Shown here piece by piece: positions 1 to 64,000 of a stretch of 64,000 nucleotides of DNA. The stretch covers positions 3,578,437 to 3,642,436 of the forward strand of contig OU342636.1 in assembly GCA_910589415.1 (NCBI GenBank), read 5' to 3'. The notes under the pieces are model-generated. The model saw nothing but the letters and a program-made list of their open reading frames with translations. It was not told the origin of the DNA and made no database searches. The position numbers and the translations under genes are program-made. Position 1 is the stretch's first letter; every line of letters begins with the position of its first letter. The DNA is from Malachius bipustulatus. Lineage: Eukaryota > Arthropoda > Insecta > Coleoptera > Melyridae.

Positions 1-127
1 GACCAGTCTCCTAGTCAGGATTCCAAGTCTGAATGTATTCAAATTCTTCTCTTCCAGGTGTTGTTCTCGTCGGGTGGAAAATCGATATGGTATTGGTGCC
101 AAATTTAGTTATTATTCTTTAAAGTCT

Positions 128-300
128 GAACAGTATCTATAGATACAAGATACTACTTTTAAAAAGTATCTAGATACAAGATACTCGGTAGAGTGCTAGA
201 ACGCTTATTAAAAATGATTATCCAAGCGTTCTAGCATTCCACAGACTATCTTGTATCATTCTTTGATACTGAAAAGTATCTTTTTTTTTAAGATACTCCC
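128..300. repeat. small nested foldback (hairpin) repeat
   Basis: Copies of GATACAAGATACT-like sequence lie on both sides of an inner palindrome: TGCTAGAACGCTT near 194-206 is answered by AAGCGTTCTAGCA near 225-237, with a ~17-base loop. The outer arms (AAGTATC/GATACTT type) also pair. The block has no coding potential and resembles a foldback MITE remnant. The outer boundaries are estimated by eye. Confidence 0.5.
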
Positions 301-349
301 AGCTCTGCCCGTCATAAACCCTTAGCTCCCTGCCCATCGCTAATAAATA

Positions 350-818
350 CAGGGTGTCCCGTAAGTAATGGTCCGTGGTGAAATGGGAGATTCTTGGTTT
401 AAAAATATTACGATCTGACACTACTTGCTCTAACAAAATCTTGATAATAAAAAAGATACAGGGTGGCAAACTTGAGATTTAAAAATTATCTTTTCAAAAT
501 ATCTCGAAAAATTGTACAGGTACGAACGTGAAAACTTGGGGATAGATGTTTTACGGTATGAGAAATCATAATTTGATATCCATGTCGATGTATTTTATAG
601 AGGGCGCCACTTAGGTCATGTTGACGACGTAAATGAACACATAACTTTTTTATCCTTCAGGATATCGCGCATTTTATTGTGAAATATTAAATCTCAACTT
701 TGCCACCCTGTATCTTTTTTATTATCAAGATTTTGTTAGAGCAAGTAGTGTCAGATCGTAATATTTTTAAACCAAGAATCTCCCATTTCACCACGGACCA
801 TTACTTACGGGACACCTG
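350..818. mobile_element. MITE with ~130-bp terminal inverted repeats and TA target duplication
   Basis: The left end (CAGGGTGTCCCGTAAG, from 350) is the reverse complement of the right end, which closes at 818 with one G missing. Pairing continues for about 130 bases (350-483 against 686-818). A TA dinucleotide flanks both ends (348-349 and 819-820), as expected for Tc1/mariner-type mobilisation. The ~200-bp centre carries no transposase, so it is non-autonomous. The small ORF across the left arm is a by-product of the repeat. Confidence 0.8.
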
Positions 819-820
819 TA

Positions 821-2138
821 TAAAATACGGCATGATTTCAATAGATATTCATATAAGCGTACAAAGTTAGTCTCACCAGTTTCGGTACAAATCGAGACTA
901 CCGCCATCTATATGTCGATACATCGTCTCGTACACTTTATCCCATAAGGTTGCGTATCTTCTCTAGTCTTTCAATCAACGCTATTACCTAAAGATCTTAA
1001 AAATTCGGTAAAATTTAACACATACAAAATAAAGATAAAGGAAATGCTGACTACAAATTATTGCTTTTATACACTGACTGAGGTTCGTGAATATTCTTCT
1101 GTTAGGTTTAAGTGATCATGTGTATTTGTTTGTGATTAGATTGTTTTGTTCTTCACATGTAACTGTACTTTGCCTGTTATTTGTCTTATTAAAAAGCTTG
1201 TAATTATTGTACAGGCCGATTTTGCTATTTTATGACGTGTTCTATCCAGCGAATGTTGGCCTAAAAAATAAATTTATTTTTGAATTTGAATATTGCTTAC
1301 TTTTTACTTTGACTTTTTTTGTTTTTTGCAACCAAAGTTGTTGGGAAAGACATAATTTTTAAAATTTCTGTCTCTGTATTATAGACAGAATTTTTGACAA
1401 AAAATAAAAAGAACTTTTCAGAAAGCTTTCTGGAAATTGACACCGTTCTTATAATTCTAATATGAAAAGGAAGTATAAATCAAACACTTTAACATAGATG
1501 TTTTAAAAATGTTTAATAAAATGTTGGTAAAATTATCTAGATGTCAATTGAAATTTCATAAGTTAGCAATTAAAAAATATTAGTGGCGAATTTGAAAAAT
1601 TGTATTTTGCACTAGGTAATAATAATCACCAATAATTTTTCTTAATTGCCATAAAACATGATATGAGGTTTGATTGCTGTTTGGACAGGAATAACTTGAA
1701 TTCAAGTTGTAATATAAGTTCCGAAGATAATTTTACAAAATCAATTTGAGGATTTAATAATTATCACATCAAAATTTATCTTGGGAAAACAGCTTCGTGT
1801 GTTATCTATGTAACTATATCACTAACAATAATTAACTGTCTCGAATATTATTTTTCAAAACCTAGTTAAATGACTAGGAAATTATCGGCAGGCAGGTTTG
1901 TGTTTTGAAAAACATTAGTGTTCTTCACTAATTAAAATGGGCAATTAAAATGCCACTGGTGACTTTTTCACTTGAAAATTCTCTTCAACGAACGCTAGTT
2001 GGCAAAGAAACGGTATATTATTTTCACAAGTTGAGTATACTTAATGTGAGTGACATAGTTATAAATAAAAAACAAGAAATCTAAAAGCTAAGACACATCT
2101 ATATTATTATGAATGCAAGAAATTAGAATTTAAATATA
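821..2138. other. A+T-rich sequence downstream of NPC1, no gene recognised
   Basis: No ORF or exon here can be supported. The stretch 1080-1295 reads like the 3' untranslated end of a short retroposon on the plus strand, running into AAAAAATAAATTTATTTT, but no coding part is attached and the assignment is weak. The remainder is A+T-rich sequence without visible repeat structure. Confidence 0.4.
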
Positions 2139-2208
2139 TTTATTAAGTTAAATTGCCTACACATTTACAAAAAATACACCAACAATAATAATTAAAATAA
2201 ATTTTATT
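2139..2208 (-). terminator. candidate polyadenylation signals of NPC1
   Basis: On the minus strand, AATAAA hexamers occur at 2208-2203 and 2144-2139, about 415 and 480 bases after the NPC1 stop codon. Either could end a 3' UTR of normal length. The region is A+T-rich, so chance hexamers are expected. Transcript ends are needed to choose. Confidence 0.3.
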
Positions 2209-2620
2209 ATCTAATTACTAAAATGATCATAAATAACAAAAATACTGTAACATCTGTTGTAGATCTGTTCCATTATATCTTAATGGTATCTATTTTATGC
2301 ACAAGCTTCAGTTAAGATACACTGATTTACTAATTATATTGCTAAGAGAAACTTAATAAAAACTAACATATCAATCACAAGCACAAAGCTATAATCCGGT
2401 TTTATAAATAGCTGACCACAATAATAATAACTAGTAATCAAAGTTAAAATTTTTGAAAGTATAAGAATGCATAATTCATTTTTGAATACCCAAAGTCAAA
2501 AGTGGCATTTCATTACAAATTTCTATCCAGTCAAATGCAAGTTGTGAATAATAAATGCAAATATTTAATCGGCACAAATATCACAGTAATTTTTGATATA
2601 CGTATCAGATTAAGTGATGT

Positions 2621-2760
2621 TTATGTCAAAACCGGGGTTATAGCATCGTAATTGGTACTCGTAGAGGGCAACAGCAAGGGAGAAAACACCGATGTAGACT
2701 CAGCTGTTGAAGATGCTGGTTGGTAGCTGTCGTTTCGGTGATATTTGCGCTGCATCACGC
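2621..2760 (-). CDS. NPC1: NPC1 terminal coding exon (cytosolic tail and stop)
   Basis: On the minus strand the acceptor TTTTCAG (2767-2761) precedes 140 bases: two bases completing a Gly codon begun in the previous exon, 45 codons, and TAA at 2623-2621. The encoded tail starts VMQRKYHRND and ends TPVLT. It follows the last membrane segment (SYI-G at the junction), so it is the C-terminal cytosolic tail. It is rich in Ser, Thr and Pro and lacks the di-leucine LLNF-type ending of vertebrate NPC1. The exact codon count, correct phase and good acceptor support the call. The tail is too divergent to assign by homology alone. Confidence 0.82.
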
Positions 2761-2814
2761 CTGAAAAGTTTTTATACATTTGTAGATAGGTAGGACGGTT
2801 TTTAAGTTTTCAGA

Positions 2815-2941
2815 TCATGGTGGGTCATGAATAATTCTCACTCTTGTCTTTAATAGAGTCCGTAAATTCACTAATAAGGTTAGCCTTCATTACGTTGGTT
2901 AATCTTACATATGAAAATAATTTAACAGACCCACCATGACC
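2815..2941. repeat. short element bounded by 12-bp inverted repeat
   Basis: TCATGGTGGGTC near 2815 is exactly inverted as GACCCACCATGA near 2930-2941. The same 12-mer recurs alone near 22975 in the same intron. This suggests a small MITE family, but no target duplication could be fixed. Confidence 0.4.
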
Positions 2942-3742
2942 TTATAATTTCTGGACACATGTTACATTATCATCACATATTGTTCTAGGAGAGATCACAC
3001 CAACTCATTTTCTAATAAAATTTAATTGGCTTAATATGGAAAACAAAAGCCAGAATACCCTTGGATTTAAGATATTATGTTGACAAAATGAAATTCACGA
3101 AAGATCCACCAAACATAATAAAAATATTAACATTATTAAGATTAAAAATAAAACATGTAGAAAATTATTTACATAATATACAAGCTTAATCTAATTAACA
3201 TAAGTGAATTGAACCCAAAAAGATTTTTATTCAAAAAATGCAAATACAAAGAAATTTATTATCAAAAAACAAAATAAATATTGAAAAATTCTATAAAATC
3301 ATAATGAGATAAATAAATTAATGAGATACAAAATAATCATCATTTAGGATTGGCTAGCTGAACTAACCTCATCAATTTGCAGTAATTATGAAATAATTAC
3401 ACAATCAATATTTACTATATCCATTTCATGTTGATGCATAATACATAACATACCAGGTGATTTTTTTTAAACTTGTCAAATGCTGAAAAAGGCCAACTTT
3501 AGAATTGAGGAGGAAAACAAAAAAATTTGCCACTACGATCTTCCGTGTCTCAGGGAAAACCCATTCAATATTTTGGATAGGGACATGGGTCCGTGATACA
3601 CCATTTTGAAGGTCTTTCAATTCACAAAAAGAAGCATGTTTTTATGTTCTTTATTCATTAATTTCGGAATTAAAAAAATGTGACATTTTACCGCTCAATT
3701 CCAACCAATGGAACGGGCGTATTTTTCCTGATGTCCCAACTC

Positions 3743-5332
3743 TCACCTCAAGAGATGTTCGAAATGCATTCAGTTTTTCTGCATGCAATAATAACGATCT
3801 TCAAAGCCCGTGCGGTTTAGTACCCATCGGGCGCGTCCCCAGGTGGCGGATAGGGGGAAGGCCTTACAATGAGCGGAAGTGAGTAAGGTTAGCAGCGGTG
3901 ATAGAGCTCGTCGGAGGTAAAATTCTAGACTGGTAGCTCAAAGCCCTGCCACGGACCACCTCCCCTAACCTAGTTGTCGTGTCGTGACTAAAAGTCTGCA
4001 CTAGGGGGAAACGGCGCCAGAGATGTCCGACTGTGGACTATCTGATATACCGTATCATCTGTTGTCGTGGTCACGTTCCGCGCACAGAGAGATGCGGGGG
4101 TCTTAATCGCCGGAACCAAGAGGAGACAACCTCACTAAAAAACCTAAATCCTAAGGCGGGGGTCCAAGCTGATGGGATGCGTGACTGGATAGAAGACCAG
4201 TCCTATTGGATTCAACCTTGGGGCACCAGGGGGCACCCCACTGTATCAATCCCCTCACCTTTGCATGCGGGGATCTGCATAGGTGGAACACCCTTCCCCA
4301 GCTACTCGTGGGATCAACCATGGTAAGAAACAAAAAACCAAGAAATCGCGGGACATCACCGCAAAACAGACTGCTGACCGAGCGGGGCTTGTCACCCGTC
4401 AAGACAGTCGGCAATCTAAACAATCCTTGTGCTCGAGACCACCTCGAACGCAAGAAGAATGCCCACGCATTGGCAAGAAAAGGAGCATCGACACCCTTCA
4501 TAGGACCAGAACCATTCTGTGGCTTCGAAGATACTTTCTTCAAGGCAGAACTCCAAAAGGAAGAAGAAAACTGAGAGAAACCCATTGGAGGAACCTCTAG
4601 GGGTTGAGACAAACCAAAGAACTTCTCGGGAATTTTAACCGAGAGAGGTTGAAGAGTATCTTCGACCTGCAAGGAACGTCTCAGAACACTGACGGGATTC
4701 CTAACGGGACATTGCAAGTTCAAGGAACACCTGAGGAAGTTAGGCATAGAAGAAAATGGCGTCTGCAGATTCTGCGGGAAAGGAGACGAGACACCACGTC
4801 ACCTGCTGCTCAACTGCGATGCGATAGAACTCAAAAGAAGTAATGTTCTGGGCCACCCACCAGCTAGAGGCCGGGAACTTACCCGACCTTGATCCTCTCA
4901 AAATCCTGAAGTTTCTCAAGGAAACGGACTTGGAGAGGGTGCTTCACTAAAGGGATTCCACACCAGGCGAAGCACAGTAGAGGGGATACAATAGATCTTT
5001 TAGGTCGCAGTAACTTGATCACCCTCAAAAATACATATACAAAAAATACAAATACAACGATCTTCAAACTCTCTTCGCACATTTTTAAACATCTGTTGTG
5101 GAATGCTGCGACAAGCTTCTGTGATTCTTCGACGTAGTTCTGGAAGAGGTGTAAGGTCGGGAGATCTTGCTGGCCACTCAATGGCACCTCTGCTGCCAAT
5201 ACATCTACCAGGAAAATTGTTATCAAAGAACTGTCGAACTGGTAAAACATAACGGGACACCGTCCTGTTGGAAATGTAATAAATCCTCGTCCAACATTGG
5301 ATGTCCATTCCGGTCCATAAATCATATTTCAA
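3743..5332 (-). pseudogene. mariner-type transposase remnant, interrupted by retroposon
   Basis: On the minus strand from about 5330 the translation contains FPGR, IEWPARSPDLTPL (the region of the last DDE/D catalytic aspartates in insect mariner-like transposases), then ITEACRSIPQQMFKNVRREFEDR. The usual aromatic-rich segment after SPDLTPLD is missing, so the copy is internally deleted. Reading stops at the retroposon insertion (5055) and resumes at 3805 with a Cys-Met-Gln stretch and FEHLLR, then TGA at 3745-3743; an in-frame stop precedes FEHLL. FEHLL at the end is usual for this family. The N-terminal half is not recognisable. The gene is inactive. Confidence 0.75.
3806..5055 (+). mobile_element. 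internally deleted I/R1-type LINE derivative, copy 1
   Basis: A perfect 13-bp target duplication AACGATCTTCAAA (3793-3805 and 5056-5068) bounds it, and it ends in a short AAATAC-type tail. The 5' part is a G+C-rich leader. The middle encodes a basic segment beginning MVRNKKPRNRG. The 3' part encodes the end of a LINE RNase H region (PFIGPEPFCG, then RQTKELLGNFNRERLKS) and the CRFCG...HLLLNC zinc motif, in shifted frames. Endonuclease and reverse transcriptase are absent. It interrupts the mariner transposase, so it is the younger insertion. Copy 2 at 16345-17392 shares the layout. Confidence 0.8.
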
Positions 5333-5882
5333 TTATTAGGTTTCAAATAATGAAATACCTGCCTACGATCATGATTATTTTTTACAATCATTTTTATCTT
5401 CTGATAACTTATGGAAAGGGCCCCGCAGAATCCTTATGGAGATTTGCTCCCGATTAAATTTGATATAATTTTAGGAATCGATAGTACTTGGTGAGTAGAT
5501 CAAAAGTCTTCATGGGCATAATCCCAGGATAACTCGTTTTCTCGAGATATTCACCTCTAAAGATTGCATTTTTCTGACACTACAGTTAATCAATATGACC
5601 ACATTTATAAAATGACACATTTTTCAAGCAAATTTGAATAAAAAACAAAAATTCTTGCAGGGCTACTTAGAGAATTTAATCTTCAAAATGATGTGTCACG
5701 TGATCCATGTCCCTGTTCAAAACAACGAAGTGGTTGCCACCCCTGCGACACTGTCGATCGGGAGTAGCTATTTTTTTTGTTTTCCCCCTCTAGTCTAAAA
5801 ATTGACCTGTTTCAGTATTTTCATCTTCAGGTCAAACTTCTATAAATTCTGAGGAGACAAGTTTAAAAAAAATCACCTAGTA

Positions 5883-6394
5883 TGTATAAGCTGTATACAG
5901 GGGTGAGTCATTAGTATTGAAAAGACTATTTACGCCAATGCCGATAATGATACCAAAATGAAGCATTGTTTTTGCAAACGGGAGGCCAAAGTGAGGTTTG
6001 TAAAATTATTTTCAAATAGCTACACAGGATGGCCAAATATCGCTGTTTGTCATACAACTTTGTTATTTCAACAAAGTTTACAAAATGTCAATTCTGAAAT
6101 TTTTATTTGATAATAAAAGCTAATCTGAATGAATAATCATAACGTCGAAAAATGTGACGTTGTAAATCGTGATTGAAATATTTATTATTTCATAGAAAAT
6201 GAAATATAAAAACCAAATCTGTTGGTTTTTAAAATTAAACGAATGTTTTTAATAATTGAGTAAGCATGATTATTGATTACCATGGATATATCAGCTGGAA
6301 AATTTGTAGAAAATGACATATGAAATAAAAATATTCAACCAACAATGCAATAACAAAACCAACATCCAATGGTTACCAGAATTAAACAAATAGT
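5883..6394. other. A+T-rich intron sequence, no gene recognised
   Basis: No exon or ORF is supported. The sequence shortly after 5895 (ACAGGGGTGAGTCATTAG) looks like a transposon terminus, but no matching right end was found. Confidence 0.35.
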
Positions 6395-6650
6395 AATATT
6401 AGAGGGAGTTATGCATTCATAACAGTCCCAAGGGAGTTATGAATATGTTTATAGTTACGGTAACCAAGCGTTTATCTAGTTATAATGTATTACTATGAAA
6501 TAAAATAGATTATGTATCACGGGAGTTATTAGATGTTAATAACCTCGGGCAACTTAACAATCCCTCGGGACTAACGTCCCTCGGGATTGCAATATGTTGC
6601 CCTCTGTAATTAACATCCTCATAACTCCCTTGATACATAAATAACTATTG
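6395..6650. repeat. foldback MITE centred near 6570
   Basis: GGGCAAC...AATCCCTCGGG is followed by CCCTCGGGATT...GTTGCCC. Pairing continues outward through GATGTTAAT/ATTAACATC and TATGTATCA(C/A)GGGAGTTAT on each side. The GGGAGTTATGAATA motif is repeated again near 6400-6450. There is no coding content. Confidence 0.55.
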
Positions 6651-7300
6651 CAGTGTCAAAATAAAGACCATTATTCCATTCCAGAGAAATCGGAAGTGTC
6701 ACTTAAAAAATGTTGAAATGGATCGCACCTAGGTAGGATGATAAGGAAATTATTTCCACCTCCCTCATTAGATCAACCCAAACCGAAAAAGCAAATAGTG
6801 CAAGAATAGGTACGTAATTACCTAAAGGTAAAATTTTTAGGAAATTAAAACGCAGCCACGCGCTATCGCGGCAAGGAAACGATTTCTGCCAGCACATTAA
6901 ATATTCATAAAATAAAAAACGCTCTAGCTGGTAGTATTCCAGCCTCTTAACAACATCTAAACGAAACGGCAAAGCGATGACGAAAAGGACCAGATGTTGG
7001 AATGTCTTTATAAAAGACACTCTCGAACCGAGTGAAGGAGAATAGGACGACCTAGATATAAACCGGAGGGAAAGTTACTAGCGCGAGAAAGACAATAGTT
7101 CCAGTCATAAGACAATGGCAAATCGCTAGGTATTCCACCCACGGTAATAATTGTAGGGCAATCAGTAAAGCAAAAAAAATAAATGACAGTAGTTAAAAAT
7201 TCATCACGATCCCGAAACAGCAAGCAGGTGAAAATACGAAATGAAAGTTAAGCCGGTGAAATTCCAGTAGGTAGATACAAAGAAAAGTACAAAACGCGTC
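6651..7300. other. intron sequence, no gene recognised
   Basis: Two short minus-strand ORFs occur (7020-6703 and 7223-7008) without recognisable domains. Nothing supports them as genes. This stretch may include the unrecognised 5' part of the LTR-like block that follows. Confidence 0.3.
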
Positions 7301-10300
7301 GGCCGATTTTAAGGAAAATTAATGTATTTCAGGTTTAGGACAATTTAGTAAGGTAGCCGCAAGCTCAACTTGCTAAGTCTCACGATAAGGGAGATATCAT
7401 AAGAAACAGACACAAGAAATCACGGTGCCAATAAGGTGCATTGTTGCTTGTCGTGTTTAGAAAGCGGTCCGCTGCATCTATAAAAGCAGACCACTTACCG
7501 CAGCTCAAAGCAGAGTCAGGTCAGATTTCGATCGGGCTCTGTCATATTCCTTAACCCTTGCTTGGAAGATCAACGAGATGGCTCTTGTAGCGCACTCCAG
7601 GTCTGCCATCCTTTGAACCAAATTTGTAAACGAGATGGTAGTTGCTATGTACTCTATACAAATTTCCTAACCTATCAATCGGAAAAACAGTGAATTTTCC
7701 TGTCCAAAAGGAGCGTACACGAGATGGTAGTTGCTATGTACTCTATGCACTCTTTCCTTTATAATTAGGGAAATTTCCACGTAAAATCAGTTAGCCCAAA
7801 TCATTCTTCGAAACAAAATCCAAATAAACAAATAATCGCACTGATTCATCCACGAACGCAAATTCCCATTTTAAACCAGTTCAAAATCCGCTAGCCCAAA
7901 TCATTCTTCGAAACAAAATCCAAATAAATAAATAATCAAACAAGATTCGCCAAATCCACGAGCGCAGGTCCCACTTTAAATCAAGTAAAATAATCAGCTA
8001 GGAATTAAGCGGCATCACCAGTAAGTAGTAGGTACCTACGCAATTACGTCAATAAATAGAAAGACCCCGGCAAGAAAGAAATACTTCAACAAATAATTAC
8101 AAATTCACGTATAGGAAATCGAGATAGAGTTAGGAGGAAAACAAACCCAGGTCAGGAATAAATAACCTGTGAATAATAAAAGCCGTCACATTATTAGGAA
8201 TAATTCAAGTTAGGCAGGAAATAGAAATACTTCAACAAATAAATTACAAATTCGCTGTACAGGAGATAGAGCTAGGAGGAAAGTAGGAAAATAAACCCAG
8301 GTTAGGAATAAATAACCTGTGAATAAATAAAACGGCCCATTATCAGAAATAATTCAAGTTAGGAAATTGACAACGACATGAATAAACAAATCATTCCTAT
8401 TTGTCAAAGAGTCCGAGTTTATTTAGTGCAGATATAGAATCGAACGATTATTAGGCAAGAACCTGTCCCTTTAAATTATACGACATAAAGAAAGTGAAAG
8501 TAATTCCTTCGCTATTGTATAGCACCATGAATGAAGACCATAGTCCCCGCCAGAGCATAGCACCCTCAGATATAGAGTAGGATAGAGCAGAGCAAGCTTA
8601 GGCAGGGTTGTCAGGTGTAATACCTGCTCCTCAAATATCAGGAAATACCAGTTCCATTACAATACACGATTAGGATTTATAATAGGTACTCGATTACCAC
8701 ACGTTGGGGGAGGGATTCATCTCGAAGTCCAGATGAAGACCTCGGGTAGCCGGTAAAAGAGCATGACTCTTTAAAGTGGAAATCGTGGCAAGCCACGGGG
8801 CAATAAAGCACCCTAAGTTGTAGGATAAACTGTAGCACAAACCAACGCAGGGCTGTCAGGTGTAATGCCTGCTCATCAAATATCAGGAAATCCCATAACC
8901 GAAATAAATATCGGATTATCAATTGCCATTCCTCGAATAGAGAATCAAAGTCACCAAAATTAGACTGGCCTCGAGAGTGGGTAAAGCCAATTTAGATTTC
9001 AAAAACCAACTTGATCATTATAAGGTCGTTTTTCCGAAGCTCTTCTAACCAGATTTTATACACACCTGAATCTTATGTGACAAACGCTATTATTATGTTT
9101 CTCATCATACTATCTACGCTCTTTGGGGTGATAGGTCGACGTACTCGTGTTACTGGCGGACCGGTGGCTGGTACCGATACAAAAGATTAAGTAATTTGTC
9201 CGTAAACAAGCCTAAACACGAATGATAAACAAAAGTCCAGCATTTTAGATCATTAACTAGATTAATGGTTAAAGAGTCGTGGTCTGTAGTATGGTCAGCT
9301 AATAATCACGTTCAGGAACAAAGATTTTTGAGAGAAAAAACGGAGCCAACATGCTCTGGGTAACTAATTGAGGTGCGTAGTAAAATCTACAATCATACAG
9401 TTGATTAAGGTTTCAATCTGAAAAGCACTCGAATGACGAGTAAGGTAAATCACAAGGTATAACAGTGACAAATGCCTAAGGGCAAGGTAATATAATATGT
9501 GATATAAAAGTCGCCTTACGAGGCAGCATCGACGGGTGCAATAAAAGGTAGAACAAGACAAATAACAACAAAAGGTATACAAAGTGATAACTGAATACAG
9601 TATCACCCAGGTTATGAATTAAATTAAACGGAGGTGGAACATATTCACTCTCCCAGGTAGATCAACTGTGAAATAAACATCAAGGAAGAGAATCGGAAAG
9701 AACGAGTTTATAATTGAGGAAATAAAATTTAAATCATCGTGGGGACACGCCAAACCACCCTCGAGTCAGCACTCTAAAATAATGCAAGCAAAATCTATTT
9801 TGTAAATAAACAAAGAAATGAAATCAAAGAAACTAGGAAAAGGAAATTAGGTAAAGAAAATCATTGAATAGGTAAACACACAGATATTCCCGCCAATCCC
9901 GGGTCATCTGTAACAAAAGTGGTTGTCTTTAATTAATTCAAGCTGTTGATTGAAATGAAATCAAAGAAACTAGAAAAAGGAAATAAAAGCAAAACGAAAT
10001 AATAAGAAAGCACAGAAGTGCAAAAGAGTGGTTTCTGAAGTAGATAGAAGTGTGAAAGATATATTAAATATATCTACATTCTCTATGCATAATCACAGCC
10101 CCTTTCGCCTTTAACCATTTTACGCTCTTGCAAACGAATTCTCTCGCTCACTATTCGCTTTTAGACATCTGACAGGAAGTACACAGTTAACAACAAGTCT
10201 CAGTTAATTTCCCCGCTTTTCTGAAAGAAATCCCAATCAACCGAGAGACAATGAGTCATAGTAGGTTCTTTTGCGCATCCGTTTCGGCCATACTAATCCT

Positions 10301-10446
10301 GGCATACCTCAATCAACGATCAGGGGTGACAATGGTAAACACAACGAAAGAAATCTCAGCGGTCCTATTAGGGGAAACCCAGGGGAAATAGACGATCACA
10401 GTTGCTTTTGGCAACACACGATGAGGCCCGGGGGGTAAACGTTACA
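7300..10446 (+). mobile_element. LTR-like, repeat-rich non-coding block A
   Basis: A TATA box (7479-7486) is followed by a series of short direct duplications: ACGAGATGGTAGTTGCTATG twice (about 7632 and 7718); a ~97-bp unit containing CAAATCATTCTTCGAAAC (about 7795 and 7893); a ~165-bp unit with AATAAATAACCTGTGAATAA (about 8155 and 8308); and GTCAGGTGTAAT with TATCAGGAAAT (about 8608 and 8850). It ends ACGTTACA at 10446. The layout and the GGCATACCTCAAT motif near 10300 match block B (47676-50046), so both are probably long LTRs of one retrotransposon group. The left end and target duplication were not found. Confidence 0.4.
7479..7486 (+). promoter_or_regulatory. TATA box of LTR-like block A
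   Basis: TATAAAAG sits in locally G+C-richer sequence (CTGCATCTATAAAAGCAGAC). Block B has the same TATAAAAG at 47770-47777 in a comparable place, which argues for a real core promoter of the element. Confidence 0.45.
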
Positions 10447-12370
10447 ATGTCAAATTCGAAAAACCTTTAAAAAAAAATCGCGGTGACGTCAAGATTCTCG
10501 ATTCAATTTTTTTTGAAGTGTCAAAATAAGGAAAATGCCTTAGGCTCAAAGGTTGTGAAAGAACGCGAAGAAAACATCGAAACTGCCATTTTTAAATGCC
10601 AAATTGAAAAAATCCCGAGCAAAAGTCACAAAAATCGCAAAAATGTACAGTGGGGGTGATTGTTCAATCCACACACCTAAAAAACCAATCCACATACATG
10701 CCTAAAAAAAATTCACATACCTAAAAAAATCCACATGCCTAGAAACAAAATCTATTTCATGAAAAAATCCAAATACCTAAAAAAAATCATAGGTACCTTA
10801 AAAAAGTAGAAAAATAGTCCGCATTTTTCTCTCCACGTTTCAGAAAAAAAATTTAAATCGGCATTTTTTTGATTCCACATTGACATATTTGACTGCTGTC
10901 GAATTTGAAATTTTTTGGCAGCTGTGAAAAAAAATTGCGCGCTTCTGGCGACCCGTGACTAACTTTTACGCGAATCTAACTTTTACGTGCGGTCTCGGAA
11001 GTTCCCATATTGGTCCTTCAGGAGCAATATAGAAAAAAAAATTACACAAAATGAGGTGAAAGGCGGGAAGACATAGACGGGAAATCAACTGCTTTAAGAG
11101 TCGAAGTGATATAGAAAAAATTAAAGTAACAAAAAAAAAATCACAAATTTTAACTTTGAGGAGAATCTACTAAAACTAAGACCCGGAGTATAGGGCCGAA
11201 GGCCCGACGCCGCCGGCAGGCCAAGGTCTCGGAAGTGACCTTGTTTTTTAACTCATGAGTCATAACCTACTCGATCTAAATTCCAATTGTCGAAACTATA
11301 ATTCAGAAAGCTATATGGTTTAAGAAAAAAAAAAAAAAGAAAATTGAGGCGAATATATTCCAAACATATTCAAACTGCTGGGTTCATTTTTTTTATCCAT
11401 TGGTGAAACACAGGAATCGAAGCACGAACGGAGGAAACGGGGGTTCTAGAGCACACAGATTCCCCAACTTTTTCCTGCGCATGTAGGTTTTTTTGTGATC
11501 AAAAACATCACTGCTTTTTAGATGAACAGTTCATTGCTATTATTTTCCTTGCACTTGCAAGATTTTGATTTAGAGCTTGGCTTACAACATATTTCAGCTT
11601 CAATAATATGTCTTTGATCAACTCACTGTTTTAGGCTAGGCCTAAAGCAAAAGTTTTGTTTTTGAAAATAATAATAACCGACTTCAATTTTAGCAAGAGT
11701 TGGTAGCAGGGAGGAATATAAAAAAAATACAAAACAAAACAAAAAATCCATATAGGTAGTGTGAACTTTTTGGGGAGCACCGTGTAATATTTTAGAATTG
11801 TTTCTTTTCGAAATTCCTACCATCAGAAATGGTTTTTCTGATACATCACCCTCAAAAATTATTTTTCTGGCACATCTTCAACTTACCCTTAAAGGAAAGT
11901 CACAAGTTGTGAGCCCCTTGCATATGTATATACAGGTGTAAAAACTTCGGAATCATTACCGATCTTTGAAATACGACCCTAACAACCAGTAAAAAGTTCT
12001 AGAAACTAAGAAACTATGCCACACCAACCCCTTTTATCATAAAATTTGGTGAATTTTGGAGACAGATTTGTCTGAAAGCCAAAATTATTAAAAACATTCT
12101 GTAATTAGGGAAATTGTTCCTAGAGGTTATTATTCTTCTAAGACACTACTTACAAAAATTAAATCTTACCCCATTTTTTTGATTTACCCAGCTTTAACTT
12201 TTGTTGATAGTTAATACAGTTATTATAAGAGAGCTATTAGTGAAAAATTTCAGTTTCCTACTACATAAGATATTTACAGTTAATTTTTTTCTTAGTGTGA
12301 ATCTTGGGCGTTGGGGCATCGTCCAAATATAATAATCAAACTTCACTCTACTGGGGTTATTAGTAATAGA
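10447..12370. other. intron sequence with simple repeats, no gene recognised
   Basis: 10670-10800 contains repeated CACATACCTAAAAAA-type units. 11180-11250 has a G+C-rich patch with a GGGCCGAAGGCCC hairpin. Homopolymer A runs are common. The minus-strand ORF at 11823-11623 has no recognisable domain. No exon was found. Confidence 0.35.
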
Positions 12371-12752
12371 GTAAGAGACCAGAGCCGCCAGACCTTACTT
12401 AGTTTCTGATTAACAAAATGTGTGGGATAGGGTAGTGTTAGTATGTAATGTACCACGAATGTATACCGGGTGGTCCATCACTTATGTCCACCCCCGAAAT
12501 AGAGGTTAATTTTAAAGATAAAAAATTGAAACTTTGAGGATTTGTGTAATTAATATAGGACCATAATATAATGACATAATCAGATTAATTATTTTTTTTT
12601 TTAGTTGAGCCATCAGCGATAAAAAACTGTAATTTAGTGTTAATCTGACCAAAATAAATTCGATTTTTCTTTATTACATTGATAGAAATCAATTAAGAAA
12701 ATCAAAATCGCTTAAAAGAAATATCAAAAAACTAATTACAAGCCTTTAATTA

Positions 12753-13037
12753 AATAAAATACTTAAAAAATGGAAATGACAGCTAGAATGATTGATTTAT
12801 GGAAGCAATAAAACTATCAGGATTTTGAAGGGCTGGTATAGCACAAATGTGAAGTAAACATATCCTAAGTAAACATTAATAAAAGAAGCCCCATTCGAGT
12901 TCAATGGCACATTCTTCTGACTGCTTTGAAGATTATTTATGGTAGGTACCTACCCTCATTAGATTTGTCAGCTTTATTGCTCTACCATATATCAATCATT
13001 TTACCTGTCATTTCCATATTTTAAGTATTTTATTTAA
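12753..13037. repeat. inner inverted repeat, ~60-bp arms
   Basis: AAATAAAATACTTAAAAAATGGAAATGACAG-like sequence from 12753 (paraphrased; the match runs about 60 bases) pairs with 12975-13037, which ends in TTTAAGTATTTTATTT. It is probably a MITE nested within the 12466-15961 element. Confidence 0.5.
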
Positions 13038-13254
13038 CTAGGTCATGAAGGCGCGCATACGCGCGCCCTTATCTGAAGTGATCCCCGAGTTGAAGTAATC
13101 TTCACAACTAACATATGCTCTCTAACATTAATATTGTACAGGATATCGAGGAGCGAAATAGGGGTGCTGGGTGGGTAAGAAGCTAAAAACAGCTATTGCA
13201 AACTAATATTAAGGTCACAACTAAGGCCTCTTTGACACTACGGCCGAGTTTCTT

Positions 13255-14045
13255 TTTTTTCTTCACTTTCAGGGCAAGGAATATCTTCGAGATTAACAGT
13301 AGCACGGTTTTTATTTTGAATTTTGCATTTATGTTCCAAAAATCGTAACATCAAATTCTGTGGGCTGTTCACGATATGAAAAAGCGGATATAATGCCAGT
13401 ACGTGACTATACGTTTCGAAGCGCTTGGCATTGTCCTCAAGTGGTTACATCCCATAACTCGACTTATTTAATCATCGCATCTGCCAGGTCCGTACTTTCA
13501 TTGCAATCTCAAAATCGGTTCTTAAAGCCGTTTTGTGGCCTCCATTTCATTTGAAAAGCATATGAATACCTTCCTGGTGTTACTATAGGTATGTTCTCCA
13601 CCCTTATATAGGTGCAATATTGAAACTGTAAGAGACGCGGATGTATATAATAACCCTATTTTTTCTTCACTTTCAGAGCAAGGAATATCTTCGAGGTTAA
13701 CAGTAGCAGAATTATGATTTTGAATTTTGCTTTAATTTTCCATTTATATTCCAAAAATCGTAACATCACTCCCTGTGGTCTGCTTGCGATATGAAAAAGC
13801 GGATATAATGTGGATCCGTCTCTGCATATGCTTCGAAGCGCTTGGCATTGTCGTCAAGTGGTTACATCTGAGACTCGGGGTATTTAATGGGCGCTTCTGC
13901 CAGGATTACTGGACTTTCATTGCACTCTCAAGATTGATTTTTTATGCCGTTTTATTTGCAAAGCAAATGAATATCTTCCTAATGTTACTATAGGTATGTT
14001 CTCCACCCTTATGTAGGTGCCATAGTGAAACTGAGTTAAGGTGCG
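13255..14045 (+). repeat. tandem duplication of a ~400-bp unit
   Basis: Units at about 13255-13657 and 13658-14045 share CTTCACTTTCAG, GGAATATCTTCGAG, GATATGAAAAAGCGGATATA, GAAGCGCTTGGCATTGTC and GTATGTTCTCCACCCTTAT in the same order, about 403 bases apart. Short ORFs inside (13360-13554, 13775-13993) start in the duplicated motif, but their frames diverge, so coding is not supported. Confidence 0.7.
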
Positions 14046-15267
14046 ATGTCCCTCCACTCCATTCAATTGGTCTGTTCTTCATGGTCTTCCCAACTCTCTT
14101 CTAAGAAGGACTTTCTTAGTGCAGGCCACTGGACCCCCCTCCATGTGCCATACATTAGTATCTTCGGATATATTTTCAAGAACATGTTCGTATAGGTACA
14201 TGCACAGGTGTTAGGTACATTTCACATGCAATATCGCATTTTTTTTACCTTGAAAGTCTGACGACGCTTTGGCGAAATAACATATTTCGCTTCTGTGACT
14301 GCAGCTGATTGTCATAAGTTTCCCGTTTCATCAATGGACATCGATTCCGATATACTCTTGAATTTTAGTTTGAGTCTATAATTATTATTGTTCTTCATAT
14401 TTTCAAAAGCAAAATAGAATCATTGTGAATCTTGATAACGAATTGTTATAGATTTACCACAAATTGAAGAACTTTAGGAATTACTTGACAGTTCATTGAA
14501 AGCGGGTATTCCACACGGAAGTAGGTACATGATAGTATGTGGTAGGTACTTGAAATAGGATCTGATTCCAGCTCGCTTCCCGCCAACGATTCGCTGACGG
14601 ACACTTCAGATGCCGCGACGCCAAATTCAACAAACTTCAGATTATTAAATAGTAACAATGTAAGATTTCAAGCCTAATCGTTATTGTCTCATTCGGCTTA
14701 TTAGATTTCGTAAACAAACTATTAGAATTTTCTACTTAGGGAATCATTCAAACGTACAAAATAGGTAGGTGTGTAAAATATTATTATTCTAATATTATCA
14801 CTGTTTCCTGTTTACTCAGGTCACCTACCGTACACTCACCGTGGGATTCCCCCGAGTCTAACTAACGAATGTTGAAGAAACGTTTATTTCAGAATAATTG
14901 ATAGTCAAACTTCAACTTTGTCCATTACGCACATTTTGAACTCTAATATCTCTAACACATCCAAGTTGTCTGCGATATTGTCTACTCGTCTCCTATTACA
15001 TCTGAAATTCTTCATAATATGCCCAACTATATTGTAGGGTGTTGTCTCTTATCTGAATCTTATTCATATTCTTTATCTGATTCTTAAACTGATCTGGGTC
15101 TTTCAACGATGAATCTTATTTATTATCTTTATTTAAATCTTAAACTGATCTTCAATCACACAACATAATATGCTACTTCTTGTTTTTTAAATACTGATTT
15201 TAATGGAAAATGTTGCATTGAAATTTTCGACACCACATCTAACATTGGCGGCGGTGCGTGACACTCG

Positions 15268-15545
15268 CATTTCGAGGCCTCACCCTTCACATATCTGGGA
15301 TCTACACAGTTTACGCGCCATCTACCGAAATATTTCTCGCGTAGGTGTCATCATTGTATTGCTTAGAGGCCTCAACCTTCACATCTCTGGGATCTACATA
15401 GTTTACGCGCCATCTACCGAAAGATTTCTGGCGTAGGGGTCACAATTGTATTGTTGCATCCTCAACCTTCACTTCTCTGGGATCTACACAGTTTACGCGC
15501 CATCTACCGAAAGATTTCTCGCGTAGGTGTGTGTTATCATTGTAT
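15268..15545 (+). repeat. ~91-bp tandem repeat, three copies
   Basis: CTCTGGGATCTACACAG, TTACGCGCCATCTACCGAAA and TTTCTCGCGTAGG recur at about 15311, 15403 and 15493. A divergent flank (GCATTTCGAGGCTTCAACC) near 15630 suggests further decayed sequence of the same kind. Confidence 0.65.
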
Positions 15546-16344
15546 AGTTTAGTCACTGTACAGATTTCGCTTTGTGTGATAGCAGGGATCTGTACCTACA
15601 CTCCAACATTTACAGCGGTGAGCGACGTGCGCATTTCGAGGCTTCAACCTTGTACGTGACATCTCGATTTTATATAAGGATTAAAGGCTTGTAATTAGGT
15701 TTTTGATATTTATTTTCATCGATTTTGAGTTTATTAATCGATTTCTATCGGTGTATTAAAGAAAAATCGAATTTATTTTGGTCACATTAACACCAAATTA
15801 CAGTTTTTTATCGCTGATGGCTCAACTAAAAAAAAAAATAATTAATCTGATTATGTCATTATATGGTCCTATATTAATTACACAAATCCTCAAAGTTTCA
15901 ATTGTTTATCTTTAAAATTAACCTCTATTTCGGGGGTGGACATAAGTGATGGACCACCCGGTACATACCTGCTAGCTTGTGCCGACGGTCGATTTTCAGG
16001 TACCGGGTGCTAAAGGTCCGTAAAAACATTACTAACTTTTGTTAAATTCTGAGTGCTGATTTTTATACATGGTTTGCATAGGAAAGGTAACCTAGGGAAA
16101 ACGCTACAGTGAATAATAATAAGGATCCAAGCAATAAGGTTTAAAAGCTGATAGTTTCTTAGGAAACTACTATTGCATGGAATCCTAGGAAACTTGGTAG
16201 TTTCCAAGGGTAAAAGTTAATAATCAACACTGCCAGACACTTCCCGTCGGCGATAATTTCTACCGAAAGCTTTATAGCTCGCAAGAAAATGGCTGAACTT
16301 TACTTATATTCTGTTTAACCTATACCTATCTGTTATACTTATTC

Positions 16345-17392
16345 CCTAACCTAGTTGTCGTGTCGTGACTAAAGGTCTGTACTAGGGGTAACGGCGCCAG
16401 AGACGTCCGACTGTGGAATCTCTGATATACCGTATCATCTGTTGTCGTGGCCACGTTCCGCGCACAGAGAGATGCGGGGGTCTGGGCTTAATCGCCGGAA
16501 CCAAGAGGAGACAACCTCACTAAAAAACCTAAATCCTAAGGCGGGGGTCCAGGCTGATGGGATGCGTGACTGGATAGAAGACCAGCCCTACTGGATTCAA
16601 CCTTGGGGCACCGGAGGGGGGGGGGGTCACCCCACTGTATCAATCCCCTTACCTTTGCATGCGGGGCTCTGCATAGGTGGAACACCCTTCCCTAGCTACT
16701 CGTGGGATCAACCATGGTAAGAAACAAAAAACCAAGAAATCGCGGGACATCACCGCAAAACAGACTGCTGACCGAGCGGGGCTTGTCACCCGTCAAGACA
16801 GTCGGCAATCTAAATAATCCTTGTGCTCGAGACCACCTCGAACGCAAGAAGAATGCCCACTCATTGGCAAGAAAAGGAGCAACGATACCCTTCATAGGAC
16901 CAGAACCATTCTGTGGCTTCGAAGATACTTTCTTCAAGCATAACTCCAAAAGGAAGAAGAAAACTGAGAGAAACCCATTGGAGGAACCTCTCGGGGAGAT
17001 ACTCTTCAACCTCAGCAAGAAACATCTCAGAACACAGACGGGATTCCTAACGAGACATTGCAAGTTCAAGGAACACCTGAGGAAGTTAGGCATAGAAGAA
17101 AATGGCGTCTGCAGATTCTGCGGGAAAGGAGACGAGACACCACGTCACCTGCTGCTCAACTGCGATGCGATAGAACTCAAAAGAAGTAATGTTCTGGGCC
17201 ACCACCAGCTAGAGGCCGGGAACTTACCCGACCTTGATCCTCTCAAAATCCTGAAGTTTCTCAAGGAAATGGACTTGGAGAGGGTGCTTCACTAAAGGGA
17301 TTCCACACCAGGCGAAGCACAGTAGAGGGGATACAATACATCTTTTAGGTCGCAGTAACTTAATCACCCTCAAAAATACAAATACAAATACA
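16345..17392 (+). mobile_element. internally deleted I/R1-type LINE derivative, copy 2
   Basis: It is flanked by a near-perfect 13-bp target duplication, GTTATACTTATTC (16332-16344) and GTTGTACTTATTC (17393-17405), and has an (AAATAC) tail. It has the same 5' leader, basic segment, RNase H remnant and zinc-motif order as copy 1, with the same internal junction (about ...ERKKNAH-LARKGA...). It lacks ~155 bases of leader at the 5' end. It lies at the centre of the foldback element. Confidence 0.8.
16702..17295 (+). CDS. fusion ORF of the LINE derivative (basic N-terminus plus CCHC tail)
   Basis: The ORF is 197 codons. Residues ~1-50 are basic (KKPRNRG, HLERKKN) and may come from the start of an ORF1. 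Residues ~57-75 (LARKGA..PFIGPEPFCG) match the end of the RNase H region of I/R1-type LINE polyproteins. Residues 137-154 form a C-x2-C-x8-H-x4-C motif (Cys137, Cys140, His149, Cys154), followed by LDPLKILKFLKEMDL, the usual C-terminus of those proteins. Endonuclease and RT are missing. The frame is open throughout, unlike copy 1, where it is broken. Whether it is translated is unknown. If it is, an RNA-binding helper peptide is possible, but that is inference. Confidence 0.45.
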   Translation: MGSTMVRNKKPRNRGTSPQNRLLTERGLSPVKTVGNLNNPCARDHLERKKNAHSLARKGATIPFIGPEPFCGFEDTFFKHNSKRKKKTERNPLEEPLGEILFNLSKKHLRTQTGFLTRHCKFKEHLRKLGIEENGVCRFCGKGDETPRHLLLNCDAIELKRSNVLGHHQLEAGNLPDLDPLKILKFLKEMDLERVLH

Positions 17393-17878
17393 GTTGTACT
17401 TATTCTGTTCTCTACAAATATGTATAAGTAAAGTTCGGCCATTTTTTTGGGAGCTTTAAAGCATCTGGTAGAAATTAACGCTGACGGGAAGTGTCTGGCT
17501 GCGTCGATTATTAACTTTCAACATTATTCTACAAAACATGTAGAAAAAGTTAGTAATGTTTTTACGTACCTTTAGCACCCGGTACCTGAAAATTGGCCGT
17601 CGACACAAGCTAGCATGTATGGATACGTTCATGGTACATAACATACTAACGCTACCCTATCCCACACATTTTGTTACTCAGAAAATAAGTAAGGTATGGC
17701 GGCTCTGGGCTCTTGGTCTATGAAGACTTCGAGGTCTGTAGCTCCGTTTGGTGGATTTTTGGTGTAAATTGTATAACTGATAGTTAAATGCAAACATTTC
17801 TTGATAAAAAATTAAGTGGTAACTACAATTAAATCAAGTGGTACAATTATTAATACCATAATTTCAGGATGGATGGAT

Positions 17879-18385
17879 TTTTTTCTCCTGAATAAAATGG
17901 CTAAAACAGAAAAACAATTGAACATCGCGTTTTTGAGATATTTAAAAAATTGTATATTTTTTTATATACTTTTCGATAGATCGGTTGCAAATTTTTTTTT
18001 AAAGGAAAAAGTCTATGCACTATGATCCTAAAATAATAAAATTTTACAACACAAACAAGTTCTGTTATTTGTTTATTTAAAATTAAATCCTTTTCAAGAT
18101 AACAACTCTTATTTTTAGTGTATTTTTTAATAAAAAAATTACACTAAATTACAATAATTGTCGCAGCCTACTTTAGGAGTAATAAAATGATGAATAATTA
18201 ATTATTAATGAATTTATTATTTTAGGACCATAGTGTATAGACTTTTTCCTTTTAAAAAAAATTTGCAACCGATCTATCGAAAAATATACATGGTGTTCCA
18301 TAAAAAATATTCATTTTTTAAATATCTCGAAAACGCGATGTTCAATTATTTTCCTGTTTTCGATTTATTCAGGAGAAAAAATACT
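17879..18385. mobile_element. foldback MITE with ~165-bp arms
   Basis: 17879-18040 (CTCCTGAATAAA, CAATTGAACATCGCG, TCGATAGATCGGTTGCAAAT, GTCTATGCACTATG) is inverted at 18385-18215. The right arm contains a GGAACACCATG segment that the left arm has lost. The ~170-bp centre is A+T-rich. There is no coding content. Confidence 0.65.
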
Positions 18386-19344
18386 ACTAGTTTGCTAATT
18401 TAACCGACTTTCTAGCTCAAATAATAACGAAGTTAGCAATAGTGTCGACTTAATTTAAAACACAGTGTATTTATACATATAAAACACACAACTTACATTA
18501 AAAACATGCTAGTTATTTCTAATGACAAGAAATTATCTTACTCTGCTAAAGTCCGTTTCCTGGTAAGTGTCACCATTTATATCCCTCTGCCTGGCCAATT
18601 TTTCTTTATTCATGGGAGAACCTGTTGCAAACATTATAACAACCTTAAACTATGCATAAACAAGAGACAAAAAAAAAGCCACCAAAGACAATCTTAACTA
18701 AAAATACACAGAATGTATCAAAAATGATGAATGATACTCAAATTTAATAGTGTTTCCCAGTGTGATCCAAGTAGGTACTAACTATATTATGATATTTGTC
18801 ATAATTACTGAAGAAGCTTCATTCAAAAGTAAATTTTTCATTACAGTTAAAAAAAACACACATATACAGTGCGCCCATAGATGGGATTGTGAAGAGGTAA
18901 AACTTTCCAAATATTCATTTTAAGAAAAAAAACATCAGATATGTGTTAAATACTAAAATATGTGCTATACAGAGTGTTACAACAAGTAGTAACACATTTT
19001 TTAAATATTTTTAAGAAACCGCTGTAGACTTTAGGAATAGGTTCAGGCTGATGAACTTCATTCGCAGTATTACTTATCATTGTGTATTCTTTATCCTTGT
19101 GCATTTCTTATCCTCGCTTTAGCCATTCTAAGTAATGTGGAAGGTCTTCATTCTGATAGGCCTTCTGGTTCAAAATACTCCATAATAAAAAAAAAACAAC
19201 GGCGTGAGATCAGGGACCTATTCCACAATAAAAACTTTGCAACTTTGCACTTTTCACTTTGAATTTATAGAAAATTTCCTGTTCCACAATTCAATGTCTT
19301 AAATTATTATAATAAAAAGTTGCAAAGTATTTGCAATATTATAC
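18386..19344. other. A+T-rich intron sequence, no gene recognised
   Basis: Transposon-end-like sequences occur near 18866 (TACAGTGCGCCCATAGATGG) and 18966 (TACAGAGTGTTACAAC), without matching right ends. No exon is supported. Confidence 0.35.
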
Positions 19345-20010
19345 AGGGTGCACCATGTATCCTTCTCTATATTGCTATCTCCTGAACGCTAAGAGATACA
19401 GGGTCGGTTAAATTAGAAAAAAGATGCGCAGTTTTGTGGCCATCTCGAATTCGTCAAAACATGCAAGACCAAGATATCTGTGACCGTTCCTGAAATATTC
19501 TGAAAAAAACTGAAAAATCGAGATTTCTTATTTTCCTTGTATCTTTTTTATTATTGGAAATTAATAAATAATTTTTTGTAGGCTTACATAAGCCGTTAAG
19601 AGCTATCCATCTGACATTTCAAAAATTTTCAAGGCCTACTAGATCCAAGAGTTTTCACAGTCAACTTTCGTTTTTCTTATGGCCGCCATATTATTTTTTT
19701 ATGTCGTTCGATATGAAAAAAATAATGGAAACCAAAAATTAATAAACTTAAAAAAAAAAATTAAAAAATTTTTATTCTAATATTTCAAAGAAAAACCTAA
19801 TTAAAAATCGTCGAAAAACGTCAACATTTGTAAAATACGCCGAAATAGTTTGCCTTATGGTTTTTTAATTTATCTATGAAATTCGGTCTAAAAATGTGTC
19901 TTTTTTGTAAAGAAAAAAGAAAAATAAAATTTTTATTTTTTTATTTTTTGAAGTTTAACAATTTTTAGTTTTTATGATTTTTTTTATACCGAACAACATA
20001 AAAAAACACT
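19345..20010. mobile_element. MITE remnant with inverted arms
   Basis: It begins TACAGGGTGCACCATG (about 19343), a form shared with TA-inserting MITEs. Inside, 19676-19760 (GGCCGCCATA...TATGTCGTTCGATATGAAAAAAATAAT) pairs with about 19935-20010 (ATTTTTTTTATACCGAACAACATA...TATGGTGG). No second outer end is visible before the LINE that starts near 20011, so the right border is uncertain. Confidence 0.45.
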
Positions 20011-20814
20011 ATGGTGGTGGCTGAATCCGTTCTCTACTCTCAACTGATTGAATTTGTTGAAGATCAGAACCTACTACCTCCCACTCAATCTAGTTTCATA
20101 GGGGGGTATTATAGTACCACTACTGTGCTGTGTAATAACGGTAGCCACCTTAATTTGTGCTACCGACAGAGGTCTACTCGTACGCCTAACACTTCTTGAT
20201 CTAACCAAAGTATTCAACGGAGTTCATTTTTCTCCATTTTTAGAAAAACTAAAACTTTATGGTTTTCAGGACCCCATCTTTAATTATTTTAGATTAGATT
20301 AGAGCACATTAGATGGTTTGAATCCTATCTTTATCATCGCACTCAGTTCACGATAATCAGTCACAGGGAGGGATTACTGTGGTCGAATGTGGCGGAGTTG
20401 AAGTCAGGAGTACCACAGGGCTCCATATTGGGCCCCCTTCTTAAATCCTTTTACATAGCAGACTTATCTAATGTACAATTGTACGATGTACAATTTCATC
20501 TGTCTTTTTCTGCTACAGATAGCGCACGGGATGCGGAAATGATTAATCATTATCTAGCCAAAATTCATGTACTCAACTCTTTTGTCTGTTAATCTGACTG
20601 TCTTAAAAAAAGCCATTAGAAAGTGAGAGTAAATTTTACTTTTCAAGTCTCTTGTGTTGTCTGTCTTGAGTTATGTAGATGTGGTATTTGGTCTTTGCAT
20701 CCGGCAGATCGATAATCGGCCATTCCAAAAGATGCACAATATTTGTACCTACTCGCTTTGTGACTTATATTCCTCCTTTTAAGCAGGTACACCATATATT
20801 CGTGAACTCAACTG

Positions 20815-21719
20815 TGTAACGAAATCCGAGGCTTTCGTTGTTAATTATTATTTATTTCATTCTTAGAACGATTTATCTCGATTTATACAGTTTTTACGAC
20901 AGTGATTAGCATGTTATCTCCACCAGCACCGGCTATATAAAGAGCGCCAGCTGAAGAATCAGGCAGAGTATTGCTAGGTATTGACTGGCAAGCAACTCTC
21001 TCTCCTAGGTGAACTGAGCCTGGAGATCAGCCGGGGCATGTAGTGAGTGCCCCTACCCCCCTGGATAGGTGAGGTTGATGAATTGAGTCAACCGAACTGT
21101 AATCCGACATCGGAATCGTGGCCAGGGTGCATTGAGCTCTGGCAGGCGACCGATCATAACAGGCAATCAGCCGGCGCTGTACTGAGGTGCCGGCGGCCCC
21201 CTTTATTCCCTACCCGGCCTGTATTGAGGGCCGGATCCAGTAACAGCCGTCCCGAGGTCGCAGTGAAACATCGGGAACGGCTTTTGTTTCAGAGAGCGCC
21301 TGCCGACGGAGGACATTCCCCGAGAGGCTTCCCGACGCGTGTACCGGAGACGGCTGAGGCCAGTACAGACCCCCCGACTGCGAACAAGCTGCTGGCGGTG
21401 ACCGACGGAAGGTGAAAGCATCAGCGGCTGTAGCAGTGGAGCGCCCAATGGTTACTGTCGCAGCCCTCGGCGCGACTATCTCCAGCCAATAGGTCCACGA
21501 TACAGAACGTGGACCGACCCATTCTAGCACTCACCGGTTAGGACGAAACCAAGATTCCAGGGCAAATTGTTTGACCGATAATAATATAACCACGATATGT
21601 TGTAAATATGATTGCTTGTAAATAAAACTCATCATTTTTAAATCGACTTGTCACGGGTACAAAGGGGCGAATATCCATTCCTGGGAACTCACCTTTACCC
21701 ACAGAAAAATCCCGTTACA
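20815..21719 (+). mobile_element. solo LTR (905 bp) with 4-bp target duplication
   Basis: It starts TGTAACG (20815) and ends CGTTACA (21719), an inverted terminal pair. ACTG occurs on both sides (20811-20814, 21720-21723). It has a TATA box at 20934-20942 and AATAAA at 21621-21626, the order expected of U3-R-U5. It is locally G+C-rich compared with the flanks. The ORFs inside (21047-21415 plus, and overlapping minus frames) are by-products. The 4-bp duplication suits Ty3/gypsy, but the class is not proven. The internal region was presumably lost by LTR-LTR recombination. Confidence 0.82.
20934..20942 (+). promoter_or_regulatory. TATA box of solo LTR
   Basis: TATATAAAG is followed by G+C-rich transcribed-region-like sequence. 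It lies ~120 bases into the LTR with a polyadenylation hexamer ~680 bases downstream. Confidence 0.5.
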
Positions 21720-22090
21720 ACTGTTAATAAGATACAAAAGAGAAGGCTTCTTCATTATGTTTAAAATAATTAACTCTGAGCATCCTAAGTATCTCATAAA
21801 TAAATCAACTCTTTTAAAAGTATTGCTCATGATCTTAGTTTACGACATGTTAAGTTACTTACCACAGCTAAACAACTTCCTTATTTTACAAATGTAATTT
21901 TTCACATTTTTTCTCTACCTAATAACAATTTTTTGAATAATCTTGTCGATGTCAGTCTTTCAACTCATCAGGGAGAGAATTCTGACTGATACTCCCAAAA
22001 ATGTTGCTGTTGGTGTGTTCTAGCACGAGATTCATATTTGCCTTATTTTGTATCTCTACGTAACTACTTAAATAGATAGTTTGTCTATGT

Positions 22091-23195
22091 TTTAAAGTGT
22101 TTCTTTGTGATATTTATGCACTGTTGTTGAGGCTTGTCATTTATATCAGTGTAGCTGTTGTCAGGCCGTTTGGATGTAATGTCCATGTAGCCAATAACAT
22201 TATTATTATGAAATTGCAACTACACAATAGTAACAGAAAGGACTTCACACGAATCACAAGGAAATCAGCCCTTGATGTGTTGATACAATCGATACAATTG
22301 ATACAAAATACAATTTCCTTATTTTCATTCAAGGATTTTAAATTAATTAAATGTCATTATAAGTCAGCATTATAGGAAATATCATTCACCAGTTTTGATA
22401 TAACCACTCTTTTTACATCTTATAAACTACTACAGGGAAACAATTAGACCTATAGGGAAATTTATACCCATTGATTGAGAGAAATGCTCACATAGGAGAG
22501 AGAGGTCGTATACAATGAATTTGCAAAGAAAGAATTAACTATCCGTAAATGTTTTAAACTGTATTTTTTTATATTAGTTTTAAAATAAAATATCACTGAA
22601 TATTTTAATTTAATAATAAATAAACCTTATCAACTAGTTGAAAAAGCGAGCTGGTGCAGTGTTTACTGCCTCATGCAGATAGTTGCTTGTTAGGAAATTA
22701 TTTCACGCCTCCGCGGTGTTATCATTTTCATTGAAAGAATTGAAATTGTTCTTCTGCTCACCTATTTCCCTATTTGTGCCTACCCATATTATAAATCTTT
22801 AAAAAATTTATTTAAAAAAATCCTTCATCCTAACTTCAAACTAAATTACTGATATTTAACTTGTGGTGTATTAAGGTTTAGGTTCTTGGTTAAAAATATT
22901 ATTTCTCAAAAGATTTTTTTATATTTATTGAATATAAATTACTGATAGGTACCTACTAAACTGGTTGTCATATCATGGTGGGTCATAAAAATATTTGTTT
23001 GTCTGAATCATAATACGCCAATGTAACAATATGTCAATGTAACATTCTGTACAGATTTACAGATTAAATTGAAGACATCCAAAACATTTTAAGGCCCTAT
23101 CAACAAAACACTTCTAGTATACAAAGCTCAGCATAAAAAACTTTGCACATAATCTTCAATACACGAAATTTATATTTAAAAAAAATACTACTTAC
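22091..23195. other. A+T-rich intron sequence, no gene recognised
   Basis: No exon is supported. One copy of the TCATGGTGGGTC motif also found near 2815 lies near 22975. Short ORFs at 22097-22375 have no recognisable content. Confidence 0.35.
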
Positions 23196-23283
23196 CTATA
23201 TAACTAAGTAGTACTGGCAAAAATATCAGACCATGTGCCGCTCCAATTAGGACTATTCCAAGATACATTCGGAAGTAGAACAC
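23196..23283 (-). CDS. NPC1: NPC1 exon encoding the last transmembrane helix
   Basis: On the minus strand, acceptor TTGTAG precedes 88 bases and donor GTAAG follows (23195-23191). The translation begins [19 protein letters not shown] and ends LLSYI plus one base of Gly. This is the strongly conserved final membrane helix region of NPC1 proteins ([19 protein letters not shown]). It joins in phase 0 to ...AKSQIFQ of the preceding exon. It is isolated between introns of 27.7 and 20.4 kb and is too short for ORF-based detection. Confidence 0.96.
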
Positions 23284-23759
23284 CTACAAAAATATCAATT
23301 AAAACAATTACAGCACAATAATTTAAATACTAAATAATTTAAGTCAACTAAAATAATAAATTGTTTCTTTTTACACCATTTCCTGATATTGGGGTTTTGG
23401 GTGAAAATAAACTTGGTAGTTATTCAAAAATAGTGAAGTAAAACTGTCTTTATAACTACAATAAAAATGTGATGCACACAATTCATTTTATTTTGAAGAA
23501 GGAATTTCAAACAGCGCAGTAATTTTGGTACCCGCCTTCTGGATCTGTAAAGATTTCCCGTTCTGATACAAAAAAGGTAGATTATTTTTTATTTAGATGG
23601 ATTCCACTAAGTCAAAATTCTATGAAAACATTGGCAACAAGACTGATTAGGTTGGTTATGGTGATAATTGTTACTGGAATATTTATTTATTTAAGCAAAT
23701 TTTATTTAGTGGAGACATCAATTACAAGCAGAAAACTACAACGCAAGTGAGTCTAGACT

Positions 23760-25700
23760 AAATAATCGTCATAAACACTGTATTACATTACTCCGCATGG
23801 AAACCGTGTTGCAGATACTCGTTCATTGAGTAGGGTTCCATTTCCAAGAGCAACTTGTATATCGCAGTCTTGAATTACATCAAACCTGCGGTACACTTTA
23901 TTATTACCTGACAACTTATTATACAGTTTTAAGCAGTTGTACAGTGCATTTTTCTCAGTCAGAGCTAGCCTATGCCGTGGGTAGCAGTACTCATAGGTAT
24001 TTCTTGTATTGTAAACTGTTGATTGTTTACTATGATCTTTTAAATAGTTTTGGTGCCTCTACAGAAATAGCAAACATTCCTGGATAAACATCCCACAAAA
24101 CGCCAATAGGTCATTTCTCCTTAAGTGACCCCTACATAATTCCCCGTGTTCAATCCCAGAATAATTCACAACTCTTTTTTTGTATAATAAAAACTTTTAT
24201 TTGCATCTCTCCTGTTCGGGCACAATAGATCTCAACAGGTCGCAGTGCACACCTACAGAAGACCCCCCATTACAATCTACAAAATCTCTGCTGTTCCCAT
24301 AAAATATGACCCTATATCTAATGAGTGACTCTATTACTGCGTAGTAGACCATTTTTTATTTGTTATGATTCAAGTATTTCCTGAGAATTCTGAGCCTGTA
24401 GCATGAAGAGCTCAACTTGGAAACCACATGTTTAATTTGGGTGTCCCAGCATAAGATTTCATCTATGTGAACTCCCAAAAACTTAACGCTACTAGATGTT
24501 TCTAGCCTAGTTTTGTTTAAACTGATCGCTGATGGTCTTCTGTCGTAGTAATCTTTTCACTGTTGAGCACTTTGTTTGTTTTTTAGGAGCCATCTATTTG
24601 ATTTCTCTACTGACGCACTGAGGGCGTTCACTGCATCTGGAAGTGTGTTCGCATGTACTAGGAGGTTGGTGTCATCTGTGTAACATGTAAAGCTATCCCG
24701 GCTCAGGCCAACCCCACTGAAAATCCCATTCATATACATAATTAACAGTGTCGGGCTTATCGTGCTGCCCTGAGGGACCTGCTCCCATCGTTAAGATCTC
24801 TTCATCTCACATGATTTCCCTATTATCTTTTACAATTACTACCCTTTGCTTTCTATTACAAAGATAAGATTTAAACCAGTTTAGGACTGGTCCTCTAGTT
24901 CCACACCTATCTAGATTTTCTTAAATAGTATGCTATGATCCAGACAGTCATATGCCTTTGACATATTATCAAGAAAAGCCTCAGTGTCACCTGTCTCTGC
25001 TCTAGACTATTCAATATATTACACATAAATTCAAAGATTGCCGTTTGAGTTGATTTGCCTCTCTGATATCCACGTTGACTTGGATTCAGAATTCTGTTTT
25101 GTTAGAGTCAGTTTATGAGTCTCAAGCACATAATTTTCTCAAAAATTTTCGAGAAGGAAGATAAAATGCTGATTGGCCTATAATTTTCAATTAGAGCGGT
25201 GTCACCTTTTTTGTGTATGGGTTTTACAAGCGCTGTTTTCAATCTTTCTGGAAAGATGCCATATTTTAGAGGATTGTTGATGATATGCGTTAAAGGAACA
25301 CTAATATATGGAATGCAAGCCTTAATTATGTTAATTGATATGTCATCGTTTCCACTACTGTGTTTGTTGCGGAACCCCCTCACAATATTTTCTATGTCCT
25401 CAGGCCAGACTGGCCGGAGAAACATAGACCTCGAGAGATATCCATTGTCATATTCCTGTATGATATATTATTCTCTATTTGATTTAATAGTAGTCTAGGT
25501 GTTCAAAGGCTGGTTGCCTGTTATTTCGCTTATTATGTTCCAAGTGCATTTGTTTTTATCATCAGATGAGGATATCTGCTGCTGATACATTTGTGCTCTA
25601 TTGTCTATCAGTATGCTGTTAATTTCCTTTTGGGGCTTTTATATAGGTCTCTATACGTTTCATCCACTAGAATAGTTCTTACTAAACCAATTTAGGTAAT
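23760..25700 (-). pseudogene. decayed minus-strand LINE (RT to C-terminus)
   Basis: Reading the minus strand downward: PEDIENIVRGF, SSGNDDIS, KPIHKKGD and NYRPISILSSFSKIFEKI (25425-25108), then a YTDDTNLLV box (expected Y/FADD, second residue changed) near 24660, then FCGMFIQECLLF and YNTRNTYEYCYPRHRLAL down to 23760. These are consecutive parts of one CR1/jockey-like ORF2 with multiple stops and shifts. A short unrelated retroposon end interrupts it near 24205-24282. It is inactive. Confidence 0.75.
24205..24282 (+). repeat. 3'-end fragment of an I/R1-type LINE
   Basis: GGGCACAATAGATCT..CAACAGGTCGCAGTGCA resembles the 3' ends of the two LINE derivatives above (GGGGATACAATACATCTTTTAGGTCGCAGT) and ends in a TACAATCTACAAAA tail. 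It sits inside the coding part of the minus-strand LINE, so it inserted later. A second copy is at 47446-47365. Borders are approximate. Confidence 0.5.
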
Positions 25701-26166
25701 GTTGATTAGTTGAGATGTCATTTCATTTGAAAATTCAGAATCCGCAAAACTATAAACACACACACGTTTTTTAAAGGTTAGACAGATTTTAAAATTTTTG
25801 AGGCATTTTATAAGGCAATAATAACCAATTCATCATCGATGCTGGTGCTGGTGCAGTGTGTCCGATGTGCTCCGGCCTTTTACCAGATTGTATGTGTTGT
25901 TCTGCGATTGTGGGGGTAAGATTGTGAATACTGGAAAACAGTTAATCAGCTCGCTTAATGGATTGATAATTTGCCGGGTTCATAGTTAAACCTAGGCTGG
26001 TTTTTAGACTTTCTTGTGTTTTATTTCCATCAATCACGCGGCTATTAATAATTAATATTTTTGGATAAATTTCACTATCACCACTGCTGATAATTTTTTA
26101 TCTCCTGACGACTGGCGTAGGCCAGGTCGCTTAGTGGTCTCTTCACCGACGTGCATCTGAACAACT

Positions 26167-27541
26167 ATGGTCTTAACATTTCAGAGCTGTACTCTGAAGA
26201 TATCATCTCAGCAATCACGCATCTCATGTGTGTCTTGCAAGAAACCCTTTCATGCCTCTTGTATTAATCTTACTGCCAAAGATATAGCTTTCTTTCATGA
26301 GTCTGGGAACAAGTTCTCCTGCTCAGCTTGTCAGTTAGAGGATAGACGACGTCGCTCTTCAATCAAAGCAGTGAGCGCAACAACTGCTTCCTCCTCTATC
26401 TCCTCCGCTTCAAAATCGTTCAAACCAGTGAGTGCAACATCTGCTGCTTCCTCTATCTCCTCGGCTTCTAAATGTAGTTCTATGAAATCAGTGAGCGGAG
26501 CTACGGCTCCCTCTTCTATCTCCTCAGCTTCAAATTGTAATTTATGCGACATCGTTGATCCATCCATAAGGCTCATTTACTGTACTGGTCCTTGTGAAGG
26601 GAGTTTTCATCCAGAATACATCTCACTTTCGGCTTCAGATGTGGAATTATTAAACCATAACAAAAATGTACGCTTTACCTGCAACCTTTGTATAAACAAG
26701 AAGATAGCCTCTCCAGGAATCCACCTAATCTCTGACTACGTCAGGAACTATCGACACATCTCTAAAACTATTAAAGACAGATATTCTGGCTGATTTCGAG
26801 AAGCGTATCATTGATCTTACTAAGAGCGTTTCATTAAACTTTGAAAGAAACATTCGTCCGATTATTAAAGAGGTCGTCTCTGAGACAACGAAGCCTGCCT
26901 CCATCCCTCCTATGCCCATTGAACCTTATGCAAAAGTTGTTAAGAATAAGGCTAAGCCGGCTGTCGTAATTCAGCCAAAAAATATGCAGTCCAACTCTGT
27001 TACCAGGTCGGATATTCTTCACAGCGTAGATCCATTGTCCTCTGGAGTTCAAATTACTAAAGTTAAGAACCTCAAGAATGGTGGGGTACTTGTTGGATGC
27101 AGCACTCCTGGAGATACTGAAGCCTTCAAGAACTCGGTTGGAAGTAAGTTAGCTGATAGATACGACGTAAAGGAGTTAAAGGGTGTCAACCCTAGAGTTC
27201 GTTTGGTGGGTGTTGATGTCAAGCTTGATGGTGACACCTTCAGGATAGGTTACAATAGCTGTTTGGTCTATGATGCTACTGATGTGACAAGATGCTTCAG
27301 ATGCTCCAGGTTTAATCACACCTCCAAGAGTTGCACTGCTGATCTGTGTTGTCCTAAATGTGCTGGCGCCCATGATGTTAAAGATTGCTCTGCCACTACG
27401 CTTCGCTGTATTAATTGTGCCTCTTTGGGGGGTGATGGCTGGACTGTTCTGGATGCGGGGCATGCTGCCTGGGATACTAAATGTACTGCTTATGAAAACG
27501 AAAAGAAAACCCTTCGAGATAGTATTCTATCCGTTCAATAG
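26167..27541 (+). pseudogene. LINE ORF1: two PHD-like fingers plus gag-type zinc knuckles
   Basis: The first frame (26167-26793) begins with a PHD-like finger (CVSCKKPFHASC...CSAC), then three imperfect ~22-residue Ser/Ala repeats built around SSISSASK (26350-26535), then a second PHD-like finger (CNLCDIVDPS...CTGPC...CNLC). A shift near 26720-26790 moves reading to the second frame, with a Glu/Lys-rich segment and three C-terminal zinc knuckles: CFRCSRFNHTSKSC, CPKCAGAHDVKDC and a degenerate CINC. ORF1 proteins of this type coat the element RNA. One or more indels break the original frame of about 455 codons. Confidence 0.7.
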
Positions 27542-27677
27542 CCACTACTGCTTCCACTTAGCCCTAGCGTGCTGGACCCATTGGATCAACTCGATGACAC
27601 AGATGACTTTACGTCTGTCATACAAAGAAAATTTTGTTTTGGTTCTGGAAATGAAAACTATTTCGTAACTGGTTATA

Positions 27678-30256
27678 ATGTATCAAAATGTTAGAAGCCT
27701 CAATAATAAGTTCATTGACTTTTTCAATAACACACTCATCTCAGATTATGATTTTGTTGTTCTGAGCGAGACTTGGCTTATACCCAGTACTAACGACGTT
27801 ATGTTCATTGATACATCCAGATAGTGTATCGTGGAGATAGAGATCTTGCATCTGTGAAAATGTCCAGGGGAGGGAGGAGGTGTGCTGATTGCTGTGGACT
27901 CTAAATTTAATTCTGCCATCCTGCCTTTGAACAACATGTCTAACATTCCTAATATAGATATGCTATGCGTCTGCATTCCGCCTAACTTATCATCCGATAT
28001 TCTTCGTTCCTTCTGTGACCTACTTGTGGACTTAGACATTTTATACTCTAGCCACACTATTCTAGTTGGGGACTTTAACTGTCCAAGCCTTTCTCTTGCT
28101 TCCTCACCGTTAGATAATACAACCGCGTACTTCTGTTAAACTTTTGAAACTCTTAATTTGACTCAGTATAATTCTGTGTCTAATCACAACGGACATATCT
28201 TGGACCGTGTTCTGGCTGACTTTCCTCAGACTGCTCTTAGAGCGGAGGATCCTCTGGTACGAGAGGATAACCACCATCCTGCATTAACTATTGAGTTTTA
28301 CAGCCGCGGGGAACCCTCTGCCTCGCTGCCTTAAGGCTCCCGTTCCATCATTTAACTTTAAACAATGTTAAACAGTGCCGTTGATCTTTTTGTTCCGAAA
28401 ACTAAACCCTCATCTAATCATAGGTATCCCCCGTGGTTTACTCAGTCGATTATATCTGATTTAAAGAGAAAGACCGCTCTTCGTGTATCTTTTAGCGTTC
28501 TGGTAACCAGCACACACTTACTCAGTTTAAGAGTCTGAGAACTTCTCTTAAACGCGACATTAAACAATCTTATCACAACTTTATCAGTCAGATTGAAAGG
28601 AATCTTAATCATAATCCTAAAAAGTTTTGGACTTTTGTGAATAATCGTCGTGGCTCTTCTGGTCTTCCCAATACTATGAACTATAACGGGAGTACATTCA
28701 CTGATTTGCCTCAGGTGCTGAACTCCTTTTGTGACTTTTTCAGCCAGTCATTCACTCTATAATGCCCTGAAATCAGTTAAGGACTCCAATACCGCAGGTC
28801 CAGATGGCATTCCCTCTTTCCTGCTACGAGACTGCGCTTCTAATCTCTCATTCCCTCTCATGAAAATTTTTAATTTAGCTCTTTCTTCTGCTCAATGTTC
28901 GTTCTGTTGGAAGTTATCTAGGGTGATACCTGTCTTCAAAAAAGGAGACAGGAGTCAGATCACCAACTATAGACAAATCTGCATTCTACCTAACTTTGGA
29001 AAGGTGTTTGAGGAGGTTATATATAGGGTGCTCTATCCTCATGTCAGATTTATTTTATCATCATGTCAACATGGCTTCATGAGTGGTTGCTCGACGATCA
29101 CTAATCTGTTCACCTTTACACAATATACCTCTGAAGCTTTGAATTCTCACTCTCAAGTGGATGTGGTCTATATGGATTTCTCTAAGGCTTTTGATAGAGT
29201 TGACCATATTTTACTTCTCTCCAAACTTTCCTCATTTGGCCTCTCCGATTCCCTTATAGATTTTCTCTCTAATTACTTCACTCACAGATGTCAATATGTT
29301 TCCTATGGTGGTTCCAACTCCCCTGAATACCCTGTTACTTCTGGTGTCTTTCAGGGTTCTAAATTGGGTCCAATCTTTTTCAATTTATTTATAAATGACA
29401 TTGTTGAGGGTATTGAGGTCGATCACCTATTATATGCTGACGATTTGAAGATCTTTTGTAAGATTCATTCATTAGATGATTGTTTAAGACTTCAACGTTC
29501 CATCCATCGTATCAACATTTGGTGCAATAAAAATTTACTTCCTCTTAATACCTCCAAATGCTATACCATGTCTTTCAGTTTTAAACATACTCTGACCCAG
29601 TTTTCATACACTATTGATGGACACCCTATTGAGAAGGTTACGGAATTCATGGATATATTAATATTTGATCCCAAGCTCTCATTCGGCAAACACATTGACT
29701 ATGCAGCCACCTCTGCATTTAGATTGCTAGGCTTTATTATTCGCAATTCAATAGATTTCGGAAACATTCTTACCCTCATAACTCTCTTTCGTGCTATTGT
29801 CTTGCCTAGGCTGGAGTATGGCAGTGTGATTTGGTCTCCCGGTTACAGATGTCACCTTCTCAGCCTGGCACACGTCGTTTTTTAAAATTCCTATATCGTA
29901 AGAAGACGGGCTCATATCCTGTACAGGGCTACCCTGAGTCTGAACTTCTGATAGAATTTGATTTTAGAAGTTTGGAGGACAGGCGTGCATATATGTTTGT
30001 GCGCTTTCTTTGGGGACTGTTAAATGGACATATCGATTCTCCTTTCATCCTGTCCCAAATCTCCCTTAATGTTCCTCAGGTTGCTCTTAGGCATCAACAG
30101 TTCTTGAGGGTGAGAACCCCGAGGACTAACACTCTTGTCTTCCCTCCACTGCATCGAATGTGTGACTGTGCTAATCAGCATGCTGACAGCCTCGATGTTT
30201 TCTTTTGCAGTGCTCAGCAGATTAAAAGATATTTCTTAAGTTTGGACTCAGTCTGA
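27678..30256 (+). pseudogene. LINE ORF2: endonuclease and reverse transcriptase, broken
   Basis: An ATG at 27678 starts MYQNVRSLNNKF, the endonuclease N-terminus, so this element has a conventional ORF2 start. LSETWL, GGGVLIAV and VGDFNCP follow, in shifted frames, to about 28340. The longest open stretch (28731-29885) is the RT: SNTAGPDGIPSFLL, KKGDRSQITNYR, YMDFSKAFDRVDH, SGVFQGSKLGP (usually VPQGS) and LLYADDLKIF. The C-terminal part continues at 29831-30256 in another frame. The catalytic YADD is kept, but the ORF is interrupted several times. Confidence 0.8.
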
Positions 30257-30495
30257 CCTGGATTTGCTGCCGCGTATTTGCCAGATCTCGCAGTTCATTC
30301 CGTTTGATGTATATCTTACATGGTTTTTTACAATTTGTATTTTATACCTTGGCTTTTACTTCTTTGTATTATATTGTATGTTTATTTGTAGAGCTGAAAT
30401 TCTATGTAACTCAGCAGTTATTCACACCCTTTGTATGGCATTGGTTGTTGGGTGGATGTAGATAAATAAATAAATAAAATAAATAAATAAGTAGT

Positions 30496-31085
30496 GTAAG
30501 TACCTATTCATTTTATAAGTCTTATGTGTATAGGATTATACCGTTTATGTTCAGCTGTTTGACAAGTCCATCTAAATAAAAAAATAGACCTTAGGTAGGT
30601 ATATCCCATTCCAGATGTTTTTAATTAGAGTTGGCTATGGAGAATTTGAATATGTTGGTACCCTATGAAATGCTGAGCTTTGAATTATTATCTTTGTAAA
30701 ACTACATTTCTAAAGGTTGGGTATTCTTCTAATCAAATTTGACTTTGATTTTATATCTTAACTAATCTGTGTTGCCAGAATAGCAAAATATTATTTGGAG
30801 TAGGTATAGTGAACTTCCAGAAAATATGCATGAAATTATGTTTAATATGGTGTCATTCGGAATTTATAGATATTGTTTTCAATGTTGTTTTTAATACTAA
30901 GTTCTTCTGTGTACTTTTTGACTACCTTCGGCATTTTAAATAATCCAATAAGGTAAAGGTAATATTTAAGCAAGACTAAAGTTTTTAGTATAAAATGATT
31001 GATATTGAATGAATGATGTGACATAATTTTTTGATTAAAGTTAAAACTTTTAAAATGGAGGCTAATAATCGGATGGGGGATATTA
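30496..31085. other. A+T-rich intron sequence, no gene recognised
   Basis: No repeat or coding structure is visible between the LINE tail and the start of the tandem array. One short minus-strand ORF (31024-30842) lacks recognisable content. Confidence 0.4.
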
Positions 31086-34000
31086 CTATTCTATGCAGAC
31101 GTCGTTTTTGAGGGTGTTTTTCGAAGGGTTGTGGTGGGAATTATTCTATGCAGACGTCGTTTTTGAGGGTGTTTTTCGAAGGGTTGTGGTGGGAATTTTT
31201 CGGTTTTGAAAAAAATTTCGGCGGTTTGAGTGGGGGAACTTTTTTCGACTTTTTGACGTTTTTTTCCGGGTCCGTTTTCGGGGTGAAGGAGCGTTTTTCT
31301 TTTGTTTCTTTTACGTTTTTCGGGAGGGGGGCTAAGATGTGCAGCCGGGGAGCGAAAAAAAACCGTTGACAGTTCTGGCACTTTCGACAGCTGTCAAATG
31401 TCACTTTTCTAAAAAGGCGCGCAGGGGAAAACGCACGCGTGTCCCGGGTGCGCGCGGAAAAGGGGAGTTTGAAAAGGGCGGTCGGGGGGCGGCCAAAATT
31501 CCGAGGGCGGCATAAAGGGCGGAAATCTGTCACGGCCGAACGGTACGAGGAAATCGCGTCGTTTTTCTTCGGTCGTGTCGGAATTTACTCGGTCTTTAAT
31601 TGCTGAAAGTTTCGCGGCGCTGTGACCGACCGTCGCGAGGTTATTTAGAAAAAGGCTTTTTTTTCGTTTTTTCTCGGTTCTAAATCTCGATAAATTTCGA
31701 AACGCTATAACTCGAGAACGGTTCGTCGTAAACGGGTCGGGTTTGTGGATTTATCCGTTTCCGAAGTTTTCCGATGAAATACGAGCGGTTCCGATTTTTC
31801 CCGACCTTTTCCGAGCTCCAAACAAAAATTCCCCGAAAACGCGGACGCGCGAACGAAGCGAAACTGGCCGCGCGACCGTGACCGCAAAGGATGCGCGGAA
31901 AAAACGCGCCCGTCAAATTTGACATTTCTGACAGATGTCAAAAGTGGGACAGCGGAGCCGCGCGTTAGCGCGCAACGATTCTCACACGTGCGGCCATTTT
32001 GGAAGCGTCTCGACGTCGGAAACGCGATTCCGCAAAAAAAATTTCAAAAAATATACAGGGTGTCCCGTAAATGTCGAAAAACCGCCCAGACAAAATGGCC
32101 GCCGCGTTTTTCACGAGACCCGCACCGATCGATCGCGTTCGACGGCGCGAAAAAAATGAGCGCGAAAAAACCGCGAAAATCTCGCGCGCGACTTGAGAAA
32201 ACGCGAAAAACGCGTTTTAAACGCGATTTTGCCGTAACGCGATTTTAGAAAAATCGCGTGAAACGGACGATGCCTCCGATCGGATTTTTTCTCGCAGATT
32301 CGGAAAGGTCTCCGTTATTAGAGTGCCAGATAAATTACCCGACGGTTCTTCTACCGTCCGTGTAGACAAAATGGCGGTCGGAGCGAAAACGTTTGCAAAA
32401 ATTTTTTTTCGCGTAGAGCAAATCGGGGGGGCTATCTCCTCTGAAGATACCGAGCGCCGAGACCGGTGGTTACCGGGTTCGCATAGCCGACACATGAAAG
32501 CAGTCCGTAGGCTATATTTGATATTGATATCTTCAAAAATGGCCGCTTTAGAGCGATTTGAAAATGGCCGACGAAAAAAAAAGAAAAGACAACTTTGACA
32601 GCTTACAGATGACAGACGGTGACATCAATAGAAACCAAACTCGGTGTGAATGTTTACACATATCTTGGCTATCCGACGGTATTACAACGAAACCTTTCCG
32701 ATAATTCTCGCAAAAGTTATTATTGATCGTTTTTCGGAAAACACTCGGAAATTTGCGAAAATCGCGCAAATTGCGTTTTTTCGCGACCGGAAAATTTCAA
32801 GATGGCGCGGGAAAGTTGCTGTGTGAAAATTTTCGAAAATTTTTACCGGGATCATCAAATGACGCGTAGAGCTCTCCAAAATAAGCGTTCCGAGGTTTCA
32901 ATGTTTGACAGTTTTTTCAAAATGGCGGATCAAAGTTGACGGTCGAGTTTTTTGTAGACGTTTACGGGGGGTCTATCTCCTCTGAAGATACCTGGCACAG
33001 AGACTTGCGGTTACAAGGTTCGCATAGTCGAAACATGTACGCAGTCCGTAGGCTATATCTGATATTGATCTCTTACAAAATGGCCGTTCTACCGCGACTT
33101 TAAAATGGCCGATGAAAAAAATGCAAATTTTGACTTTGACAGTTCATAAATGACAGACGGCGAGTACGACAAACGTCAAACTTGGTGTACCGAAAGATAA
33201 TTCTCCTGCCTATCCGTCGGTACTCAAGCGAAACGATTCCGACGTTCCGTTTGACAATTATTAAAGATCGCGTCCGAAAAAACACACTTATTTTCGTGAT
33301 TTTTTGAGAAGAAAATGCGAAATCAACGCCATCTTAAAAAACTTACCGCGTCGAAAATATCCGCGAAATTTGAACAAAAATTGCTTCCGCAGATAGTCAA
33401 AGCATGTAGTAACATGATGGTGTGTCCAGTCTATACACGTTTCTCAGAAAATGTCGGAGTTACGGGCGTTTCAAAATGGCCGACTTTTTTGACGTAATTT
33501 CGACTTTGACGTTTCTAAAAATTGACATTTCGAAAAACTTGCAACGGCATGTCAAGGTCACATGTATTTCCGTCATTTTGATGTATCTGCCAACTCTGTC
33601 CGGTTGTTTTTAACAAAATGACGGCTGATTTAGTTGAATGGAGACAATAGCTTTTTTGCCGTTTTAAACTGAAAATACAAATTTCGGAGCACTTTTCTAA
33701 ACCTTCCTGTATACAAACTATAAGTGATATCGAAACCAACTCAACTACCAGCGATAGACAAAGCACGCAGAAACATCGTGTTACCATTCGTTCGCGCGGT
33801 TTTTTCAAAAATGGCGGAGCTACGAGCGTTTCAAAATGGCCGATTTTTTTTGAAAAAATTCCGAGTTTGACGTTTGAAAAATGACAGTTGCGATTTTTTC
33901 CGGTCCCTCTTGCATCAATATGTCATTGCTGCACATTTTGCCTGTACGATGAAACCAAAATCTGGCCGCCATCTTGATTCTTCGATTTTATCTAATTTTT

Positions 34001-36936
34001 TGTGTGTGCAAAAACACGTGTCTTTTTCCGATTTTTTCCAACTTTTCAATTTTGCCATTTTTTAAATGACAGTTTCAATTCTTTTTTCAAAAACATTTCG
34101 TGAGGGTGTCGTAGCTCGGAGTTTTTTCGTTCCGTTAAAATTACAAAATTTCCGCCATCTTGATTTTCCGAATCGGTGAAAATTATTTCCTCGGTCGTGT
34201 TTGCCAAATTTCAGCAAAACCTGACATTTGGACGCCATTTTCTCCGGAAATATGCACGCAAACGAAAAAAGGATTTCGGATCTGAATTCAACGCGCTCCC
34301 GACGTGCCAAGCTGCGAATTTCAGCCGTTTATATTTTTTGAAAATTTTTATCAAAAATTTGAATGGTAGGGCCTATGAATTTTTTTGATCACAAATTGTT
34401 TCGTCGTTTTCTCCGGAACGGTGAACGTTTTTGGGAAAATTTTTTTTCGGTCGACAGAGTTCGTCGATGAGAAGTGTAACGTTGAATTGCGATCGAGAAA
34501 TTTTCCAAAATGGCCACTACAGACGCTTTTGAAAATTCGCAAAAAAAAATTTAAAAAATCGACTTTGACAGCTTATAGGTGACAGACGGTTACGTCAATT
34601 GCAATGAAATTTTGCAGTCTTCAAGAACCGTTTCTCAGCTACACGGCGATACCTTTTCGATCATTCCCCGACCGACGTGGCCAAAGTTACGGTCAAAAAT
34701 GTCCGAGCGGTACAATTTCACGTTCAAAAACTTCACGATTTTCGACCAAAATCAATGAAAATCAGCTATGTTTTCGAATTTTTTTTCTCGGTAATTTCCG
34801 TACATCAGGACTCAAGGATCATTTTAGCAGGGTAGTAGAAGAGTTGGTCTGTCTGAATTCTCAATTTTTGTCGCTTAAATTTTCAAAATGGCGACGATGT
34901 GAATTTTCGAAAATGGCCGATTTTCGCTCTCAATCTTTGGACTTTGACGTTTAAAAAGTCGCATTTTCGGTTTTTTTTTCGAGTTTTTTTTACGACCACG
35001 TTCAAGTTAAGGATAATGCCTTTCTTTTTGAATTTCAAAAAAAAATTGTATCGCGACTTTTAACGTCACAGCGATTTTTTTCGCTGAAAAATAAAGGAGT
35101 TCGTTCACAATTTTTCGCATTTGGCATTTTTTATTTGACACTTTCGATTGTTTTGCCATTCTTTTTTCACGGTCAGATTCGAATCGCGGGTATTCTCTTT
35201 AATTTGAAAAACGGCAAAAATTATTTCAACCAAAAATTACACCGCTACCAAAATGAATTTTGTTACAGTGAAAAAATGATATTTTTCAATTACTTTTGAT
35301 TTTGACGTTTGAGAAGTGACACTTTAAATTTTATTTTTGTTTTTTTCTCACAATAGGATCGTAATTTTGAGTTTCTTTGTTACGTCAAAATTACAAATTG
35401 ACCGCCATTTTGATTTTTAGAGTTAAAAAAAAATTATTTCCTTTGTTCGAAACGTCCATTTTCCAATGTTTTACCATATTGTCTGACATTTGGACGTAAT
35501 TTTCCCTGACAATAAAACAGAAAATGACAAACTGACAAACGGCCCAGGCTCCGGGATATCACGTTCGTTAACTCTTTTTTAGTCGCACCGCTCCTCTATC
35601 TCTCTCTCTCTTGCCCGCCGCGATAGCGGCCCAGGCTCTGCGACTACAAACAATTCGTTCACTCTTTTTTAGTCGCACTCTCTAACCCCCCGCCGCGATA
35701 GCGGCCCAGGCTCTGCGACTCCAAACAATGCGTCCGCTTTTTTTTAAATCGCACTTTTTTCCTCCCCCCCCCCCCCGCCGCGATAGCGGCCCAGGCTCTG
35801 CGACTCCAAACAATTTGTTCACATTTTTTTAATCGACTCTCTAACCCCCCGCCGCGATAGCGGCCCAGGCTCTGCGACTTCAAACAATTCGTCCGCTTTT
35901 TTTTTCAATAGCACTCTCCATCTACCCCCCTCCGCGATAGCGGCCCAGGCTCTGCGACTCCAAACAATTCGTTCAATCTTTTTTAGTCGCACTCTCTAAC
36001 TCCCCGCCGCGACAGCGGCCCAGGATCTGCGACTCCAAACAATTCGTCCGTTTTTTTTGAAACGCACTCTCTACCTCTACCCCCCCTCCCCCCGCCGCGA
36101 TAACGGCCCAGGCTCCGCGACCCCCACGTTCCCTCACTCTTTTTAGTCGCACTTCTCCTCTCTCTCTCTCTCTTTCTCTCTCTCCCGCCGCGTTCAGGCT
36201 CCGCGATTCCACGTTTGTTAACTTTTTTCAGTCACACACATGCCCGCCGCGTTAGCGGCCCAGGCTCCGCGACCCCACGTTCCGTCATTCTTTTAGTCGT
36301 ACTTCTCTCTCTCTCTTTCTCTTTCCCCTCTCTCTCTCTCTCTGTATTTCTCTCTCCCGCCGCGTTAGCGGCCCAGGCTCCGCGATTCCACGTTCGTTAA
36401 CTTTTTTGGTCACACACATGCCCGCCGCGTCAGCGGCCCAGGCTCCGCGACCCCACGTTCGTTCACTCTTTTTTAGTCGCACTTCTCTTCTCTCTCTCTC
36501 TCTCTTTCTCTTTCCCCTGTCTCTCTCTCTTTTTCTCTCTCTCCCGCCGCGTTCAGGCTCCGCGATTCCACGTTCGTTAACTTTTTTCAGTCACACACAT
36601 GCCCGCCGCGTTAGCGGCCCAGGCTCCGCAATTCCGTTCGTTAACTTTTTTTCAGTCACACACATGCCCGCCGCGATAGCGGCCCAGGCTCCACGACCAC
36701 ACGTTCGTTCACTTTTTTTAGTCGCACTTTTCCTCTCTCTCTCTTTCTCTTTTTCTTTTTCCCTCTCTCTCTCTCTCTTTCTCTCTCTCCCGCCGCGTTC
36801 ATGCTCCGCGATTCAACGTTCGTTAACTTTTTTAATCACACATTTGCCCGCCGCGTTAGCGGCCCAGGCTCCGCGACCCCAGGTTCGTTCACTCATTTTT
36901 AGTAGCACTTCTCTCCTCTCTCTCTTTCTCTTTCCT

Positions 36937-36985
<49 letters not shown>

Positions 36986-37622
36986 GCCGCGTTAGCGGCA
37001 CAGGCTCCACGACCACACGTTCGCTCACTCTTTTTTGATCTCACTGCTTACCACTATCTATTTCTATCTCTCTCTCTTTATCTTCCTCTCTCTCTCTCTT
37101 TCTCCTGCCGCGTTAACAGCCCAGGCTCCGCGATCCAACGTTCACAAAATTTTTTGAGTAACACACATGCCCGCAGCGTTAGCGGCCCAGGCTCCGCGAC
37201 CACACGTTCGTTCACTATTTTTTTTTCTCGCAAAGCTCATCTCTCTCTTTTTTTTTAACTCTTTTTTTTTTTCAAACACCTTTTTAACATTTTTCATTTT
37301 CCTTTTTCATTGAATCTTCTTTCTCTGCCCCACTCCCCCTTTCCCTTTCCCTGCTTTCGATATTATTTATTAAAACAACCGGGGAAAAAGTAAAGGGTAA
37401 AGGGTATAGTATTTATTTGTAAAAAGAATTAATACTATTCATACACAACGATTTATTTATAAAAAAAAAAATTTATTTATTTATAAAAGTTTTAACTATT
37501 CACGCAACCTTTGAAAATTTTTTTTCGCCCCGTTACCCCCCGCCAAACTTTCTCACCCTCATCCTCATGCCTCCCCTTACCACTTTATGACTTTCAACCA
37601 TAACCCTAAGCCACAGTACTAG
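31086..37622 (+). repeat. array copy 1
   Basis: The body is 31091-35520, the minisatellite and GA/CT-rich portion 35535-37235, and the A+T-rich tail 37240-37622. The left edge carries an extra 55-bp direct duplication (CTATGCAGACGTCG at 31091 and 31146). Within the body a ~540-bp sub-module is repeated: TATCTCCTCTGAAGATACC at about 32431 and 32971, each followed by AAAATGGCC and a TTTGACAG..TGACAGACGG block. Confidence 0.7.
35535..37235 (+). repeat. minisatellite with CT/GA tracts, copy 1
   Basis: About seven 75-bp-type units (GCGGCCCAGGCTCTGCGACT near 35625, 35700, 35787, 35860, 35939, 36015) give way to longer units that alternate GCCGCGTTAGCGGCCCAGGC blocks with long (CT)n/(GA)n tracts and a CAGTCACACACATGCCCGC variant. 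ORFs seen on both strands here (for example 36406-37038) are low-complexity by-products of the repeat. Confidence 0.8.
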
Positions 37623-37633
37623 TCAAAACGGGG

Positions 37634-40600
37634 ATAATACTATTCTATGCAGACGGCGTGTTTGAGGACGGGTTTAGAGGGGTTGTGGTGGGAATTTTCG
37701 AGTTTTGAAAAAAAATGTCGACGTTTGGGAGGGGGGAGTTTTTTTGACGTTTTTTCGATTTTTTCAAACGGTTTTTTCGCGGTGAAGGGGCGTTTTTCTT
37801 TTGTTTCTTTTACGTTTTTCGGGAGGGGGGCTAAGATGTGTTGCCGGGGAGCGCGAAAAAACCGTTGACAGTTCTGGCACTTTCGACAGCTGTCAAATGT
37901 CACTTTTTTCGAAAGGCGCGCAGGGGGAAAAGGAGGGGCGGCCCGGGTGCGCGCGGGAAAGGGGAGTTTGAAAAGGGCGGTCGGGGGGCGGCCAAAATTC
38001 CGGGGGCGGCGAAAAGGGCGGAAATCTGTCACGGCCGAACGGTACGAGGAAATCGCGTCGTTTTTCTTCGGTCGTGTCGGAATTTACTCGGTCTTCAATT
38101 GCTGAAAGTTTCGCGGCGCTGTGACCGACCGTCGCGAGGTTATTTAGGAAAAGGCTTTTTTTTTCGTTTTTTCTCGGTTCTAAATTTCGATAAATTTCGA
38201 AACGCTATAACTCGAGAACGGTGCGTCGTAAACGGGTCGGGTTTGTGGATTTATCCGTTTCCGAAGTTTTCCGATGTTTTACGAGCGCTTCCGATTTTTC
38301 CCGACCTTTTCCGAACTCCGAAGCGAAGCCCGCCGTAGGCGGCACCGACTCGACGAAGCGAAACCGACTAGGCGAACGTGACCGCGAAAGATGAGGCAAA
38401 AAACGCGAAACGTCAAATTTGACATTTCTGACAGATGTCAAAAGTGGGACAGCGGAGCCGCGCGTTAGCGCGCAACGATTCTCGCACGTGCGGTCATTTC
38501 GGAAGCGTCTCGACGTCGGAAACGCGATTCGGCGAAAAAAATTTCGAAAAACATACAGGGTGTCCCGTAAATGTCGAAAAACCGCCCAGACAAAATGGCC
38601 GCCGTGTTTTTCACGAGACCCGCGCCGATCGATCGCGTTTGACGGCGCGAAAAAAATTGGCGCGAAAAAACCGCGAAAATATCGCGCGCGTCTTGAGAAA
38701 ACGCGAAAAACGCGTTTTAAACGCGATTTTGCCGACACGCGATTTTCGAAAAATCGCGTGAAACGGACGATGCTTCCGATCGGATTTTTTCTCGCAGATT
38801 CGGAAACGTCTCCGTTATTAGGGTGCCCGATTGGTTACCCGACGTTTCTCCGACCGTCCGTGTAGACAAAATGGCGGTCGGCGCGAAAACGTTTGCAGAA
38901 ATTTTTTTTCGCGTAGAGGAACACGGGAAAGCTATCTCCTCTGAAGGCGCCGAGAGTCGAGATTGGTGCTTACCGGGTTCGCATAGTCGACACATGTCGG
39001 CGGTGCGTAGGCTAGGTTTAATATCGATATCTTAAAAAATGGCCGTTTTAGAGCGATTTGAAAATGGCCGACGAAAAAAAAGAAAAGTCGACTTTGACAA
39101 TGTGTGGATGACAGACGGTAACACCCACAGAGACCAAACTCGGTGTGAATGTTTACCCATATCTTGGCTACCCGACGGTACCGCAAGGAAACCGTTCCGA
39201 TAATTCTTGCAAAAGTTATTATTGATCGTTTTTTGGAAAACACTCGGAAATTTGCGAAAATCGCGAAAATTGCGTTTTTTCACGGCCGGAAAATTTCAAG
39301 ATGGCGCGGGAAAGTTGGTGTGTGAAAATTTTCAAAAATTTTCACCGGGATCATCAAATGACGTGCATAGATCTCCAAAATAAGTGTTCCGAAGTTTCCA
39401 TGTTTGACAATTTTTCCAAGATGGCGGATTAAAGTCGAGGGTCAAGTTTTTTGTAGACGTTTGCGGGAAAGCTATCTCCTCTGAAGGCGCTGGGCGTCGA
39501 GACAGGTGCTTACCGGGTTCGTATAGTCGAGACATGTCGGCGGTGCGTAGGCTAGGTTTAATTTCGATAACTGACAAAATGGCCGTTCTACAGTGACTTT
39601 AAAATGGCCGATGTAAAAAAGACAAATTTCGACTTTGACAGTTCATAAATGACAGGCGGTAATTACGAGAAACGTCAAACTCGGTGTGTCGAAAGATAGT
39701 TTTCTTGGCCATCCGTCGATACTCAAACGAAACCATTCCGACGTTCCGTTTAGAAATTATTAAGGATCGCGTCCGAAAAAACACACTTTTTTTCGCGATT
39801 TTTTGAGAAGAAAATGCGAAATCAACGCCATCTTAAAAAACTTACCGCGTCAAAAATATCCGCGAAATTTGAACAAAAATTGCTTCTGTTGATTGTCAAA
39901 GCATGTAGTGACACGACGGTGTGTCCAGTCTATACACGTTTCTCAGAAAATGTCGGAGTTACGGGCGTTTCAAAATGGCCGATTTTTTTGACGTAATTTC
40001 GACTTTGACGTTTGTAAAAATTGACATTTCGAAAAACTTGCAACGGCATGTTAAGGTCACATGTATTTCCGTCATTTTTATGTACCTACCATTTTTTTTC
40101 GATCGTTTTTGACAAAATGGCGGCTGATTTAGTTGAATGGAGACAATAGCTTTTTTGCCGTTTTAAACTGAAAATACAAATTTCGGATCACTTTTCTAAA
40201 CCTTCCTGTATACAAACTATAAGTGATATCGAAACCAATTCAACTACCAGCGATAGACAAAGCACGCAGAAACATCGTGATACTATTCGTTTGCGCGGTT
40301 TTTTCAAAAATGGCCGAGCTACGAGCGTTTCAAAATGGCCGATTTTTTTTTGAAAAAATTTCGAATTTGACGTTTGAAAAATGACAGTTGCGATTTTTTC
40401 CGGTGCCTCTTGCATCAATATGTCATTGCTGCACGCTTTTCCTGTACGACGACACCAAAATCTGGCCGCCATCTTGATTCTTCGATTTTATCTAAATTTT
40501 TCAGTGTGCAGAAACACGTGTCTTTTTTCGAATTTTTCCAACTTTTCAATTTAGACATTTTTTAAATGACAGTTTCAATTCTTTTTCCAAAAACATTTCG

Positions 40601-43590
40601 TGAGGGTGTCGTAGCTCGGAGTTTTTTCGTTCCGGTAAAATTACAAAATTTCCGCCATCTTGATTTTCCGAATCGGCGAAAATTATTTCCTCGGTCGTGT
40701 TTGCCAAATTTTAGCAAAACCTGACATTTGGACGCCATTTTCTCCGGAAATATGCACGCAAACGAAAAACGGATTTCGGATTTGAATTCAACGCGCTCCC
40801 GACGTGCCAAGCTGCGAATTTCAGCCGTTTATATTTTTTGAAAATTTTTGTCAAAAATTTGAATGGGTAGGCCTATGAATTTTTTTGATCACAAATTGTT
40901 TCGTCGTTTTCTCCGGAACGGTGAAAGTTTTTGGAAAAATTTTTTTTTCGGTCGACAGAGTTCGTCGATGAGAAGTGTAACGTTGAATTGCGATCGAAAA
41001 ATTTTCCAAAATGGCCGCTACAGACGCTTTTGAAAATTCGCAAAAAAAAATTTAAAAAATCGACTTTGACATCTTATAGGTGACAGACGGTTACGTCAAT
41101 TGCGATGAAATTTCGGAGTCTTCAAGAACCGTTTCTCAGCTACACGTCGATACCTTTTCAATCATTCCCCGACCGACGTGGCCAAAGTTACGGTCAAACA
41201 TGTCCGAGCGGTACAATTTCACGCTTAAAAACTTCACGATTTTCGACCAAAATCAATGAAAATCAGCTATGTTTTGGATTTTTTTTTCTCGGTAATTACC
41301 GTACATCGGGACTCGCGGATCATTTTAGCAGGGTAGTAGAAGAGTTGGTCTGTCGGAATTTTCAATTTTTGTCGCTAAAATTTTCAAAATGGCGACGCTG
41401 TGAATTTTCGAAAATGGCCGATTTTTGCTCCCAATTTTTGGACTTTGACGTTTAAAAAGTCGCATTTTCGTTTTTTTTTTTCGAGTTTTTTTTTACGACC
41501 ACGTTCAAGTTAAGGATAATGCCTTTCTTTTTGAATTTAAAAAAAAAATTGTATCGCGACTTTTAACGTCACAGCGATTTTTTTCGCTGAAAAATAAAGA
41601 AGTTCGTTCACGATTTTTCGCATTTGGCATTTTATATTTGACACTTTCGATTGTTTTGCCATTCTTTTTTCACGGTCAGGTTCGAATCGCGGGTATTCTC
41701 TTCAATTTGAAAACGGCAAAAATTATTTCAACCATAAATTACACAGCCACCATCATAAATTTTGTTACAGAGAAAAACGATGTTTTTCAATTACTTTAGA
41801 TTTTGACGTTTGAGAAGTGACACTTTAAATTTTCTTTTAATTTCTTTCTAAATATAGGATCGTAATTTTGAGTTTCTTTGTTACGTCGAAATTACAAGTT
41901 GACCGCCATTTTGATTTTAAGAGTTAAAAAAAAATTATTTCCTTTGTTCGAAACGCCCGTTTTCCAATGCTTTACCATATAATCTAATATTTGGACGCCA
42001 TTTTCTCGGAAAATAAAAGCGAAAAAGACAAACTGACAAACGGCCCAGGCTCTGCGACTCCAAACAATTCGTTCACTTTTTTTTAGTCGTACTCTCTGAC
42101 CCCCCGCCGCGGTAGCGGCCCAGACTCTGCGACTCCAAACAATTCGTTCACTCTTTTTTAGTCGCACTCTCTGACCCTCCGCCGCGATAGCGGCCCAGGC
42201 TCTGCGACTCCAAACAATTCGTTTACTTTTTTTTAGTCGCACTCTCTGACCCCCCGCCGCGACAGCGGCCCAGGCTCTGCGACTCCAAACCAGTCGTTTA
42301 CTCTTTTTTAGTCGCACTCTCTGACCCCCCGCCGCGATGGCGGCCCAGGCTCTGCGACTCCAAACAATTCGTTTACTCTTTTTTAGTCGCACCCTCTGAC
42401 CCCCCGCCGCGATAGCGGCCCAGGCTCTGCGACTCCAAACAATTCGTTTGCTCTTTTTCAGTCGCACTCTCTGACCCCCCGCCGCGATAGCGGCCCAGGC
42501 TCTGCGACTCCAAACAATTCGTTTGCTCTTTTTTAGTCGCACTCTCTGACCCCCCGCCGCGATAGCGGCCCAGGCTCTGCGACTCCAAACAATTCGTTTG
42601 CTCTTTTTTAGTCGCACTCTCTGACCCCCCGCCGCGATAGCGGTCCAGGCTCTGCGACTCCAAACAATTCGTTTACTCTTTTTTAGTCGCACTCTCTGAC
42701 CCCCCGCCGCGATAGCGGCCCAGGCTCTGCGACTCCAAACAATTCGTTTGCTCTTTTTTAGTCGCACTCTCTGACCACCCGCCGCGATAGCGGCCCAGGC
42801 TCTGCGACTCCAAACAATTCGTTTACTCTTTTTTAGTCGCACTCTCTGACCCCCCGCCGCGATAGCTGCCAAGGCTCTGCGACTCCAAACAATTCGTTTA
42901 CTCTTTTTTAGTCGCACCCTCTGACCCCCCGCCGCGACAGCGGCCCAGGCTCTGCGACTCCAAACAATTCGTTTGCTCTTTTTTAGTCGCACCCTCTGAC
43001 CCCCCGCCGCGATAGCGGCCCAGGCTCTACGACTCCAAACAATTCGTTTGCTCTTTTTTAGTCGCACCCTCTGACCCCACGCCGCGATAGCGGCCCAGGC
43101 TCTACGACTCCAAACAATTCGTTTGCTCTTTTTTAGTCGCACTCTCTGACCCCCCGCCGCGATAGCGGCCCAGGCTCTGCGACTCCAAACAATTCGTTTG
43201 CTCTTTTTTAGTCGCACTCTCTGACCACCCGCCGCGATAGCGGCCCAGGCTCTGCGACTCCAAACAATTCGTTTACTCTTTTTTAGTCGCACTCTCTGAC
43301 CCCCCGCCGCGATAGCTGCCAAGGCTCTGCGACTCCAAACAATTCGTTTACTCTTTTTTAGTCGCACCCTCTGACCCCCCGCCGCGACAGCGGCCCAGGC
43401 TCTGCGACTCCAAACAATTCGTTTACTCTTTTTTAGTCGCACTTTCTGACCCCCCGCCGCGACAGCGGCCCAGGCTCTGCGACCCCAAACAATTCCTTTA
43501 CTCTTTTTTAGTCGCACCCTCTGACCCCCCGCCGCGATAGCGGCCCGGGCTCCGCGACCCCACGATCGTTCACTCTTTTTTAGTCGCACT
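37634..43590 (+). repeat. array copy 2
   Basis: The body is 37645-42030, colinear with copy 1, followed by a much longer 75-bp minisatellite (42035-43565) and no tail. The minisatellite joins directly to the truncated third copy, as unequal exchange inside the minisatellite would produce. Confidence 0.7.
42035..43565 (+). repeat. 75-bp minisatellite, about 20 copies
   Basis: CAAAC of the unit recurs exactly every 75 bases (42061, 42136, 42211, 42286 and on). Each unit has GCCCAGGCTCTGCGACTCC, AACAATTCGTTTACTC, TTTTTTAGTCGCACTC and CCCCCGCCGCGATAGCG. Because 75 is divisible by three and no stop occurs, the minus strand is open for 565 codons as a 25-residue repeat. The marker variants GACCACCC (42775, 43225) and GATAGCTGCCAAGG (42868, 43318) recur 450 bases apart, showing duplication of a six-unit block. 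Confidence 0.9.
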
Positions 43591-46107
43591 GCTCCAAAAT
43601 AAAAATTTTGAGCAATTTTCTATACCTTCCTGTATACAAACTGTAAGCGATATGGAAACCAACTCAACTACTAGCGACAGACAAAGCACGCAGAAACATC
43701 GTGTTACCATTCGTTCGCGCGGTTTTTTCAAAAATGGCGGAGCTACGAGCGTTTCAAAATGGCCGATTTTTTTTGAAAAAATTTCGAGTTTGACGTTTGA
43801 AAAATGACAGTTGCGATTTTTTACGGTGCCTCTTGCATCATTGCTGCACATTTTGCCTGTACGACGAAACCAGAATCTGGCCGCCATCTTGATTCTTCGA
43901 TTTTATCTAATTTTTTTTGTCTGCAAAAACACGTGTCTTTTTCCGATTTTTTCCAACTTTACAATTTTGACATTATTTAAATGACAGTTTCAATTCTTTT
44001 TCCAAAAACATTTCGTGAGGGTGTTGTAGCTCGGAGTTTTTTCGTTCCGGAAAAATTACAAAATTTCCGCCATATTGATTTTCCGAATCGGCGAAAATTA
44101 TTTCCTAGGTCGTGTTTGCCAAATTTCAGCAAAACCTGACATTTGGACGCCATTTTCTCCGGAAATATGCACGCAAACGAAAAACGGATTCCGGATCTGA
44201 ATTCAACGCGCTCCCGACGTGCCAAGCTGCGAATTTCAGCCGTTTATATTTTTTGAAAATTTTTGTCAAAAATTTGAATGGGTAGGCCTATGAATTTTTT
44301 TTATCACAAATTGTTTCGTCGTTTTCTCCGGAACGGTGAAAGTTTTTGGGAAAATTTTTTTTTTCGGTCGACAGAGTTCGTCGATGAGAAGTGTAACGTT
44401 GAATTGCGATCGAAAAATTTTCCAAAATGGCCGCTACAGACGCTTTTGAAAATTCGCAAAAAAATTTTTAAAAAATCGACTTTGACATCTTATAGGTGAC
44501 AGACGGTTACGTCAATTGCGATGAAATTTTGCAGTCTTCAAGAACCGTTTCTCAGCTACACGTCGATACCTTTTCAATCATTCCCCGACCGACGTGGCCA
44601 AAGTTACGGTCAAAAATGTCCGAGCGGTACAATTTCACGTTTATAAACTTCACGATTTTCGACCAAAATCAATGAAAATCAGCTATGTTTTCAAATTTTT
44701 TTTCTCGGTAATTTCCGTACATCAGGACTCGAGAATCATTTTAGCAGGGTAGAAGAAGAGTTGATCTGTCGGAATTCTCAATTTTTGTCGCTTAAATTTC
44801 CAAAATGGCGACGCTGTGAATTTTCGAAAATGGCCGTTTTTCGCTCCCAATCTTTGGACTTTGACGTTTAAAAAGTCGCATTTTCGGTTTTTTTTTCGAG
44901 TTTTTTTTACGACCACGTTCAAGTTAAGGATAATGCCTTTCTTTTTGAATTTCAAAAAAAAATTGTATCGCGACTTTTAACGTCACAGCGATTTTTTTCG
45001 CTGAAAAATAAAGGAGTTCGTTCACGATTTTTCGCATTTGGCATTTTTTATTTGACACTTTCGATTGTTTTGCCATTCTTTTTTCACGGTCAGATTCGAA
45101 TCGCGGGTATTCTCTTCAATTTGAAAACGGCAAAAATTATTTCAACCACAAATTACACCGCTACCAAAATGAATTTTGTTACAGAGAAAAAATGCTTTTT
45201 TCAATTACTTTCGATTTTGACGTCTGAGAAGTGACAAACGGCCCAGGCTCCGCGACAACACGTTCGTTCACTCTTTTTTAGTCGCACTCTCTGACCCCCC
45301 GCCGCGATAGCGGCCCAGGCTCTGCGACTACAAACAATTCGTCCACTCTTTTTTAGTCGCACTCTCTGACCCCCCGTCACACTGCTCCTCTCTATCTCTC
45401 TCTCTCTCTCTCTCTTTCTCTTCCCCCCCCCCCCACTCTCTCTCTCTCTCTCTCTCTCTCCCGCCGCGTTAGCGGCACAGGCAACACGACCACACGTTCG
45501 CTCACTCTTTTTTGATCTCACTGCTCCCCACTCTCTCTTTCTCTCTCTCTCTCTCTTTATCTTCCTCTCTCTCTCTCTTTCTCCCGCCGCGTTAACAGCC
45601 CAGGCTCCGCGACCCCACGTTCACAAAATTTTTTGAGTCACACACATGCCCGCCGCGTTAGCGGCCCAGGCTCCGCGACCCCACGTTCGTTCACTATTTT
45701 TTTTCTCGCAAAGCTCATCTCTCTCTCTTTTTTTTTAACTATTATTTTTTTTCAAACACCTTTTTTACATTTTTCATTTTCCTTTTTCATTTAATCTTCT
45801 TTCTCTGCCCCCCTCCCCCTTTCCCTTTCCCTGCTTTCGATATTATTTATTTAAACAACCGGGGAAAAAGTAAAGGGTAAAGGGTATAGTATTTATTTGT
45901 AAAAAGAATTAATACTATTCATACACAACGATTTATTTATAAAAAAAAAATATTTATTTATTTATAAAAATTTCCACTATTCACGCAACCTTTGAAAATT
46001 TTTTTTCGCCCCGTTACCCCCCGCCAAACTTAAACACCAACATCCTCATGTCCCCCCTTACCCCCCTAACACATTCAACCATAACCCTAAGCCCCAGTAC
46101 TAGTAAT
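43591..46107 (+). repeat. array copy 3 (5'-truncated)
   Basis: 43597-45232 matches copies 1 and 2 from about 33660 and 40160 onward. Two minisatellite units and CT/GA tracts follow at 45235-45700, then the same A+T-rich tail as copy 1 to CAGTACTAG at 46107. Confidence 0.7.
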
Positions 46108-46185
46108 ATAAGATACTAAACCATAGCAACAAAAACAACTCTTGAATTAATTGTTTTCATACTTCAACAATATTTAATTTACATA

Positions 46186-47076
46186 CAGTGTGACCCATTT
46201 GTTCTTGAAACACCCTGTAGAATCTTAATTTATGGCGCGATTTTAAAGAAATTTCTTTTAAACCATAGAGCTTGATAAACTATATTTTGGGAGCAAAAAG
46301 CGTCTCATTCCTACAATATCCAATGCCTACTAGATCAGTGTTTACTTGTAAAATCTAAAAAATTCATATTAGCGATATTTTTAGAAAAAAACTGTGCACG
46401 CTACTGGATTCACCAGCCCTCAAAACGGTACTGTACTAAATTTTATTGTAAATGTCAGAGTAATAAGGATCTTGCAGTTATTTTAGAAATTCATAATAGA
46501 ACTCCGAATTTTCATAAATTTATTCGAAAAGGTCAAGAGAGACAAAATAGAAATTGTACGTCTAGTTGGTGATAATGTAGGTACTTTAATTTTTTAATTA
46601 TAATTTTTTATTTATTTATTTATTTATTTTTATTTTTTTCATTTTTTTTATTTTTATTTTTTTTATTTTTATTTTTACTTTTTTTTTACTTTTTTTTAAT
46701 TTGAATTTTTACTTATGATAGCTTTTGACCCTTTTCAAATTAATTTATGAAAATTCGGAGTATTATTATGAATTTTTAAAATAACTACAAGATCCTTTTT
46801 ACTCTGACATTTCCAATAAAATTTGGTACAGTACCGTTTTGAGGGCTGGTGAATCCTGTGGCGTGCCCAGTTTTTTTCTAAAAAAATCGCTAATATGAAT
46901 TTTTTAGATTTTACAAGAAAACACTGATCTAGTAGGCCTTGGATTTTGTAGGAATGGGACGCTCTTTGCTCCCAAAATATAGTTTATCAAGCTCTATGGT
47001 TTAAAAGAATTTTTTTTTAAATCGCACCATCAATTAAGATTCTACAGGGTGTTTCAAGAACAAATGGGTCACACTG
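46186..47076. mobile_element. long-TIR MITE (~350-bp arms), TA target duplication
   Basis: The left end CAGTGTGACCCATTTGTTCT (46186) is inverted at 47076, with TA on both sides (46184-46185, 47077-47078). Pairing extends to about 46537 and 46722 through ACACCCTGTAGAATCTTAAT, GAGCTTGATAAACTATATTT, CACTGATCTAGTAGGC and CCGAATTTTCATAAAT. The A+T-rich spacer has no transposase. It is a non-autonomous Tc1/mariner-type element. Confidence 0.8.
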
Positions 47077-47675
47077 TAGGTAATATAAGAAAATAATGCC
47101 AGTAGCATAATGAGAAAAGTGTAAATGATATGAACTTTTTTGAGAATAAATAGCTCAAATGGACTGTCCAGGTTTTTCAACTTTAAGAAAAAATATCACA
47201 GCCAACTCTTATTTAAAACATCTCGAATGGCATATGGGTGGTTTTCAGATAATAAAAAAAAAGCATACAAGTACAGTGGAGTACCGATTATCCAGATCTC
47301 CCGGGAATAATCTGTTTATTGTTTATATCTACTCAATAGTCAAAAAAATGAGTAGATACACTTGTAGATTGTAGATTGTAATGAGAGGCCTTCTGTAGGT
47401 GTGCACTGCGACCTGTTGAGATCAATTGTGCCCCGTAGATATACTTAGTATAGAATAATATATCAAGTGTTTTATTTGAAAATATAATATGTACATCTAA
47501 TATAGTCAGATAAACCTGCCCTAGGTACGTAAAATAATTACAATTTATCGTTTCTTTTCTCATTCATATCCACGGGATAGTCGGCCTGAGTAATATAATA
47601 GGAACCTCGGCATCTCGCCTTCTTTCATAATACAAACACGAGAGCCAACGGAACGGAGATTCCCCGAATGCATTG
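47077..47675. other. intron sequence, no gene recognised
   Basis: Apart from the LINE 3'-end fragment listed separately, this stretch shows no coding or repeat structure. The ORF at 47159-47374 lacks recognisable content. Confidence 0.35.
47365..47446 (-). repeat. 3'-end fragment of an I/R1-type LINE
   Basis: On the minus strand it reads GGGGCACAATTGATCTCAAC, then AGGTCGCAGTGCACACCTACAG, and a (TACAATC)n-type tail. It is the same sequence as the plus-strand fragment at 24205-24282. Only the 3' end is present. Confidence 0.5.
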
Positions 47676-50046
47676 TGTTACGTAAAGAATCATGCGAACA
47701 GGTCGTGATAGAAAGTAACCGACGACACGTTCCCGCCAATAAGACAAAGGTGCCTTAATGAAATCCGGCTATAAAAGCATGCATCGGATGTAAAGGGGTA
47801 GTCAGTCTTGCTTCGACTTTGCTCATCGCCAGACTGACTCTTTCCTCCGCTATCTTTTGGAAACCCCTAGAGGGTATCGCATAAGTAGCCTTCCTTCCTT
47901 GTTGTTTTTGGAAACTCCCCTGAGGGTATCGCATAAACAAAAATCCCATCTAACCGGTGGAAACCCCTAGACTCTAGGGGTCTAGAGGGTATCGCACCGT
48001 TTCTCTTTTCTGCATCCTACCGGTGGAAACCCCTAGAGGGTATCGCACCGTTTCTCTTTGCTACATAAACAAATTCCTATCCAACCGGTGGAAACCCCTA
48101 GAGGGTATCGCAGCGTTCCTCTTTTCTGTATTGCTGAATAAAAATTGATTAGGCATCTTTCTGTTTTCATCTACTTTGCTAAATGTAAAATTCTCCCTTA
48201 AAGCGCAATTAGAACTATTCGAAGAAGCGAGAAATTCATACGCCGACACAACGCACATTAAAACCCATTTCCTAAGTCACTCCATCCATAGGGTTCGAAT
48301 TTAGTTGCACTAAGAATCGAGGAGAGATCCATGATTCATAAGGACAATTTCTGCCTCTAGAAAATAACCACGTCCGACCGCAAAAGAAAGAACCCCGATT
48401 CAAGCACCAGCCTCAATCGCCGGCACAACAATAAGAAAGACGGCCCTGATAAATAAATGCCCGACCAATGTTAACGTAAAAAATTATAAACCGACGTTAA
48501 TATATAAGGCAAAGAAATAAATCCCTGCACTCTTTCAATCACGTGATCGATCACAAATAAGAACAATAATAAATACGTGAATTTTTCAAAAATAAGAAGT
48601 TTCCTAATTCCCCGCCAAATAAATCAAGTAGATGTAGAAAAGTAATAGTAGTGCCTGATTTAGTGAGAGCGTATTTAGTGAAGAGTATTATTATTATGTA
48701 GTGTAAACTAACCATAAAGGAGCTTTGTATTCTGACGGAGCGACGAGACTCGAGTCGGCAACATCCATTCAAGGCCAATAGTAGAAGTAGTAGTTATAGT
48801 AAGGTGTCCCGGCAGGGAGATGGGCGAACCCATGTTGTCAAATCGTCAAAATAAACCACAAGTCAGGAAATTTCACGAAAATAGTGTTAAACAAAGGTTG
48901 ATGCGAGAAGCTCAAAATAAAGTAAATAAAACGATAGAGGAGTCGTAGCAGCGCTCAGGCTCGTTCCGAAGTGCACGTCACGAAAAACGATGAATTAACG
49001 AGAAACGTAATCACTAAACTGATTTGGTTATCCCGATTCCTTTTGATAGGTAATTCTCGATAACACGGCTGGGAGATGCTGTTGGTCATCTGCTTCAGAA
49101 GCTACGCCCGCAATAGCTGGTTATCCGAGTAGGTTAGCCCAATTTTCCAACACTCTAATTATTGCGTCTGAGCAATAATAAAGGAATGGGGTCTGTAATT
49201 CGATCAGAGGTGATCATGATTCAGTTAACAAAGTCGAAACGCTCGAGAGATGTGTTCAATCTCGCAGGATGAAAAATATCCCATTAAAAAGGAATTTTTC
49301 ATTAAATAAATAAAAAAGAACTTCTAGTCCAAGGACTATCAAATACCTGAATATTGCTGGGAGGTAATAAAACATTACTTGCTAAGAAAGCTACGCCCGA
49401 ATAAGGCAAGTTCAGAGTATATCCAAAAATAAACAATTAAGGTAAACAGGTCTCACAAACCTGAGGTACGAATAAACAATTAAGGTAAACAGGTCTCACA
49501 AACCTGAGGTACGAATAAATGAAGCATATCTTGAGCAAAACACAGAAGCGCTAAACGAGCCTAGTAAGCTACGACTTCTCTGACGGTTAGTACAAGCGGC
49601 AACACCGCACTTGCTTGAAAGAATGGATGAAAGTAAAAGTGGTTCTCCCAGCTACCAGAAGGGGCCCTTTATATTCGAACTTGAGTGTTGTTGACTCACA
49701 ACACAATGTTTAAGGAAACACGTAAACTGCAAACAAACAGTAAAGTAATAAATAAGGGATTGTAAAGTTGGGGATAATCCCTAGTATGAAACATGGAATG
49801 AAAACGATTACCCCCATCCTACAATTAATTTGTTTATTATTTCACAAAAAGAAAACGGAAATCGAAATCAAGAAATTTAGTTGAACGTCAGAACGCAAAA
49901 TCCTTAAATTAGCTCCTTTGCTTCCGGCATACCTCAATAACGAATCTCGATACTACGAAACACAACATTCGGTTCTACATCCAATCCTAGACGATCTCAA
50001 GGTAAACTTTTCTCAGAAACAAACAGGTTGGGGTCGGGGTGTTACA
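47676..50046 (+). mobile_element. LTR-like, repeat-rich non-coding block B
   Basis: It begins TGTTACG (47676) and ends GTGTTACA (50046). Flanking tetramers ATTG and ATAG differ by one base, so a target duplication is possible but unproven. TATAAAAG lies at 47770-47777. Direct repeats follow: GGAAACCCCTAGAGGGTATCGCA at least four times in 47860-48110, and a 52-bp unit with AACAGGTCTCACAAACCTGAGG twice at 49430-49520. GGCATACCTCAAT near 49928 and the general layout are shared with block A. No ORF is convincing. Confidence 0.5.
47770..47777 (+). promoter_or_regulatory. TATA box of LTR-like block B
   Basis: TATAAAAG lies ~95 bases from the proposed LTR start and is followed by transcribed-leader-like repeats, as in block A. 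Confidence 0.45.
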
Positions 50047-50123
50047 ATAGGTAAGTTCTACTGAAATTAAAATCAAGATGCAATGCATATTTATGTTGTA
50101 CATATTTCAAACTGGTTTTTTAT

Positions 50124-50782
50124 TAGGGATGCAACGAAAATTCGTCATCTATTCGGCCATTTTGCCGAATATTTCTATTTGTCGTCGAATATCTCTGCCG
50201 AATATGCCTCAGTTTTTATGAATGGAAGTCCATATTTTTCAAGACATTAGGAAACTCATAAATAATAATAGCTTGGATCAATTATTGATCACAGTTAATT
50301 TAATAAAATTGGTCCTCCTGTGTTTTATTATACCGGGAAATTAATGAAATTATAGAAATTGCTTACACTTTACCTACTTGCTTGAAATTTCAATGACAGG
50401 AACAGTAACAAAAAAAGGTACCCAACTTCTAAGAATAATTGATTTTTTACTGTAAACTGATTTAATATTCCTATGATATAGTGTTATTGCTTTTGCCTAA
50501 TATTAGGGCTCAATTAGATGAAACTATTTCAAATAAAACAAAGACGAAATTACAATCCGTCGGCCAAACTCACTCATATTGCATAATATTTCAGAACATT
50601 CCTAAAAATAACTCAACGAGTGCCCCTGATGCGAGAAGTACGGTTCCCTGTTCGCTAGGAAATTCATCCAGCCAACGTTGTCACTTCTATGCCTCAGCTA
50701 TGCTATGCTTACGCTAAATACCAAGCTTCAATATGAAAAAAAAATCGTTATTCGGCAAAAATCAGTCTTCGTTGCATCCATA
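50124..50782. mobile_element. hAT-type non-autonomous element
   Basis: The ends TAGGGATGCAACGAA (50124) and the inverse TTCGTTGCATCCATA (to 50782) pair. Flanks read GTTTTTTAT and GTTTTTAT, an 8-bp duplication differing by one T in a homopolymer, as expected for hAT. The 78-codon ORF inside (50481-50717) shows no transposase motif. Confidence 0.65.
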
Positions 50783-50969
50783 GTTTTTATTTGTGCATTC
50801 CATCAATAATAATAATAATATGGATAATCGGTACTCTACTGTAAAAGCATAATAATGCACAAAATGTCTTGCGGTGGATGATAAAGTTGTTACTGTAAAA
50901 ATTATTGTAGTCGAGATCACCTTCGTTTCATTTTGACTGTCTGTATTAATTTTTTCGTATAAACCTTAC

Positions 50970-51404
50970 CTGGAAAATCTGACTCTTCGCAAATGCCAGG
51001 ACAATAATTCCTCCAAACTTTGTTAACGTAATTCCCGAGAAAATGGAGCTTCCCATCTTAGTCAAAGCTTCACAAGACCTCTCCAATCGGCTCTTCTTAA
51101 CTGATCCGCTGAAGCTGTGTACTAAATGTGAGCAGAACTCCACTGCAATGCCAATAGCCATCACCAGGTTCACCAAAGAAACGGCATTAAGCGTAATATG
51201 CCACCAGTACATCAGCCCTCCCAGGTTCACCAGAATCATGGTAATGGTAACCAGGACTACAATCGAGGAAAATATGTCCAAGCCCATGAGGAAAAATGTC
51301 ACCAGGAAGATGGCCAGCAAGGAGATGCCGAGTGATTTCAGAGTGTCATGCCACATTGTCAAGTACTGTTCATAGAATACGTAGAAAACAGAGTAGGGAA
51401 ACAC
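50970..51404 (-). CDS. NPC1: NPC1 exon encoding four membrane helices
   Basis: 145 codons between acceptor TTTCAG (51410-51405) and donor GTAAGG (50969-50964), phase 0 on both sides. It starts [16 protein letters not shown], the conserved end of the third luminal domain of NPC1. Hydrophobic helices follow at about residues 26-42, 46-68, 74-92 and 118-139. The RND-permease signatures [20 protein letters not shown] and [16 protein letters not shown] are present, and it ends AKSQIFQ. NPC1 moves cholesterol from the lumen of late endosomes and lysosomes towards the membrane. Insect genomes usually carry NPC1a and NPC1b; which one this is cannot be settled here. Confidence 0.97.
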
Positions 51405-51729
51405 CTGAAACAGAGACGTAACGATTAATAGATAACATTAACATAAAACAAAGTAAAGCATCCATATATTTTTTTTTTGATAATCCAATGAAATTTATAG
51501 AAAACTGAATAATTGAAAAATTTGTACCATCTTACTTGAGACTTTCTTCGTTAAACAGCTTATAAAAAACAAAATTTTTTATTTTTCGCAGAAAAATGGA
51601 AAACTAAATAACAATTCGCGTCTTATCTTTTTGTTTTGTTCCTTTCGTTCACTAGTTAATGCTTTAATATTCATGGTAAATTTATCAAGTTATCTTATTC
51701 TGTTTTTGGGCCATTATCATTTTACTCAC
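51405..51729 (-). other. NPC1: short NPC1 intron (325 bp)
   Basis: Donor GTGAGT at 51729-51724 and acceptor CAG at 51407-51405, phase 0. It is free of recognisable transposons, in contrast with the two following introns. Confidence 0.9.
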
Positions 51730-52055
51730 CTCAACATTCGAAGAGCCAATTTTATTTTGTATCATTGCTGTAATATTAGCAGCAACATCTCTGGCAGCGC
51801 TCATGCTGCTATAATAGTCCTTGGAGGTTTTGAGCACAGTATGGTAGGACATAAAGTAACTGGCTTTGACCTGTGACAAGTTTGTGGTAGAATTGGTGAA
51901 TAAGTTCACACCCTGACTGTAGGCTGCATGCCCTCCCTTTGCACACTGTTCGTCTGGATTATCACGCAAGAAGAATGAAATGTACTTTTCAAAGTCGGCA
52001 GCAATTGGACGGCTGTTGTTTGGATTGTATGTAATCTTGCAAGTGCGACAACTCA
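51730..52055 (-). CDS. NPC1: NPC1 exon encoding third luminal domain
   Basis: 326 bases after acceptor TTTACAG (52062-52056): two bases completing a codon, then 108 codons ending SSNVE before donor GTGAGT. The translation SCRTCKITYNPNNSRP, CAKGGHAAYSQGVNL, ASYFMSYHTVLKTSKDYY and ARDVAANITAMIQNKI matches the cysteine-bearing C-terminal luminal loop (CxxC, KGG.AAY, SYH..L..S.DY, AR..A.NIT) of NPC1 proteins. NST and NIT are likely N-glycosylation sites. Upstream exons, encoding the N-terminal sterol-binding and sterol-sensing domains, lie beyond 64000. Confidence 0.95.
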
Positions 52056-53929
52056 CTGTAAATTGACAGAAAAATAAATATATAAAAATAGTTACCACAC
52101 GAAGCACATGAAGCATGATTGTAATGTACCGTGTTAAACGAATGATACTAAGTATAGGATTAATTGAGTGAACAGGAACAACTGAAAATAATTTTTCTCT
52201 AATTCAACCGACCTCGTATCTTCAATGGTTTAGGATATCCCTGTAGTCCTCCATTAAATAGTTCTAACCCTGTAACCCTGTATGTACACTATGAGAAAAG
52301 TCTGGAAATGCTTAATTTTTCTGTTAAACGGTTGGTCAGAAATATATAAAGCTTGGGATCAGCTGTTTTAGAATATATAGATTTTTCGAGACTTCTATAA
52401 CTTCTGTAACATCTGTAGTTTCAGAACATGAAGTACCATTGTAAGTATTTCTACTGAAATCCCTTATTCCAAAGTGAGTAGTGCCATTAAAACATTTGTG
52501 GTCTATGGTGAGGGTGGTTGAGAGGTTTGCACCTCATATCTCATTAACAATGCATACAAAATACCTGAACAAAACAATTGGCGGATGTGTGAGAAAAGGG
52601 TAATTAATTATACTGCGTTGGCTGCATGTACAAATGCAAGGGAAAATATAGCTATATTCAAGTGTATGTGCATAAAGAAGGGCAGAGAATTTGTACTTTG
52701 TCATATTGATAGGGAAATTAACGAAGCGACAATAATTTGCAACTTGTGTCACGACAAATTAATAAAAAACTCACAGGTTTGACAGCATCACTTTCCTATC
52801 GCCTTCTCTTTCGCGTTCACATGTGTTCTAATCTCTTATTCATGTCCACTCAATAAAAAACTATACCTAGCATCATTCAGACAACACTGTATAATAAAGT
52901 CCTATATTTAAGACTCATATATTAAAAACAAAAAGGGATTTAATTCATTTCTCAGTGGGAAGCACTGGTGTAAAATGGAATAACAAACAGTTTATATCTA
53001 ATTTTTTTTTGTGAAAAGAGATACATCATATGGTACGATTAAGTTTAAAAAGTCATATGTGACATCATACTAACCATTTGAGTTAAGATTTTTCATTTCA
53101 CCAGAAAATGTCAAAACAGTTTTTTGGTTTTAAATGTAACTGTATTTCTGGTTGCCTACATGCCTTAACTGACTCAAGTCTGCTAAACGACTCTAGTTTA
53201 AAATAAATTATTTGAAGTACCTACTATTTTTTAAATCCCTACTGAAATAAATAGATATTACTAGCATTTATATCGCTTTATATTATTCACAATTTGCAGT
53301 AATTTTTAAATTATTCCACCAATATCGAGGATCAAAGATGATGATGAACCGATCACTGACACTTTAAGCCTCAAGGTTTAGCGGCCGCCATTATTTTAAG
53401 GCAAATTAACAAATAATTCCCCTGGAAAATATATTTTTTGTGGATAGTGGCTCGCCTAATCTTTTTTCGAAAAACTATCCCTACAAAGTTTATATGTCTA
53501 TGCTTCTCCTGAATAACCCAACCAACAGAATCTCGCCACCTCTGTAGTACCCCTACAGAGAAAAGTTCAGATAGACGGAATGGTGTGAAAAGAAAATACG
53601 GCCCTGAACGGAGGCCTTAAAATTATCTTATTTTGATCAGTTTCTTGGGATTTAGGTTCCGGCTTGAGAGCTTTAAAGTTATTAATGTTATGAGAACCTT
53701 TTTCAGATTTTCACAATATCTACATGTCAAACTTTATATTTTATCTACATTTTATTTTATAATTTATTTAATAGATAGATTCTTTATTTCTGTTTCATGC
53801 CCTCAGTGGGGCTCTAGTCGTCAGTATACACATAAAGGAAAATAACAAATAAAACACATTAATATACAATTATGAACAGACAAATCGCATATTAGCTATC
53901 AAAAAGTCAATTAGTGCTGTGTCTATTGA
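52056..53929 (-). other. start of a further NPC1 intron, no exon recognised
   Basis: I looked on the minus strand for upstream NPC1 exons and found none before 64000. The stretch is A+T-rich. Plus-strand ORF 52585-52782 contains several cysteines but no recognisable domain. Confidence 0.45.
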
Positions 53930-54090
53930 CCTGACCATGCTCCACCAGGCAATACCTTGTATAGATGTTGTTGGATGTAAATGTTACATTGGAAATTATG
54001 TATATTTTGTTTATGTCGTTTATATAAGCAGAATAGCAGAATATTTAATTGTTGTGTCATTGATTGATTTGCTAGTAGGGGTGTATGTTA
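53930..54090 (+). pseudogene. LINE endonuclease fragment
   Basis: The translation AIPCIDVVGCKCYIGN, VYVVYI and LIDLLVGVYV aligns with the part of LINE endonucleases that reads IDVVGCRC..VYVPP..DLL in the ORF2 at 55.0 kb. It lies immediately left of the nearly intact LINE and has no other LINE sequence attached. It is probably the displaced 5' piece of the element continuing at 58014. Confidence 0.45.
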
Positions 54091-54275
54091 CTCAAAATCA
54101 GGATACAGTGGATGAGCAGTGCTGTAAACGGCCATAGGCAGTATATGGAGCAGTATTTGGAAAGTGAAACTGGGTTTGTTTATCTGCAGTAGTGGTTATC
54201 TGTGGTGATAAGGCGGTATGCATTTTCTATAAAGGTGAACATACACAGTTGGTTTTATTGGTTTTCGCTTCCATC

Positions 54276-55025
54276 ATGAATTGCATTGGGTGCAGCTGTA
54301 GTGGACTTCTGTTTGGTTGTGATAGCTGCAAGAGAATGTTTTGCCAACAGTGTGCGGATCTGACTAGCTCCGAAGTGAAATGCCTGCAGCTAAAGAAAAG
54401 GGTCCTGAAGTTCCTGTGCGGGGACTGTGAGAAGTCATTGCTGCAGGTTCCAGTACTTATAAAAAGCATTAAGGTTTTGGAGGGGAGGTTTGATCAGTTT
54501 TTGCAGGATACGGCCGGACCACCGAGCGCTGCTGCTCAGGATCGGACTGGGCACGGGACAGATGCTGGAGTGGAGACCGTGCTGATCGAGCTGGCAGAGA
54601 GAGATAAGAGGAAAAATAATCTGATGCTCTTCGGGGTTCCTGAACAAAGTGTAGACTCGAATGTCACGGATAGAAAGGCTGTGTGTAATGTTCTGGGAAG
54701 GCTGGATGAGTCAGCTGTGGATGCGGTCAGCCATGTCACTAGAATCGGGAAGCTGTCGGGAGAGGGGGGCCGTCCTCGTCCGATCAAGGTGGCTATGAAG
54801 GATGAGGGCAGTGTTCTGAGGATACTGAAGGAGGCGAGAAAGCTTAGGACATTTCCTGAGTGTGCTGAGATATATGTGTCGGCTGACAGGACCCCTAGTC
54901 AGATTAGATACTATAGGGGTATCAGAGAGCAGTTGAAGGATCGATTGGAGAATGGCGAGAAGAATTTGCGAATTGGATATGATAAAGGTGTGCCAAAAAT
55001 AATCCAGGGAAAGAGTTTAAACTAA
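54276..55025 (+). CDS. LINE ORF1 protein: zinc finger plus RRM-like domain
   Basis: 249 codons from the ATG at 54276. An upstream in-frame ATG at 54192 would add 28 hydrophobic residues; 54276 is preferred because the zinc motif follows at once. Residues 1-51 contain CIGCSCSG, CDSCKRMFCQQC and CGDC, a PHD/RING-like cysteine cluster. A central linker rich in Gly and Ala follows. KRKNNLMLFGVPE and VTRIGK...RPIKVAMKD suit an RRM-like fold as in other LINE ORF1 proteins. The C-terminus has SADRTPSQIRYYR and LRIGYDKGVPKII. It is expected to bind the element RNA. It ends ...GKSLN-TAA, and the last codons form a frameshift heptamer. Confidence 0.8.
   Translation: MNCIGCSCSGLLFGCDSCKRMFCQQCADLTSSEVKCLQLKKRVLKFLCGDCEKSLLQVPVLIKSIKVLEGRFDQFLQDTAGPPSAAAQDRTGHGTDAGVETVLIELAERDKRKNNLMLFGVPEQSVDSNVTDRKAVCNVLGRLDESAVDAVSHVTRIGKLSGEGGRPRPIKVAMKDEGSVLRILKEARKLRTFPECAEIYVSADRTPSQIRYYRGIREQLKDRLENGEKNLRIGYDKGVPKIIQGKSLN
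55016..55022 (+). promoter_or_regulatory. candidate -1 ribosomal frameshift slippery site T TTA AAC
   Basis: The last sense codons of ORF1 are AGT TTA AAC followed by TAA (55023-55025). In the ORF1 frame this is X XXY YYZ with X=T, Y=A, Z=C, one of the most efficient known -1 slippery heptamers. Slipping back one base makes the next codon CTA (55022-55024), which is the open ORF2 frame. By eye I see only weak stems in the next 60 bases, so a stimulatory structure is not established. Confidence 0.6.
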
Positions 55026-57799
55026 GCAAGTTGTCCAACGGAGGCCAGGGTGTCTTGTGCTACTTCCAGAATACTCGTGGTCTTCGCACAAAATTTGATG
55101 ATTTTCTTGTGGCAGTGTCGGCCTCCGAGTTGGATGTAATCGCAGTCGCAGAGTCCTGGCTATCGGAGGATGTGTCCAGTGGTGAATTCTTCGCTAGTGA
55201 CTTTGTGGTGTACAGATGCGATCGTCGGAGTGATGTACTCTTACGTGGGGGAGGAGTATTGTTGGGGATTCGAGATACGATTCCTAGTGAGGCAATGGAT
55301 TTATCCGTGATAAACTCTCAGGTGACATCTATTGATGTGGTTGGTTGTCGTTGTACAGTGTTTAATGTTAAGGTTAATATATTCTCAGTTTATGTGCCTC
55401 CTACTACAAGTGTGAAGGATTACGAGCTGTTCATAGACCTACTCGAGCATGTTAATGTGGGTGCCCGGCATGTGCTGATCATGGGTGATTTCAATGTTCC
55501 TAGCTTCAATCAGATTGGGGTGAGGGATGCTAGATCGGTGTTGATCTCAGGTTTCATGGAGTTCATGGGATTGAGACAGGAGAACAGTGTCGTTAATGAG
55601 AGAGGGAGACTTTTGGATCTGATAATTACTGATCTTCCATGTGATGTACAGCATAGTGACTTTCCCTTGGTCGGGGAGGATGTGCATCACCCCGCATTGT
55701 CTGTGTCTATTGCTGTTCCTAATTGTCGTGCTGTGGACTTCGCTAGGAGAAAGGAGACTAAAGTATATAACTTTAGAAGGGCAGATTTTGTGGCGTTGTA
55801 TGATGAGCTGGCGGCAATGGACTGGAATATCTTGGACGATAGTGGGTGTGTGGGTGACATGTGCTCTGTGTTTTATTCGTCGTTGTATGAGATATTCGAT
55901 AGGCATGTTCCGGTATACAGGGGAGGTCGACGGGGGGATCATTATCCGAAGTGGTATACCCTGGAGATCATCTCTAATATTAAACTCAAGTCCAAGTACC
56001 GCAGTTACTATAGGAAGTCACAGTCTGTAAATTATTTAAATGAGTTCAGACGCCTTCGGTCTATGGTTAAGTCACAGATTTCGGTTGCGTATCGTAATTA
56101 TATTCGTGAGGTGGAGCTAGGTGTGCAAGGTGATCCGACTAAATTTTGGACATTTATACAGAACAAGAGGAAGGGAAGTAGGATTCCCGGGGTAGTGAAG
56201 CATGGCTCGGATACATTTGCCACCCCGCAAGCGGTGGTGGATGGATTCGCGGATTTTTTTGGCAGTGTGTATGTCGGTCGGAGTGATGGGAATGATGTCG
56301 GTGATTTGTCTCGGGAATACGGGTTGTCGGGTCCTCATATCGACGTTTCTGATGTAGGTGAGTGTGAAGTTATGAGGGCCATCAGTAGGTTGAAAAATGG
56401 AATGACTGCTGGTGTCGATCAGGTTCCATCATTCCTGGTAAAGGACTGTGCTGGAGTGCTGCTCGTGCCGTTGACAAAAATATTTAACGCCGTTCTGGGT
56501 TCCTCCACTTTTCCGGCAGTCTGGAAAAGAGCAAGATTGTGTCCAATACTTAAGAGCGGCGATGCAGGGGATGTCCAGAATTATAGGGCTGTGGCAATAC
56601 TGCCGAACTTTGCAAAGGCGTTGGAGATGGTTTTGTTCTCCCGTATATATCCATTGTTGAATAGTCAGATCTCAGCGTGTCAGCATGGCTTTATGGATAG
56701 GAGGTCAACCGTAACAAACTTGGCGTGTATAACACAGTTCATTTCGGAGACCATTGATGCAGGTGGACAGGCTGACGTGATATACACTGATTTCTCTAAA
56801 GCTTTTGATCGAATTGACCACTCGATACTCGTTAGAAAGTGTCAGGCCTTCGGTTTTAGCGATTCTCTGGCTGCTTTGGTGGCATCGTATCTCTCCGGCA
56901 GAAGGTGCTATGTAAAATATAATGGGTTTGAATCCAAGTGGTTCAAGGTAACATCCGGTGTGCCACAGGGATCAAATTTGGGGCCCTTGTTATTTGTCAT
57001 ATTTATCAACGACTTGCCATCTTCCGTAGGTTGTGATGTTTTGCTTTTCGCTGATGATCTCAAGCTGTTTCTGAGAGTGAACTGTGTGGATGATTGTGAG
57101 AGGTTGCAGAGTGGTTTGAATGTGGTGACCGATTGGTGCGATAGGAACAAGTTACATCTGAACAGGGAAAAATGCAGGGTTATGACGTACACAAGGAAGT
57201 TACAGCCCGTCGTGTTCCCATACCGGGTTGGCACTGACGCTCTGACCCGTTGTGCTTCATTTAGGGACTTGGGCGTTTTGTTTGATGCTCAGTTGTCTTT
57301 TGTCGAGCATATAGATGCTGTGTGTATGAAGGCAATGAGAATGCTAGGATTCCTCGTCAGGAATACTAGAATGTTTACGAGTGTGAAGGCACTAAAGTGT
57401 CTGTACTGCTCACTTGTCAGAAGTCGGTTAGAGTATGCTTCACTGATCTGGTATCCCCTTTATAAGGTTCATGTATGGAGGGTGGAACGAGTCCAGAGAA
57501 AGTTCTTAAAGTACCTGTCATTCCGAGTGCGTGGCTGGTATCCTGAGAGAGGCTATGAGCAGCGAGTTTTACTTTTAGATTTCAATATGTTGAGTTTGAA
57601 TGTCCGCAGAGTCCTAGCTGCTCTTAGGTTTTTATATCTACTGTTGCACAATGGGATAGATTGTCCAGCCTTGTTGAGCTGCATAAGCTTTCAGGTGCCC
57701 AGAGTGTCATCGCGTGCTAGCCTTCCCTTTCGATGCCCCAATGCCAGATCGAATGTGATGGTGAAATCACCAGTATTTGTAATGTGCGATCCAGGATAG
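55022..57799 (+). CDS. LINE ORF2: endonuclease plus reverse transcriptase, no AUG start
   Basis: The frame is open from 54986 (just after an in-frame TAA) to TAG at 57797-57799. Counting TTG 55031 as residue 1, the apurinic-type endonuclease has QN (Asn14), AES (Glu41), GGG 73-75, MGDFN (Asp153, Asn155) and the VHHP end near 220. The RT has DAGDVQNYR, YTDFSKAFDRIDH (585-597), SGVPQGSNLGP and FADD 673-676. The first Met codon is residue 89, inside the endonuclease and past two catalytic residues, so AUG initiation would destroy it. A -1 shift at 55016-55022 gives a complete ORF1-ORF2 fusion. The C-terminus stops about 25 residues before that of the related LINE at 59678. Confidence 0.85.
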   Translation, partial: LSKLSNGGQGVLCYFQNTRGLRTKFDDFLVAVSASELDVIAVAESWLSEDVSSGEFFASDFVVYRCDRRSDVLLRGGGVLLGIRDTIPSEAMDLSVINSQVTSIDVVGCRCTVFNVKVNIFSVYVPPTTSVKDYELFIDLLEHVNVGARHVLIMGDFNVPSFNQIGVRDARSVLISGFMEFMGLRQENSVVNERGRLLDLIITDLPCDVQHSDFPLVGEDVHHPALSVSIAVPNCRAVDFARRKETKVYNFRRADFVALYDELAAMDWNILDDSGCVGDMCSVFYSSLYEIFDRHVPVYRGGRRGDHYPKWYTLEIISNIKLKSKYRSYYRKSQSVNYLNEFRRLRSMVKSQISVAYRNYIREVELGVQGDPTKFWTFIQNKRKGSRIPGVVKHGSDTFATPQAVVDGFADFFGSVYVGRSDGNDVGDLSREYGLSGPHIDVSDVGECEVMRAISRLKNGMTAGVDQVPSFLVKDCAGVLLVPLTKIFNAVLGSSTFPAVWKRARLCPILKSGDAGDVQNYRAVAILPNFAKALEMVLFSRIYPLLNSQISACQHGFMDRRSTVTNLACITQFISETIDAGGQADVIYTDFSKAFDRIDHSILVRKCQAFGFSDSLAALVASYLSGRRCYVKYNGFESKWFKVTSGVPQGSNLGPLLFVIFINDLPSSVGCDVLLFADDLKLFLRVNCVDDCERLQSGLNVVTDWCDRNKLHLNREKCRVMTYTRKLQPVVFPYRVGTDALTRCASFRDLGVLFDAQLSFVEHIDAVCMKAMRMLGFLVRNTRMFTSVKALKCLYCSLVRSRLEYASLIWYPLYKVHVWRVERVQRKFLKYLSFRVRGWYPERGYEQRVLLLDFNMLSLNVRRVLAALRFLYLLLHNGIDCPALLSCISFQVPRVSSRASLPFRCPNARSNVMVKSPVFVMCDPG

Positions 57800-57983
57800 C
57801 GGCTGGGTATTTTGCGGATATTTAATTTAATAGTTTCTAGGGATAAGGGTTGTATGTATCACATAGACTTATACTGTTTTTTTTTGTTACGTTTATTTAT
57901 TTTTTAATTTAGTTTACTATATCTTTGTTAATATTGTGCTTTGTCCAGTAATTGGATTTCTATAATCTGTTGGACAATAAAGA

Positions 57984-58013
<30 letters not shown>

Positions 58014-58015
<2 letters not shown>

Positions 58016-59678
58016 GAACTTTCAGACTCCCAGGAGATTGTTGATGCTTTTTCTTTCTTTTTTAGCTCCACATTTCTCGCTTCCTCCTCTGCTAGATCGG
58101 AAAATAACGATGCAGGTGATGTAAATATGCCTTCGTTAAATATCACTTGTTTCACTGAAGATGATTATTTTGATGCATTAAGAGGGATTAAACCATCTCC
58201 AACCTGCGGTCATGTTACCATCACCAAATCCCCTGTTTCTTAGTTAAGGGATGGAGAGGAGTCTTAGTTAAACCTTTAATTTTTATATTTAATATGTGCT
58301 TAACACGCGGTACCTTCCCGGCTTGTTGGAAATTGACCAGAGTGTGTCCGGTTTTTAAAAGCGGAGACAAATCCGACATTTCAAATTATCGCCAATATCA
58401 CTGTTATCAACGTTTTCCAAGATATTTGAGATTATGTTATACAAACAAATCTTCAACCATGTACGGTGTTATATATCACCCTGTCAGCATGGATTTGTTG
58501 AACACAGGTCTACTGTGACTAACCTGGTGCAGTTTACTCCGGTTGTTTCTGACGTATTGGATGGGAGGGGACAGGTTGATGCTGTTTACACAGATTTTTC
58601 CAAGGCGTTCGATCGTATTGACCACCAGATGATCATTACAAAATTAAATAATTTCGGCTTGTCTAATAGTTTAATCTCGTTGTTTGATTCTTATCTTCAC
58701 AATAGACAGCTTTACGTTTCATATAATGGATTTAATTCATCCGTTTACATTGCATCATCTGGTGTTCCACAGGGATCGAATCTTGGCCCTCTTCTATTCC
58801 TCTTATTTATTAATGATCTACCTAATAAAATAAGCAGTAACATCCTGATGTTCGCCGATGATGTTAAAATTTTTCGTCCGATATTCTCTATAATTGATGC
58901 AGAGGCTCTCCAGACTGATTTGAATATCCTACTTGAGTGGTGTGCTGGGAATAAACTGTCCTTAAATGTCAATAAATGCAAAGTAATGTCATACTTTCGC
59001 ATCAAAGATCCAATTTTATTCCCTTACGTTATTGCCGATAGTCAACTGACTCGTGCGAATTTGACAAAAGATTTGGGAGTACTCTTCGATACCGAGTTGA
59101 CCTTTTCTCAGCACGTGATAGAGGTATCTTCTTCGTCGATCCGAATGCTTGGATTTATTATTCGCAACACTAAATCATTTCAGAGTGTTCAATGTTTGAA
59201 GACGTTATATTACTCTTTTGTCAGATCTAAGTTGGAGTATGCAATGATGGTATGGTTTCCATTGTATAGCAATAAAGTTTCTATGCTTGAAAGAGTACAA
59301 AGGAAGTTTCTCAAATTCTTATGGTTCAAGAGATTTCATCGATACCCATATCAGGGCTTCCCATATGAAATCCTTATGCGGACGTTTGAGTTAGAATCTC
59401 TTAGCAACAGACACAGAACCAGTTGCCTGATATTTTTGTTTAAACTATTTCACGGCTTGATTGACTCTCCATGGATCTTACAGAGCCTTGATTTCTCTAT
59501 TAATCAACATAATAGTAGATCTCAGTGTTTATTTCGGCTACAAAATCCAAAAACTAATATGATGTTGAAGTCACCATTATTCAAGACCTGTTCTTATTTT
59601 AATGAAATAAGTCACTCGTGTGATGTGTTTTTTCAACCATTCAACTCTTACAAGAGATCTATTATAAACTTATGGTAA
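58014..59678 (+). pseudogene. LINE ORF2 reverse transcriptase (mostly open)
   Basis: 58014-58433 is broken by stops and shifts (ELSDSQEIVDAF, TFPACWKLTRVCPVFKSGDK, ISNYRQ). From 58434 to 59678 one frame of 414 codons is open: QHGFVEHRSTVTNLVQF, YTDFSKAFDRIDH, SGVPQGSNLGPLLFLLFIND, ILMFADDVKIF (catalytic FADD kept), and a full C-terminus with VQRKFLKFLWF and CDVFFQPFNSYKRS. The RT core is intact, but the N-terminal part is not. It resembles the ORF2 ending at 57799 and that at 27678-30256. Confidence 0.8.
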
Positions 59679-60029
59679 GAAATCTTGATCTGGGTGTTTT
59701 TGTTGTTGTTTATCAATTTATAATATATAGTATTATTATTGTGTTATTTAGGCTACTGTGGTATAGGTACTTTATTTATTTATTTAATATAGTTTATTTC
59801 TATATGATACTTGGGTAATATAATATTGCTTGTGTATCTGGTCAATCGAATCGACATTTATTGGGACGTATGTCCTCATTTTTTCCATTATTTCTTTAAA
59901 TTCTTAGTTCTGTATTATTTTGTTTCTTTGTGTTTTTTTTATATGTTATTAATGTTAAATAGGTATTTAAGAAAACAAACATTGTTTTGTCCAGTAAATA
60001 GATATCATAATCTGTTGGGCAAATAAACG

Positions 60030-60091
<62 letters not shown>

Positions 60092-60092
60092 A
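60030..60092. repeat. (ATT)n microsatellite where two LINE tails meet
   Basis: About 20 TTA/ATT triplets lie between the plus-strand LINE ending here and the minus-strand LINE whose 3' end lies just to the right (AATAAAAGC motif near 60104). The two elements are tail to tail. Confidence 0.85.
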
Positions 60093-62300
60093 CTGAAACA
60101 AATAAATAAAAGCTTATTCTACCACCCTTCCTCATAGGGCAGGCAGGGCGAACTCATCAACACTGTAAATTGGGTTCTCTAAGAGGTATATCCGCAACGA
60201 ACCTTTGAATCTTCGCAGTTCGTAATTTTTCCAAACCTCATTAAGGGAATTATACAAATTAATGTCAGGGCTATTCTTCTGAGTAATATAACATCTATTT
60301 TTGGCGTTAACCAGGTGATTCTTATTTCTGGTATCGTGCGAGTGAACACCAGCATGTGTCAGCAGTTGCGCCCTTGTCGCGTGTATACGCGACAACATGC
60401 AGAACACATATGTTCGGGACGGTCATTATCCCATACTCCCTAAAATAAGGCTTACAGTGAGCATCATACCGCAAACCAAACATAATCCGCAGCACCTTCT
60501 TCTGGAGAAGCCTACTGTGTCCTTGTAGCCACGGTACGGTGACCCCAAAGAGCGACCCCATAAAACAGCCTCGAATGAAACAGAGAGAAGTATGTAGCGA
60601 GCAACATGTTCAAGCTGAGTAACCCTCTCAAAGATCTTAGCAAGAGGGTGCCAGACAGCCTTCTACAGAGCTGCTCCACATGGGCGTCCCACCTGAGACG
60701 GGAATCGAGCGTCAATCCCAACAGTCTAACTGGGCGGTCAGAAGCCATTCTATTGTTTGTTGTTATAGTAAGGGTCTGTGTCTTGTCCTGATTCAGTCTG
60801 TTTGCAGAAAAACCAGCACTCCGCATGCCTCAACGCACGGGCCGCCAAAACCTACAAGACCACAAAGTCGCTGCTGCTAACGACAAAGCTTGTATCGTCA
60901 GCATACAACACACTACTACAGAGAGGTGACATGTACTCAGGCAGATCGTTGATTTGATATATAAAGAAATAGCAAGTTCCCGTGCGAGACGCAGTCGAAA
61001 GTGCTGTAGAGATCGCAGAGCATTGACATGACATGCTCACCCCTATCAAGACTCCAGACCACGTCCCCCACGATCTCCACCAGAGCATCCACCGTCGAGC
61101 ACCCAGGACGAAACCCAAACTGTGACGAACTGAAAACCTCACTGCTAGTGAAAAAAGCTAAAAGCTATCTGTGTAACAGGATACCTACGACCTTAGATAG
61201 AACAGGAATGATGGGCAATGGGCCTGTAGATGCTCGGATCGCTGGCATCACCCTTTTTGTAGACTGGGGTAACTTCCCAGGACACTTCCCCACTCCGACC
61301 GGGAACACCAAGCAGGACCTCAAAGACCACACCATCATGGTCGGACAGCACAGGGCGAACCACAAGAGCACTTGCGAGCCGCGCAGGTATCGAAGTAAAG
61401 ACATTGTCTATACATCGGTCACCTCTCGTTGGGTCCGTGGTACATATTCTAAGATTGAACGATCGTAATAAGTCTTTAAACTCGCTCGTCAGCCCCCGCC
61501 ATCCAACTTCAGATTCAAGCTAAAATCACCCACAACAACAACCTCTCCACAGCCGCCACTCAAACATTCCAACAGCCTCTCAAATCCCGAAAAAAATATA
61601 TCATAATTATGTGATGTACTAGGTCTATAGTAGGGCTGTAGCGTTTAAACGTTTAATCGTTTAAACGTTTACAGGTTGTTATCCGTTTAAGAAATTACTA
61701 CACGTTTAATCGACTAATGAGGAATTTTCAATTCAGGACACATTATTAGTTATACTTCGGTAATAAATCAATCTACTAATATAATAATTATAATAAAAAA
61801 ATATATTAAATTAAAAACATAACCAATCTCGGCTAGCGGAGTTGAGATAGACGAGTGGCGAATTTTCATTTTACAGCATTTTACTTTCAGACCAGGCACC
61901 GTGAGTGAAGGTCAACAGTCATTGCATCAAACAAAAAATTATACGATGGATGGATGGGGATGCTTCCATCCGAGCCACACCCATCCTTCTCCAACCTTCG
62001 ATTTTCTTCTCCCGTCTTTGTCATATCCCTACTCGAACAAATACCTCAATTCGCAGCATCAATATAAACAAGCTCATAAAATTGTCAAGTGGCATTAATA
62101 ATAGCCATCTAATTTACTACCTCCTTCCTGCTTGGTAGTAGGAATTTGATTTTTTCCCTTTAAATGAGACTACATAAACGTTTAAACGCGTTTAATAACT
62201 ACGATTACACCTTTAATGAATTTGTAGGAAATATACAGCCCTAGTCTATAGACACTATGTGACATTATACCGCAATAACTCTACCGCGCAACATTTATAA
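60093..62300 (-). pseudogene. decayed minus-strand LINE, endonuclease to C-terminus
   Basis: Reading leftward on the minus strand: YRPSTSHNYDIFFSGFERLLE and VVVGDFSLNL (endonuclease, about 61640-61480); VTPVYKK-like then IIPVLSKVVGILL (RT start, about 61260-61170); YQINDLPEYMSPLCSSVLYADDTSF (about 60960-60880, catalytic YADD kept); KTQTLTI, LLGLTLDSRLRWDAHVEQL (60826-60512); LQKKVLRIMFGLRY; and the C-terminus LLENPIYSVDEFALPAL at 60132. Frames shift repeatedly. An hAT-type MITE interrupts the endonuclease part (61631-62243), and the next LINE follows to the right. Confidence 0.7.
61631..62243. mobile_element. hAT-type MITE with perfect 8-bp target duplication
   Basis: Ends TAGGGCTGTA (61631) and TACAGCCCTA (to 62243) are exact inverses. 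GTCTATAG is duplicated at 61623-61630 and 62244-62251. Near the left end GTTTAAACGTTTAATCG is repeated, and the right arm has GTTTAAACGCGTTTAATAAC. The interior has no transposase; the ORFs at 61901-62138 overlap on one strand and lack any motif. Removing the insert rejoins the LINE endonuclease reading (…SV-YRPSTSHN). Confidence 0.88.
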
Positions 62301-64000
62301 TATTTATATTTATTTATTTTATTTATTTATTTACACCACATAATATGTTACAATTTAATATTAATTCTTAACATTTTACCAGAGATCGCAGAGAACAAAC
62401 CAGTATTATCAAACAGCAGCCTTCTTTTGTTTACCCAGCAAGGAGGAACACTATGTTCCCGTACGCTGGTGTGGTTCAAAATTACAAAAAAAAAAAACAA
62501 ACAAACAAACCAAAGGCACCAATATAATATACCGATACTAATAAACCTAAACAAAAAACACAAAACAAAATACCCCAACAAAAAAAAAATCAAATAAAAG
62601 CAAACAAATAAGCCGACGGTGGGATGCAGTCCCACACATCGATCAACTCCAATCCTGAACTCTAATCCAGTTCTTTAAAAGAGTCCTATCCCTTTTCTCA
62701 CCTACATTATTCAGCAACTTAAATTCTTTCGGCAGTCTATTGAACACGGAAATAGCTGTATATCTGTATCTACACTTGCCACTGTTAAGCTTGCACGCAA
62801 TCAGTGGGATGCTCTTATGTCTGGTCGCGGTGTCATTACTTAAGTACTCTCTTCTTAAGTTACTGCAATCATAGAGTAAACATTCATATTTGTATGCCTG
62901 TTCAATTGTAAGTGGCCTGATGGTAATGTTTATCTTTTTGTAGCTGCCGCTGCCACCGAAGACAATCTTCAACAAACGCTTTTGTAAACTGGTCAGTGTA
63001 ATCAGAACACTCTGGTAAGCAAAACCCCACGCCAAAATACCATATGTGGCTATGCTATGAAATAGTGCATAGTACACTGACAGTAATTGACTTGCATTTA
63101 GTACAAATTTCAATCTGTAAAACACAAACAACAGATATTTAGTTTTTTTATAACGCAGACTATGTGATCCTCCCATCTGAACTTGCAATCCAAAACCAAA
63201 CCCAAGTATTTTGTTTTAGTTGTTCTACAAACATCAGTATTATTAACAGTAACTGAGAAATCGCCGGGATGAGAGTCATCATATTTACCAAATGTCATAA
63301 ATACTGTCTTTTGAATGTTTGTCACTAATTTATTTTTGTAGAACCAGTTAAATACTATATTCAGTTTGTCAGTAAGAATATTGTTAAGGTTTGACCATGA
63401 GTCAGAACTACAGCAAACCGCTGTGTCATCGGCATAGGAAGCAATACCCTCCACTTGAGAAAGTAGGGAGTTTACATAGATAAGAAAAAGCAGCGGCCCA
63501 AGTATTGTACCCTGTGGAACCCCTATGTTTACAGTATAGTATTCACTTATAGCACTGTTTACTACGGTTCATATTTGCCTATCCCTGAGATAGTTTCTAA
63601 ATAACTGAAGTGCAATTCCTCTAATTCCACAGCTTTCTAGTTTGCCCAGTAATAACTCATGGTCCACGCAATCAAATGCTTTACAAACATCAATAAAAGC
63701 CACCACCGTTGGCTGTGATGCATCAAGCTTTGTATTTGCATAGTCACTTATTCTTGCTAGTGCATCTTTACATCCTCTGTTTATCTGAAAGCCATATTGA
63801 TGTTCCGATATTATTTTATTGGAAACTACAAAATCAGACAGTCTTCCATGAATCAACCTCTCGAAAATCTTAGCAAAATTAGAAATAAGAGATATCGGTC
63901 TATAATTAGCAGGTACATGCTTATCACCTCCCTTGTATACTGGCACCACATCAGCCCTTTTAAAATATTGTGGGTAGTGTCCTGTTTCAAAACACCTGTT
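62300..64000 (-). pseudogene. LINE ORF2 (RT), lightly damaged, continues past the window
   Basis: Minus strand: VPVYKGGDKHVPANYRPISL, EHQYGFQINRGCKDAL, FIDVCKAFDCVDHELLLGKL (63949-63569); one in-frame TGA after LRDRQI (about 63566); then GVPQGTILGPLLFLIYVN, ASYADDTAVCC (catalytic YADD kept), NTDVCRTTKTKYLGLVLD. One indel in an A-run near 63150 shifts the frame, after which RLKFVLNASQLLSVYYALFH and the C-terminus FNRLPKEFKLLNN...WIRVQDWS end at 62643. A (TAAA)n-type 3' tail lies at about 62300-62335. Only two lesions were found in ~440 codons. The endonuclease and ORF1 lie beyond the right edge. Confidence 0.8.

What the first reader, a model, noticed from the sequence alone, without database searches (positions are those of the whole stretch)
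54986..55100. LINE ORF2 apparently expressed by -1 frameshifting at T TTA AAC on the ORF1 stop
Seen: ORF1 ends AGT TTA AAC TAA; ORF2 is in the -1 frame; the frames overlap at 54986-55025; ORF2 has no Met codon until residue 89, after the endonuclease residues Asn14 and Glu41. Known: U UUA AAC is among the strongest -1 slippery heptamers in eukaryotic translation. LINEs studied in detail mostly use reinitiation or an AUG for ORF2. Inference: this element makes an ORF1-ORF2 fusion by frameshifting, as retroviruses do. The related LINE at 25.8-30.5 kb has an ordinary ATG for ORF2 (27678), so the mechanism may have arisen within the group.
Basis: partly seen in the sequence, partly recalled or inferred. 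Interest (0 to 1): 0.85.

Follow-up and report, generated by a model that had tools for sequence, protein, structure and literature searches.

The report
LINE makes its polymerase by frameshifting
A jumping gene of the LINE type appears to make its copying enzyme the way retroviruses do, by making ribosomes slip back one letter at a fixed seven-letter site at the end of its first gene; most relatives read in the same genome keep such a site, and some carry other known stop-bypass signals instead, which our literature searches did not find described for LINEs.

Summary
ORF1 (54276-55025) ends T TTA AAC TAA, ORF2 (open 54986-57799) is in the -1 frame, and its first AUG follows the endonuclease motifs. 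I read 120 junctions found in this genome through ORF1 protein (7 of them the element's own family). 99 of 120 have X XXA AAC in phase within one codon of the ORF1 stop: TTTAAAC 91, AAAAAAC 7, GGGAAAC 1; by cluster, 28 of 29. The stop varies, the heptamer does not, though synonymous sites further on are saturated. Sixty loci reached through ORF2 gave more such families, and nine clusters with ORF1 and ORF2 in one frame across a stop in a readthrough context (UAG CAA YYA; UGA CGG, CUA or CUG), and one with CCC UAG and ORF2 at +1. Of 18 database ORF1 homologues, 10 end in Leu-Asn. Best explanation: programmed -1 frameshifting, widespread in this LINE group, not newly arisen. Against: nothing measured, no shared downstream stem, and one 11-locus family with A ACA AAC. 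Ten literature searches found no such report.

The parts
54276..55025 (+). ORF1, 249 aa, Cys-rich N-terminus (PHD-like in a relative), ends ...KSLN stop
   Evidence: relatives found by protein search; PHD hit just below cut-off in relative L047
55016..55022 (+). slippery heptamer T TTA AAC in phase with ORF1
   Evidence: X XXA AAC in 99 of 120 loci
55023..55025 (+). ORF1 stop TAA directly after the heptamer; in 27 of 29 clusters the stop is adjacent (TAA, TAG or TGA), in 2 one sense codon intervenes
54986..57799 (+). ORF2 open frame (-1); after the shift it would be read from CTA at 55022; endonuclease plus reverse transcriptase
   Evidence: Pfam RVT_1 E 8.9e-31, Exo_endo_phos E 4.6e-4 (below cut-off)
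55034..55036 (+). TCC at the place where most related families have CCC (RNA-level conserved element, 8 or 11 nt after the heptamer); degenerate here
55295..55297 (+). first in-frame ATG of ORF2, after the endonuclease Asn and Glu motifs; in four sister copies the first ATG is 458 nt after the stop instead of 272
57984..58013 (+). (ATT)n 3' tail of the element, preceded by AATAAAG at 57976
27539..27541 (+). ORF1 stop TAG (context CAA TAG CCA CTA) of the related, decayed LINE at 25.8-30.5 kb, followed by 50 open codons in the same frame

Best explanation
The element makes two products from one RNA: ORF1 protein by normal termination at UAA, and a 1174-residue ORF1-ORF2 fusion by programmed -1 ribosomal frameshifting. 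With UUA in the P site and AAC in the A site of U UUA AAC, both tRNAs re-pair on UUU AAA, and translation goes on at CUA AGC AAG into the endonuclease-RT. The sequence anatomy, the phase, the lack of an early AUG and the conservation are shown. That ribosomes shift here, at what rate, and that the fusion is the active enzyme are inferred. The downstream stimulator is unknown; a conserved CCC 8 or 11 nt after the heptamer is a candidate in most relatives (TCC in the window copy).
For: (1) Of 120 loci found by ORF1 protein similarity (7 of the own family), 99 have X XXA AAC in phase within one codon of the stop; 28 of 29 clusters. (2) Changes keep the tandem-slip rule: TTTAAAC in 25 clusters, AAAAAAC in 2, GGGAAAC in 1. 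A review names U_UUA_AAC, A_AAA_AAC and G_GGA_AAC among the most shift-prone heptamers (PMC5009743, passages). (3) The stop identity varies (14 TAA, 9 TAG, 4 TGA of 27 adjacent ones). (4) The last heptamer base is C in 21 of 21 families, although T would be synonymous in both frames in 20 of them; Asn codons elsewhere are AAC in 29 of 111 (ORF1) and 49 of 144 (ORF2); other conserved residues show saturated synonymous sites. (5) The endonuclease QN motif lies in the -1 frame in 111 of 115 readable loci, and that frame is open for at least 40 codons in 105 of 115. 17 of 21 aligned families have no AUG before the endonuclease motif (strings). (6) 10 of 18 database ORF1 homologues looked at end exactly in Leu-Asn. 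(7) The nine clusters with ORF2 in frame 0 have no in-phase X XXA AAC within 12 codons of the ORF1 stop and have readthrough contexts instead.
Against: No shared stem-loop downstream: mean folding z +0.28, +0.39 and +0.44 over 29 representatives, no lower than control windows; the window's own family gives -1.5, -0.4 and -2.3 for 60, 90 and 120 nt, so a stem particular to it is possible but not established. No pairing partner was found for the conserved CCC, and pseudoknots were not modelled by a dedicated program. One multi-copy family (11 loci) has A ACA AAC, not a canonical heptamer, yet has both ORFs and no early AUG. L195 has ORF2 at -1 without the heptamer. 4 of 21 aligned families have an AUG before the endonuclease motif. 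Clusters are related, so counts are not independent events. No expression data.
Confidence: 0.93

Rival explanations
1. ORF2 is made by termination-reinitiation near the ORF1 stop, as in SART1 or LINE-1, using a non-AUG codon such as the TTG at 55031 or a later AUG.
For: Reinitiation or a similar termination-dependent start is the route described for SART1 and LINE-1 (PMC2881922 and PMC5972666, passages). ORF1 stop and ORF2 are adjacent. 4 of 21 families have an AUG before the endonuclease motif, and two related families outside the set have an AUG between ORF1 stop and endonuclease (L157, L171).
Against: No AUG overlaps or closely follows the stop in the ORF2 frame of the window element. It does not explain an X XXA AAC conserved in phase, its swaps TTT/AAA/GGG, the -1 frame, or the invariance of a doubly synonymous base.
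Confidence: 0.04
2. The heptamer is conserved for the protein (Leu-Asn at the ORF1 C-terminus, Phe-Lys-Leu in ORF2) and not for decoding.
For: Three of four aligned ORF1s end LN and the fourth TN after a conserved GVPKIV-like stretch, and 10 of 18 database homologues end in LN.
Against: The protein changes (LN, KN, GN; FKL, KKL, GKL) while X XXA AAC stays. In TTTAAAC clusters Leu is TTA, although TTA is 30 of 209 Leu codons elsewhere in ORF1; Asn is AAC in 21 of 21 families against 29 of 111.
Confidence: 0.02
3. Transcriptional slippage (polymerase stuttering) supplies the frame change in the RNA.
For: Some relatives have A-runs of 6 or more (AAAAAAC).
Against: TTTAAAC has only runs of three, and the required final C and the phase are not explained.
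Confidence: 0.01

Closest known systems
Retroviral and coronaviral -1 programmed ribosomal frameshifting (gag-pol; IBV U_UUA_AAC)
   Same: Same heptamer class X XXA AAC, same phase, downstream polymerase in the -1 frame (heptamers: PMC5009743, passages).
   Different: Non-LTR element with endonuclease-RT; no Gag, protease or integrase family hit; stop usually directly after the heptamer; no shared stem-loop found downstream.
SART1 and LINE-1 termination-reinitiation
   Same: Bicistronic LINE RNA, ORF2 after ORF1.
   Different: Those start ORF2 anew after termination (PMC2881922, PMC5972666, passages); here there is no nearby AUG but a slippery heptamer.
Jockey superfamily LINEs (CR1, L2, Jockey lineages)
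   Same: Endonuclease plus RT in ORF2, and a Cys-rich, PHD-like ORF1 N-terminus in a relative, as described for CR1 and L2 lineages (PMC4120745, passages).
   Different: That paper has 0 occurrences of frameshift, overlap, fused or readthrough in its main text. Exact clade not assigned here.
HeT-A and TART telomeric LINEs; trypanosome L1Tc 2A
   Same: Non-LTR elements with unusual decoding.
   Different: HeT-A's gag needs a frameshift and it has no RT; TART is presumed to start its polyprotein at an AUG (PMC5009743, passages); trypanosome elements use StopGo (PMC5972666, passages).
Viral stop-codon readthrough type I (UAG CAR YYA) and type II (UGA CGG / UGA CUA)
   Same: Related LINE families here have these contexts between in-frame ORF1 and ORF2 (motif definitions PMC3542737, passages).
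   Different: Listed there for RNA viruses; these are LINEs. Type II stem-loops not detected. One cluster has UGA CUG, a near variant.

Membership tests
programmed -1 ribosomal frameshift site | X XXY YYZ heptamer in phase with the upstream frame | tested here: met
   55016-55022
programmed -1 ribosomal frameshift site | downstream ORF overlapping in the -1 frame and lacking an early start codon of its own | tested here: met
programmed -1 ribosomal frameshift site | site conserved between diverged relatives beyond protein constraint | tested here: met
   28 of 29 clusters; synonymous test
programmed -1 ribosomal frameshift site | downstream stimulatory stem-loop or pseudoknot about 5-9 nt away | tested here: inconclusive
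   no shared unusual folding; conserved CCC without partner; no pseudoknot program used
programmed -1 ribosomal frameshift site | measured frameshifting above background | not testable with these tools
   needs reporter assay or proteomics
Jockey superfamily LINE (CR1/L2/Jockey) | APE endonuclease and reverse transcriptase in ORF2 | tested here: met
   (RT above cut-off; endonuclease E 4.6e-4, below Pfam's cut-off) and conserved endonuclease columns
Jockey superfamily LINE (CR1/L2/Jockey) | ORF1 with PHD and RRM-type domains | tested here: inconclusive
   no Pfam family above cut-off in the window ORF1; PHD E 9e-5 just below cut-off in relative L047, none in L031 or L039
Jockey superfamily LINE (CR1/L2/Jockey) | RT phylogeny within the superfamily | not tested
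   no reference LINE RT set was used
retroviral Gag-Pol | gag, protease, integrase, LTRs | tested here: not met
   one search finds endonuclease and RT and no gag, protease or integrase family; element ends in (ATT)n
UAAUG stop-start reinitiation (SART1 type) | AUG overlapping or next to the ORF1 stop in the ORF2 frame | tested here: not met
   first ORF2 AUG is 272 nt after the stop
type I readthrough (relatives only) | in-frame UAG CAR YYA between the ORFs | tested here: met
   4 clusters; 7 of 7 further copies; readthrough itself not measured
type II readthrough (relatives only) | in-frame UGA CGG or UGA CUA, usually with a 3' stem-loop | tested here: inconclusive
   UGA CGG 3 clusters, UGA CUA 1, UGA CUG 1; 6 of 7 further copies; no unusual folding in 5 representatives

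The most novel reading that the evidence does not exclude
A whole group of LINEs makes an ORF1-ORF2 fusion by recoding, as retroviruses make Gag-Pol. Within the group the route has switched repeatedly between -1 frameshifting (X XXA AAC), type I readthrough (UAG CAR YYA), type II readthrough (UGA CGG/CUA), perhaps +1 frameshifting at CCC UAG, and occasionally AUG starts. If so, a fixed low ratio of fusion to ORF1 protein is what selection holds, and the signal that sets it is interchangeable.
Probability: 0.78. Interest if true: 0.9.

Novelty: new variant of a known kind. Interest (0 to 1): 0.84.

Why it matters
How LINEs make ORF2 protein, and at what ratio to ORF1 protein, has been worked out in few elements, and the reviews seen here describe reinitiation after termination. 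A group with conserved, canonical recoding signals would show that non-LTR elements converged on the retroviral solution, imply an ORF1-ORF2 fusion enzyme, and give many natural variants in one genome (three slippery heptamers, two readthrough classes, a possible +1 site) with which ratio and stimulator can be tested directly. It also means that gene finders and repeat annotators that ask for an ORF2 start codon will truncate such elements.

Tried and rejected
Downstream stem-loops: folding 60, 90 and 120 nt after the heptamer in 29 representatives gave mean z +0.28, +0.39, +0.44 against +0.23, +0.33 for two control windows, so no shared stem; single families went as low as -3.2 (L059, 90 nt). 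A pairing partner for the conserved CCC was sought downstream (23 families) and upstream (12 families), and none exceeded a shuffled segment clearly. Stems after nine readthrough stops and the +1 site: z between -1.5 and +1.5 in 10 families. A relative in viral contigs: none. L067, a copy with ORF1 and ORF2 in one 1286-codon frame, was considered as a natural fusion family. It is one copy of a TTTAAAC family with an upstream indel, and rejected as such.

Rows dropped before counts. One search listed 150 hits (of 729 candidates): 120 were read (30, 20, 70) and 30 were not fetched. The 120 include the window copy and six further loci of its own family. Of the 120, five had no readable junction (L053, L066, L095, L098, L113) and were left out of the clusters (115 loci). 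Three more (L051, L067, L137) carry the heptamer but an upstream frame-breaking mutation, and two (L094, L143) have a mutated heptamer. Ten of the 115 have a -1 frame open for fewer than 40 codons, and four show no endonuclease motif in it. The clusters are single-linkage at 80%; a few are near neighbours (F16/F26, F19/F27). The 60 loci were picked by me from the 300 hits to sample different clusters, mostly with long open ORF2, so they are not a random sample; the output was cut in the middle (part of L173 to L175), and these three were printed again. Of the 62 clusters, 11 are 'other': L157 and L171 with an AUG between ORF1 stop and endonuclease, L195 (-1 without heptamer), the pair L177/L196 (TTTAAAC TAG in L196), L203 (decayed copy with AAAAAAC), and six truncated, decayed or unresolved ones (L167, L185, L186, L193, L198, L202). 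In one search, L232 has another upstream part and no UGA there, and is the miss in '6 of 7'. In one search the printed count '14 of 21' for early AUG is a script error (families without any Met were counted); the printed strings show 4 with a Met. Of 27 database ORF1 homologues listed I looked at 18; nine weaker ones were not opened.

Literature: ten searches over open-access full text showed no report of -1 frameshifting or readthrough for LINE ORF2. I saw their listings (capped at 15 to 25 papers where more matched) and starts of abstracts, and passages of six papers. Subscription papers and Repbase notes were not searchable. Kojima 2005 (SART1) is not held and is known to me only through two reviews. 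That +1 shifts occur at CCC before a stop in other genes is recalled and rests on no call.
Full report
What is there. The window element has ORF1 54276-55025 (249 aa) and ORF2 open 54986-57799 (937 codons) in the -1 frame; ORF1 ends AGT TTA AAC TAA, so that T TTA AAC (55016-55022) is in phase and the stop follows at once. ORF2 has endonuclease and RT. Its first AUG is at 55295, after the YFQN and AESW motifs. If both tRNAs slip back one base, translation continues ...KSLN-LSKLSNGGQGVLC..., a fusion of 1174 residues. The window lies in a 544 Mb genome held as G000. The best-scoring hits that carry a species name are from beetles (ORF2 in Callosobruchus chinensis; ORF1 in Molorchus minor).

Copies of the same family. 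A DNA search found six places, the window included, that are 99-100% identical over the whole 1331 bases, plus pieces. ORF2 of these matches residues 1-935 or more without stops in three, with one stop in a fourth, with seven stops in a fifth, and only to residue 555 in the sixth. All seven junctions of this family that were read have TTTAAAC TAA. The first ORF2 AUG is 272 nt after the stop in two of them and 458 nt in four; the seventh, a partial copy, has none in its 485 open nt.

Diverged families. The ORF1 protein finds 150 places (150 of 729 candidates scored), down to 28% identity. I read 120 junctions. 99 of 120 have X XXA AAC in phase at the ORF1 stop (94) or one codon before it (5): TTTAAAC 91, AAAAAAC 7, GGGAAAC 1. 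Eleven, all one family, have AACAAAC. Ten are broken or mutated. Clustered at 80% identity, 115 readable loci make 29 clusters: TTTAAAC 25, AAAAAAC 2, GGGAAAC 1, AACAAAC 1. In 27 the stop is adjacent (TAA 14, TAG 9, TGA 4, one cluster mixed and counted as TAA); in 2 one sense codon intervenes. The endonuclease motif lies in the -1 frame in 111 of the 115, and that frame is open for at least 40 codons in 105. Flanking columns are variable, while AAAC is invariant in 27 of 27 representatives and XXX stays homopolymeric except in the AACAAAC family.

Selection acts on RNA, not only on protein. In 20 of 21 families a T in place of the final C would be synonymous in both frames (AAC/AAT in ORF1, CTR/TTR in ORF2), yet C is found in 21 of 21. 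Asn is AAC in only 29 of 111 ORF1 codons and 49 of 144 ORF2 codons nearby. Phe TTT (18 of 18) and Lys AAA (21 of 21) of the heptamer are fixed, whereas conserved Tyr, Gln, Asn, Gly, Leu, Glu and Asp further on use all their codons. If the 20 families were independent the chance would be about 2e-12; they are related, so this is only a guide.

A second conserved RNA element. 8 or 11 nt after the heptamer most families have CCC. Pro codons in the first seven codons from the site are CCC in 22 of 27, against 1 of 22 further on in the same stretches, and against 7 of 73 and 18 of 108 in ORF2 and ORF1. The window copy has TCC there. I found no pairing partner and no shared stem, so its role is open.

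Relatives reached without ORF1. Two searches with ORF2 N-termini gave 300 hits; I read 60 chosen to sample new clusters. Many have -1 sites again, now mostly A AAA AAC, with the stop adjacent or one codon on; one TTTAAAC family has its stop six codons on. Over all 175 loci clustered together there are 62 clusters: 24 TTTAAAC, 15 AAAAAAC, 1 GGGAAAC, 1 AACAAAC, 9 in-frame with a readthrough context, 1 with CCC TAG, 11 other. The nine in-frame clusters show UAG CAA UUA (2), UAG CAA CUA, UAG CAA UCA, UGA CGG (3), UGA CUA and UGA CUG. All but UGA CUG are listed in, or covered by the motifs of, a review of viral readthrough (UAG CAR YYA; UGA CGG or CUA; PMC3542737, passages). The classification used these contexts, but among the other clusters printed I saw no intact in-frame pair with another context. 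None of the in-frame loci has an in-phase X XXA AAC within 12 codons of the stop; L180, L182 and L184 have an out-of-phase AAAAAAC 42 nt upstream. In further copies the contexts hold: 7 of 7 UAG copies, 6 of 7 UGA copies (the seventh has another upstream part), and 4 of 4 copies of a family with CTG CCC TAG whose ORF2 is in the +1 frame. Two related families have an AUG between the ORF1 stop and the endonuclease (L157, L171).

Evolution. On a tree of 41 endonuclease N-termini (122 columns, 11 of 38 inner branches well supported) the six modes need at least 9 changes, and -1 sites occur on both sides of the midpoint split (99/96). Well-supported branches alone force only 3 changes for the -1 label, and the four UAG families do not group together but are not firmly separated. 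The number of switches is therefore approximate. It does show that the -1 site is not an innovation of the window element.

Other species. Of 18 ORF1 homologues from public databases that I looked at, 10 end exactly in Leu-Asn, as TTA AAC stop would give; P0108 ends KNT, as A AAA AAC ACA stop gives in L183; the others end EN, VN or NLNM, or have AKNQ/PKNQ followed by an extension; two lack the C-terminal part.

The comparator in the window. The LINE at 25.8-30.5 kb is a decayed relative (RT 43% identical to the window ORF2). Its ORF1 runs through HAAWDTKC...SILSVQ, then TAG CCA CTA (27539), and then 50 open codons in the same frame up to and across a frame change just before YQNVRSLNNKF, where the ATG at 27678 lies. 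Its nearest sampled family has UAG CAA UUA (68% over 47 aa). It is thus not a clean AUG-using outgroup.

Against. Shifting has not been measured. No shared stimulator structure is found; the window family's own folding z is -1.5, -0.4 and -2.3 for 60, 90 and 120 nt. The AACAAAC family (11 loci) lacks the canonical P-site half although it has no early AUG. L195 is at -1 without the heptamer. Four of 21 aligned families have an AUG before the endonuclease motif, so reinitiation could add to ORF2 output there.

Verdict. It is a known decoding mechanism in a kind of element for which ten searches did not show it described (listings and abstract starts seen; passages of PMC5009743, PMC2881922, PMC5972666, PMC3542737, PMC4120745 and PMC3905857 read). 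The most interesting part is the mix of recoding contexts in one LINE group.

Noticed in passing
L152, L153, L168, L180, L182, L184, L191, L192, L163 and copies L224-L230: Related LINE families have ORF1 and ORF2 in one frame with UAG CAA UUA, UAG CAA CUA or UAG CAA UCA between them (type I readthrough context).
   Followed up: partly
L144-L151, L200 and copies L231, L233-L237: Related families whose ORF1 ends near WPxxIAIKKFIHFKNK have in-frame UGA CGG, UGA CUA or UGA CUG before ORF2 (type II readthrough context).
   Followed up: partly
L169, L170, L172, L238-L241: A multi-copy family has ORF1 ending CTG CCC TAG with ORF2 in the +1 frame and no early AUG, a possible +1 frameshift site.
   Followed up: partly
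8 or 11 nt after the heptamer in most -1 families: A CCC triplet is conserved at the RNA level (22 of 27 Pro codons near, 1 of 22 far) without a visible pairing partner.
   Followed up: partly
L039 family (11 loci): Multi-copy family with A ACA AAC TAA AUG at the junction, ORF2 at -1 and no early in-frame AUG: an exception to the canonical heptamer.
   Followed up: no
L195 (G000:C6:13271596-13271986): ORF2 at -1 without X XXA AAC; the ORF1 end has a CCC CCC run further upstream.
   Followed up: no
window 57932-60080: A 5'-truncated relative (RT 48% identical to the window ORF2 over 399 aa) lies directly downstream, with its own (ATT)n tail.
   Followed up: no
window 27678: The supposed ORF2 ATG of the 25.8-30.5 kb LINE lies at a frame change in a decayed copy.
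   Followed up: yes
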